From positions 1-42,343 of IMG/VR virus record IMGVR_UViG_3300030090_005761: DNA of 42,343 nucleotides; one strand, given 5' to 3'. This stretch comes from a virus. Each line of letters starts with the position of its first letter. Position 1 is the first letter of the stretch. This document shows, piece after piece, positions 1 through 42,343 of the stretch. Below the pieces are notes generated by a model. The model had not been told where the DNA came from, made no database searches, and was given only the letters and a program-made list of their open reading frames with translations. The translations under genes were made by a program, and so were the position numbers.

Positions 1-100
1 GCAGGAGTGAACAGACGTAGCGACGCACAGCGCCACGGCTATTGCACGTGACCCCGTAGAAGGTGAGGTCGTGGCGCGGTCGCCGTCTGTGAACGTGGTC
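1..100. repeat. Terminal redundancy (copy 1; copy 2 at 42244-42343)
   Basis: The first 100 bases recur as the last 100 of the window. Bases 1-98 match exactly, base 99 differs (t here, a at 42342) and base 100 matches. This is what a circular or terminally redundant genome gives when an assembler walks past the start. The mismatch in the penultimate base is most likely assembly-end noise. A real 100-bp direct terminal repeat is the alternative. Confidence 0.9.
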
Positions 101-445
101 GCGTGTGTTGAGGCCAGCGGGTTAGCGGGGGTATGGGAAGGCCGTAGCGCGGTATCGCCGTTCGGCTTTAGTCGGACGCCGCGCCGGGCGAGGGCAGGGC
201 GGGACAGCGGTTATGCGCGTGTACTTGCGGTTGGCTGTGCAACGTCGAGGAATCGCCAGCCTCACAGTGGCGAGAGTGACCGTAAGTCGTTGACAGGACT
301 GGGGAAGACGGGACGCGACGTGCTTTGGGCTATGGCGTGGGCTTTTTCGGCGTGTCGTGACGGTGGGTCTGCACGGTGCGTTTTGTTGGGGCGGTGGCGC
401 TGTTATTGCGTCGTAGTGCGGTGCTTTGGGCTTGGCTCTGGCGGT
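1..445. other. Left part of the gene-poor junction region
   Basis: No convincing gene is seen here. The open frames on the + strand lack a ribosome binding site and have low-complexity Arg/Gly/Cys-rich translations. On the circle this joins 41938-42343 to give about 750 bp between the start of the early leftward operon and the end of the terminase-small-like gene. Short inverted repeats occur, for example CGCCA/TGGCG at about 256-274. A packaging site, replication origin or structured RNA would each fit; the sequence does not decide between them. Confidence 0.5.
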
Positions 446-1072
446 CTACTGCGTGTGCGGTGTGGCGTCTTGGTTGGCGTCAGGCACCCCCCGGGGAGGG
501 GGGTCTCCCCCGGCGGCCTCGGCGACCCCGGGTAAAGAAGGCACCTCCGGCACAGAATCGCTGGGCACCTTGTCGTTACGCGGTGCTTCGCTCCACTCGG
601 CGTCTACCGCGTCGTTGCCCATTGACGATACGAAGGCTTCGGCATCTTCGGGTGTTGGCAGGCTGTCTGCCAGGGCGAGGAAGGTCTCGCCGACCTTGGC
701 GACATCTTCGAGGGTCTCGATCAGCTGGGCCCTGGGTTTGAGCTGTGCTATGAGTCGTTCGTCGGTTATCGTCTGTCGCACGAAGTTGAGGTATATCTCT
801 GCGGATTTGGCGTGGCCGCGTTGTGCGTGTTCGGCGAGGACGTCGAGGATCTCGGGTGCTTTGCCTACGGCTTTGCCCGCTACCTCTATGAGCATCTGGT
901 GATATACTTCGGGGCCGTTGGCGAGGTCGTAGAAGTAGGAGTTGGGTGCGAATCCGTTGGCTCTGGCGAGGGATGCGAGGCTTTTGTTCTGGCGCAGCTC
1001 CTGTGGCAGTGCTCGCCACTTGGCGACCAGATCGACTACGGCGGCTGATTTCTCGGATAGTTTCTTAGCCAT
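446..1072 (-). CDS. Putative terminase small subunit (HTH + helical oligomerisation domain)
   Basis: 208 aa. An N-terminal helix-turn-helix-like segment (about residues 28-55, with LASLARANGFAPNSYFYDL) is followed by a long helical part (about 56-140) and a Pro/Asp/Glu-rich disordered tail. This plan matches phage small terminase subunits, which recognise packaging DNA and form a ring docking the large subunit. It lies on the strand opposite the large subunit genes, downstream of the HTH regulator, which is unusual. I start at the ATG at 1072 because the upstream in-frame ATG at 1114 lies inside a perfect hairpin. No clear Shine-Dalgarno precedes 1072. A DNA-binding regulator is the alternative. 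Confidence 0.5.
   Translation of the reverse strand: MAKKLSEKSAAVVDLVAKWRALPQELRQNKSLASLARANGFAPNSYFYDLANGPEVYHQMLIEVAGKAVGKAPEILDVLAEHAQRGHAKSAEIYLNFVRQTITDERLIAQLKPRAQLIETLEDVAKVGETFLALADSLPTPEDAEAFVSSMGNDAVDAEWSEAPRNDKVPSDSVPEVPSLPGVAEAAGGDPPPRGVPDANQDATPHTQ
485..515. other. GC-only overlapping inverted repeats
   Basis: Runs of C and G make several competing hairpins (CCCCCC-GGGGA-GGGGGG, then GGGGG-TCT-CCCCC) inside the 3' end of the terminase-small-like gene. They encode the Gly/Pro-rich tail. They could slow polymerase or act as an end-of-transcript structure, but no T-run follows. Confidence 0.4.
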
Positions 1073-1078
1073 ATATGT

Positions 1079-1114
1079 TTGGAGGGGCGCCGGGGCGAGT
1101 CGGCGCCCCTCCAA
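1079..1114 (-). promoter_or_regulatory. 14-bp perfect hairpin immediately upstream of the terminase-small-like start
   Basis: A perfect inverted repeat (arms 1079-1092 and 1101-1114, arm TTGGAGGGGCGCCG, 8-nt loop) ends 6 bases before the ATG at 1072. It occupies the place where a ribosome binding site should be, has no T-run on either strand, and so is not a standard terminator. In mRNA it could block or gate translation; in DNA it could be a binding site. Confidence 0.65.
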
Positions 1115-1184
1115 CCTGTAGGAGGATACAGGACCCGTGGAAGGGTAACGTCGTTAATATAAAGGTGATGCCATTACGTGGCAA

Positions 1185-1400
1185 CTAAATTTTTTTCGGT
1201 AGCTGTCGCAGGTGATCCACGATCCAGCGCAGTTCGAGGTCGGAGTAGCGGTGCTTCATCAGGCGCTGCGTCCAGTGGAGGCGTGTCTGCCGGTTCATGC
1301 TTGCTTCCTGCAGCAGGCGATGTATCTCGGTTTTGAGCTCTACTTGAGAGGCGGGTTCGGACACAGCTTTATCCCCCGCTGGGTGCCTGTGGGAAGTCAT
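1185..1400 (-). CDS. Small protein of unknown function
   Basis: 71 aa, basic, mostly helical. The C-terminal half is rich in Arg/Leu/Trp (LHWTQRLMKHRYSDLELRW). A GGTGG element sits just before the ATG at 1400. It is co-oriented with the regulator gene and follows a 420-bp gene-free stretch. No family recognised. It could be a small DNA-binding or regulatory protein, judged only from charge and size. Confidence 0.5.
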   Translation of the reverse strand: MTSHRHPAGDKAVSEPASQVELKTEIHRLLQEASMNRQTRLHWTQRLMKHRYSDLELRWIVDHLRQLPKKI

Positions 1401-1823
1401 TATCCACCGGGGTGAGTAACCAGACTCCGTAGTTTATCGTCATATCCGGACGAGTCCTGCGCTTTTGAACGCTATCCGCGGGTGTCTGCTGCGGGATCCG
1501 ACTTGCATATAGCTTGGGGTTGTGAAGCTGCGTCGTGCAGCTGCGGGCGAGTGGCTGGATGCCGTGCCTGAGATGTGATAACCCAGGAGCCTTATAGCGA
1601 AATCTGTCTACCCGGTAGGCCTGCCTTCTCGCCCCATCATCAGGCCGCCGGTGATATAGAATGTTATGTGGTGACGTTGTCCATGGTTGATCTTAAGATG
1701 CAAACGGCGGGCAGGGCTTGTGGGCCCCGTCCGCACGTTTGAGGTGTTGCTATTGGGTAGAACCAAGGTAACACGCCTCCCCCACCATGTCAAGCACTTT
1801 TCGTTACAATAACGATAATCGCA
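1401..1823. other. Gene-free stretch containing a leftward promoter
   Basis: No open frame with a ribosome binding site is seen. A leftward promoter (1765-1793) would start a transcript near 1757 and leave about 350 nt of leader before the 71-aa gene. A GCTGC/GCAGC hairpin lies at about 1530-1545. A small RNA or a long regulated leader is possible. Confidence 0.45.
1765..1793 (-). promoter_or_regulatory. Leftward sigma70-type promoter
   Basis: On the minus strand: TTGACA (1793-1788), 17-bp spacer, TACCTT (1770-1765). The -35 is consensus and the -10 weak. The 13-mer CACCATGTCAAGC containing this -35 (1783-1795) recurs at 3128-3140, again at a leftward -35 element. Confidence 0.55.
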
Positions 1824-2066
1824 TTACACCGGTTCATCGCCGGGTAGCTTGGGCGCCATCTCTTCGATGTCATCGCCATTGACGACGCCATGCTTGCGTC
1901 GGGCAGCCCGCTTGGCTTGCTCGATGACGATGCGGTTGTGCTTGAGCTGCTTCTCTACGGCTTCGTTGCGTATCCGCCTGCTGACCATGTGCTCTACTAT
2001 GGTGTTGGTGCGCACCAGTGCGGTAAGCAAGAGCTTCTCTCTATCTATTTCTGCTGCCACAGCCAT
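1824..2066 (-). CDS. Small charged helical protein, unknown
   Basis: 80 aa, strongly predicted helical with alternating charges (RNEAVEKQLKHNRIVIEQAK), ending in an acidic tail. An AAGGAA element precedes the ATG at 2066. It lies 30 bp downstream of the regulator gene and is probably co-transcribed with it. The ATTACAATAACG-rich region after its stop contains a CGTTA-CAA-TAACG palindrome (about 1803-1815). No family recognised. Confidence 0.55.
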   Translation of the reverse strand: MAVAAEIDREKLLLTALVRTNTIVEHMVSRRIRNEAVEKQLKHNRIVIEQAKRAARRKHGVVNGDDIEEMAPKLPGDEPV

Positions 2067-2096
2067 CGTTGTTCCTTTTTGGGGGAGTGTATGTTT

Positions 2097-2789
2097 TCAA
2101 AACGGAATGGGAGCGCATTGGCAATAGTCGGGCTTCTCGAAGGCCTTCCAGAACCATTGACGAATCTGGGGTATGTCATCGGGTCCCATCTCGTTGATAC
2201 TCTTGTCTAAACGTAGCGTTAGTAGGGTCTGGTCCACCACCATGGCTTTGCTTACCTGCTTAACGAACGTGTTATAGAGGGCAAATAGATCCCGGGAATC
2301 GCGTGGATTCGTATCTCCATCGGGTGTCCACCACCAGGCCGCGACGAGGGTGCTCTTGACTGATCCTTTGGAAAGAGAGTTGCTGGCGATCATCTCCTCG
2401 AAAGTCAGGCACTTTTTTCTGGTGCCTGGGGGCTGGTAGACCTCGCCAGTGCACCGAAAATCGCTGGCGATGTATTCGGCTAACCGCTTGCAATCTCTCG
2501 AAGACGTTTCCTCGGCGATGACGTGCATCATCTCATCGATGCGGCGATCACCTGTCTCACAGGGTAGGCTTTGTGTCTTGTATCCTAATATGAGGTCTTC
2601 AAAGGATAGGTTGGTGATCGAGGACAGGTTGGTGATGGTGCTCTTGGCTATGGTGTCGTTGTCTCCCCTGGCCAGTCGGTAGACGGCGTTCGGGGAAACA
2701 TCGACTAGGCTCGCTAGCTTGTTTGCGCTCATGTTGCTCGCTTTAAGCCAATCGGCCAGTGGTGTGTTACCTTCTTCTTTTTGTTCCAT
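2097..2789 (-). CDS. CI-like XRE-family HTH repressor/regulator
   Basis: 230 aa. Residues about 12-45 form a Cro/C1-type helix-turn-helix (MSANKLASLVDVSPNAVYRL). The remaining ~180 residues match no family I know; no Ser/Lys LexA-type peptidase pair is visible, so RecA-dependent self-cleavage is not indicated. The ATG at 2789 follows a perfect AGGAGGATACA. Its position beside the divergent control region and its own strong promoter fit the lysogeny repressor. It presumably binds sites between 2800 and 3140. A regulator of another step is possible. Confidence 0.75.
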   Translation of the reverse strand: MEQKEEGNTPLADWLKASNMSANKLASLVDVSPNAVYRLARGDNDTIAKSTITNLSSITNLSFEDLILGYKTQSLPCETGDRRIDEMMHVIAEETSSRDCKRLAEYIASDFRCTGEVYQPPGTRKKCLTFEEMIASNSLSKGSVKSTLVAAWWWTPDGDTNPRDSRDLFALYNTFVKQVSKAMVVDQTLLTLRLDKSINEMGPDDIPQIRQWFWKAFEKPDYCQCAPIPF

Positions 2790-2805
2790 TGTATCCTCCT
2801 TAGTT

Positions 2806-2842
2806 GTAATGTCTTGTTGTAACGCTTTCGCCCTGACATTAC
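2806..2842. promoter_or_regulatory. Inverted repeat in the repressor leader
   Basis: GTAATGTC (2806-2813) and GACATTAC (2835-2842) form a perfect 8-bp inverted repeat between the repressor promoter's -10 and its ribosome binding site. It could be an autoregulatory operator or a leader hairpin. Confidence 0.5.
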
Positions 2843-2844
2843 CC

Positions 2845-2873
2845 ATTAAATCGTATAATCTATCACATGTCAA
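2845..2873 (-). promoter_or_regulatory. Promoter of the repressor gene
   Basis: Minus strand TTGACA (2873-2868), 17-bp spacer, TTTAAT (2850-2845). It is among the best sigma70 matches in the window and would start transcription about 50 bp before the repressor ATG. Confidence 0.75.
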
Positions 2874-3152
2874 TGATAATTCCTTGACCGTTTTGCGCTT
2901 GCGGAAAAGATCTATATCTTTTTGTTCTGAGCGCGGAAAATAGGCTCGTTTTTTTCTGCATCCTGCTCATATCCACCTCTCTTTGTGTTATTTAGGTGTT
3001 TTTCATCGCTACGTCATCGCTACGTTTTTCCTTCGATACTGGCGCCTCCCTGTGTATGACGTTATCATTAGGATAAGGATGTTGACGTTATGTTTCACGT
3101 GCAACGTTTAAGTAGTGCTATATTGTGCACCATGTCAAGCTAGGAGGATGCC
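2874..3152. promoter_or_regulatory. Divergent control region between repressor and late operon
   Basis: AT-rich, gene-free. It holds a tandem 11-bp direct repeat CATCGCTACGT (3004-3025), two copies of TGACGTTAT (3057-3065 and 3083-3091), and a near-palindrome GTTTCACGTGCAAC (3089-3102). A minus-strand TTGACA (3138-3133) has weak -10 options (TACTTA or CTACTT). A + strand TGCTATATT (extended -10, 3116-3124) probably serves the late operon. The repeats are likely operator sites. Confidence 0.55.
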
Positions 3153-3500
3153 GTGGGGCGTATGAGTCGGACAAAGGGTGGGCGCGTCGAACGCGAGCTG
3201 GTCAACAAGCTGAAGGACGCAGGTATCGCCGCCGAGCGCGTGCCGCTATCGGGCGCTGCCGGGGGCACGTTCTCTGGTGATGTACTGATACAGGGCGCGT
3301 TGATTGCGGAAGTGAAGGCGCGCAAGGACGGTGAGGGCTTTAAGACCTTGGAGGGTTGGCTGGGCGAGAACGATATGCTGCTGTTAAAGCGCAACAACGC
3401 CGAACCCTTGGCCGTAATGCCGTGGGATGTGCTGGTGACCTTCCTCACAAACATGGATCACTGCGATGCACCTGAAGATCAACCGCTACAAGATGGATGA
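3153..3500 (+). CDS. Hjc/RuvC-replacing Holliday-junction resolvase-like nuclease (PD-(D/E)XK)
   Basis: 115 aa. Archaeal-Hjc-like layout: N-terminal GGRVERELV (E13/E15), RVPLSGAAGG, then the metal-binding S-GD (D43) and E53-V-K55. Such enzymes cut four-way junctions; in phages this resolves branched DNA before packaging, consistent with its place just before the terminase genes. The GTG start at 3153 follows AGGAGG at optimal spacing. It is the first gene of the rightward operon. Its end overlaps the next gene by 35 bp. Confidence 0.75.
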   Translation: MGRMSRTKGGRVERELVNKLKDAGIAAERVPLSGAAGGTFSGDVLIQGALIAEVKARKDGEGFKTLEGWLGENDMLLLKRNNAEPLAVMPWDVLVTFLTNMDHCDAPEDQPLQDG

Positions 3501-3894
3501 AAGCGGCACCCTATCCACGGTGCGCGTCAAAGATGAGACCTTTTGGGGCATCGAACGCCCGTGGATCGGCAACAGGCCGCAGATCTCGTGTATTCCCGGT
3601 GGCGAATATGCCCTTATACGCCACGATTCGCCCCGCTATGGTGATGTCTGGGCCTTCGTCGGGGGTACGGTAAGCTACCAACCCCACCGTCAGGCCGACC
3701 GCTTCGCCTGCCTCATCCATGCGGCCAACTATGGCCATGAGGTCAAGGGATGTCTGGGCTTGGGCCTATCCGCTGGCGCTACGGACGATGGGCGCCTTGC
3801 CGTGTGGAGCAGTCGCAAGGCCATGGCCAAGCTGCACGACATCCTCGATGACGAGATCCACCACACCGCTACGATACACTGGTTCGAGGGGTAA
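3466..3894 (+). CDS. DUF5675 family protein
   Basis: 142 aa. It carries the family hallmarks: an early FWGIERPW-type strand, the ISCIPGGEY signature (about residues 40-48), a His-containing IHAANYGHEVKGCLGLG segment (about 84-101). The family is common in phage genomes, and its biochemical role is not established. A cell-wall role has been suggested only by context. It overlaps both neighbours. The start at 3466 lacks a clear Shine-Dalgarno, so the first residues are uncertain. Confidence 0.7.
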   Translation: MHLKINRYKMDESGTLSTVRVKDETFWGIERPWIGNRPQISCIPGGEYALIRHDSPRYGDVWAFVGGTVSYQPHRQADRFACLIHAANYGHEVKGCLGLGLSAGATDDGRLAVWSSRKAMAKLHDILDDEIHHTATIHWFEG

Positions 3895-4919
3895 TGGCGC
3901 GCTTCGACCTGTCCATGCTCTCCAAGCTGGCTACCCAGCTTATCGCCCGTCCTGAGCTGCACGAGGTCTTTGAGGCGGCAGACTCCAAGAGCTATGAGCA
4001 GATCCGCAGCCTTGCCCTATCGCCTTTCTTCCTGTGGTCCCCTTTTGGTCTGATTAATGACAAGGCCTATGGGGGCTATAGGGGTCAGGATGCTTGTCAG
4101 GCCGGGGCCCTCTTGGATGAGAGCAACAACAAGTGGTTTATCGCCGGTAACCGTGGCGGCAAGACCATCGCCGGGTTGATGGAGGATGTGGCCGACTGTC
4201 TGGGCTTGGATGTGGTCACTAAGCAGCGGTCCAAGCGCTTCGAGGGACCGGTCTATATGTGGGTCGTCTCCGACACGGAAGAGACCAGCGTCAACGTCTG
4301 TGAGCGCACCCTTGTAGAGCAGGTGCTGGGCGAGGATGAATCGGGCTTCTTGTGGAACTTCGTGGATGACGCCTCCCGCTATAGCGCCCGCAGCGGCTGG
4401 GCCGACCACCGCCTGCTCTTTACCAATGGCTCATGGATCCACTTCAAGTTCTCCACGCAGAAGCGCAACACCTTTCAGGGGGTGCGGCTGCACAAGGTGC
4501 ATCACGATGAGGTGCAGCCCCGCGAGATCTATGGCGAGTGCATGGCTCGTTTAGCCGACTATCACGGCCGCTTTCTGGGCACGATGACCCCCATCTTCGA
4601 TGAGAAGCGCGGTGGTATTCCGTGGATCTATGAGGAGCTCTTCCTGCAACAGCAGGCTAAGGGCATCACCTTCCACCGCTGGTCTATGCTCGACAACCCC
4701 CATATCCCTGAAGATGCCAAGCAGCGGCTGATGCAGCAGTGGGACGAGGACGAGATCGAAGCGCGTGTGCATGGTATGTTCGTGCCTATGGGCGTGAAAT
4801 TGGCTTTCTCTTCTAAGCTCTTGCGCCACCTCCGCTCGATGTCGGTCAAGCCCTCTTTGCGTGGCACCCTGCTTATGGACGATGAGGGTGAGGTCACCTG
4901 TGAGATGCAGGCGGCATGA
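3894..4919 (+). CDS. terL: Large terminase, ATPase half (split TerL)
   Basis: 341 aa. The ATPase motor that pumps DNA into the prohead. Walker A GNRGGKT at residues 85-91, Walker B ending HHDE (D205/E206), coupling motif GTMTP at 229-233. A normal TerL continues into an RNase-H-like nuclease; here the frame ends at 4919 and the nuclease is a separate gene whose ATG overlaps this stop as ATGA. Joined, the two give about 585 aa, a normal TerL length. The last ~25 residues (after about 316) look like linker. Confidence 0.9.
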   Translation: MARFDLSMLSKLATQLIARPELHEVFEAADSKSYEQIRSLALSPFFLWSPFGLINDKAYGGYRGQDACQAGALLDESNNKWFIAGNRGGKTIAGLMEDVADCLGLDVVTKQRSKRFEGPVYMWVVSDTEETSVNVCERTLVEQVLGEDESGFLWNFVDDASRYSARSGWADHRLLFTNGSWIHFKFSTQKRNTFQGVRLHKVHHDEVQPREIYGECMARLADYHGRFLGTMTPIFDEKRGGIPWIYEELFLQQQAKGITFHRWSMLDNPHIPEDAKQRLMQQWDEDEIEARVHGMFVPMGVKLAFSSKLLRHLRSMSVKPSLRGTLLMDDEGEVTCEMQAA

Positions 4920-5653
4920 GCTACGATATGCGCATCTGGCAGGAGCCACAGGCCGGTAGGGTCTATGCTATCGGCGGCGATGTCGCGGAGGGGCTGGCGC
5001 ATGGCGATGACTCCGTCTATGAGGTCATCGATGTCGAGTCAGGGCATCAGGTATGCGAGATACAGGGTAAGATCGACCCCATCACCTTCGGTGAGCTGGG
5101 TTACATGCTGGGGACTTGGTATAACGATGCGCTCATAGGTATCGAAAACAACAAGGATGGGGGTGCGAACCGGGTCTTACAGCGCTTAGGCTATCCCCAC
5201 ATCTACCTCCAGCAGTCCAACAGCGGAGAGCCGTGGGATAAGGCGACGCCTAAGCTGGGTTTCAATATGAACCTCAAGACCCGGTTTATTCTGATCGCGC
5301 AGGCCCGCAGATGGATGGAGGATGGCGCCGTCCTGCCCCACTCTGCCCAGCTGATGACGCAGTTTGAGACCTTTGTTTTCGGTAATACCAAGTTCGAGGC
5401 CGTGGCCGGAGCGCACGACGACCTTGTGATGGCGTGGGTTATCGCCATTGAGATGGTCAAGTTCCAGGCCGAATGGGCCGACTCTCTCCTCAATCAGATC
5501 AACCCCTACTGGGAGGGGCAGGAACTGAGCGAATGGGGCGAGGAGGATCTCGATAAAGGTGCTGGATTAGTGGACCGGCATATCGATCAGGCCCGGGCCA
5601 AGCAGCAGAAGGAAGACCCGGACTATGCTTCGACCACAGAAGCCCTGCTATGA
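4916..5653 (+). CDS. Large terminase, nuclease half (split TerL)
   Basis: 245 aa. RNase-H-fold packaging nuclease: D22 in AIGGDVAEG, E77 in IGIENN and D168/D169 in GAHDDLVMA form the expected acidic metal site. It cuts concatemeric DNA to length. It is in the -1 frame relative to the ATPase half and starts on the overlapping ATGA. In single-chain relatives the strand here as DMRIWQEP follows directly on the ATPase domain, so the break falls in an interdomain linker. Translational coupling, a programmed frameshift or a sequencing error could each explain it. Confidence 0.88.
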   Translation: MSYDMRIWQEPQAGRVYAIGGDVAEGLAHGDDSVYEVIDVESGHQVCEIQGKIDPITFGELGYMLGTWYNDALIGIENNKDGGANRVLQRLGYPHIYLQQSNSGEPWDKATPKLGFNMNLKTRFILIAQARRWMEDGAVLPHSAQLMTQFETFVFGNTKFEAVAGAHDDLVMAWVIAIEMVKFQAEWADSLLNQINPYWEGQELSEWGEEDLDKGAGLVDRHIDQARAKQQKEDPDYASTTEALL

Positions 5654-5862
5654 CATTTGCAGAGTTAGATCACCGCATTAGAGATGCCGTGTCTGATCCC
5701 ATACAGAAGAAACTCATACTACAGGGACTCCATGAGATGGAGGAGGCGGTTAATCAGTGTGCCGCTTGGTATTTATCTGTTTCAGGGTACACAGTGGACA
5801 CCGAATCAGGCGGCATTTACCGAAAAGAGGAGCGGCCTACTCGCTTTCAGGTCAATGATTGA
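5650..5862 (+). CDS. Small protein of unknown function
   Basis: 70 aa, no recognised domain, helical N-terminal half and a polar C-terminus. It overlaps the nuclease stop as ATGA and the next start as TGATG, so translation is coupled. Base composition from here to about 6572 is visibly more AT-rich than the flanking terminase and portal genes. This gene and the next look like a transferred cargo pair. Confidence 0.6.
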   Translation: MTFAELDHRIRDAVSDPIQKKLILQGLHEMEEAVNQCAAWYLSVSGYTVDTESGGIYRKEERPTRFQVND

Positions 5863-6572
5863 TGCGACTTTATTTCGGACTGAATGGGACAGAGTCTTTT
5901 CCTCGCTTCGAGTCAATGCGGGGGCAGTTTATTCTGGATACGTTTTGGAAGCCTATACCGCATAAATGGCACGGCATATACAAGGGAATTTTCCTTGATT
6001 CAGGGGCTTTTTCTGCATGGAAAAAGGGGGAAACGATAGACCGTGAGGCGTATGCCGATTATGCCCTTAGCAGCGACTTCGATGCGGTTGCGGGCGACTT
6101 GCGTATTGGCGATGCCGACCCGGATCAGACGCTGGCTGATACCGAATATTTGAAAAACCTCGGACTCAATGCGTTGCCAGCTTATCATCAGGGCGAGCCT
6201 TGGGAGTTCTTGGAGCATCTGGTATCGAATTACGATTATATCGGACTGGGCTGCACAGAGGAGTATTCGGTCACAAACTCTGTTAGGGATTGGCTGTATC
6301 AGTGCTTTTGGAGAATCTGCGACGATGAGGGGCATCCTCGCGTGCGGGTGCATGGCTATCGATTTACTTCGCGGATGAGCGAGTTCCCTTTCTGGTCGGT
6401 GGATTCGACTTCATGGGCACAGAGTCATGGTTCGGTCAGCATGACCAGCATCGGCACGAAGATGCCCTGGCTTTTGCCTTTGGAGGTAGGTGAGCTTGTG
6501 GTCAAATACTACTCTCGTTTACCCCGCTGTTCCAAGCTGACTGAGCCGCAACAGCAAGAACTGGTCTTTTGA
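5862..6572 (+). CDS. tRNA-guanine transglycosylase-like enzyme (DpdA-like)
   Basis: 236 aa. TGT-fold signature in order: FLDSGAFSAW with the likely catalytic Asp46, PAYHQGEPW (substrate-loop QG), DYIGLG (about 125-130), then RVHGYRFTS and FPFWSVDSTSW with the second Asp181. TGT enzymes swap guanine for a 7-deazaguanine base in tRNA; phage DpdA relatives do this in DNA, protecting it from restriction. No preQ0 synthesis genes (queC/D/E, folE) are in the window, so precursor would come from the host. The ATG at 5862 overlaps the previous stop; an in-frame TTG at 5859 is less likely. AT-rich relative to neighbours. tRNA rather than DNA as target cannot be excluded. Confidence 0.68.
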   Translation: MRLYFGLNGTESFPRFESMRGQFILDTFWKPIPHKWHGIYKGIFLDSGAFSAWKKGETIDREAYADYALSSDFDAVAGDLRIGDADPDQTLADTEYLKNLGLNALPAYHQGEPWEFLEHLVSNYDYIGLGCTEEYSVTNSVRDWLYQCFWRICDDEGHPRVRVHGYRFTSRMSEFPFWSVDSTSWAQSHGSVSMTSIGTKMPWLLPLEVGELVVKYYSRLPRCSKLTEPQQQELVF

Positions 6573-6589
6573 CCGTTAGGAGGTATCGG

Positions 6590-6844
6590 ATGGACTATAT
6601 GATGGTCTTGTATTTCGCTGTGATGCTCATCGTCGTGGGTGCCCTGCTTCGGCAGCTCAACTCCGAGCGCAACGAGCGTCAGCAGATGATGGATCGCTAT
6701 GAGAAGCTGGCCGTAGCCGTGCGCTACCACCAGCTGCAGGCCGAGTTGCCGCTGGAGAGCCCTGCGGCTGACTGGTCTTTTGCCGAGGGGAGTGAGTTCG
6801 TGCCGCGTGGCCGCACTTCCGTCGCGGATGTGGAGGGTGCATAA
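6590..6844 (+). CDS. Single-span membrane protein with coiled coil
   Basis: 84 aa. One N-terminal membrane segment (about residues 3-21, MVLYFAVMLIVVGALL), then a charged helical stretch (about 22-45) and a disordered tail. AGGAGG lies at good spacing from the ATG at 6590, which excludes the earlier in-frame start at 6569. The layout resembles small phage lysis or membrane-anchor proteins, but there is no specific family match. Confidence 0.65.
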   Translation: MDYMMVLYFAVMLIVVGALLRQLNSERNERQQMMDRYEKLAVAVRYHQLQAELPLESPAADWSFAEGSEFVPRGRTSVADVEGA

Positions 6845-7413
6845 TGCCAGAAATACCCAAAGATGCCAATGCTCCTGGCTATTTCATCGGATCGGGCGGT
6901 CAGGGCAACCCCCAATCGGGCGCTCTGATCGGCGAGGACGGCACGGAGATGCCCTCCGTAGCCATCGTGTGGCCTGAGCAGGCTAAGGCCGCTGAGAAGC
7001 CATCTGAGAGCCCTACAGGGGATCAGGGAGAGCCTCCGGTGCCGCAGAATGGACCGGAACGGATCGATCTGGAGGGCAACGGCCCCGCGTGGATCGCTCA
7101 GACGCTCTTGCGACACCTGCCCTTCCATGTTTTCACCAGCCCCAACCAGCCACAGGGCAAGGCATGGTTCTTTGGTCAGGCCGATGCCTACATGCTTAAC
7201 ACCGATGACTGGTATCAGGCGTGTATGCAGGTCTCCAATGTTCTCCGCAAGATGGCCGATATGGAGGCCGTCATCGACCCGCGCCTGCCCGATCCGTATG
7301 ACGATCCGCAGGTAGGCCCCGTTTTGGCCATGTCAGGCGGTTCTTTTATGAGTGTGACGAAAAAAGAGGAAAATGAAGACCGTTCAGCAGCAGAGGAAGG
7401 CGATACCGCGTAA
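6844..7413 (+). CDS. Structural-operon protein of unknown function
   Basis: 189 aa. Acidic and Pro-rich N-terminal 75 residues look disordered; a compact middle (about 76-150, Trp/Phe/Tyr-rich) may be folded; the C-terminus is charged. It begins on the ATG overlapping the previous stop and ends just before a terminator, closing this transcription unit. No family recognised. Confidence 0.6.
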   Translation: MPEIPKDANAPGYFIGSGGQGNPQSGALIGEDGTEMPSVAIVWPEQAKAAEKPSESPTGDQGEPPVPQNGPERIDLEGNGPAWIAQTLLRHLPFHVFTSPNQPQGKAWFFGQADAYMLNTDDWYQACMQVSNVLRKMADMEAVIDPRLPDPYDDPQVGPVLAMSGGSFMSVTKKEENEDRSAAEEGDTA

Positions 7414-7434
7414 ATAGCTGTATCTCACTGTTTT

Positions 7435-7479
7435 AGGGGCTACGCTGAGTCATTTTTGGCTTGTGTAGCCCCTTTTTTT
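7435..7479 (+). terminator. Rho-independent terminator
   Basis: Arms AGGGGCTAC (7435-7443) and GTAGCCCCT (7465-7473) with a 21-nt loop, followed by a T-run to 7479. It separates the terminase unit from the portal/capsid unit. Confidence 0.85.
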
Positions 7480-7539
7480 GTACAGAATTTAGAGTGGTGT
7501 AATGCGAATACCCTTACAACTAGTACCAGGAGGATCACC

Positions 7540-7713
7540 ATGCCAGGTCGAGGACAGCGCAGGTACCACAATACGATGTCTGCTGCAAAAAAGGGAGGCA
7601 CCCGATTTAAATCCGGTGGGAGAAGGCGCCCGTCCGCGAGTAGTGCCGGATCAAAGCGCAGATCGAAAGGCAGAGGGCGCGTCGGCGGTGGTCATCCACA
7701 ACGAGGCAGGTAA
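7540..7713 (+). CDS. Small Arg/Lys/Gly-rich basic protein
   Basis: 57 aa, strongly basic (GGRRRPSASSAGSKRRSKGR). AGGAGGATCACC precedes the ATG at 7540. It is the first gene after the terminator, ahead of the portal gene. Such proteins bind nucleic acid or sit inside heads. No family recognised; a packaged DNA-binding protein is an inference from charge and position. Confidence 0.6.
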   Translation: MPGRGQRRYHNTMSAAKKGGTRFKSGGRRRPSASSAGSKRRSKGRGRVGGGHPQRGR

Positions 7714-7718
7714 GCATA

Positions 7719-7874
7719 GTGCCAAAGATCAACGGACGCTACTTCCCGTACACCTCGCAGGGCTATGCCGATGCCGAGGCTTTTCGGGAACGCACAGGCG
7801 ATAAGATCGAAGCCATGCGCACCAAATCGCCTTCTCAGAATAAGAAGAAGGCGAAAGCTAAGAAGAGCAAGTAA
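7719..7874 (+). CDS. Small protein with lysine-rich tail next to portal
   Basis: 51 aa from GTG 7719. N-terminal YFPYTSQGYADAEAFRE segment, then a Lys-rich tail (KKKAKAKKSK). Its stop directly abuts the portal GTG start. Short proteins with an FPYT motif beside podovirus portals occur in other phages as far as I recall; their function is unknown. Confidence 0.6.
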   Translation: MPKINGRYFPYTSQGYADAEAFRERTGDKIEAMRTKSPSQNKKKAKAKKSK

Positions 7875-10040
7875 GTGGAAGAGCATGTCTACGGATCGGG
7901 CTCTCCCGTATCCGACCGCAAGCAGGCGCCCAAGACCAAGGAGGAGCTGCTCTCCTTCGTTGAGGACTCTTGGCAATACCTGTCCAAGTCTCGCATGGGT
8001 CTGGAGACCAGCTGGAAGGAGAACATCCACTTCTTCGCCGGGGACCAGTGGGTCCGTTATCTGCCCCATGCACGCCGCTTCACCAAGCACTCGCTGGACG
8101 AGTGGGTGCCGACCCCCACGACTAACCTCCTGAGTAAACATGGCGATCGCATCCTCGACATCTTCACCTCTGGCGATATTCTGCCGATCGTTGATCCCGC
8201 CAGCCGGGACCAATCGGACATCGAAGCTGCCAAAGCCGCCACCCGAGTACTCCACTCCGAGTTCAAAAGACTCCAAAGCGAAGAAAAGCTGCTCCTGCCA
8301 GCGGCCCTCTGGCTCATGTGCGCGGGCAACGTCTTCCTCTACGCAGGATGGAACGGACGGGCGGGCGACAAAGTGCGGCGCCCCAAGACGCAGATCACGC
8401 AGGTAGAGCAGTCCGACACCGTCCTAGAGTGCGATAACTGCGGCACCACCGTGCCTCGCATCACCGGCTTGGAGCGTTGCCCCGACTGTAACGAGGTGCT
8501 GCGCGAAGGGCAGGCCTATGCCCTCGATGAGCTGGGCAACCAGCAGTATCTGGACCGCGAAGAGCCGGTCGTCAACGACGCGGGACAGCCTGAGTATGAC
8601 GAGTTCAGAGTAGGCAACATCGAAGAAGATGTTATCTCGCCGCTCAACTTCTTCCCGATGCCCGCCAAGTCGTTCGACCGCTGCCGCTACTGCATCGAAG
8701 TCGATCCAATGGATGTCGATCAGGTCAAGAGCCTGTTCGGTAAGAAGGCTAAGGATGTGGTGGCCGAGAACCTCGAATATGAGGATTGGCCGGGCGTCTA
8801 CGGCCATGCCCTCCAGTTCTACTTCCAGCCGGAGCGGGAACGACGCAGGGACCATGTCCTTGTAAAGATCTTCCGACATATCCCCGACAGACGCTGGAAG
8901 AAGGGCCTGCTGATCATTACCGCCAATGGCCACGTCCTCCATGAGGGGGCGCTGGATTCGTGCGATGGCAAGCTGCCCTATACCCACATCAAATACCGGG
9001 ATGTCCCGGGCAACTTCTGGGGTCAGAGCCTTTTCCGCGACCTGATACCGCTGCAAAAGCGTATCAACTCAATCGACAGCCACCTGATACAAAACCGCAA
9101 GCAGATGGTTTCCAACCAGTGGCTGGTGCCCGAAGGGTCGGCGATAAGTCACATCGATGGGCGCAGCGGCCTGGTGGTGCGGTGGTCGCCCTCCACCTCT
9201 GGTGGCTTCAAGCCCGAGCGCCTCCCCGGCGTGGGGGTACCTGCACAGGTGCTCAGTGAGCGGGAGCAGATGGTCCGCGACATGGAGGAGATCTCCGGCG
9301 CCCGCGAGGTGCTATCGGGCGACATACCGCCCGGCCCGGAGACAGGGGCTGCAATAGAGGCGATACAGGAGCAGGCCTTCCGCCGCTTTGGACCCTCTAT
9401 AAAGATGTGGCGCAATGGCCTTTCCGAGCATGAGCACCGCAAGCTGCTCAACGTCGCCAAGTACTGGAAAGAGCAGCGCCTCGTGAAGGTCTTGGGCGAC
9501 AACAGTGAGATCGAATCCTACTACATCTCCAAGTCATCCCTGACCCCTGCCAAGGACATGACCGTCCGCGTAGGTGTCGGCATGGACTTTAGTCAGGCGG
9601 CCAAGCGGGCCAAGGTGATGCAAGCCGCTCAGATGGGCCTCTTAGGCGACATCCGTCAGGCCGAAGTGCGGGGCAGGATCATGGAGCGGCTGGGGATCGA
9701 AGGGTTCGACAGCGAATACACCCTCGATGCCAAGAAAGCACGCCGCTATCTGGAGATGATGAAGAACGGGCAGGAGGTGCCCCCGCCGCTGCCGGTAGAC
9801 AACCACGCCGTGCAGTTTGCCATCTACAAAGACTTCATGCTGACCTCGGAGTATGAGAACCTGCCCGAGCCGCAGCAGCAGGCCATCCTCCAGCGATCCC
9901 AGATACACCAGCAGGTCATGCAACAGGAACAGCAACAGGCGATGATGGCGGCACAAGCCGCTAAAGGCGCCCCCGATCAAGCAGCAGACGCCATTGCCCA
10001 GACCGGAGCGATGGGTGGTGCTGCCCCTACTCAACAATAG
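7875..10040 (+). CDS. Portal protein with zinc-ribbon insertion
   Basis: 721 aa, the size of podovirus portals (T7/P22 type). Forms the 12-fold ring through which DNA enters and leaves the head. The N-terminus (about 24-160) is a typical portal clip/wing start with FAGDQW; a long stem/crown follows and the C-terminal ~60 residues are Gln/Ala-rich. Unusually, residues 186-205 hold CDNC...CPDC (C186, C189, C202, C205), a probable zinc ribbon. It starts at GTG 7875 right after the previous stop; no other in-frame start is near. Confidence 0.85.
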   Translation: MEEHVYGSGSPVSDRKQAPKTKEELLSFVEDSWQYLSKSRMGLETSWKENIHFFAGDQWVRYLPHARRFTKHSLDEWVPTPTTNLLSKHGDRILDIFTSGDILPIVDPASRDQSDIEAAKAATRVLHSEFKRLQSEEKLLLPAALWLMCAGNVFLYAGWNGRAGDKVRRPKTQITQVEQSDTVLECDNCGTTVPRITGLERCPDCNEVLREGQAYALDELGNQQYLDREEPVVNDAGQPEYDEFRVGNIEEDVISPLNFFPMPAKSFDRCRYCIEVDPMDVDQVKSLFGKKAKDVVAENLEYEDWPGVYGHALQFYFQPERERRRDHVLVKIFRHIPDRRWKKGLLIITANGHVLHEGALDSCDGKLPYTHIKYRDVPGNFWGQSLFRDLIPLQKRINSIDSHLIQNRKQMVSNQWLVPEGSAISHIDGRSGLVVRWSPSTSGGFKPERLPGVGVPAQVLSEREQMVRDMEEISGAREVLSGDIPPGPETGAAIEAIQEQAFRRFGPSIKMWRNGLSEHEHRKLLNVAKYWKEQRLVKVLGDNSEIESYYISKSSLTPAKDMTVRVGVGMDFSQAAKRAKVMQAAQMGLLGDIRQAEVRGRIMERLGIEGFDSEYTLDAKKARRYLEMMKNGQEVPPPLPVDNHAVQFAIYKDFMLTSEYENLPEPQQQAILQRSQIHQQVMQQEQQQAMMAAQAAKGAPDQAADAIAQTGAMGGAAPTQQ

Positions 10041-10049
10041 GAGAAAATC

Positions 10050-10967
10050 ATGGCTGAAAGCGAAGAGCAGGCCACTGCCGTAGAGCAGGCCCCTGCAGCT
10101 ATCGTCGAGCCTGAAGTGGTAGATGACGCCGTCTTTGATGAACTCTATCAGCAGACGATGGTCCCTGCCGCGCCCGAGCCGCAAGCCGAGCAAGCCCCAG
10201 AGACCCCGACGGTGCCGGAAGCTCCCGCAGCGGAGCAACCGACAAGCGAAACGGAGACCCTGCGGCGCGAGGTGGACCAGCTCAAGGGTGTGCTGACCAC
10301 ATTGGCACAGCACGCCGCCAGCAACACGCAGCAGGCCCCCGCGCAACAGGCCGCACCCGATGCGGGTGCCCAGATGACGGACATCCTGAAGCGTGAATTT
10401 CCCGAAGCGGACGATCAGGCCATACAGCGCCTCAACAACGTCTTCACCGAAGCCTCGAAGATGCAGGTGCAGCAGGCGGTACAGCCTCTGAACCAGCAGA
10501 TAGCGGCCGTCACTCAGGCGGTCACGCAGCAGCAGAACGAGGCGACGAAGACGCAGTACACGAGGGAGCTGGAGTCCTTAGCCGACCAGGCGGGCATAAG
10601 CGATGCCTATGAACGCGACCTGATGCTCTCTGCTATCGCCAGCAAGGGTATGCAGAAGTATGGGCAGCAGTTCAACATGGACCACGCCAAAGCCCTCTTC
10701 CGCGAACTCAACAACCAGCGCGTCCGCTCCCGCCACGAAGCTAACCAGCAATACGTGGCGGATAAGACGCAAGAAACCCAAGAGACGCCGCCGTTGCAGA
10801 CGGGTCAGAGCGGCGCCACGGCTACCGAATCCATCCAAAACGCCATCCGTGACCCCAACAACAAGTCCATGGATTTCCGTGGTCAGGCGTTGGAGGACAC
10901 GGTAAAGCGCTTTCTGGAGGCCGGTGACCGTGCCGCTGGATCCCTATTCAACGAGCAGCGCCGCTAA
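10050..10967 (+). CDS. Capsid scaffolding protein
   Basis: 305 aa, acidic, Gln/Ala/Glu-rich with a coiled-coil-like middle (about 68-180) and a more basic C-terminal third, the usual plan for scaffolds that guide capsid assembly and then leave or are cleaved. It sits between portal and major capsid genes, as expected. A GGAGAAAATC-type site precedes the ATG. Confidence 0.75.
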   Translation: MAESEEQATAVEQAPAAIVEPEVVDDAVFDELYQQTMVPAAPEPQAEQAPETPTVPEAPAAEQPTSETETLRREVDQLKGVLTTLAQHAASNTQQAPAQQAAPDAGAQMTDILKREFPEADDQAIQRLNNVFTEASKMQVQQAVQPLNQQIAAVTQAVTQQQNEATKTQYTRELESLADQAGISDAYERDLMLSAIASKGMQKYGQQFNMDHAKALFRELNNQRVRSRHEANQQYVADKTQETQETPPLQTGQSGATATESIQNAIRDPNNKSMDFRGQALEDTVKRFLEAGDRAAGSLFNEQRR

Positions 10968-10979
10968 GAGAGATAAATC

Positions 10980-12233
10980 ATGGCTGCTCAGTATTATACC
11001 ACCTCCAGCAACACCGGCTTTAATGCCGCGCTGAAGGAGTTCTACCTGCCCCGGTTCTTAAGCACGATCAATGAGAACAGGATCCTCATGTCGCGCCTCG
11101 AGCGCGATACCTCCAAGACCGATGTCTCGGGCCGTCATGCCCGCGTCCCGGTCAACATCCGTCCCTCGCAGGCTATTGGTGCCCGCGCTGACTCGTCTTC
11201 GGGTCCCGCGCTGCCGACGCCGCAGAGCCAGACATGGGTCGAGGTGCAGATCGGCTATGCCTTCAACTACGGCACGGTCCGTATTACGCATCCCGTCATC
11301 CAGGCCAGCCGCAACGACCGTGGAGCTTTCCTCCGCGCCGTGGGTTCGGAAATGGACGGCATCCGCCGCGACCTCAAAAACGACATCAACCGTCAGCTCT
11401 TTGGTGATGGTAATGGCGTTCTGGGTATCTCGGTTGGCAGTGGTTCTTCTGCTACCTCGCTGGTCCTGCAGGCCGGTCACAAGGTCAAGATCGGCATGGC
11501 TCTAGACTCGTTTGCTGCGAAATCTGGCGGATCTGCTCAGATCGACAGCCAGACGGTCTCCGCGCTGGCTACCTCGACCAATACGGCTACGATTGGCTCG
11601 GATAGCTGGGACGACGACAGTTATATCTACCGCGAAGACAGCCGTGCCAACGAGATGATGGGCCTGCTGGGTATCGTAGATGCCAACTCGGCCGCTACGA
11701 CCTTTGTCAGCACCCTTCAGAATGTAGCGAGAGCTACCTATCCCGAATGGGATGCGCAGGTATTGGCCAATGCTGGCACTGCCCGGGCGCTCACCGAGGA
11801 CTTGCTGGATCAGGCGATCCTGCAGACCGAGGAGCAGGCCGACGCGGACGTCAGCCTCATGATCACCAGCTCGACGCAGTTCCGCAAGATCGGTCAGATG
11901 CTGACGCCCGACCGGCGCTACAGTCCGACGATGGAGCTGGATGGTGGCTTTACGGCCATCAACTGGGCCAACATCCCGATTGTCTGGGATCGTGACTGCC
12001 CACGCACCAGCCAAGTTGTGCAGAACGCTTCCGACACGGACATGCTGTTCGGCTTGGACGAGTCGTCCCTGGCGATCTACCAGCTGGCGGATTGGGACTT
12101 CGATGACACCGATGGCAATGTGATGCACCGCCGTCAGGACGTCGCGGCCTACGACGCTACGCTCTTCTACTACGGCCAGCTCGGCACGACCGACCCGGCC
12201 AATAACTTCGTCATCCGCGACCTCTCGCGGTAG
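10980..12233 (+). CDS. Major capsid protein (HK97-like fold)
   Basis: 417 aa. N-arm, an E-loop-like region (about 55-85, GARADSSSGPALPTP), a long spine helix region (about 112-140, DGIRRDLKNDINRQLFGDG) and a C-terminal A-domain. Length and order after the scaffold support the shell subunit. The inserted Ser/Thr/Ala-rich section (about 155-205) could be surface exposed. Confidence 0.85.
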   Translation: MAAQYYTTSSNTGFNAALKEFYLPRFLSTINENRILMSRLERDTSKTDVSGRHARVPVNIRPSQAIGARADSSSGPALPTPQSQTWVEVQIGYAFNYGTVRITHPVIQASRNDRGAFLRAVGSEMDGIRRDLKNDINRQLFGDGNGVLGISVGSGSSATSLVLQAGHKVKIGMALDSFAAKSGGSAQIDSQTVSALATSTNTATIGSDSWDDDSYIYREDSRANEMMGLLGIVDANSAATTFVSTLQNVARATYPEWDAQVLANAGTARALTEDLLDQAILQTEEQADADVSLMITSSTQFRKIGQMLTPDRRYSPTMELDGGFTAINWANIPIVWDRDCPRTSQVVQNASDTDMLFGLDESSLAIYQLADWDFDDTDGNVMHRRQDVAAYDATLFYYGQLGTTDPANNFVIRDLSR

Positions 12234-12250
12234 GCGGTGTGGGGAGGGGA

Positions 12251-12274
12251 GGGGTGGGGCTTAGGCTCCACCCC
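12251..12274 (+). promoter_or_regulatory. Intercistronic hairpin after the capsid gene
   Basis: GGGGTGGGGC (12251-12260), loop TTAG, GCTCCACCCC (12265-12274): 10 pairs with one G-U, folding fully only as + strand RNA. No T-run follows, so it is more likely an attenuator or an mRNA-stabilising element than a full terminator. Confidence 0.55.
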
Positions 12275-12293
12275 GCTTCCATAAGGAGAGCAT

Positions 12294-12674
12294 ATGGCTT
12301 CAATCAATCTATCGATCCCTCGCCCGGGTAATGAGCGCGGCGAGATCTACCACCAGAAATCGTTTCAGAGCGCAGATCTGCAGACGGCCAGCACCGCCGT
12401 GGTGCCAGCTGTTGCAGGGAAATTAGCGGTCATCGACAAGCTGGTGATCTCTTTTGGTGGGGCGCAGACCTTCCAGCTTTTGGCTGGAACGGACACGCTG
12501 CTCGACGCCATCTACGGCGCCGCCAATACCACGGTGACGCTGGATGTGCCGGTGCGCAGCGATACGGTGAACGAAGCCATTGGCTTTCATTCGAGCGCTT
12601 CGGGCAACATCAGCTTCTTCGTGATCTACCATTACGAGACACCGACCGCAGATGCGGTCACTAAATACTACTAA
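12294..12674 (+). CDS. Putative capsid decoration/accessory protein
   Basis: 126 aa, beta-rich, Ala/Thr-rich, no signal peptide. AAGGAG precedes the ATG. Position directly after the major capsid gene suggests a head decoration or completion protein; no family recognised. Confidence 0.55.
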   Translation: MASINLSIPRPGNERGEIYHQKSFQSADLQTASTAVVPAVAGKLAVIDKLVISFGGAQTFQLLAGTDTLLDAIYGAANTTVTLDVPVRSDTVNEAIGFHSSASGNISFFVIYHYETPTADAVTKYY

Positions 12675-12713
12675 ACGCGACTCCGGCGTATAACGGGTTA
12701 GAAAGGAACAATC

Positions 12714-13340
12714 ATGGGTATCAGAGACAGAAACATAGACTGGCTGCGCCAGAGCTATGTCATCGGCGCGGAGCGCCTTGGATTCACTGGTGGAAGCTCT
12801 ACGCTTGGCGCGGGGGCACCGCCCATCACGGAGATCTCCGACTTCGGCTATGCGGGGTTGCTGTACGATTCTTCTGGAACAAGCGACAAGTCCGCTGCTA
12901 TCGACTTTCAGCTGCCTCGTGTCGCCGACTATGAGCATCCCATTGGCGTGCGGGTGCTCTGGTGTCCCGTCGCTACGGTAGCTACCGACGATTCGATCAC
13001 CTGGTCGGTGACCTATGACCAGTGTGATGTGGGCGAAGCGCTCACGACGCCGGTAGATGGCACCGGGACGGAGCTTTCTACCGCTATCGCCGCACAGTCG
13101 CCTTCGGCTACGACGACGCTGGCCCTGCATCGAGGCAATCGCGGCATCATCGACGCCGATACGTTCGATGCGGACTTCCGCAATGGCGCTATCGCGTGGG
13201 CTGTAGATGTTAGTGCCCGCAGCGGCTTTTCTGCCAACGAGGTGAGTCTTCTCGGTCTGGAGATCGACTACATTCCGCGCCTGTGCATGAATCCCGGAGA
13301 GGACCAAGGGGCCCTCAATGCCGATCTGAGCGGTGCTTGA
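12714..13340 (+). CDS. Structural protein, unknown (beta-rich)
   Basis: 208 aa. Predicted beta-sandwich-like composition with repeated Thr/Ala/Asp turns and a C-terminal acidic end. It follows the decoration candidate with its own ribosome binding site (GAAAGGAAC) and overlaps the next gene by one base (TGATG). Probably a virion head accessory protein, inferred from position. Confidence 0.55.
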   Translation: MGIRDRNIDWLRQSYVIGAERLGFTGGSSTLGAGAPPITEISDFGYAGLLYDSSGTSDKSAAIDFQLPRVADYEHPIGVRVLWCPVATVATDDSITWSVTYDQCDVGEALTTPVDGTGTELSTAIAAQSPSATTTLALHRGNRGIIDADTFDADFRNGAIAWAVDVSARSGFSANEVSLLGLEIDYIPRLCMNPGEDQGALNADLSGA

Positions 13341-13810
13341 TGTATATCCCTGACTGGCACTTCGTCAAAAAGCTCAAAGCGTATGACGACCGCCTGTCTG
13401 TGCAATGGATGCCCCGCCACGAACGGTGGGGCATCTACCGCACGGTCCCCCGCATGGGGCGCCTCTATGACGTGCCCGTATTGGTGCATGTCGTGCAGGG
13501 TCCAGGCAAAACCTACCGGCCGCTGGATGACCGCGCCCTGCGTGAGATGGCTATGGGCGACCTCCAACGGCGCGGAAACCGGGTCATCGAAGAGGCTATA
13601 CGCAGCCAGAAGGACAAGGAGCTGGCCCAGCGCAAAGCCTACCGCAATGAGATGGAAGCCCTCACGGCCGATGTCACCCCTCGCGGGGGCTACGAGGACG
13701 ACTTTGGGTCCCGCAATGTGCCCAAGGAGGATGTCCAGTCGGTGGAGGAGTTCATCGAGGAGCGCGAGATGATTGACGAGATCGACCGTCAGGAGCTGGA
13801 AGCGGCATGA
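13340..13810 (+). CDS. Head-tail region protein, unknown
   Basis: 156 aa from the ATG overlapping the previous stop. An N-terminal beta part with MPRHERWGIYR is followed by a long charged helical region (about 70-156). It overlaps the adaptor gene start (ATGA). Position between capsid and adaptor genes suggests a connector accessory or head protein. Confidence 0.6.
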   Translation: MYIPDWHFVKKLKAYDDRLSVQWMPRHERWGIYRTVPRMGRLYDVPVLVHVVQGPGKTYRPLDDRALREMAMGDLQRRGNRVIEEAIRSQKDKELAQRKAYRNEMEALTADVTPRGGYEDDFGSRNVPKEDVQSVEEFIEEREMIDEIDRQELEAA

Positions 13811-14721
13811 CTCCCGCGGAGATGTACGCCGAGTTCCAGAGCTATCTGGATGCCGATGACGGCTTTTTCTCCGGCGATGAGATATGGCGCAAGATGCACT
13901 CTGCACAGCAGGAGATCGTGCGCATGATCGCGCAGGAGCAACCCTCCTACTACGTGCAGACGGCGACGATCTCCTTTGTGGCCGATCAGGCCCTCTATGA
14001 CCTTCCCCTCAATGCCCGTCTGGGTTCCCGGATCCTCTTCACGGAGGATGTCGAAAACATCACGGAGGTGCCCGCCAGCACCTACCTGAAGGAGCATCTG
14101 GACTACAATAGCCCCGGCGCGGTCAACCTTACGGACAACTATCACTTCATGTTGCAGGGCTCTCAGGTGCGGGTGATGCCCACGCCGGGTGCGGCCAAGA
14201 CGGATGCGCTCAGGATCTACTATATCCCCAACCACGGCCAGATGGTCGAGGGGCGCATATCGGCCACCGGATCGACTACGCTCAATGCGTTCACCTCCGA
14301 TCCCGACTATTCGGTCAACTACGGCCGTCCCGATGTCCGCAACGACTACTACAACGGTATGGAGATCCTGCTGACCAAGAACGCAGGGGCTGGCGATACG
14401 CGCAGCATCTCTGACTACACCGGTGGCTCCACCTTCCAGTTTACGGTGAGCACCGCATGGTCTACCTCCCTCTCCACTACGACAGGCTCTGTGACCGAGT
14501 TCGCGGTCATGTGCCCCGTCCCTGAAGACTTCCATCAGATGGTGCCTTTACGGGCCGCCATCGATGGCGCCATCAAGAATCGCAACCGCCTGCGGGAACT
14601 GCAATCGGTCTATTACGGCTCTGCTGGCCGTGCTGGACTGGAGCGGCGCCTGCTGGCATGGCTGCAAAAACGACAGGAGACCGAGCTACAGCTGGTCATA
14701 CCTGTAGATCTGGAGCTTTAA
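13807..14721 (+). CDS. Head-tail adaptor (tail-tube A-like) protein
   Basis: 304 aa. N-terminal helices (about 1-45) then a beta-rich domain with LYDLPLNARLGSRI and a YIPNHG segment, as in podovirus adaptor proteins that bind below the portal and support the tail tube. Starts on ATGA overlapping the previous gene. The gp4/tail-tube A type assignment is by layout and position. Confidence 0.65.
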   Translation: MTPAEMYAEFQSYLDADDGFFSGDEIWRKMHSAQQEIVRMIAQEQPSYYVQTATISFVADQALYDLPLNARLGSRILFTEDVENITEVPASTYLKEHLDYNSPGAVNLTDNYHFMLQGSQVRVMPTPGAAKTDALRIYYIPNHGQMVEGRISATGSTTLNAFTSDPDYSVNYGRPDVRNDYYNGMEILLTKNAGAGDTRSISDYTGGSTFQFTVSTAWSTSLSTTTGSVTEFAVMCPVPEDFHQMVPLRAAIDGAIKNRNRLRELQSVYYGSAGRAGLERRLLAWLQKRQETELQLVIPVDLEL

Positions 14722-14904
14722 ATGAATCAGTGGGCCGAGCAAGGCGACAAGAAAGACGACAAGCCAAAGGACAACACCCCAGAGCTTACCAAGACCACGG
14801 CATGGGCCGAGCAACCGGCAAAAGAGCCAGAGCCTGCTGCTGAAGCCCCCAAGCCCAAGTCCAAGGCTAAAGCCAAGGCAAAGGCTAAGGTTAAGGAGCT
14901 GTAA
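14722..14904 (+). CDS. Small Lys/Ala/Pro-rich protein
   Basis: 60 aa, disordered; ends in tandem KAKAK repeats after an AEAPKPKSK stretch, resembling histone-H1-type tails. Starts right at the adaptor stop (TAA then ATG). Could be a nucleic-acid-binding virion component. Unknown family. Confidence 0.55.
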   Translation: MNQWAEQGDKKDDKPKDNTPELTKTTAWAEQPAKEPEPAAEAPKPKSKAKAKAKAKVKEL

Positions 14905-14906
14905 TT

Positions 14907-15092
14907 ATGCCAGGAGGTTCAGCAGGTATCGGACGCTCAGAGGGTCTTCCGTACCGGAGGGATCGCGAGCGAGCGCGCAGGAAACGAATTGCCTCTTCTC
15001 TAAAAACCGCGTCTGCTAAGGCTGATAAGACGCGAGTGAATCCAATCTCTGAGTCCACTAAGCGCAGGCTATCCGCTAAGAAGAAGAAATGA
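14907..15092 (+). CDS. Small Arg/Lys-rich basic protein
   Basis: 61 aa, strongly basic (YRRDRERARRKRIASSLK, ending KKKK). Its stop overlaps the next start (ATGA). With the 60-, 57- and 51-aa genes it makes four tiny basic proteins within the structural operon. Function unknown. Confidence 0.55.
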   Translation: MPGGSAGIGRSEGLPYRRDRERARRKRIASSLKTASAKADKTRVNPISESTKRRLSAKKKK

Positions 15093-16756
15093 TCGACCGC
15101 GACGGACAGTTTACGTGGGATGAGGACAATGTCTTCGACGGCATACGTCAGGATGTGTCCGAATCGGTGCGTAAGTACCGCATCGTGCGTAACTGTCACT
15201 TCGCCAATAGAGGGGCATTGACCAAGGATCGGGGCGTCAAGCCGCTGCACGCCAGCCGCATAGGCTCCACCGGCAAGAACACCACCGGACTCCTTGACTG
15301 CCACTTCAACAACGGCACGCAGATCCTCGTAGCCGTCAATGAGGGCGCCAGCAATGCCGACGCCTACACCTTCGATAACACTTCGAGGGCATGGACCGCG
15401 CAGTCGGTATCGATAGCCAACGCCGTGCGGCCGATGATGGTGATGTTCGCGGACCAGCTGCACATAGCCGATGGCACCACCTTGCGCCGTATGAACGCCA
15501 GCAAGAGCTGGTCTACGCCGGGAGAATCGACCTATTCCAACCCTTGTAAGTTCGGGACGGTCTATGCCAACCGGCTGATCCTTTCGGGCAATGCCAACTA
15601 CCCGCAGAGCTTCTTTCCCTCGGATGTGCGCGACTCTGGGACGTGGGATGCCTCGCTGGCTGTCGATGTCACCGAAGCACAGGGGGAGCGTATCACTGCG
15701 CTGGGCACGCTGGGCACCTTCCTCATCGTCGGCGGTGAGACCTTCACCCGCGCCTACTACCTGGGCACGGCCAGTCCCCGCGATTGGGATGGCGATGTCC
15801 TCTCTAGCCGGGTAGGGCCGGTGCACCACAGCTCCTATGTGGAGGTGCCTGCGGCGGGTGGCAATGCCAGCTCCAACTTCGGCTTCTTCTGGTCCCGCGA
15901 GGGTCCTATGATGCTGGCGCAGATCGGCTCTGGCTTGCCGGTGATGAAGAGCCTCGCCGATCCGTTACGTCGAGCGATACGCGGCATCACCTTCGAGGGG
16001 TTGGACGGCCTGGCAGTGGAGAGCTATGACGATGTCACCGCTGCCTATGTGCCCGAATATGACGAGATACGCTTCTCGCTGATCAAGAAGGACAACTACT
16101 CGGCTACGGCCCGCGCCGACACGGTCTACTGCCTGTCGCTGGCTTCGGCTATAGCCTATGCCGACCGTCCGTGGGAAAATGCTCCCATATGGCGTATCCG
16201 CGACAATGGCAACCAGACGCTGCCCTGTTCGACGTTGGCTACGGCACGCCTGCACCCCGACACGCACCTGCCATCTGTAGATGGCACCGTGCGGGGCCTG
16301 TCGGCACAGGATGGCTTCGTATACGAGATGGATGCCATCGATCAATACGTAGACAATATCGAAGGCACCGACTATTCGATCCCCTTTTTGGTGCGAAAAG
16401 ACAACTACGATGGGCACGAAGATGGGGTCCGCAGCCACACTAAGAGCCTTCGCACCGGCTGGTTTCGCACGACGATGGTGGGCGAATATACGCTATTTAC
16501 CCGCGCCATCGTAGACGGCGGCCGCTCGGAAAGCGTTGGATCCATCTCGCTCGATGCGGGCCTCAACACATGGGGTGACGGCTCTGTCTGGGGTGATGGC
16601 GATGACTGGAACAATAGCGAGTTCGTCAACAGCCGTTCAGGACTCGGTATCCTCGGTAAGAAGTTCGATCTGGAGCTATACGACAACGGAAACATTCAAG
16701 GGGACTTCCAGCTCAACAGCTGGTCGCTCCTCGGTTATGTAGAGGATAGACGCTGA
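15089..16756 (+). CDS. Tail protein, probable beta-propeller stabiliser/tube (tail-tube B or gp10-like)
   Basis: 555 aa, beta-rich throughout, with recurring blade-like units. The N-terminal RNCHFANRGALTKDRGVKPL (about 33-52) resembles the start of P22-type stabilisation and tail-tube B proteins, which plug and extend the short tail below the adaptor. Starts on ATGA overlap; its stop overlaps the fibre start. The family name is an inference from layout. Confidence 0.6.
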   Translation: MIDRDGQFTWDEDNVFDGIRQDVSESVRKYRIVRNCHFANRGALTKDRGVKPLHASRIGSTGKNTTGLLDCHFNNGTQILVAVNEGASNADAYTFDNTSRAWTAQSVSIANAVRPMMVMFADQLHIADGTTLRRMNASKSWSTPGESTYSNPCKFGTVYANRLILSGNANYPQSFFPSDVRDSGTWDASLAVDVTEAQGERITALGTLGTFLIVGGETFTRAYYLGTASPRDWDGDVLSSRVGPVHHSSYVEVPAAGGNASSNFGFFWSREGPMMLAQIGSGLPVMKSLADPLRRAIRGITFEGLDGLAVESYDDVTAAYVPEYDEIRFSLIKKDNYSATARADTVYCLSLASAIAYADRPWENAPIWRIRDNGNQTLPCSTLATARLHPDTHLPSVDGTVRGLSAQDGFVYEMDAIDQYVDNIEGTDYSIPFLVRKDNYDGHEDGVRSHTKSLRTGWFRTTMVGEYTLFTRAIVDGGRSESVGSISLDAGLNTWGDGSVWGDGDDWNNSEFVNSRSGLGILGKKFDLELYDNGNIQGDFQLNSWSLLGYVEDRR

Positions 16757-19700
16757 TGCCCAGCCTAAGCCTGACCAAGACCGCTTCGAATGGACTGGCG
16801 CACGACGCCAGCCACGTCAATACGCCCCTCACAGAGGTGGAGACCTGGGCGAATACAACCAAGATCGACTACCTCAACGTGCAGGATAATGGCCTGCGGA
16901 CCTCCTCGCTGCGGACCCATGCGCAGGTTGAGGCAGTGCGTATCAAGGTGCGCAACGCCACAGGGTCTTCGATTGCCGCTAACAGCCTGATCTATTTCAA
17001 CGGCACCTACTCAGACGGGACGAATAACTACCCCACCATAGCCAAGGCGGTAACCGCTACGTCAGTGGGATCGACCTTCTTCGCGCAAGCCGTCACCACG
17101 GGCGCCATTGCCAACGGGGCCGATGGCACCGCTGCCATCTTCTTCGAGCTTACAGGCCAGAACACCTCCTCGGGCACGGTGGGTGACTCGGTATATCTGG
17201 ATACTACAGCTGGGGGCTGGACCCGCACACGGCCTACGGGTGGCCAGTATGTGCAGGTGGTCGGCACGATCACTGTCGTTAATGCCAGCTCCGGTCGCGT
17301 CGTCCTCTCGCTGGGGTCGGTGCCAGAACACCTGACGGGTGGGTCGTCGGGTCTTGGCGCCACCTTCCAGACCCTGACGGTGCAGGGGGCCTCCGGCGGC
17401 GCGGCCGACATCTACCACATCTCCGATGCGGGCGAGGACAACGCCGACAAGTGGAAAATCAGTGTAGCAGACGGCGGCAACATGACGTGGGAGAACTACA
17501 CGTCAGGCTCCTATGCGGCCAAGCTGACCTTGACCTCTGCGGGTGCAGTGACCACGGCCGGGGCGCTCAATATCGGCTCAGTGTCGGCTGCCGGTGAAGA
17601 TACCGACAAGTTTCTGGTCCTCGATAGCAGTAGTAATGTGGACTATCGCACCGGAGCGCAGGTGCTGTCTGACATAGGTGCACAGGCTTCTGGCACCTAC
17701 ACGACGCTGGCCTTTAAGACGATTGCGGTAAGCGGTCAGGACAATGTGGTAGCTGATGCCGCAGACGACACCTTAACCTTAGCGGCTGGCAGCAATATTA
17801 CGATAACGACTACCGCAGGTAGTGATACGGTAACTATTGCAGGATCAGCAGGTGGTATAGCCAGTGTAGTTGCAGACACCTCGCCACAGCTGGGTGGGGA
17901 TTTAGATGTCAATGGCAATTCGATTGTCAGCGATGCCAGCAACGAGAACATCCCGATCACACCCCACGGTACGGGGTCGGTGGTTGTCTCCAAGATCGAT
18001 GTCGCTGCGGGTGAGATCGACGGCACGGCAATAGGTGCGAACTCTGCGTCTACGGGCGCGTTTACTACGCTTGCGGCGAGTGGCACTACGACTCTATCTG
18101 GTGATCAGCATATTGCCAACGGCAACGGCTTGGTTGTTGGTAACACTGCTCAGATCGCAACGGGCGGCGTAACGTCTGAATTTCAGGTTCAAGGCACTGG
18201 CAATGCCGATAGCGCCGTGACGTTTGCGCGATTTAGCGCAGATGCAAGTGCCGCGAATATATTTTTTCTGAAGAGTCGTAACGGCGCAATCGGCAGTAAC
18301 ACTATAGTTCAAGACAATGACCGAATCGGGCAATTGATTTTTTGCGCCGATGACGGGGAGGATTATGTCGGCAATTCCGCTCGTATCTGGGCCGAGGTCG
18401 ATGGCACTCCTGAGGAGAATAAACTCCCTGGCGCTCTTGTGTTCGGCACCACAGGAGCGAACGATAATGGCGATACGGAGCGTATGCGGATCGATGCCAG
18501 CGGCAGGGTTGGCATTGGCACCACCGGGGCAAATTATCCACTTGACGTACGCAATGCCGCTGTAACCGAATCAGGCTTTACAGGTACGATCAAGTCTCTC
18601 GACAGCACTGCTCTCGCGGCGGGAGTTGGCGCAGGTATCTTGCTTGGTGGTGTCTATCAGAGCGGCGGCGGCCAAACATCGTTCGCGGGTATTAAGGCGT
18701 ACAAAATAAACTCAACGAATGGTGATTACGGCGGCGGGCTTCAACTGTACACACGGGCAAATGGATCGGATCAAGCGGAGCGTATGCGGATCGACTCCAG
18801 TGGCAATGTCGGCATTGGCACGACCTCGCCCAGTTACATTTTGCACACTTCTGCCGCTGGACCAGTCGCACATACAGTAACAGCAACAAATCAAGATGCG
18901 TTAATACTGGCTCCAACCCATGCATCGTACGCTGATCATGCGATGTCAATTAATGTCACGAGACCGTCAACCTCAAGTTACTCGTTCTTGCGTTGCAGAG
19001 GCGATGGCACCAGTGATACTCAGTTTTTACTGCTGGGAAGTGGTACTGGACAGGCCGACCTCACATGGTCAGATAACTCATTAGATTACGCGGAATATTT
19101 TGAATCAAGTGATGGCAGTGCGCTGGAGGTTGGTAGGTCTGTAGTGATGGATGGCGATAAAGTTAAAGTATACAACGCATCCTCAGACAGTGTTGACAAC
19201 ATTATTGGCGTAGTGAGACCCAAGGGCGATGTCCGAGGTCCATCGTCGCATGGTAGTGCATGGAATCACTGGCACAATAGATACTTGACAGACGACTATG
19301 GCAGGTTTTTGCGCGAGGATGTTACGGTCTGGGAGTGGGATGATGTACTTGCAACTGAGTCAGACGTCGTTGAAGCGGTTGCCGCAACGTATTACGCAGA
19401 GGGTGATGACATACCCGAGGGTAAAGAGGTCGGTGACGTTAAGACTGCGGAGGTCATTGGTGTTGCCGTTGGCGATGTTAAAATCGAAGCAGGGTCATGC
19501 TACGAGCGCGACGAACTTGCAAAGGATTCAGAGTGGACTCCTCCAGCGGGTGCGACGAGTTCCACGCAGAGCATCCGTAAGGCAAATCCTGAATACGATG
19601 AGTCGCTGGCCGACGACTACACGTCGAGAGAGTTTCGTGACGAATGGGCCGTGATCGGGTTGCTGGGTCAGGTGCCAGTTAAAGCAAACGAGGCAACTAA

Positions 19701-19761
19701 TCCGCGATGGATCAAGATGAAGCAGATCAGCGACAACGTTGACCTATGGCTGGTGCGGTAG
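16756..19761 (+). CDS. Tail fibre with peptidase G2-type auto-processing C-terminus
   Basis: 1001 aa. N-terminal virion-binding part, long beta shaft, two copies of the RMRID-SG-VGIGTT shaft motif (from about 575 and 675), then from about 777 a C-terminal domain opening with DYAEYFES and containing IIGVV and a W..RYLTDDYGRF segment, as in peptidase_G2/intramolecular-chaperone domains. These trimerise the fibre and cleave themselves off. The stretch after about 18100 is more AT-rich and uses other codons than 16756-18000, a mosaic host-range module. Function: receptor recognition. Confidence 0.78.
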   Translation: MPSLSLTKTASNGLAHDASHVNTPLTEVETWANTTKIDYLNVQDNGLRTSSLRTHAQVEAVRIKVRNATGSSIAANSLIYFNGTYSDGTNNYPTIAKAVTATSVGSTFFAQAVTTGAIANGADGTAAIFFELTGQNTSSGTVGDSVYLDTTAGGWTRTRPTGGQYVQVVGTITVVNASSGRVVLSLGSVPEHLTGGSSGLGATFQTLTVQGASGGAADIYHISDAGEDNADKWKISVADGGNMTWENYTSGSYAAKLTLTSAGAVTTAGALNIGSVSAAGEDTDKFLVLDSSSNVDYRTGAQVLSDIGAQASGTYTTLAFKTIAVSGQDNVVADAADDTLTLAAGSNITITTTAGSDTVTIAGSAGGIASVVADTSPQLGGDLDVNGNSIVSDASNENIPITPHGTGSVVVSKIDVAAGEIDGTAIGANSASTGAFTTLAASGTTTLSGDQHIANGNGLVVGNTAQIATGGVTSEFQVQGTGNADSAVTFARFSADASAANIFFLKSRNGAIGSNTIVQDNDRIGQLIFCADDGEDYVGNSARIWAEVDGTPEENKLPGALVFGTTGANDNGDTERMRIDASGRVGIGTTGANYPLDVRNAAVTESGFTGTIKSLDSTALAAGVGAGILLGGVYQSGGGQTSFAGIKAYKINSTNGDYGGGLQLYTRANGSDQAERMRIDSSGNVGIGTTSPSYILHTSAAGPVAHTVTATNQDALILAPTHASYADHAMSINVTRPSTSSYSFLRCRGDGTSDTQFLLLGSGTGQADLTWSDNSLDYAEYFESSDGSALEVGRSVVMDGDKVKVYNASSDSVDNIIGVVRPKGDVRGPSSHGSAWNHWHNRYLTDDYGRFLREDVTVWEWDDVLATESDVVEAVAATYYAEGDDIPEGKEVGDVKTAEVIGVAVGDVKIEAGSCYERDELAKDSEWTPPAGATSSTQSIRKANPEYDESLADDYTSREFRDEWAVIGLLGQVPVKANEATNPRWIKMKQISDNVDLWLVR

Positions 19762-19762
19762 C

Positions 19763-19954
19763 GTGGACGTTGACGCTATCGTCTCAGCTGTCGCGTTGGC
19801 GCTGGTTGCATTGATCGGGGCTAATACTTGGCTACTGCTGTCGGTGCGGGATCGGGTGGGCAAGGTGGATCGGCGCGTAGAGGGACAGAATCAGAGAATA
19901 ACAAAAGTCATTGAGTGGGCAGAAGGGCAGGTGTCGCCCAAGCGGGGCAAATAA
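19763..19954 (+). CDS. Single-span membrane protein, lysis candidate
   Basis: 63 aa from GTG 19763, one base after the fibre stop. N-terminal membrane helix (about 6-27, VALALVALIGANTWLLLSV), then a charged amphipathic helix. The arrangement suits a holin or an accessory lysis protein. No clear Shine-Dalgarno, so coupled translation is likely. Confidence 0.55.
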   Translation: MDVDAIVSAVALALVALIGANTWLLLSVRDRVGKVDRRVEGQNQRITKVIEWAEGQVSPKRGK

Positions 19955-19955
19955 T

Positions 19956-20369
19956 ATGCCGAGAAGGCTACCGCGTGACCCCAAAACAATTGGGTCATTT
20001 GCTGAATTACGGCAAAAGTATTCTGAGCTATACGATGCCTACGACGAGAAATCGAGGCAACTTTCCGCGACATCGTCTACGCTTAAGTCGCGGACGCACG
20101 AAGTACGCGGAACGAAAGCGGATTTAAAGAAGGCCAAGAGTGAGCTTGTAACTCTCACCAAGAAAGAACATGCCAAGTCAAAAGAGAAAAGCAGTGCAGC
20201 CTGGGCCAGTACAGCGGCCACTACGTTGATTATCTCATATCAGGTCGTTGAGGTCAGCGGAGGTTGGGGTAAGTGGGCACCCGTATTTGAACACGAAGCG
20301 ACCATTGGTGTGTTGCAGGTGATAATCGGCAGTTTGCTGGCATGGGCCATGCGGCCCTTACAACACTGA
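19956..20369 (+). CDS. Coiled-coil membrane protein, lysis candidate
   Basis: 137 aa. N-terminal charged coiled coil (about 12-75, with KADLKKAKSELVTLTKKE), then two hydrophobic segments (about 80-97 and 115-132) that could form a hairpin in the membrane. Located in the small-membrane-protein cassette after the fibre. Holin-like or spanin-like roles are possible; no family match. Confidence 0.55.
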   Translation: MPRRLPRDPKTIGSFAELRQKYSELYDAYDEKSRQLSATSSTLKSRTHEVRGTKADLKKAKSELVTLTKKEHAKSKEKSSAAWASTAATTLIISYQVVEVSGGWGKWAPVFEHEATIGVLQVIIGSLLAWAMRPLQH

Positions 20370-20379
20370 GAGGACTGAA

Positions 20380-20619
20380 ATGATTGACAAAATCAAAGAA
20401 AACATCAACATCGGCTTCGGTAAGAAGGAAGTTGCGAAAACTACGAAGGGCGCAGCTGTGGGTGGAGTGGGTGCTTGTGCTTATTCTGTCATTAGCAACC
20501 TTGGCTATATGCCTGAGTCTCTCACAACTCCCGATGTAGTGCCGTTTGTGGTCGCAGGTCTTGCCGCAGTCATCAATTCCATTCGACAGTTTTTCACCAA
20601 TAACATAGGAGTCTCCTAA
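20380..20619 (+). CDS. Small membrane protein, holin-like
   Basis: 79 aa. A Gly/Ala-rich hydrophobic stretch (about 24-40) and a second (about 52-67, VVPFVVAGLAAVINSI) suggest two spans; the ends are charged. GAGAGGACTGAA precedes the ATG. Its size and span count suit class II holins. Stop overlaps the next start (TAATG). Confidence 0.55.
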   Translation: MIDKIKENINIGFGKKEVAKTTKGAAVGGVGACAYSVISNLGYMPESLTTPDVVPFVVAGLAAVINSIRQFFTNNIGVS

Positions 20620-20798
20620 TGGATCTATCGGAGCGCCGTGCCGAGCTGGTCGCTGACTTAGAGAAGGTGCAGCAACGTCTCAACATTGCCCAGGCCAACG
20701 CGCAGGCTTTGCAGGTCGACATACACCGCATCGAAGGCGCCATTGCCCTGTGTGACGAGCAGATGGCCCCGGCCGAAGAAGAGCCTGTCGAGGCGTAA
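20619..20798 (+). CDS. Small coiled-coil protein
   Basis: 59 aa, one long helix with heptad pattern (RRAELVADLEKVQQRLNIAQ) and an acidic tail. Starts at the TAATG junction and ends flush with the next ATG, so it belongs to the operon. Function unknown. Confidence 0.65.
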   Translation: MDLSERRAELVADLEKVQQRLNIAQANAQALQVDIHRIEGAIALCDEQMAPAEEEPVEA

Positions 20799-21176
20799 AT
20801 GGCAACCGTAGGCCCCATAACCGGCCCGATTGGGCTGTCTGCTGGCGTGGCGGCGCAATATGTGCCGGTGACGCTGGTAGATGCCTCAGATCAGGTCACC
20901 CTCGAAACGGGGGTCAGCAGCCCCACCATCCAGATCAGCAAGGGCGGTGCCTCCTACGGCAGTGCCTCCGATGGTACCTGGGCAGAGCTGGGCAACGGGG
21001 ACTACACCGTCAAGCTGAATGCTACCGACACCAACACCGAAGGATGGCTGTGGGTGCGGGTGATCAAGACCGGCACGACCGCCGAGAGCAAGGTGCTCTG
21101 CCATGTGGGGGTATCCCCCGCTGATGAGCGCCGCCAGATGCTGGAGGTTCGCACTATACACCGGGAGACGAAGTGA
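20799..21176 (+). CDS. Virion-associated beta-rich protein, unknown
   Basis: 125 aa, beta-sandwich-like, with an AELGNGDYTVKL strand pair reminiscent of small Ig-like or tail-accessory domains. Its start abuts the previous stop; its stop overlaps the next ATG. Unknown family; structural role by context. Confidence 0.6.
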   Translation: MATVGPITGPIGLSAGVAAQYVPVTLVDASDQVTLETGVSSPTIQISKGGASYGSASDGTWAELGNGDYTVKLNATDTNTEGWLWVRVIKTGTTAESKVLCHVGVSPADERRQMLEVRTIHRETK

Positions 21177-21523
21177 TGGATACCACACAGGACAAGCTCC
21201 ATGCCCTCGACCTTCAGCAGATCGAATGGATCACCAAGCTGCAGGCGCGGCTGGCCGACGACCTGAAGACCTACAACCAGCTGACCCACCTTATCGCACT
21301 GGCCGAAGCCAAGCGGGACCACGAGCGGGTAGGCATCCCCCTCGATCAGCCGGTGACGGATGAGCAGATCGAAACCCTTCTGGGTCAGCAGGAGAAGATC
21401 CTCCTCGCGGCCAAGGCGGGCATCTTCAATACCAACAACACGCTCAAGCAGCTTCACGACAAGCGTCAGGTCGTCATTGCGCAGGCGCGGGAGCAGGAAG
21501 AGTTAGCGGAGGAGACAGTGTAA
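21176..21523 (+). CDS. Helical coiled-coil protein, unknown
   Basis: 115 aa from ATG 21176 (GTG 21173 is an alternative, one codon longer). Nearly all helix (DLKTYNQLTHLIALAEAKRD, later LLAAKAGIFNTNNTLKQL). Overlaps both neighbours. May be an internal virion or assembly factor. Confidence 0.6.
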   Translation: MDTTQDKLHALDLQQIEWITKLQARLADDLKTYNQLTHLIALAEAKRDHERVGIPLDQPVTDEQIETLLGQQEKILLAAKAGIFNTNNTLKQLHDKRQVVIAQAREQEELAEETV

Positions 21524-21948
21524 TGCCTTGGGATAAAGTATTTGAGGCTCTTAAGATTGTTGCCCCTATAGCGGGCAGCTGGTTTATGAACCGGGGGCCG
21601 TCGCAGACACAGGATGCGGCCCTGAACGAGCAGATGGAGATCGCCCGCCGTCAGGTCGCGCTGCAGGAGCAGCTGGCGGCGCTCGACCTGCCTTTCAGGC
21701 AAAACCTGCTACAGGCATTGCAGTCGCGTATGGGGCAGCGTATGCCTCGCTTCATGTCGCCTGAGTTCCGCCAGTTCAACCCGTATGCGAACTTGCGGCG
21801 AGTGGCTCCTACGCAGACGGCCGCTACCAATCCTAACCTTTTCAACGCGATGGCGCCGGTCAAGCAGGCTGCTAACACGACGGTGAGCCTGCCGCAAGCC
21901 TTGCGAGCTCCGGCTAAGATACCTCTACCGAATACAGCAGGCGGATAA
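21523..21948 (+). CDS. Small internal-virion-like protein, unknown
   Basis: 141 aa. A short N-terminal hydrophobic patch (VAPIAGSWFM), an amphipathic helix (about 32-65) and a Pro/Ala/Asn-rich tail. Precedes three very large proteins; likely part of the same injected or internal protein set. No family recognised. Confidence 0.55.
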   Translation: MPWDKVFEALKIVAPIAGSWFMNRGPSQTQDAALNEQMEIARRQVALQEQLAALDLPFRQNLLQALQSRMGQRMPRFMSPEFRQFNPYANLRRVAPTQTAATNPNLFNAMAPVKQAANTTVSLPQALRAPAKIPLPNTAGG

Positions 21949-21950
21949 TC

Positions 21951-24900
21951 ATGGCACGAGAACCCGAGAAAGAGCCTGACATCGATCAAAGGACTTCAAA
22001 GTCAGCGGGATCCTCTGGAGAGTCGTCTGCTGGGACTACGCCTGTAACTCCCGTTCTTTTTCCCGATTACCCAATAACTTCTGGAGAAAGTGGGCCTGGT
22101 GGAACCACGGTATCCGCAGATGACCTGGCACAGGCCTACCGGCTCATGCTGTTATTGCAAGGGAGGGCTAGTGAGGCAACCGACGACACCACCCCGGCGG
22201 GTGATGCGATCGTAGGTCAGGGTAATACGTACTACATCCCCGGCTATGGCTCTGTGGAGATAGACGATCAGGGCAACTGGAAACTCAATGATACGCAGCA
22301 GCGCGAGGCCTTAAAGGCATACCTGCGAGACAAGATCGGCGATCATTCGGGCATAGACCAGTTTACCGATGTCTTCCTAGGGTCGGAAACGACCGCACCT
22401 CGGGGTGCTCCACCTAAGACCCTGCGCGATTGGGCTATCCAGCAGCAGCTCGACAACATCCTTATCGACCGTGGGCTGCTGGATCGTGAGACGCTGGAGC
22501 GGACGGCCGAAGTCTCCACGGGTGGCCTGGCCCCTTTGCCGGGCGGTGGCCCGACAGGCGTACAAGCCATACCCCAGATCGATGCACAGCTCACCAGTGG
22601 CCTGAGCGTTCTCGACTCACTTGGCGACTTAGGCAACTTGGCGCTACCGGATGTAGGTATAGACGATCTCAACCTGCCCGAAGTGGGCGTAGGCGATCTG
22701 GGATTGCCGGGTATCGGTGTTGGCGACCTTGGCCTACCCGACCTAAATGTATCAGACCTCGGCTTACCGGGCGTGGGTCTAGGCGATTTGGGCTTGCCCA
22801 ATATAACGGTGGGCGATCTTGGATTGCCAGGCGTTGGCGTTGGCGATCTCGGCCTTCCCAATGTGAGCGTTTCAGACCTCGGTCTTCCGGGCGTAAATGT
22901 AGGCGATCTCGGTCTTCCAGCGGTAGGCATTGGCGATTTAGGTCTTCCAGATGTGGGCGTAGGAGACTTGGGCCTGCCATCAGTAGGAGTAGGAGACCTC
23001 GGCCTTCCGGCTGTAGGTGTTGGGGATCTCGGCTTGCCAGCTGTAGGTATTGGAGATCTCGGCCTACCAGACGTGGGTGTTAGCGACCTTGGGTTACCAG
23101 CCGTAGGTGTCGGTGACCTCGGCCTGCCCGGTGTGGGTTTAGGCGACCTTGGCTTGCCCAATGTTACTCTGGCAGATCTGGGTCTCCCTGACGTAACACT
23201 GGCCGACCTTGGGTTGCCCAATATCGATCTGGCGGCCTTGGGCTTGCCCAACATCAGTATTGCGGACCTGAACCTGCCCTCACTCGCTGGCCTAACCTCG
23301 GGTATAACACAGCTCGAACAACGACTCAATACGCTAAACCTCCCCTCACTGGAGGCACTGACCACCGGCATTGGAGACCTATCCACAGCGGTAGGCGGCT
23401 TAGACATACCGTCCCTCATGGGATTGAGTCGCGGCATTTCCGGACTGGAGTCACGTATTGGGGACATTTCCCTTGCTGGACTGACTTCGGGCCTCTCGGA
23501 TGTTGAACGACGCCTTAATACACTTAATATCCCCCAGCTGCAACCGCTGCTGGATGCTATCTCGGGGGCTGAGTCTCGCATCGGTGCGCTCGATGTTCCC
23601 TCTCTTGTTCCTTTAGCCAATGCACTGAGCGACATATCTACCTACACCCAAGGCTTAGGCCCGAGCCTGCAAGCGCTCAGTGGCCAGCTTTCAGACCTTG
23701 AGGTGCCTTCGTTGGGTCCGCTGTCTAATGTCATCAGTGACTGGACGACGGCCATACAAAACATCGGCGTTCCCGACTTCAGTGGTCTCACGCCGGCTGA
23801 TCTGGGCTTATCCCTACCTAACTGGAGTGGTCTTACCCCTGCGGATCTCGGCCTCGACCTGAGCATGTTCACGCCGGATGGTGTCGGCGGTGACATCTAC
23901 AATGAGTATATCACCAACGTAACGGGTGGCGGTGCTGGCTTCGACCCGGTTGCCTTTGGTCAGGGTTTGGCAGGAGCCGGTCCCGAGGGTTATGACTACC
24001 TCAATCTGGGCCTTACTGACTTCTTCAAGCATGCAATGGCGACGCCATGGTGGCGTCAGGGGATGTCTGGCCTTGGCGGCGGCGGCTTAAGCCCCGATGC
24101 ACTACGAACCGGCCTGGGGCAGTTCTTCTTCGGCAGTGGCTGGGACCAGCTGGCGCCGACGATCGATCCCGAACGCGGCCTCTGGGACGATATGCTGTCC
24201 TTTGGCCCGGGCGCAGACCTTACGGCCTTTACCGACTGGGGCAATCAGTTCCGCACGGGGCTGGGCTTGGCGCCGGGACAGACCATGCAGGACCTCATCT
24301 CAGGTCTTATCCCCGCACAGCCAGCGCTGGATCCCGCCTTTACCAACCCCGACCTCTTCTTCGAGGGGCTTACGAACGCGCTGGTCGATGCGTATGGCGC
24401 TACCACGCCTACCTTCACAGACGGTACGACAGCACCTACCTCTTGGTATCCGGGAACAGGTGGCGCAGCAGGGACTACGCCACCGACAAAACCTCCGGTG
24501 CATGAGATCCCCCTACCTCCCGAGTTGGAGATGCCAGCTATTCCCGACTTCCGCGAGTATCTGCTATACCCGCTGATGGAGGGTCTCACCGGGGCCTTGG
24601 GAGATGACGTCAACTTCGGCGTCAACCCGTATGACGTGCGGCGTGATGCTATCCTCGAAGGACCTACCAGCGCCATCAACGAGCAGTTCGATGAGGCGCG
24701 AGAGAATCTTATCAACCGTTTCGGGACGATGGGTATGATGGGTTCTCCGGCTTTCGCCGAACAGCTGCGCAAGCTGGAGAGAGACCGCGTGCAACAAACA
24801 TCCAACATCGTCAGCCAGTTTGGGTTGGCTGCGGCTGCAGAAGACGAACCGATACGCCGCAACCGATTGGCAGATCTGGCTGGGGGCCTGAGAGGCGAAC

Positions 24901-25202
24901 GCGACTTCGTGCGCGACGAGCTCAAGTTCCAGACGGATCTGGATGCGCTGAATCGTGGACAGTACGACAAGTATATCACCAGCCAGATCGCCAACTGGAT
25001 GGCTCCCCTCAACTATGACGACGAGGGGATGCGACTAGGCTTGGGCGGCATTGGCAGCAATGTGAACCCCAACATCGGCGGGGCGCTGGGTGCGCTGGGT
25101 AATATCTTCGCAGCGGCAGGCGGTCAAATAGGATCAAACAACCGGTCGCTGTTCGGCGCCTTTGGCGGTGGCGGCGGTTCAACTTCCCTCTGGGGCTCAT
25201 AG
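21951..25202 (+). CDS. Giant repeat-containing virion protein
   Basis: 1083 aa. Four parts: a polar N-terminus (1-233); 21 decapeptide repeats of the form xVGVGDLGLP (residues 234-443); seven roughly 22-residue helical repeats of the form hPSLxxL (442-606); and a C-terminal part with an Asn/Gly-rich end. The C-terminal region at about 860-1020 contains a long helix with DEARENLINRFGTMGMMG. GGCGGATAATC precedes the ATG. Its place between tail genes and the largest internal-type protein suggests an ejected, internal or tail-tip component. The repeats do not match any family I can name. Confidence 0.65.
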   Translation: MAREPEKEPDIDQRTSKSAGSSGESSAGTTPVTPVLFPDYPITSGESGPGGTTVSADDLAQAYRLMLLLQGRASEATDDTTPAGDAIVGQGNTYYIPGYGSVEIDDQGNWKLNDTQQREALKAYLRDKIGDHSGIDQFTDVFLGSETTAPRGAPPKTLRDWAIQQQLDNILIDRGLLDRETLERTAEVSTGGLAPLPGGGPTGVQAIPQIDAQLTSGLSVLDSLGDLGNLALPDVGIDDLNLPEVGVGDLGLPGIGVGDLGLPDLNVSDLGLPGVGLGDLGLPNITVGDLGLPGVGVGDLGLPNVSVSDLGLPGVNVGDLGLPAVGIGDLGLPDVGVGDLGLPSVGVGDLGLPAVGVGDLGLPAVGIGDLGLPDVGVSDLGLPAVGVGDLGLPGVGLGDLGLPNVTLADLGLPDVTLADLGLPNIDLAALGLPNISIADLNLPSLAGLTSGITQLEQRLNTLNLPSLEALTTGIGDLSTAVGGLDIPSLMGLSRGISGLESRIGDISLAGLTSGLSDVERRLNTLNIPQLQPLLDAISGAESRIGALDVPSLVPLANALSDISTYTQGLGPSLQALSGQLSDLEVPSLGPLSNVISDWTTAIQNIGVPDFSGLTPADLGLSLPNWSGLTPADLGLDLSMFTPDGVGGDIYNEYITNVTGGGAGFDPVAFGQGLAGAGPEGYDYLNLGLTDFFKHAMATPWWRQGMSGLGGGGLSPDALRTGLGQFFFGSGWDQLAPTIDPERGLWDDMLSFGPGADLTAFTDWGNQFRTGLGLAPGQTMQDLISGLIPAQPALDPAFTNPDLFFEGLTNALVDAYGATTPTFTDGTTAPTSWYPGTGGAAGTTPPTKPPVHEIPLPPELEMPAIPDFREYLLYPLMEGLTGALGDDVNFGVNPYDVRRDAILEGPTSAINEQFDEARENLINRFGTMGMMGSPAFAEQLRKLERDRVQQTSNIVSQFGLAAAAEDEPIRRNRLADLAGGLRGERDFVRDELKFQTDLDALNRGQYDKYITSQIANWMAPLNYDDEGMRLGLGGIGSNVNPNIGGALGALGNIFAAAGGQIGSNNRSLFGAFGGGGGSTSLWGS
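22650..23279 (+). repeat. 21 tandem 30-bp repeats encoding a decapeptide
   Basis: Exactly 21 units of 30 bp, consensus protein xVGVGDLGLP. GDLGL is nearly invariant; the residue after each LP varies among A, D, E, G, N and S. Codons differ between copies, so DNA identity is modest while the protein pattern is kept, which argues for selection. The GDLGL/ADLGL five-mers resemble pentapeptide-repeat units (A(D/N)LxX), so a beta-helix is plausible. Confidence 0.9.
23274..23768 (+). repeat. Seven approximately 22-residue helical repeats
   Basis: Units begin (L/I/V)PSL and continue as a helix ending near RLNTLN or an equivalent. Most are 22 residues; one is shortened to 19 and one extended to 36. 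They follow the decapeptide repeats directly and suggest a helical rod. Confidence 0.7.
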
Positions 25203-25213
25203 GAGCATAGACG

Positions 25214-26254
25214 ATGGCACTATCGATGGGTGGCGGCTCGCTGATCAATGCGATCATGGGCCAGTATGGAAGCGCACAGCGGCAGCGGCGGCAGCAACAG
25301 GACCAGCTGATGCAGATGATGCAGCGCGGCTTCGTGCCTACAGAGGCCGCACGGCAGGCGCGAGAAGATGAGGGACTGCTCTCGCAGTTGCTGGCCCCAC
25401 CGGAGCGTATGCGCGCACAGGACTTCGAGACAGCGCCGTGGAGTCCGTACGAGATGGCAAAAGCAGAAAGAGAACACAAAGCAACCGAAGCTGAAAAGCA
25501 GCGAAAAGCGGCCAACGCTAGAGCTGATCGCCAAAGGCAGCATGAGGAGAGAATGGCGCGACAGGCAGCAAGAGATCAAAGAGCACGAGATGCTCAAAAG
25601 AGAGCACATGAACGCGCCATGCAAAGGACTAGATCGCAGGATGAGCGGGATCGGTTAGAGCAAGATAACGAGAATAAGCTCAAACAGATTGAGCGGGAGG
25701 GGGAGCTCAGAAAAGAATTAGAACAGATCAAGCTGAGTCATGAAGACGTCGATGCTGGTGATGTGGATGTAGAAAAGATTTATGCTTCAATAGAGCGTGT
25801 AAATGCTTTGATAGATCCTTTGGAGACAAAAGAAGGTAATTGGCTTTTCGATACGATAACGCCCGAAGAGGAGCGTATCCTTGAGGAACTGAAAAAATCA
25901 AGGGATGCTTTACTCGCCAAACTACCAGACGACATGAAGGCATTAGACGAGCTTGATAAGGCTGTTGGAGGTGAAGCCGCAGGAGCACCTGCAGGGTCTA
26001 CGGCGACACCATCAGGTCCACTTAGCGCAGGGCAGCAGGCTCTCTTTGGTCGTCAAGGCAGTGCCCCCAACCTCTTCCCTCTCGCCGGTGGGGATCCCGC
26101 CCGAGACCAGAGGGTTTCTGATCTTGCCAGGGTAACGGGCAATACCCTGCCCAGCCTCTCTCAGTATGGCGCTTTATCTGACAGCTTGCAGCAGGCAGGA
26201 CGGCGTCCCATGCCAGCTTGGGAAAGAGATCAGAGAGCCTCGGAGCGTCGTTGA
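25214..26254 (+). CDS. Coiled-coil virion protein, internal/ejection type
   Basis: 346 aa. Gln/Arg-rich N-terminus, then a long highly charged helix (about 75-175, with EKQRKAANARADRQRQHEER), then Ala/Gly/Pro-rich tail. AGGAG lies 8 bases before the ATG. It overlaps the next gene start (TGATG). The central part is more AT-rich than its flanks. By position and shape it may be an internal core protein delivered with the DNA. Confidence 0.6.
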   Translation: MALSMGGGSLINAIMGQYGSAQRQRRQQQDQLMQMMQRGFVPTEAARQAREDEGLLSQLLAPPERMRAQDFETAPWSPYEMAKAEREHKATEAEKQRKAANARADRQRQHEERMARQAARDQRARDAQKRAHERAMQRTRSQDERDRLEQDNENKLKQIEREGELRKELEQIKLSHEDVDAGDVDVEKIYASIERVNALIDPLETKEGNWLFDTITPEEERILEELKKSRDALLAKLPDDMKALDELDKAVGGEAAGAPAGSTATPSGPLSAGQQALFGRQGSAPNLFPLAGGDPARDQRVSDLARVTGNTLPSLSQYGALSDSLQQAGRRPMPAWERDQRASERR

Positions 26255-29200
26255 TGAACCTCACCGATCAGAAAAAACGAGAGATCGCCGAAGTCTTCGC
26301 ACGCTATCCGGCCCAACGCGATGAGCTGATGCAGGACTTGCAGCGGCGCGGTATAGCGTTCGACGTAGACGAGTATCTGCCGGTAGACTGGGCCGTTGAA
26401 GGTCGAGAGGCTACCAAAGGCGCACTGGAGTCGCTGACGCTGGGTTTGTATGACCCGGGTGAGCGCGATCCACGTGCTGGCGACATCGACATCTTTGGTA
26501 TGAACCTCTCACCGTCGCGCACCGCTGGCGCTATCGTGGGAGCGGCTCCCTCCGTAGCCATTGGTGGTGCGGGTGGTGCGGGCCTTGCCGCTCGCATGGG
26601 TGCCGGTGCCGCAGGGCGCACGGTAGGCCGCATCGCTGGTGGTGAGGCAGCGCCGGGCTTCATCGAGGGACTCATACGCAGCGAAGGAGACCCGGAGGAA
26701 GCGGTAAAGAACGCAGCACTGTGGACGGCTACCGGCCTCATGCTGGAGGGCACTGGCCGTCTGGCGATGAAGGCTATACGCAAGGCGAAGCAAGGCAAGA
26801 CGCTTACCGATGACGAGCGGTTAGCGGTAGTAGAGTATAATCGTATAGCAGAAGGCGAGGGCTTGCCCAAGCTCGGCCCTGCTCCCGCAGCCGATGAGAT
26901 AGGGCGCTGGGGCCTGACCCCCCGCGATCTGGGTATATCCCCACACACTGTGGGATATGAGCAGGCGACGGAAGAAGCCCGATCTGCGCTGATCTCTCTC
27001 ACTCATCGGGTAGACGAGATGGTAGGCGCTCGCATGGAATCGGTGTCGCTGCGTCGAGAGTCTATGGATGATGCGGCGGCGAGCCTCGCTGGCGACATTG
27101 ACGAGTTGATGGCTGATCTGCCTCATATATCACCTGATCGTCAGATGGCCCTCAAGGAGCAGATGAGCAGCGTATGGCGCGCCCTTCTCGTAGCTGTAGA
27201 TGAGGGCAAGATAGACCACAAGTCTGCTAATATCCTCTTTCGACAGGTGGGCCAAGGGACGGTCGATGCCGACGAGCTGCTGGAACTCATACCGAAAGCT
27301 CCGGATCTTACCGACCGCTACATGAATGTGCGGTGGCAATCATTACAGAAGGATGTAGGCGAAGATATTGAGGAGGCTTGGGAAGAGTTTGAGGTCAAGC
27401 TATCACGAAAGCAAAAGCGTAAAGCTGGTCAGAAGCGTGGTCGAGGTAGAGGGCCCTATATTGCCAGAGGAAGACGCGCCTCCAGGGGTCGCGGTGGTGG
27501 CGTGGACCTTCCTGATCAGCCTGCTACTGGCGTAGAGGCGCGCCCCGCCACAGACGAGCAGGTAACACGTATCCATGAGCTGACCCAAGCTCTACGCAAG
27601 GAAGGCGATGACTTCGCCATACCGTCACCGGACGAGGTGCGGCAATACAACCTACGCGATGCTCGTAAGATCGAGGTGCAGGCACGCCGCAGGCTCTCCT
27701 TCACTCGTTCCCTGCGTCGCAACCAAGCCTTGCACCGGCTACAGCAGGAAGCGGCCGACCCCGAGGGCGTCAAGCGAGCATGGCTGGATAGGGATACGCC
27801 ACCGTCCGACATGCCCGAAGCCGACAAGAACGCATGGCGTGAGCTCAAGCGCAAGCAGAAGCTGGGGCGCCTTGTCTATGACGATGCCGAGACACTCAAA
27901 GCACCGGGACTGCCCTACTACCTGGGCGTCGTGCCCAACGTCAGCCGCTGGGGGCTGGGAGCCAACCCGGTGACCAAGGCCGTTGTCGAGAAAGCCTTCG
28001 GCATGTTCGAGGACTTGGGACGGCAGAAGGACCTCCTATGGAAGCGCTACCGAGCGGCCATAGAGCCGCTGGAAGCCTCCCGCGCACAGAAGCTGCAAGC
28101 AGCGGTAGGCAGCCGCGAAGCCCGCGAGGCCCTCGAGGAGGAAGCTCGCCTGAAGGGACTGCTAGTACAAGCCCTCGATGGGCGCGGCACCAATGAGATC
28201 CTGCAGGAGCATGGCCAGCTGGTCCCTATATATAATGAATTAAGGACAATGTTCGATGAGCTGGCAGATGGACTGGGACTGGCACGCAACGAACGCATAA
28301 GCGATTACTTCCCCCACCTGTATGCTGATGACACCGCCCTGTGGCGCGTCAACCGCATGGCTAATGACCTTGGAGGCCGCGCTCGCTTCGCAGCCAAGTA
28401 CCTGCCCGAGGATCTGGCCAAGGAGATCCCGGAGGGTCGCTTCTTCGGGTCGCTGATAGAGCGGCGAGGACAGGACGCGGCCTTCTCTGAGGATCTGGAT
28501 GCCGTCATGTACGCCTATATGCACGGTGCGCTGGAGACCCCTCGCTTCGGCACCTTCCTCCGCGATGCCAACGAAGCCTTGGACCGGCTGCCGGTGGACA
28601 ACGAGCAGATGCGTAAGGCCTTTGCCGACTGGACGAACTATGTCGTAGGGCGTCCCTCGGACTGGAAGAAGACACAGGCACGATGGTGGGCGCAGAACGA
28701 GACCTTCAACAAATGGGTCGATAACGCTGTCGAGTGGCTGGGTGACGCGGAGACGAAGGGACTGCTCGAACGCAGCCGTAGGGGACAGCTATCGCCAGAG
28801 GAAGAGCAGCTGGCGATGGGCTTCTTCGACAAGCTGCTTACCGATGCCAACCGATTCACCAAGGAGGGCAAGATCAAGGGGCGCGACGTCAAGCAGTATC
28901 GCGCTCACCTGGCGCTCCTCATCGACAACATGCGAGCTGCACTGGCTTCGCCCACGGCACGGCCGGTGGTCATGGAGAAGCTCTACCAGCTGATGGTCAT
29001 CAACAAGCTGGGCTTCTCCTTCAGCCATATGCTCACCAACTTCACGCAGACGATGACCAACACGATGCCCAAGGTGGGCGTCAAGTATGTGACGCGGGGT
29101 ATGCGTCGCTACAGCGGCAACCGTCAGAACGAGTATAAGAATGGACGCACCGTAGAGGAGGTGCTGGAGGAGTCGGGCGTATTGGCCGACATCCCAGAGC

Positions 29201-29838
29201 ATCGGGAGTTCTTCGGGTCCCAGACGACAGGCTTCCTCAACGGGCTGGACAACGTGGCGCTGGCGCCCGCCAAGTTCTCAGAGGAGTTCAACCGTGGCGT
29301 GGCGTTCCTCTCCCGCTATGAGCAGGCGATAGATGAGGGTATGGAGCACGCCGCAGCACTGGTCGATGCCCGGAAGATGACGCGAGAGACACAGTTCGTC
29401 TTCAACCGTGCGGGCACGATGCCTCTGTTCCGCAACCCCGGTATGCGCTTCCTGCTGATGTTCCAGAGCTACGGGATGCACCAGATCAACTTCTCTGCCG
29501 AGCTGATGGCCGATGCGATGAAGGGCAACCGTGAGGCCCAAGCGGCTCTCTTCAAGCATGTCCTCGCCTATATCACGCTGGGCAGCGCCGCAGCCGCCGC
29601 CAATGGAGTAGCGCCCAACCTTGGCCAACAGACCGAGCACCCGCTCTTAGGCATGATGTCGGCCGAGAAGCCGCTGGATGTCCTGGGTGGACCGCCCGCC
29701 GACATGCTCTTGGAGATGCTGCAAGGCAATGTCAGTCAGGCCCTGTCCGAGCTCACAGAACCAGCGATCGAGCGGCGCATCGAGCGAGCAGTCGAAAGTG
29801 GTGAGATTACCCAGTTATTGGGCCTCAAATCACAGTAA
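26254..29838 (+). CDS. Very large internal virion / ejection protein
   Basis: 1194 aa. Start at ATG 26254, which overlaps the previous stop; the earlier frame opening at 26218 is not needed. A hydrophobic Gly/Ala segment (about 90-140) could insert in membrane. A basic RGRGPYIARGRRASRGRGGG linker lies near 405-425. The central and C-terminal halves are helix-rich and contain NERISDYFPHLYADD, a motif seen in large polyvalent phage proteins. Size and last position in the structural operon parallel T7 gp16-type ejection proteins. No catalytic site identified; a transglycosylase domain was looked for and not seen. Confidence 0.6.
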   Translation: MNLTDQKKREIAEVFARYPAQRDELMQDLQRRGIAFDVDEYLPVDWAVEGREATKGALESLTLGLYDPGERDPRAGDIDIFGMNLSPSRTAGAIVGAAPSVAIGGAGGAGLAARMGAGAAGRTVGRIAGGEAAPGFIEGLIRSEGDPEEAVKNAALWTATGLMLEGTGRLAMKAIRKAKQGKTLTDDERLAVVEYNRIAEGEGLPKLGPAPAADEIGRWGLTPRDLGISPHTVGYEQATEEARSALISLTHRVDEMVGARMESVSLRRESMDDAAASLAGDIDELMADLPHISPDRQMALKEQMSSVWRALLVAVDEGKIDHKSANILFRQVGQGTVDADELLELIPKAPDLTDRYMNVRWQSLQKDVGEDIEEAWEEFEVKLSRKQKRKAGQKRGRGRGPYIARGRRASRGRGGGVDLPDQPATGVEARPATDEQVTRIHELTQALRKEGDDFAIPSPDEVRQYNLRDARKIEVQARRRLSFTRSLRRNQALHRLQQEAADPEGVKRAWLDRDTPPSDMPEADKNAWRELKRKQKLGRLVYDDAETLKAPGLPYYLGVVPNVSRWGLGANPVTKAVVEKAFGMFEDLGRQKDLLWKRYRAAIEPLEASRAQKLQAAVGSREAREALEEEARLKGLLVQALDGRGTNEILQEHGQLVPIYNELRTMFDELADGLGLARNERISDYFPHLYADDTALWRVNRMANDLGGRARFAAKYLPEDLAKEIPEGRFFGSLIERRGQDAAFSEDLDAVMYAYMHGALETPRFGTFLRDANEALDRLPVDNEQMRKAFADWTNYVVGRPSDWKKTQARWWAQNETFNKWVDNAVEWLGDAETKGLLERSRRGQLSPEEEQLAMGFFDKLLTDANRFTKEGKIKGRDVKQYRAHLALLIDNMRAALASPTARPVVMEKLYQLMVINKLGFSFSHMLTNFTQTMTNTMPKVGVKYVTRGMRRYSGNRQNEYKNGRTVEEVLEESGVLADIPEHREFFGSQTTGFLNGLDNVALAPAKFSEEFNRGVAFLSRYEQAIDEGMEHAAALVDARKMTRETQFVFNRAGTMPLFRNPGMRFLLMFQSYGMHQINFSAELMADAMKGNREAQAALFKHVLAYITLGSAAAAANGVAPNLGQQTEHPLLGMMSAEKPLDVLGGPPADMLLEMLQGNVSQALSELTEPAIERRIERAVESGEITQLLGLKSQ

Positions 29839-29840
29839 AC

Positions 29841-29859
29841 GGTGCAGTATTCGGTGTAG
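29841..29859. repeat. Arm-type site repeat, left (GGTGCAGTATTCGGTGTAG)
   Basis: 19-bp direct repeat partner of 30107-30125 with one mismatch. Each contains two GGTG(T/C)AG heptamers 12 bp apart. They flank the attP core on both sides, the layout of integrase arm-binding sites. Confidence 0.7.
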
Positions 29860-29892
29860 TGAATTTGTAAGTAGTTGTTAAATAAGGTTGGT

Positions 29893-29944
29893 TGTCCGGC
29901 CTCTCACGCCGGTAACACGGGTTCGAATCCCGTACGGGCTACCA
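29893..29944 (+). other. attP: attP core: 3' half of tRNA-Glu(CTC)
   Basis: CCGGC-CTCTCAC-GCCGG anticodon arm (anticodon CTC at 29903-29905), ACGGG-TTCGAAT-CCCGT T-arm (29917-29933), acceptor 3' strand ACGGGCT, discriminator A and encoded CCA (29942-29944). No 5' partner (AGCCCGT) or proper D-arm lies upstream, so this is a fragment, not a gene. Lying 190 bp before an integrase gene, it is the attP core: integration would cross over in a host tRNA-Glu gene and restore its 3' end. The 5' limit of the identity with attB is uncertain. Confidence 0.85.
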
Positions 29945-29950
29945 TTACTG

Positions 29951-29980
29951 AACCCCTCGAGAAATCGGGGGGTTTTTTAT
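29951..29980 (+). terminator. Rho-independent terminator after attP core
   Basis: 10-pair stem AACCCCTCGA/TCGGGGGGTT (one U-G) capped by a GAAA tetraloop, then T-run. It ends the late operon and, after integration, could serve as the host tRNA terminator. Confidence 0.88.
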
Positions 29981-30059
29981 TTCACCCTATAAAAACAGTA
30001 GTATCTGAGCGCAGCCTGACGTATCTTTGTCATCCAGTGGCGAGAGGAGCGCTGCGGCG

Positions 30060-30078
30060 TGTAATGGTATCGCCATTA
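30060..30078. repeat. Perfect inverted repeat GTAATGG/CCATTAC
   Basis: 7-bp arms with a 5-bp spacer, between attP core and the right arm repeats. A related GTAATGG(C/T)AT sequence occurs on the minus strand near 1160-1180. Possible Xis or repressor site. Confidence 0.4.
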
Positions 30079-30106
30079 CGCTATGTGCCGCTGCGTTACA
30101 TAAATA

Positions 30107-30125
30107 GGTGTAGTATTCGGTGTAG
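30107..30125. repeat. Arm-type site repeat, right (GGTGTAGTATTCGGTGTAG)
   Basis: One mismatch from 29841-29859, same orientation. It runs into the integrase ribosome binding site, so integrase bound here could repress its own translation start or promoter. Confidence 0.7.
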
Positions 30126-30134
30126 GAGGGTAAA

Positions 30135-31448
30135 ATGCCGTCAGTATATCAGAGAGGTTCTGACAAGCTGTGGGTTCTAAAATTCCATTTGCAAAAGAAA
30201 GAACGCTACCTCTACCACGAACATAAAGAGGTAATTGACAACCTTGACCAGCTGTGCATAGTGATGCTGGTCAAGGTGAGACACGGCAATAGCTGGCGTA
30301 ATGCCGAAGATGATATTGCCGACTGGATAGACAAGGGACTGCTCACCCGCGAGGAGGCTTGTAGCATATGGGACTGGTATGCCGACACCCTTGAGCGTAA
30401 GCATTCTTTTGTAGGCATAGACTGGGACGCGATACGCCAGGCCTACGAGGATCGCATCCTTGCCGAGGAGAACCTCTCTGATTCAAGCAGTAAGACCCAC
30501 AAGTGCCATATGTCTACTGCCGACCAGGTGCTGCGCTGGCTCAAGGCCAACCACCCTACGCTGGTGACGCTGACATCGCAGGATGTGCGCGACTGGTGGA
30601 ATGACCTCCGCAAGCAATATGCCGACTCCACCGTCAACAAGAAGCTCACCAAGATGCGGCACCTGCTGCGAGCTGCTGTAGAGCTTAAGATGATCGTAGA
30701 GAACCCTGCCCTCGCCACTGACATCACCGCCAAGGATGCGCAGCAGCGCGTAGTCATCAAGCCAGAGCGTCAGACCAAGGAATACCGCGACCTACACCCA
30801 GAAGAGTGCGAGATCATCATAGAGCGGCTGGAAGAGAAGTGGGATCTCTACACACAGCCACATGCCGGTGAGAATCGTAAGCGCCCCATGCACGGCTGCC
30901 TGCCTATCGCCATCTTCTGCGGCCTCTATGCTGGCCTGCGTAATGGCGAGATGCTGTGGCTGTCGTGGCCGGTGCTACGTCTCAAGCGCAGTCCGATGGT
31001 GCGAATACAGGAGGTGGTATGTCAGAAGACGGGCCGTCGCTGGGTGCCCAAGGACTTCGAGAAGCGGGAGGTGGGCATCAACGCCAAGCTGATGCCTCGC
31101 CTCAAGGCTGAGTATGAACGACAGGAGGCGCTGGGCATCCTGGGGCAGTTCATCATCCCCTCTGGTAGTTTCACCAAGCCCCACCTGCGCGGCACGGCCG
31201 CCACCGAGATCAGTCTCATCCGCAGCATCAATGAGTTCTTCTATAATGAATCTGACATGGGGCTCGATGCGCCCCAGCCCACCTACTATTCCTTTAGACA
31301 TACCTTCGCCACGCAGCTGCTTCAGAACGGCGCAGACCCACGCACCGTGCAAATGCGCATGGGTCATGCCAATCTCAAGACTACGGAGAAGTATCTGCGG
31401 TGGATCGATCCGAAGGAGAAGGTGGTTGAGGACGCTCTCCCGTACTAG
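30135..31448 (+). CDS. int: Tyrosine recombinase integrase
   Basis: 437 aa. N-terminal arm-binding part (about 1-110), SAM-like core-binding part (about 115-195), catalytic domain from about 210: R269 in YAGLRNGE, R388 in [11 protein letters not shown]411 in MGHANL and nucleophile Y420 in TTEKYLR. The first box-II position is Tyr385 where many family members have His, a common variant. Performs site-specific integration at the adjacent attP. AGGAGG lies just before the ATG. Confidence 0.92.
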
Positions 31449-31470
31449 CCTTGTAACGACAATCTGAATA

Positions 31471-31505
31471 AAGGGGGAGTATCGCCAATAATACTCCCCC
31501 TTTTT
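31471..31505. terminator. Bidirectional terminator between int and the leftward module
   Basis: Perfect 10-bp stem GGGGGAGTAT/ATACTCCCCC with 8-nt loop, A-run on one side and T-run on the other. It can stop transcription from int (+) and from the leftward operon (-). Confidence 0.88.
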
Positions 31506-31506
31506 C

Positions 31507-31656
31507 TCAATTGTCATTACACTCAGCTATGATATTTGCCATATCCCGTTTCACTAAAATGCCATACTGTGCCCACGCTTCATTTATAAAATTCTTTTCT
31601 CGCAAGTGATCCCAAATCTTCTGCGCTATCTGCTCTGCAGTATCTTGTTTACTCAT
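31507..31656 (-). CDS. Small protein, last gene of the leftward operon
   Basis: 49 aa (MSKQDTAEQIAQKI start). Helical, charged. Its ATG overlaps the stop of the xis-like gene as ATGA, so it is translated by coupling; it ends right at the terminator. No family recognised. Confidence 0.6.
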   Translation of the reverse strand: MSKQDTAEQIAQKIWDHLREKNFINEAWAQYGILVKRDMANIIAECNDN

Positions 31657-31859
31657 TTCCTATACCTCTCTTCGATGAACCTTCGCACATCCCCTGCCTT
31701 GAACAGAGTCTGATACTTGGAGATGCGGACACAGGGGATCCTGACACCGCTCTTGTCTTTGCCGTGGGCCATGCGCAGCAGCCGGTCCCGGCTCAGGTGC
31801 AGGACTTCAGCGACGGTTTCGGGCGGCAGCAGCCGCTCGTCGGGGAGTTCTTCGATCAT
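31653..31859 (-). CDS. Excisionase-like helix-turn-helix protein
   Basis: 68 aa. A MerR/AlpA-type winged HTH: ETVAEVLHLSRDRLLRMAHG (about 14-33), then a basic wing and YQTLFKAGDVRRFIEE, as in small phage excisionases and DNA-binding domain-17 proteins. It sits next to int in the convergent module, the expected place. ATGA overlaps on both sides. It may instead regulate transcription. Confidence 0.65.
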   Translation of the reverse strand: MIEELPDERLLPPETVAEVLHLSRDRLLRMAHGKDKSGVRIPCVRISKYQTLFKAGDVRRFIEERYRK

Positions 31860-32164
31860 GATGCTTCCTCCGCAGCCGAATCAAAGACGACGGTCTCCTT
31901 CATCGGTGCATCCAGATGTGCATCCAGATCTACGAGGGTTTGCAGCAGCTCTTTCAGTTGCTCCCCATCTAGGTGCATGATCTGGCAGTAATCTCTATTT
32001 CCATCCAACCCACGTTCTTTTAAAGCCTCGGCATATCCATCTATATAATTAAGGGCTGCACTAACGGTGCAAATATGGTTTTCATGCTCAAACTCTTTGA
32101 TCTTGAAGCCTTCCCAAAGCTGGCCTTGAGTTACAACGTAGATGCTGTCGTTTTTGATCATCAT
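31856..32164 (-). CDS. Unknown phage protein
   Basis: 102 aa, mixed alpha/beta, acidic, ending in AAEEAS. Translationally coupled on both sides (ATGA). Start at ATG 32164 or one codon later at 32161. No family recognised. Confidence 0.6.
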   Translation of the reverse strand: MMIKNDSIYVVTQGQLWEGFKIKEFEHENHICTVSAALNYIDGYAEALKERGLDGNRDYCQIMHLDGEQLKELLQTLVDLDAHLDAPMKETVVFDSAAEEAS

Positions 32165-32433
32165 TCAGTCCTTCCACTGAACTCTACTGCGATTGAAGAT
32201 TCGTATGGTGGCTCATGGTAGGGCCACCCCATACGGTGTATTTCGCGCAGTCCTTCGATTGTCAAAGGGGCTGGCAGTCCGAAGGTGAACCTCTCTGGAT
32301 AGGCCCACACAAAATGAGGGACGGGTTTGAAGCGAGCGGGCCAACTTAGGACCCAGTGGTTCGGCAGCGCGTAGTCGATGGTCAGGTCGTTGCCGTAGAT
32401 CTCCTGCACTAGGTCTGCTTTAGTCTTGTTCAT
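32161..32433 (-). CDS. Unknown phage protein
   Basis: 90 aa. Aromatic- and Pro-rich middle (LPNHWVLSWPARFKPVPHFV). GAGGATTAGCT precedes ATG 32433, so the longer frame to 32502 is not used. It overlaps the next gene's start. Function unknown. Confidence 0.6.
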   Translation of the reverse strand: MNKTKADLVQEIYGNDLTIDYALPNHWVLSWPARFKPVPHFVWAYPERFTFGLPAPLTIEGLREIHRMGWPYHEPPYESSIAVEFSGRTE

Positions 32434-32443
32434 AGCTAATCCT

Positions 32444-32713
32444 CTATTTAGATCGGACTTCAAAGCCCAAACGCGCAAATTTGCGATTGAGATCTGCGCC
32501 ACCTGAGAACGTAGACACGGATATGTTGGCTGCGGCCGACATTAAGGCTTTTGGCGGCACCTCGTCGCCGTTTGGCAAAACGACCACAAACTTCTGGGAC
32601 GGAGACTCACGCCATCCATCGGATAGCTTTAGTTTCTTCGCAGCATCGATCACTTGCTGACGATCTATTGTTCGTCCCTGTATTGTGATGGTTGGGTTGT
32701 CATTTTCAGACAT
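32444..32713 (-). CDS. Unknown small protein
   Basis: 89 aa with GRTIDRQQVIDAAKKLKLSD (about 12-31) and a C-terminal part containing FSGGADLNRKFARLGFEV, similar to the N-terminal region of phage-type restriction/HNH-associated proteins. GGAGGATCAGAG precedes the ATG. Function not assigned. Confidence 0.6.
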   Translation of the reverse strand: MSENDNPTITIQGRTIDRQQVIDAAKKLKLSDGWRESPSQKFVVVLPNGDEVPPKALMSAAANISVSTFSGGADLNRKFARLGFEVRSK

Positions 32714-32747
32714 CTCTGATCCTCCATAGAATGTTTTGACCGCGTAG

Positions 32748-32803
32748 GGTGGGAGAGGTTAGGCGCCATGCCCCCCCGAGCTGGTCGCCGTCCCCTCCCA
32801 CCC
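32748..32803 (-). repeat. Inverted repeat GGTGGGAG-GG / CC-CTCCCACC
   Basis: Nearly 11-bp arms at about 32748-32758 and 32793-32803 with a 34-bp loop containing C/G runs. It lies between the 27-aa gene and the 89-aa gene. It may form an intercistronic mRNA structure that sets relative expression. Confidence 0.4.
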
Positions 32804-32806
32804 ATG

Positions 32807-32890
32807 CTACCGACGTCGCCTTTTGCGGAGGATGCGATGTGCAGCCTCTTCCGCCAAAAAGCCTACGAAAGCAGCAAACCAACGGGTCAT
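32807..32890 (-). CDS. 27-residue mini-protein with polybasic tail
   Basis: Translation MTRWFAAFVGFLAEEAAH followed by a tail ending RKRRRR. A textbook AAGGAGGTAACA precedes the ATG at 32890, stronger than most larger genes here. The hydrophobic N-terminus plus polybasic C-terminus suggests a membrane-binding amphipathic peptide. No known family. Confidence 0.55.
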   Translation of the reverse strand: MTRWFAAFVGFLAEEAAHRILRKRRRR

Positions 32891-32932
32891 TGTTACCTCC
32901 TTGGTTACGCGGCCAACCTCGCCGTTGTCCCA

Positions 32933-34099
32933 TTATGCTGCTTTGCTACTCTCCATCCCCACAAAGACCTGCCAGAGAGAGGTGATCTTCTCCTCGTTGG
33001 ACCCCTCGTTTGTATTTACCTCCTGTAGGGCCGCCTTGGCGTAGCTCTCTGCGGCTCCTTTTCTGGCGAACCATTTGCCAGCGATCTCAACATTGTTTGC
33101 CAATCCTTCAGCAGTGCTGACAGCGGGGCAGGGTCCGAGTTCTGCGAGGATTTGGTCGCATACCTCTGGCTTCCTTTCGACCTTGTTGGCCTTGGGCGGG
33201 AAACCCTCTGCTCCTGATGCGGATAAGATCCAGTAGTATTGGAACTCTCCGACGCGCTCCTTCTCCTTCTTGATGGGTCGGAGGTAGGACTCGAACCAGT
33301 CCCACCCGGCTCGGGTGCTGGCCTGCTCTTGGACGGCGGCAAGCTGTGGCTCTGCGGCTTGCTGGACGGCTTTGCTGGGCTCTGGGACAGCTGCAGAAGG
33401 CTCCTCGTCCTCCTCGGGCGCCGGTGCCTCCACGCCCTGCAGCCACTCCTGTATCTCCACACCCAACGGCTCCCCCGGCATAGCAATCACCCGGTCTGCG
33501 ATGCCACTGTAGCGCGTCTTGCTGATCGTCAGCGTGTGCGTCTGGTCTATGTCACCGACGATGTCGAACTCATACTCCAGGCCGTCCCGCTGCACGGGCT
33601 GCATACCCACCTTGCGTATCTGTGTCTTGCCCCTCTGATCCTTCTCCTGCACATACTCAATCTTGGAGCGTATCGTAGTGATGACATGGCTGGGCGCGGT
33701 GAGGATCGCCTCCACCATAGCGTTGTGCTGGGGCGTGACGTTGCGCCATGCCCCGAACCCGCCACCGTGGGACTTGGAGCGATCCACCTGCTCCAGGGCG
33801 CCGTTCTTGCCGGTCCACGCATGGGACAGGCTGTCGATGATCAGGACGCCGTAGGCATCCGCAGCTGCACGGATCGCATCGACATAGGTCGAGGGGGCGA
33901 AGGTGTCCAGCACCAGCTGGTCGAAGTCGAACTGGTCCGCGTAGATCGCTGCCGACCCCTGCTCGGTATCGATGAAGCCGATCTTACCACCCAGGCCTTT
34001 GGCTACCTTCAGTGCGGTGAGGGTCTTGCCGCTGCCAGCGGGTCCGATGAAGGCGAGGCGCAGCTTGCGTTCGTGCTTGACGGCTTTCTTGAATTGCAT
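32933..34099 (-). CDS. RecA-fold recombination ATPase (Sak4-like)
   Basis: 388 aa. Walker A GPAGSGKT at 19-26, Walker B GVLIIDSLSH with D89, typical of phage Sak4/AAA_24 single-strand-annealing ATPases, which work with SSB in recombination-dependent replication. After about residue 225 there is a Glu/Ala/Pro linker and a further domain (about 265-388) with no recognised match. AAGGAG precedes the ATG. A terminator lies just upstream, so it may need its own start or read-through. Confidence 0.75.
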   Translation of the reverse strand: MQFKKAVKHERKLRLAFIGPAGSGKTLTALKVAKGLGGKIGFIDTEQGSAAIYADQFDFDQLVLDTFAPSTYVDAIRAAADAYGVLIIDSLSHAWTGKNGALEQVDRSKSHGGGFGAWRNVTPQHNAMVEAILTAPSHVITTIRSKIEYVQEKDQRGKTQIRKVGMQPVQRDGLEYEFDIVGDIDQTHTLTISKTRYSGIADRVIAMPGEPLGVEIQEWLQGVEAPAPEEDEEPSAAVPEPSKAVQQAAEPQLAAVQEQASTRAGWDWFESYLRPIKKEKERVGEFQYYWILSASGAEGFPPKANKVERKPEVCDQILAELGPCPAVSTAEGLANNVEIAGKWFARKGAAESYAKAALQEVNTNEGSNEEKITSLWQVFVGMESSKAA

Positions 34100-34116
34100 A
34101 ATGCTCCTTTTTGGGC

Positions 34117-34147
34117 AAAAAAAAGCCCCCTGCCAACTGGCAGAGGG
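34117..34147 (-). terminator. Rho-independent terminator (leftward)
   Basis: On the minus strand CCCTCTGCC, loop AGTT, GGCAGGGGG (9 pairs, one U-G), then C and eight T. It lies in the 75-bp gap between the 103-aa gene and the Sak4-like gene; partial termination or antitermination is implied since the operon continues. Confidence 0.85.
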
Positions 34148-34174
34148 ACGGTGGGTAAAGCTGTTCAGTATGTG

Positions 34175-34486
34175 TTATGCGTCTTCTATGTGTTCTGCAA
34201 AGTGTTCTTCCAATGGACCCGTTTCGTTATGCTTTTCCAGCCAATTCATAGCTTCTTCGGATGACAAGGGACGGATACCTTCACCACCAGTTTGGCTGTT
34301 ACCCACTGATTGTGCATAGGAACTCATTGGACCACCCGATCCCGCTATGAACCACGAGCCCTTGGCCGTCTTGTACAGACTCTCGTTGACCCGACCAAAA
34401 TCTCCTTGGCCTAAGCCGTTCCAGTAGGATGCGACTTCGGTGGCTGTTTCTGTGTCGTATTTTTTCCCTTCGATTATTGCTTCCAT
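34175..34486 (-). CDS. Conserved small phage/plasmid protein
   Basis: 103 aa. Features GKKYDTETATEVASYWN, then LYKTAKGSWFIAG and LSSEEAMNWLEKH, a pattern seen in many small phage and plasmid proteins of unknown role. A GGAACCG-type site precedes the ATG. Confidence 0.65.
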   Translation of the reverse strand: MEAIIEGKKYDTETATEVASYWNGLGQGDFGRVNESLYKTAKGSWFIAGSGGPMSSYAQSVGNSQTGGEGIRPLSSEEAMNWLEKHNETGPLEEHFAEHIEDA

Positions 34487-34495
34487 CGGTTCCTC

Positions 34496-34783
34496 CTACA
34501 GGGACCAGAGATCCTTGGATTCGTTCTTTATCTTCTCGTGTTGCACCTTCGCTACGGCACCTACATCCGTATAGGTATGCTCTTCGAGGTCGCGTTGCGC
34601 CTCATCGAGTGCCTTGCTCAGGCCTCGCTCTTCTCGTATCATCGCTCGCATGAACTCCCGCACCACCTCGCTGGGTGTGGCGTCATTGCGAGTGCAGCAA
34701 CTCTTGAAGCGCTTCCACAGGGTCATTTCGACCCTGATCTGCATTATATGCGCTTTCTTAATGTCTTCATCGGCTTCCGCCAT
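34496..34783 (-). CDS. Ribbon-helix-helix-like DNA-binding protein
   Basis: 95 aa. Residues about 14-48 read as a beta strand plus two helices (MQIRVEMTLWKRFKSC, then ATPSEVVREFMRAMI), the RHH fold of Arc/CopG regulators. A charged helix follows. It is the first gene after a strong leftward promoter with an adjacent inverted repeat, so it may repress that promoter. Confidence 0.6.
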   Translation of the reverse strand: MAEADEDIKKAHIMQIRVEMTLWKRFKSCCTRNDATPSEVVREFMRAMIREERGLSKALDEAQRDLEEHTYTDVGAVAKVQHEKIKNESKDLWSL

Positions 34784-34803
34784 GTATCCCCCTAAATGAT
34801 GCC

Positions 34804-34825
34804 GTCATGAATGTAACGACATGAC
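34804..34825. promoter_or_regulatory. Operator-like inverted repeat at the leftward promoter
   Basis: GTCATG (34804-34809) and CATGAC (34820-34825) lie just downstream of the -10, over the start of transcription. Candidate operator for the RHH protein or the CI-like repressor. Confidence 0.5.
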
Positions 34826-34826
34826 A

Positions 34827-34855
34827 ATGATAGGGCGGAGAATGGCAGGTGTCAA
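34827..34855 (-). promoter_or_regulatory. Strong leftward promoter
   Basis: Minus strand TTGACA (34855-34850), 17-bp spacer, TATCAT (34832-34827). The best sigma70 match in the leftward module; it drives the RHH gene and the downstream unit to 31507. Confidence 0.8.
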
Positions 34856-34869
34856 CATCTTTATGCTAT

Positions 34870-35058
34870 TTACAGCCGCCCCTGTGCATCCAGCGCGAGG
34901 TAGATGGGGCGGATGTCCTGCTGTGGACTCAGTATAATGTATGAGTCGTCCATGAACCATACCCTATACTGTAGCGTCTTCTTGTCGAGGCACTCCAAGC
35001 TATCGACTTCGCGGATGTCGAGGTCGTAGAATTGCCCCAACCGGTCTTCGATCATCAT
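34870..35058 (-). CDS. Unknown small protein
   Basis: 62 aa from the first of two ATGs (35058/35055); ATGA overlap with the stop of the membrane protein upstream. Beta-rich with FMDDSYIILSPQQD. An in-frame opening to 35121 is ignored. Function unknown. Confidence 0.55.
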   Translation of the reverse strand: MMIEDRLGQFYDLDIREVDSLECLDKKTLQYRVWFMDDSYIILSPQQDIRPIYLALDAQGRL

Positions 35059-35207
35059 ATAATATGGTATAGGGTGAGGCCAAGGATGGAGGCCAGCGTA
35101 GCGGCGACATACATACGCCACAGGCGTCGCCGCTGCTCAGACCTATGAAGGTATTGTAGTTCGTCTGCGAATACGTCCTCGTCGGGTGAGTTTATAAGAC
35201 TTCGCAC
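35055..35207 (-). CDS. 50-aa membrane protein, out of frame within the intergenic gap
   Basis: GTG start at 35207 with AGGAG 11 bases upstream. Charged N-terminal 30 residues (SPDEDVFADELQYLHRSEQ), then a membrane helix near the C-terminus (AATLASILGLTLYH). It overlaps the ends of both neighbours, consistent with coupled small genes. No family recognised. Confidence 0.5.
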   Translation of the reverse strand: MRSLINSPDEDVFADELQYLHRSEQRRRLWRMYVAATLASILGLTLYHII

Positions 35208-35451
35208 TATGAGCTGCTCCTATAATTCTGTAGGTGAGTAAGGAAAGTAGCGTCGAAAGGATGGAGGCCGTCAGCACGGTGACTCCACTGGCGCCAAAGA
35301 GCATGGACAGCGCCCAGGTGAAGCCTATGCTGACGCCTATGTTGCCGACCACCGAGCTGGAGGCGAGATGGCGCAGAGGCTTGAGCTTCGCCCCCGCAGC
35401 CATCTCCAGTATCCAGCTGGCTATACCCAATAGCACAGCCGTGAGTAGCAT
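35143..35451 (-). CDS. Small membrane protein, two to three spans
   Basis: 102 aa. Hydrophobic segments at about 2-17, 33-50 and 55-75, then a strongly basic tail (RRGRIRRRTT). Starts on the TAATG junction with the DUF932-like gene. Topology would place the basic tail inside. Possible superinfection-exclusion or holin-like role, by analogy only. Confidence 0.6.
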   Translation of the reverse strand: MLLTAVLLGIASWILEMAAGAKLKPLRHLASSSVVGNIGVSIGFTWALSMLFGASGVTVLTASILSTLLSLLTYRIIGAAHSAKSYKLTRRGRIRRRTTIPS

Positions 35452-36386
35452 TATTCCCCAAGGATCTCTTGGATCGCTTCAGCTACCTGGGTGCGATTCT
35501 CCTGCACCGTGTAGTCCAGTGCCGATGACGCGAACTGATGCAAGCTCGCGTGCTTGGGCAGCTGGTCCTGCGGCTTGAGGGATTTGAAGTCGAAGGTGAA
35601 GCTGTTATACCAGCTCCACAGGGTGCGGTTGCCTCCCTCGTATTCGTGCAGCGGCTCCTCCCAGTACTTCTGCACCGACTTCCACTCCTTATCGGTTGTC
35701 AGGATGCGACGGGCTGACGACTTATCCTTGCCAGTGTGGGCGCGAAGCATACCCATAAGAGCGTAGCCATCGTCTTCGGTCAGCTCCTTGCCGACCATAT
35801 TGTCCCTCGAGGCTCGCATATCATCCCATGTGTCCGATGCCCGGTGCATCTTGAGGATGATCTGATCGTTGAGATACTCGGTGACGTTGCCCGTATGCCG
35901 GTGGTGGATGGTGACCTCACCGTTGATAGCGGTGTTGTCGCAGTTGAAGACGCGAGCGCCCAAGGCCAGCGCACAGCGCATCGACTTGTCGTAGCTGTTG
36001 CGCCCGGCCAAGGCCAGCGCCATCTCTGTGTCACCGTTGCGGTAGCTGTGGACGAAGAACATCCGCGCTCCCTCGTGGCTGGTGACATACCGCTGCCCAT
36101 CCAACTGAAACCCCTTGGGGGCCATGATGCTGTCAGCGTGCTTGTAGAGCGACTCGACAAAGTCGACGTGCCCTACCGGCGTGTAGCTGTCCGTCTTCTC
36201 CGGCAGCGGGATCTGCCCCAGGTCGTCGTAGGCACACTCGACACCGCCAGCATGGGACATCATAACGCTGTTGCCGATGTCTTTGCCAGCGACCTTGAGG
36301 CGACCCTGGCTGTCGGTGGGAATGACAATCTCGTCGCCCAGCTCGGGCTCATATATCGTCTGAGGTTCTGCAATGGCTTCCGTCAT
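35451..36386 (-). CDS. DUF932-like phage/plasmid protein
   Basis: 311 aa. Recognisable order: SHEGARMFFVHSYRNGD (about 103-119), then GRNSYDKSMRCALALGARVFNCDN-like segment around residues 128-150, and IHHRHTGNV. This suits DUF932 proteins common on phages and plasmids, whose molecular role is unsettled; DNA metabolism is suspected. GGAGGATCAC precedes the ATG. Confidence 0.65.
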   Translation of the reverse strand: MTEAIAEPQTIYEPELGDEIVIPTDSQGRLKVAGKDIGNSVMMSHAGGVECAYDDLGQIPLPEKTDSYTPVGHVDFVESLYKHADSIMAPKGFQLDGQRYVTSHEGARMFFVHSYRNGDTEMALALAGRNSYDKSMRCALALGARVFNCDNTAINGEVTIHHRHTGNVTEYLNDQIILKMHRASDTWDDMRASRDNMVGKELTEDDGYALMGMLRAHTGKDKSSARRILTTDKEWKSVQKYWEEPLHEYEGGNRTLWSWYNSFTFDFKSLKPQDQLPKHASLHQFASSALDYTVQENRTQVAEAIQEILGE

Positions 36387-36395
36387 GTGATCCTC

Positions 36396-36650
36396 CTATG
36401 GATCGAGGTGTGGTTCGTAGGTTAATGCCTGCTCCTTCATTGCCTCGTAGTCTTTCTCCGATAGCAAATGGGTCAGGTCGGTGGATCCATTCAATACGTG
36501 ATTTCTGCCGAGTATAGACATGTGGATCACCTCCGCAGGCTCTGCAGGAGACTCCATTGTGGTAGAGATGCTGGTGCCGATGTCGGCATAGACGGTGACG
36601 TCCAGCTCTATGGTGGTGCGAAACTGCTTGGTAATGAAGCCGATCTTCAT
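36396..36650 (-). CDS. Unknown small protein
   Basis: 84 aa from ATG 36650 (MKIGFITKQFRTTIELDV). AGGAG lies upstream and the ATG overlaps the previous stop. Beta-rich N-terminus, helical end. No family recognised. Confidence 0.6.
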   Translation of the reverse strand: MKIGFITKQFRTTIELDVTVYADIGTSISTTMESPAEPAEVIHMSILGRNHVLNGSTDLTHLLSEKDYEAMKEQALTYEPHLDP

Positions 36651-36946
36651 GCAGCTATCTCCTCTCTGGCTATGCAGGCGCCGGAACACACCTGCTTCAC
36701 CTCATCTCCCCACACGTAGTGCCAAGCCTCACCGACCTGCCACAGGGTGACACTGTCCCAAATCAACTCGCGGAAACGGGCTGTAGGGGTGCCCGCTTCC
36801 ACGAGCTGGCGCGCGTGGTCAGTGAGGACGTGCGCGTCTTTGCTCTGGACCTCCTCGGCCGGGGCATCGTAGAACTGATCGAAGACGGCTATGCTGCCCG
36901 TTTCGTAGTGCTCGATGCCCCGGTCGATGTCTTCGAAGTTGCTCAT
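36647..36946 (-). CDS. Unknown small protein
   Basis: 99 aa, acidic, with a Trp-rich segment (LWQVGEAWHYVWGDE) and a nearby Cys pair. ATGA-coupled on both sides. Function unknown. Confidence 0.6.
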   Translation of the reverse strand: MSNFEDIDRGIEHYETGSIAVFDQFYDAPAEEVQSKDAHVLTDHARQLVEAGTPTARFRELIWDSVTLWQVGEAWHYVWGDEVKQVCSGACIAREEIAA

Positions 36947-37119
36947 GCGCTGCGCCTTTCCTCGTGATAGGTCTCGAAGGTGTTGACGACCTTGCGGAGA
37001 TTATGCACCTCCTCCTCAGCATGGCGAAGGCGTTGCTCCAGACGCTTGATCTGCTTCTCGTAGCTGTCGATGACGATACGAGTCGTAGCACACTGGACGG
37101 CCTGACTATGTGCGCTCAT
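36943..37119 (-). CDS. Small coiled-coil protein
   Basis: 58 aa (start MSAHSQAVQC). Residues about 18-50 are a heptad-patterned helix (EKQIKRLEQRLRHAEEEVHN). Overlaps the neighbours by 14 and 4 bp. Possibly an accessory subunit for a neighbour. Confidence 0.6.
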   Translation of the reverse strand: MSAHSQAVQCATTRIVIDSYEKQIKRLEQRLRHAEEEVHNLRKVVNTFETYHEERRSA

Positions 37120-37363
37120 TGAGCTTGCTCCTCAAGGTTTTGAGGGCCTCCGTGGCGGTGTTGGTAGCACCGAGCAAGCTGTCGATGACGCCAGTGACGA
37201 TCTGGGTGGATGGAGGTTCAGGTGCGTCGATGTTGGCCCATGTGCGAGGGACTGTTATCCTTACAAAATTGCCGTGCCTTTGCATATCGCAGTAAATCTC
37301 TTCGCCCTCGGCGTCTACAACTCGTATGTGCCGGGGAAAATCAGCCATGTCTATGAGAGCCAT
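37106..37363 (-). CDS. Unknown small protein
   Basis: 85 aa. N-terminal beta part, then a helical C-terminus (DSLLGATNTATEALKTL). GGAGGATACAG precedes the ATG at 37363. Follows a terminator, so it starts a new unit or needs read-through. No family recognised. Confidence 0.6.
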   Translation of the reverse strand: MALIDMADFPRHIRVVDAEGEEIYCDMQRHGNFVRITVPRTWANIDAPEPPSTQIVTGVIDSLLGATNTATEALKTLRSKLNERT

Positions 37364-37380
37364 CTGTATCCTCCTCAGAA

Positions 37381-37421
37381 AAAGATTAAGCCGCAGCAGG
37401 GCTCCCCTTCCCCGCTGCGGC
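37381..37421 (-). terminator. Rho-independent terminator (leftward)
   Basis: Minus strand GCCGCAGC (37421-37414), 16-nt loop, GCTGCGGC (37397-37390), then TTAATCTTTTT. It lies between ssb and the 85-aa gene. Confidence 0.8.
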
Positions 37422-37500
37422 TCTTGTGCACCCGGACGATCCGGGACGGCGGACTCCCTTTCAGCGCATTACGCTGACCCACCTGCACAATATCTCCCCA

Positions 37501-37902
37501 CTATACGGGGGCAAACTCGTCCTCAACCTCGAACTCCTGGGTGTTGAACGAGGTGTCCTGCTGCCTGCTGCTCCCGCTTTCACTCTTGGGCGTCAACAGG
37601 TTGAACTCGTTGGCAATCACCTCGCTGGTGTAGCGTTTCTGGCCGCTCTGGTCTTCCCACTGGCGGGTAGTCATGCGGCCGATGACGTTGCACATGTCGC
37701 CCTTCTTCAGGTACTGGGCCGCTACCTCGGCCTGTTTCTGGAAGAGGACCACGTTGTGCCAGTCGGTCTGTTCCTGGCGCTCCTCGCCGCTACCCCGGAA
37801 GTGCTTCGTAGCAACACGAAGGTTGCATACGGCTTTGCCGCTGGTGGTGTATTTCAACTCCGGATCTACCCCACAGCGTCCGTTCAACATGGCGATGTTC
37901 AT
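37501..37902 (-). CDS. ssb: Single-stranded DNA-binding protein
   Basis: 133 aa. OB-fold SSB: MNIAMLNGRCGVDPELKYT start, CNLRVAT, WHNVVLFQKQAEVAAQYLKKG, GRMTTRQWED; then a Ser/Gln linker and an acidic tail (FEVEDEFAPV) lacking the terminal Ile-Pro-Phe of bacterial SSB. Protects single-stranded DNA and probably serves the Sak4-like ATPase. Starts on ATGA overlap with the zinc-finger gene. The longer frame up to 38148 is an artefact. Confidence 0.9.
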   Translation of the reverse strand: MNIAMLNGRCGVDPELKYTTSGKAVCNLRVATKHFRGSGEERQEQTDWHNVVLFQKQAEVAAQYLKKGDMCNVIGRMTTRQWEDQSGQKRYTSEVIANEFNLLTPKSESGSSRQQDTSFNTQEFEVEDEFAPV

Positions 37903-38078
37903 GACTTTTTCCCTTTCTTGAGGGTTATGATGGCGCCCTTGCGCGCCTTGGTGGCACAGGATGTGCACAGGTTTCCATTGATGGGCATGTTTATGAGTCG
38001 CTGGCAGCCTTTGGCTTTGCACATGCGCTCGTATACAGGCCCTTTCGCGTCCGATGTCTCTATTCGCAGCACTGCCAT
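37899..38078 (-). CDS. Small zinc-finger-like protein
   Basis: 59 aa. Cys20-x4-Cys25 and Cys38-x2-Cys41 suggest a zinc finger; ends in a Lys-rich tail (LKKGKKS). ATGA overlap with ssb. Its start lies inside the end of the winged-helix gene. Likely nucleic-acid binding; no family. Confidence 0.6.
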   Translation of the reverse strand: MAVLRIETSDAKGPVYERMCKAKGCQRLINMPINGNLCTSCATKARKGAIITLKKGKKS

Positions 38079-38431
38079 ACGATAGCTCTCTTGCCGCTCG
38101 TCTTGTTACGCCGTTTCTCCCCACTGTCTGTGATGAGGTTGCGGGCACGCAGCTCGCTGAAGCGTGGCTGGATGGTTGGCACGGTCAGGCCCAGCGTTTC
38201 GGCCGCCTCATGCACGGTGGAGGGATACTCCTGCAGTAGCCGCAGCACCTTGCCGCGCAGGGCCGGGACCCGATCCGCGATGTCGGCAGCGGCCTCGATG
38301 CTGGTGAGGTCGGGTGTAGCGGCAGGCCCCGCAGGATACGAGGGTTCAGCGACCTCCGATGTCAGACGGAACGTCGAAGGCGGGCTTGGGCGAGTCGAAG
38401 CGTAGGGGTTTTCGTGAACGGTCTTTGGCAT
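38060..38431 (-). CDS. Winged-helix DNA-binding protein
   Basis: 123 aa. N-terminal 45 residues disordered; then a winged HTH (about 57-118) with LRGKVLRLLQEYPSTVHEAA, IQPRFSELRARNLI and DSGEKRRNKTSGKRAI, the pattern of MarR-like phage regulators. AAGGAG precedes the ATG. Probably controls the operon or replication. Confidence 0.7.
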   Translation of the reverse strand: MPKTVHENPYASTRPSPPSTFRLTSEVAEPSYPAGPAATPDLTSIEAAADIADRVPALRGKVLRLLQEYPSTVHEAAETLGLTVPTIQPRFSELRARNLITDSGEKRRNKTSGKRAIVWQCCE

Positions 38432-38525
38432 GGTGCATCTCCTTCAAGGTTTGGTTGATGGCAAATAGGGCGTGGCTAATCATGTGTAGCGTTTCAAGCA
38501 GCTTTTTCTCCTCGCTTGTCTTCAT
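38346..38525 (-). CDS. Small helical protein overlapping the winged-helix gene
   Basis: 59 aa (MKTSEEKKLLETLHMISH start). AAGGAG sits 7 bases before the ATG at 38525. Its last ~28 codons share 86 bp out of frame with the winged-helix gene, an unusually long overlap. Both have good ribosome binding sites. One may be dispensable. Confidence 0.5.
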   Translation of the reverse strand: MKTSEEKKLLETLHMISHALFAINQTLKEMHHAKDRSRKPLRFDSPKPAFDVPSDIGGR

Positions 38526-38790
38526 GCTCTTTCTCCTTGCGCTTGGCCCAGTAGGCCCTGCGTTCGCGTTGCTGTTCTGCGCGTTGCTCGGCTGCGATGG
38601 CGGCCTTGCTCGGTGGTCTCAGCACGAGATTGCTACCCCAATCGTGATCCCCACTGGGTAGACGCAGGTTGATGGTGATCGTGTGGCCAGCGGCCAGCTC
38701 CTCGATGATGTATTGCTCGTTCAGGTTGAGGCCAAAGCGTTCTAGTGAGGCGAGGACCTCGCTCGGTTTCTTGACTTCGATGACAGGCAT
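38494..38790 (-). CDS. Unknown small protein
   Basis: 98 aa. N-terminal compact part (PSEVLASLERFGLNLNEQYI) and a very charged helical tail (QQRERRAYWAKRKEKEHED). Weak ribosome binding site. Overlaps the next gene by 32 bp. Function unknown. Confidence 0.6.
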   Translation of the reverse strand: MPVIEVKKPSEVLASLERFGLNLNEQYIIEELAAGHTITINLRLPSGDHDWGSNLVLRPPSKAAIAAEQRAEQQRERRAYWAKRKEKEHEDKRGEKAA

Positions 38791-39058
38791 ACGAATCCCT
38801 TTCGCGCATACGAGTGCTCCTGGCGGTCGGCGTCCGTTGGGGGCGGGGAGCGCTCGGTGTCCCCCCTGGCTTTATGTTTGGGGTGTGGTGCTGTTCGGGG
38901 TGGTGCGGGGTTTCTTTGGGGTGGCGCCGGCCGCAGGCGCGAAGCGGGTTGGCCACGGGAAAGCGGTCGGCGTGGTGGAGCGACGCTCGTTGGTGAGCGC
39001 CGCTCCCGCACGCCAGGCGTCAGGCTTTCGCCTCGGAAACGCCTGGGTTTGAGTGTGC
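38791..39058 (-). ncRNA. Hairpin-rich stretch downstream of the tRNA-like gene
   Basis: No gene with a ribosome binding site. On the minus strand: a stem CCAGGCGT/ACGCCTGG enclosing AGGC-GAAA-GCCT (39013-39046); a 12-pair stem GGAGCGGCGCTC/GAGCGTCGCTCC (38977-39006) whose one mismatch is G-U only in minus-strand RNA; and GCGCC/GGCGC (38924-38940). This suggests a structured RNA continuing from the tRNA-like element. Confidence 0.5.
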
Positions 39059-39153
39059 TACCTTGGGTGGGATTCGAACCCACATTCAGCCTTTCAACAG
39101 ATTTGCATGCAATCTGCATCCCCGGCTTTGTCTTTCCATTAGACGACCAAGGT
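39059..39153 (-). tRNA. tRNA-like gene with extended anticodon arm (identity unclear; Cys GCA possible)
   Basis: 95 nt. Acceptor ACCTTGG/CCAAGGT (7 perfect pairs), D-arm GTCT/AGAC, T-arm GTGGG-TTCGAAT-CCCAC and discriminator A are all canonical; CCA is not encoded (GCA follows). The anticodon region is abnormal: AGCC/GGCT, an internal loop, then a 7-pair stem GCAGATT/AATCTGT with loop GCATGCA. It lacks T33 in that fold; read with a larger loop, GCA (Cys) is possible and TGCA appears duplicated. Could be a defective or intron-like tRNA, or a true tRNA mimic. It starts 15 bp after the 52-aa gene. Confidence 0.7.
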
Positions 39154-39167
39154 TTTAATGGCACCCC

Positions 39168-39326
39168 TTATGCCGTGGCCTCCTTCGTGCTCTGGAAGAA
39201 GCGGTCGAGGAGTTTATAGCGGGCGAAGAGCATCCCTCCGGTGATGGCAATGGTGAGCCAGCCGGGTAGCAGGGCGGCACAAAGGGCGATGTGCATGGCA
39301 GAAGCGAGGTAAATGAGCGTTTTCAT
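39168..39326 (-). CDS. Micro-membrane protein 4 (52 aa)
   Basis: MKTLIYLASAMHIALCAALL then a second hydrophobic stretch (WLTIAITGGMLFA) and a charged tail: two spans in 52 residues. ATG overlaps the previous stop (ATGA). Last of four tandem micro-membrane genes, just before the tRNA-like gene. No family. Confidence 0.6.
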   Translation of the reverse strand: MKTLIYLASAMHIALCAALLPGWLTIAITGGMLFARYKLLDRFFQSTKEATA

Positions 39327-39418
39327 TTGGAGTCTCCACTGAGGTTTTCGATGGTGCGTTGGAATGCTTTCGGTCGGGTAACTGCATAGGCAATGACTAA
39401 CAGCAGGATTAGCTCCAT
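39323..39418 (-). CDS. Micro-membrane protein 3 (31 aa)
   Basis: MELILLLVIAYAVTRPK: one short hydrophobic segment then a polar tail. GGAGGAG lies upstream within the previous gene. ATGA-coupled to the 52-aa gene. Confidence 0.55.
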   Translation of the reverse strand: MELILLLVIAYAVTRPKAFQRTIENLSGDSK

Positions 39419-39534
39419 TTGTGGCGACTCCTCCGCCATTTGTGGCGGCGTTCGAGGTAGCGACTCAGGTAGTAGCTGGCAATGATGGCGATGTATGGGC
39501 TGGCTTCTAAGAGCGCTTCTATCCAGCCGTTCAT
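39409..39534 (-). CDS. Micro-membrane protein 2 (41 aa)
   Basis: MNGWIEALLEASPYIAIIAS, then a strongly basic tail (RHKWRRSRHKWS). A possible single span with positive inside end. Starts on ATGA overlap. Confidence 0.55.
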   Translation of the reverse strand: MNGWIEALLEASPYIAIIASYYLSRYLERRHKWRRSRHKWS

Positions 39535-39623
39535 TCGGTGTCCCCCCTGGCGGTGTCGAGGAGGCAGAGGATTAAGATGATGATGCCTATGGCGGCGATG
39601 TGACTGCCTTCGTCGTTGTGCAT
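39531..39623 (-). CDS. Micro-membrane protein 1 (30 aa)
   Basis: MHNDEGSHIAAIGIIILILC plus a short polar tail: a single span. Its ATG overlaps the stop of the 302-301-aa range upstream gene (39623). First of the four-gene string. Confidence 0.55.
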   Translation of the reverse strand: MHNDEGSHIAAIGIIILILCLLDTARGDTE

Positions 39624-40528
39624 TAGGCGTCCTCCTCCTCGTATTGTCCGCGGCACTGAGCTATGGAGCTTTCGATCCGGCTGACGTTGGCGTCGTGTGT
39701 TTCCTCGGCGGTAGTCCACGGATTGGTGAGGTCTGCTACTGAGTTGGTCCATTCCTCATCGTCAAAGTTGTCGGATGAAACAACCGTATCGTCTGCCGGG
39801 AAGTCGTCGTTCTCCCAGTCTGTGGCTTTCTCTGTGGCTTCGAGGATAGTGACGTTGGGCGCGGCTTCCTGGACGATGAGTTCAGCACCCCACTCGGTGA
39901 AGGCTCGCACTTGAATTTCGAAGTAGCTACCAGCAACCCACTTGTCGATGTAGCCGGTGACGTTGTAGGTCTTCTGTATCTTGTCGCCGTGCCGGTAAGG
40001 GGCTGTAGTGATCTTAGCCAGTTGCTCTGCGTTGTCGGCTTGGTCTATGACTTCGATGATGTGGTCTTCGTTGCGCGGTGGGTTCTTCGTGAAGATTCCG
40101 AACTGTCCACTCTTCGGGTCTTTGGCGATGATGCAACGCTCGGCGAAGCCTTTGGTGAGGAGGTAGTGCGCGTGCTTGCGGGCAATGTTGAGACTGGAGC
40201 GGATGTGCAGGCCCAGCTTCACCCATTTGGCGCGTTGCTCTTCGGTGATAGGAGCACTGTCGGGTTCGAGGATGCCACGTTTGATGAAGGACTTCTTGTC
40301 TGCCCAGAAGATTTCCCATGCGTGCTTGCGTGCCTCGCCGGACAGTTTCTTGGCAGTGCCACTGAGCTTGCGTAAGACTTTAAGAGCCTGTGACTTGTAG
40401 TCCTTGCGGATGTCCTCCTCGGTTGCCCGGGCCTCGTCGCGGTAGTGCTTGTCTGCGCGGCGGTCGTCGCAGGTGCCATCGAAGGCGTCGGCAAAGCTCT
40501 TGATGCGATTAATGCTTATATTCTGCAT
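39623..40528 (-). CDS. Unknown protein, possible early DNA-metabolism factor
   Basis: 301 aa from ATG 40528, preceded by AGGATGAG; the ATG at 40537 is less likely. N-terminal half helical and basic (KVLRKLSGTAKKLSGEARKH), middle part with KWVAGSYFEIQVRAF strands, C-terminal 70 residues very acidic. Similar layouts occur in phage-encoded unknown proteins in early regions. No catalytic motif identified. Confidence 0.6.
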   Translation of the reverse strand: MQNISINRIKSFADAFDGTCDDRRADKHYRDEARATEEDIRKDYKSQALKVLRKLSGTAKKLSGEARKHAWEIFWADKKSFIKRGILEPDSAPITEEQRAKWVKLGLHIRSSLNIARKHAHYLLTKGFAERCIIAKDPKSGQFGIFTKNPPRNEDHIIEVIDQADNAEQLAKITTAPYRHGDKIQKTYNVTGYIDKWVAGSYFEIQVRAFTEWGAELIVQEAAPNVTILEATEKATDWENDDFPADDTVVSSDNFDDEEWTNSVADLTNPWTTAEETHDANVSRIESSIAQCRGQYEEEDA

Positions 40529-40561
40529 GGCTCTCATCCTGTGAATGAGGGTTTATGTGTG

Positions 40562-40591
40562 GCGAGAGGGTAGTTGACGCTACCCCCTCGC
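40562..40591 (-). promoter_or_regulatory. Strong intercistronic hairpin (12 pairs)
   Basis: Minus strand GCGAGGGGGTAG, loop CGTCAA, CTACCCTCTCGC, with one G-U pair that exists only in minus-strand RNA. No T-run. It lies between NADAR and the 301-aa gene and could stabilise or attenuate the mRNA. Confidence 0.6.
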
Positions 40592-40611
40592 TTCTTTGTT
40601 TATCCCCACGC

Positions 40612-41076
40612 CTACTTGTGAGTTGGATCGAAGCTGTATTTGTGCGTGATGCCAAGATGTTCGCAACGGACGGCTGTAAGTAGATTGCCAAGCCAGTTTT
40701 GCCAGTTTGCGCCGTGGCATTTTTCTGTGTTGCATGTGCATACACCCCAGAAGTTATCGTGCCACGTATTCTCTTCGATGAGCTTCTCTTCTCCTTCGTC
40801 TGATACAGCAAGGAGGCGATCTCGCAGGACGGGATTGGCAAACTTCAACTGGAGGGCTTTATACATCACGTAGATGCGCTTGTCGTTCCAGTTGGGTATG
40901 CACTTGACGCGTCTGCCCATGCGTTTGGCTTGCCCCGGAGTGCAATGCTTGAATGATTCACGGTCGTTTATGTCTGAGCATTTAGCCGCTTGGTAGGCAT
41001 TCTCCACTGTGGGATAATCCTTGACGGTGGCTGGATAGAAGTTGCTCAGGAAGTCGTATTGTCCTCTGAAGTGCAT
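40612..41076 (-). CDS. NADAR domain protein (YbiA-like)
   Basis: 154 aa, nearly all NADAR: FLSNFYP (9-15), YPTVENAYQAAKC with E25, MYKALQLKF (71-79), LIEENTWHDNFWG (99-111), NWLGNLL near 127. NADAR enzymes remove ADP-ribose or related N-glycosides; some reverse ADP-ribosylation of guanine in DNA and act as antitoxins to DarT-type toxins. In a phage this suggests anti-defence. GGAGGATGAGAC precedes the ATG. More AT-rich than its neighbours. Confidence 0.85.
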   Translation of the reverse strand: MHFRGQYDFLSNFYPATVKDYPTVENAYQAAKCSDINDRESFKHCTPGQAKRMGRRVKCIPNWNDKRIYVMYKALQLKFANPVLRDRLLAVSDEGEEKLIEENTWHDNFWGVCTCNTEKCHGANWQNWLGNLLTAVRCEHLGITHKYSFDPTHK

Positions 41077-41087
41077 GTCTCATCCTC

Positions 41088-41342
41088 CTATAACAGGCCA
41101 AGGAAAGCACCGACGCGGATGGTTTCGGGGTGATCCTCGCCAAAGCGCTTGACGTATAGTTCGTAGTGCTGCTCTTCCACGGTTGGGGCGTTGCAGTAGT
41201 CCTCGCATTCTTGGCATATGCTATCGTTCTTCGCCGGGGCGTCGCCGCACATCGGGCAGAGCTGTTTGATGCGCTGACGCAGTGTGATGAGGTCGTCCTC
41301 CAACTGGTTGATGGAGAGCATGATGCGTGTCCGTGCGTTCAT
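41088..41342 (-). CDS. Small zinc-ribbon protein
   Basis: 84 aa from ATG 41342 (GGAGGATACACC upstream). N-terminal helix, then CPMCG (C29/C32) and CQEC (C43/C46), a four-Cys zinc site. A short polar tail follows. Likely nucleic-acid or protein binding; no family assigned. Confidence 0.65.
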   Translation of the reverse strand: MNARTRIMLSINQLEDDLITLRQRIKQLCPMCGDAPAKNDSICQECEDYCNAPTVEEQHYELYVKRFGEDHPETIRVGAFLGLL

Positions 41343-41500
41343 GGTGTATCCTCCAGTAACAACACAAGGTTGAGAGATGCTATGTCCCAAGCGAGAAAGT
41401 CTGCGCCGTATGATGCCTCGCCGAAGAAGTCGTGGTCAATCTGCTCCGCTCGCCGACGCTCTGCGTAATCGGACAGTGCTTCAAGTGCCTTAACTGGCAT
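41339..41500 (-). CDS. Unknown small protein
   Basis: 53 aa from ATG 41500 with AAAGGAGGATACACC ahead, which rules out the longer frame from 41530. Acidic and helical (EALSDYAERRRAEQIDHDFF). Overlaps the zinc-ribbon gene start as ATGA. Confidence 0.6.
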   Translation of the reverse strand: MPVKALEALSDYAERRRAEQIDHDFFGEASYGADFLAWDIASLNLVLLLEDTP

Positions 41501-41529
41501 GGTGTATCCTCCTTTGGTGTGTATCCCCA

Positions 41530-41829
41530 CTACTGTGTGACCAACTCAACTAACTCCTCAATCGTGCGATAACCGTTTGCCACCAAGGCAAGCACCTCAG
41601 CGTGGCACCGCTGCGGTCGGCAATGGCACAAGAGCCTCTCGCCACGCAAGTCCTCAATCCGATTCATCAAGTCCTCGTTAGTGGCCAAGTAGCGCACGTA
41701 GGTCTTGATAACCTCGGAGCGGCTCCCATCTCGCCCGATGATAAATGGGTTGCCCCAAGGCGTATGCCTATCAACACGCACACCGCGCTCACCCACGCGA
41801 CCCACGTAGTTGCTGATCCTCGCGTCCAT
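41530..41829 (-). CDS. DUF4326 family protein
   Basis: 99 aa. RVDRHTPWGNPFIIG (18-32), SEVIKTYVRYL, LRGERLLCHCRPQRCHAEVL (61-80; C68, C70, C75, H76), the hallmark of DUF4326. Widespread in phages; activity unknown. It is the first gene of the early leftward operon, with GAGGAGGATAC before the ATG. Confidence 0.85.
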   Translation of the reverse strand: MDARISNYVGRVGERGVRVDRHTPWGNPFIIGRDGSRSEVIKTYVRYLATNEDLMNRIEDLRGERLLCHCRPQRCHAEVLALVANGYRTIEELVELVTQ

Positions 41830-41882
41830 CGTATCCTCCTCGAAACGTCTTTTTATAATTGATGCAGTTAAAGAGGCTCTCT

Positions 41883-41927
41883 CTCTAACTCCTTAGAGGG
41901 ACAACTCGACCGGGCGCGATCTGTCAA
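41883..41927 (-). promoter_or_regulatory. Candidate early leftward promoter and operator
   Basis: Minus strand TTGACA (41927-41922) lies 95 bp before the DUF4326 ATG; the -10 at 17 bp is poor (TTGTCC). A perfect CTCTAA-CTCC-TTAGAG inverted repeat (41883-41898) and an A+T tract (AATTATAAAAAG, about 41850-41861) lie downstream. Either an activator-dependent promoter or a start nearer the A+T tract is possible. Confidence 0.4.
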
Positions 41928-41937
41928 GCGGAAGCAT

Positions 41938-42343
41938 GGTGGGGGTTGTTCAGAAACACACCGCTTTATTATCTGATAGGTCTGTGTTTGTGAAGAACGA
42001 TGGGACGGGTCGGGTCCGCTTTACTGATCGGCGGGGCTGGTCGCTACCGTCGGCTGAGAACGCAATGACAGCGGCCAGCGGTGGGCAGGCCGAAATCGGA
42101 CTGCAGGGGGATGGGAACCGGCGAGTTATATTTCCCGCGACTAGAGAGAGAGATAGGACGACGCCGGGCGTTGCTGTCTGAACGCCCAAGGAGTCCGTGA
42201 TGCTCGGAAGGTTGGTAGAAGGCGTAGCACGGAGGCGAAGGCCGCAGGAGTGAACAGACGTAGCGACGCACAGCGCCACGGCTATTGCACGTGACCCCGT
42301 AGAAGGTGAGGTCGTGGCGCGGTCGCCGTCTGTGAACGTGGAC
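41938..42343. other. Right part of the gene-poor junction region
   Basis: No gene with a ribosome binding site; open frames on both strands have no protein-like composition. Contains a perfect hairpin GGGCGTT/AACGCCC (about 42167-42187) and a GAGA repeat (about 42142-42151). The final 100 bases repeat positions 1-100. With 1-445 it forms one continuous region on the circle. Confidence 0.5.

Follow-up and report, generated by a model that had tools for sequence, protein, structure and literature searches.

A 95-nt tRNA-like RNA is encoded among the minus-strand genes of a temperate phage, and combines an intact acceptor, D and T body with an anticodon arm far longer than that of an ordinary tRNA. 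At a probability of about 0.5, we read this locus as a tRNA gene that gained about 25 nt in its anticodon arm, yielding a recently broken, non-decoding derivative whose only remaining activity would be as a processing site in the transcript. The window analyzed here is the whole 42,343-nt stretch of record IMGVR_UViG_3300030090_005761, and Table 1 collects the features discussed.

Table 1 Positions of the tRNA-like RNA, its parts and surrounding features in the window
Feature	Position	Strand	Basis
tRNA-like RNA, 95 nt (acceptor, D-arm, extended anticodon arm, T-arm, discriminator A)	39059..39153	-	Rfam, fold, tertiary-contact bases
Extended anticodon arm	39088..39127	-	MFE, base-pair probabilities
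Outer 4-bp helix of the long arm	39124-39127/39088-39091	-	probability 0.98
Inner 7-bp helix of the long arm	39111-39117/39097-39103	-	probability 0.97
Terminal loop GCAUGCA, self-complementary GCAUGC, no U33	39104..39110	-	sequence, arm scan
52-aa hydrophobic ORF immediately upstream	39168..39326	-	stop codon 14 nt before the tRNA-like RNA
Nested hairpin CCAGGCGU...ACGCCUGG, inner AGGC-GAAA-GCCU	39013..39046	-	fold of 38791-39154
12-bp hairpin GGAGCGGCGCUC/GAGCGUCGCUCC, loop ACCAAC	38977..39006	-	fold; region equally stable on + strand; no T run
C/A-rich unstructured stretch preceding gene 38494-38790	38791..38910	-	folding ranks
3' half of a tRNA-Glu(CTC) gene (attP)	29886..29941	+	Rfam, ARAGORN; adjoins integrase

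A tRNA body with an extended anticodon arm

Comparison of the window with Rfam returned a match to RF00005 over the full 95 nt (41.5 bits, E=1.4e-5 for the whole window). This score exceeds the family's gathering score of 29 bits and, together with the recognizable acceptor, D and T arms, places the RNA among structural tRNAs; judged by its family score, there is little doubt that it is a tRNA derivative. ARAGORN missed the gene at default settings and reported the same 95 nt when run with its intron option. Inspection of the individual stems reveals seven acceptor pairs (ACCUUGG/CCAAGGU), four D-stem pairs (GUCU/AGAC) and five T-stem pairs (GUGGG/CCCAC), all free of mismatches, with predicted helix probabilities of 0.98, 0.94 and 1.00, respectively. 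The bases used for tertiary contacts are likewise present (U8, A14, A15 with U48, G18G19 and A21), and the T loop reads UUCGAAU. A 99-nt piece containing the RNA folds with a minimum free energy of -33.4 kcal/mol (z=-2.98), a value equaled by 1 of 200 shuffles. Directly after the RNA, positions 39056-39058 (-) hold GCA in place of CCA.

The anticodon region spans 40 nt, versus 17 in the Rfam model. Its two helices, each predicted with near certainty, are separated by an internal loop of 6/5 nt (GGGGAU/UGAAA). An initial annotation made from the letters alone had described canonical acceptor, D- and T-arms joined to a long anticodon helix of 4+7 pairs with the loop GCATGCA, and this architecture is borne out in every part. 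When every 5-bp/7-nt arm that could form between the D and T stems was examined, a single perfect one emerged, the hairpin with loop GCAUGCA, in which position 33 is C rather than U. Arms that do bear U33 reach at most three of five pairs anywhere in the full RNA. That is to say, the 5-bp anticodon stem and 7-nt loop with U33 that characterize a decoding tRNA are absent from the 95-nt RNA. Because U33 is missing and the loop sits at a much greater distance from the elbow than that of a tRNA, the RNA cannot be expected to read codons and is probably non-decoding.

Stability of the long arm alone is only modestly above chance, with 151 of 5000 shuffles (~3%) as stable. The arm derives from a quasi-palindrome in the DNA, GCAGATTGCATGCAAATCTGT, for which the genome contains no convincing second copy; one match with three mismatches lies at 31915. 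The palindrome was also considered as a repressor operator, a role rejected given this lack of a convincing second copy.

Genomic setting and relatives

The window begins and ends with identical 98-bp direct repeats (1-98 and 42244-42341) and therefore represents a complete genome of ~42.2 kb, that of a temperate phage. A tyrosine integrase gene (30135-31448) adjoins the attP site. ARAGORN's call of tRNA-Glu(CTC) at 29867-29941 (+) corresponds to no more than the 3' half of such a gene, and attP is shared with tRNA-Glu genes over at least 48 nt. Exact copies of this 48-nt core are found in Latescibacterota, among them MAGs labelled Gemmatimonadetes, as well as in Acidobacteriota, where most belong to Thermoanaerobaculia. 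Long relatives of the integrase (35-40% identity, E down to 1e-60) are found in several Latescibacterota, where two of three checked integrase loci carry a tRNA gene, whereas matches in Thermoanaerobaculia are short and weak. This difference makes a member of Latescibacterota, a poorly known bacterium, the likeliest host, as far as sequence comparison can indicate. Searches with capsid and portal detected no close prophage in genomes of the host phylum. Between the integrase gene and the convergent minus-strand genes lies a 31-nt inverted repeat with A/T-run flanks (31452-31521), which is the most stable fold in the window for its composition and is probably a bidirectional terminator.

The tRNA-like gene is located on the coding strand of a block of minus-strand, early-type genes. 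Upstream of it, the ORFs in 39168-39752 (-) are very small and for the most part hydrophobic, and their stop and start codons overlap (ATGA). The same block encodes a single-strand DNA-binding protein, a Sak4-like ATPase, and a NADAR-domain protein and a DUF4326 protein at 40612-41076 (-) and 41530-41829 (-). NADARs reverse nucleic-acid ADP-ribosylation (PMC11125620, PMC11543638), and the latter two proteins are possible counter-defence genes acting on ADP-ribosylated nucleic acids. A 140-aa ORF running through the RNA (38742-39164) was rejected as a gene, its peptide being what a translated tRNA and GC-rich spacer give.

Downstream, 268 nt separate the tRNA-like RNA from gene 38494-38790, a distance occupied by two hairpins and an unstructured leader. 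The initial annotation had proposed a GAAA-capped nested stem and a 12-pair stem with a strand-specific G-U pair, and both fold as described; the single G-U pair of GGAGCGGCGCUC/GAGCGUCGCUCC would be A-C on the other strand. Its larger proposal, a single structured RNA of ~350 nt, is not supported. On the minus strand, the best 120-nt segments containing both hairpins are placed about 45th among 4224, and the same 120-nt stretch is at least as stable on the plus strand (-63.5 kcal/mol) as on the minus strand (-59.3 kcal/mol). Minus-strand segments starting at 38781-38881 rank 4164-4219 of 4224 (4197-4219 for starts at 38801-38881), so that the 3' third is almost unstructured and among the least structured parts of the genome. 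With an unstructured 3' part and a hairpin region that folds at least as stably on the plus strand, there is therefore no single 350-nt structured unit. The tRNA-like RNA alone is treated here as the candidate unit, and the remainder as a spacer. Thus, of the earlier interpretation, the tRNA-derived RNA with an extended non-canonical anticodon arm stands and the 350-nt RNA does not. The hairpins were also rejected as terminators, as neither is accompanied by a T run. An exact 17-bp direct repeat, TCGGTGTCCCCCCTGGC, is present at 38854-38870 and 39535-39551; one copy is the ribosome-binding stretch of ORF 39409-39534 and the other lies in the spacer.

The search for relatives of the locus used DNA comparisons with phages and plasmids; viral contigs were queried with gapped patterns shaped like a tRNA, with an exact pattern for the 3' end, and with the neighboring proteins 37501-38148, 38494-38790 and 35451-36386. 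A homologue of the 95-nt RNA emerged from none of the phage, plasmid, viral-contig or host-phylum searches, an absence that is only moderately informative given that the patterns are narrow (fixed D- and T-arm words). The RNA therefore has no support from covariation or conservation. Matches to the spacing pattern were limited to an intron-bearing tRNA-Ala of a Halogranum virus and one phage tRNA-Asn with a long variable region; recovery of the former indicates that the pattern is able to find inserts of this size. The latter (L033:1581-1665) is an 85-nt tRNA-Asn(GTT) whose variable region is unusually long for its isotype.

Capsid relatives were found at 23 loci in viral contigs, where structural genes are shared and the early region is poorly conserved. 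Only one, G021, has recognizable neighbors at the tRNA-like locus, on its downstream side. The initial annotation had raised the prospect of an ordinary tRNA at the same place in relatives; in G021, the one relative readable at this place, the corresponding stretch holds no tRNA of any kind. A second relative, G003, carries an ordinary 74-nt tRNA-His (69.7 bits) elsewhere among its minus-strand genes. Taken together, G021 and G003 indicate that tRNAs come and go in these phages. In a third, G019, ARAGORN reports tRNA-His at the position corresponding to attP.

Origin of the RNA and competing readings

To account for the locus as an expanded, broken tRNA gene, we propose that the anticodon arm of an ordinary tRNA grew into a hairpin of two parts, the probable cause being a duplication or insertion that formed a palindrome. 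In the operon transcript, RNase P would then cut at the 5' end of the RNA and tRNA 3' nucleases at the 3' end. These enzymes recognize the acceptor/T half of their substrates, and because that half is intact here, excision would still be expected. The processed product would not decode and would presumably lack further function. Several observations fit such an origin. The stems and tertiary-contact bases are perfect, and ARAGORN recovers an ordinary class-I cloverleaf once 25 contiguous nt are set aside; the full RNA allows no arm with U33. The long arm is built from a quasi-palindrome and exceeds shuffles only modestly, no homologue emerged from the searches, and the pattern in G021 and G003 is one of tRNA turnover. 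The gene also lies 14 nt past a stop codon, on the coding strand.

Other observations are less easily reconciled with a broken gene. A decaying gene soon loses its pairing, yet the stems are without mismatch and the long arm is fully paired, such that either a very recent event or selection is needed. Among the possible cuts, chance alone would be expected to provide about one 25-nt cut that leaves a good loop. The implied parent, a serine tRNA with anticodon UGA and no long variable arm, is also an odd tRNA. Should the gene indeed be a broken tRNA, it would add one minor case to the turnover of tRNAs seen in phage genomes.

Selection is the core of a tentative alternative, which we consider possible but less likely, in which the RNA is a tRNA mimic: a stable, RNase P-processed scaffold presenting a long hairpin with a GCAUGC loop, serving as a regulator or as a decoy for defences that target tRNAs or for tRNA enzymes, and perhaps dimerizing through a kissing loop. 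The initial annotation had offered decoy and regulator as possible roles, along with a repaired target of anticodon nucleases. Every feature of the tRNA elbow is intact, and both long-arm helices are predicted at 0.97-0.98. Other phage tRNAs evade tRNA-cutting defences (PMC10264068, PMC11555353), and, as a weak argument, the gene block also encodes the NADAR-domain and DUF4326 proteins. However, the RNA is known from one instance, with no covariation, and arm stability reaches only the ~3% level against shuffles. In its more specific form, which seems rather improbable, the phage would display the hairpin and its self-complementary loop on a natural tRNA scaffold, as a decoy or regulator during infection. 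Expression and conservation, if established, would make the RNA a natural counterpart of the laboratory tRNA scaffold and show that phages make stable non-decoding RNAs via the tRNA processing pathway. No description of such a phage RNA was found in the open-licence literature, and since default ARAGORN overlooks this gene, others may be hidden.

The parentage of the RNA allows a further, distinctly doubtful explanation, in which it is a chimera or remnant of a class-II tRNA, with a 3' third from tRNA-Ser or tRNA-Leu and a middle from another source. BLAST matches the 3' part to tRNA-Ser of Thermoanaerobaculia and Vibrio phages, and the acceptor 3' strand and T-arm are identical to those of a phage tRNA-Leu. 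These matches, however, span only ~30 nt, their E-values are borderline, and many tRNAs have similar T-arms. In a class-II tRNA, an anticodon arm of the usual kind precedes a long variable arm that is separate from it; no valid anticodon arm with U33 exists here, and the class-II reading that ARAGORN produces at a relaxed threshold has mismatched stems. The distal hairpin does look like a Cys anticodon arm in which TGCA has been duplicated, but none of the 64 Latescibacterota genomes searched contains the 15-mer CAGATTGCAAATCTG of that arm, and the host was accordingly rejected as its source.

Least probable by far is that a 25-nt intron interrupts a tRNA-Ser(UGA) at position 31/32 and is spliced out, a reading for which ARAGORN's intron mode removes GGGATGCAGATTGCATGCAAATCTG to leave a 70-nt class-I tRNA with loop GUUGAAA and anticodon UGA. 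Splicing is unlikely because the host is bacterial (exact attB matches occur in bacteria), the 6/5 internal loop is not a bulge-helix-bulge, and no splicing or ligase gene was recognized among the phage proteins profiled, many of which had no match. A bulge-helix-bulge has two opposite 3-nt bulges around a 4-bp helix and an archaeal-type host, neither of which is found here, and a group I intron would not fit into so small an insert. Given SerRS, a serine tRNA lacking the long variable arm would be unusual, and phage codon use (TCA 6.7 per thousand) gives no hint of a need for Ser(UGA). A suitable cut is also expected by chance: by our own estimate, with eight ways to split the 7-nt loop, U33 and purine 37 would arise together about once.

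Comparison with known systems

Phage-encoded tRNA genes of family RF00005 share with the 95-nt RNA the acceptor, D and T arms, the tertiary bases and a position among phage genes. Here, in contrast, the arm is too long, U33 is missing and the 3' end does not carry CCA. The tRNA-Ala of Halogranum tailed virus 1, also a viral tRNA, likewise contains a short insert in the region from the D arm to the T arm; it has an archaeal host and a readable canonical anticodon stem-loop, whereas the present RNA has a bacterial host and no bulge-helix-bulge. In tRNA-dependent lysogeny (PMC10865867), a temperate phage similarly combines a tRNA-located attachment site with a second tRNA-like gene. The present phage departs from that system on two counts: its attP regenerates at least 48 nt at the 3' end of tRNA-Glu, and a Glu anticodon is missing from the second gene.

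A changed anticodon region is also a feature of phage tRNAs that escape anticodon nucleases (PMC10264068, PMC11555353), and these may, by analogy, offer the nearest functional idea for the 95-nt RNA. They differ in that their alterations are point changes and they still decode, whereas this RNA has no decoding loop. The closest likeness in form is to the engineered tRNA scaffold (PMC3753655), in which the acceptor, T- and D-arms are kept and the anticodon stem-loop is turned into a longer hairpin. That scaffold was made by man from a known tRNA, while the RNA predicted here is natural, and the resemblance, viewed as an analogy, is one of design and not of descent.
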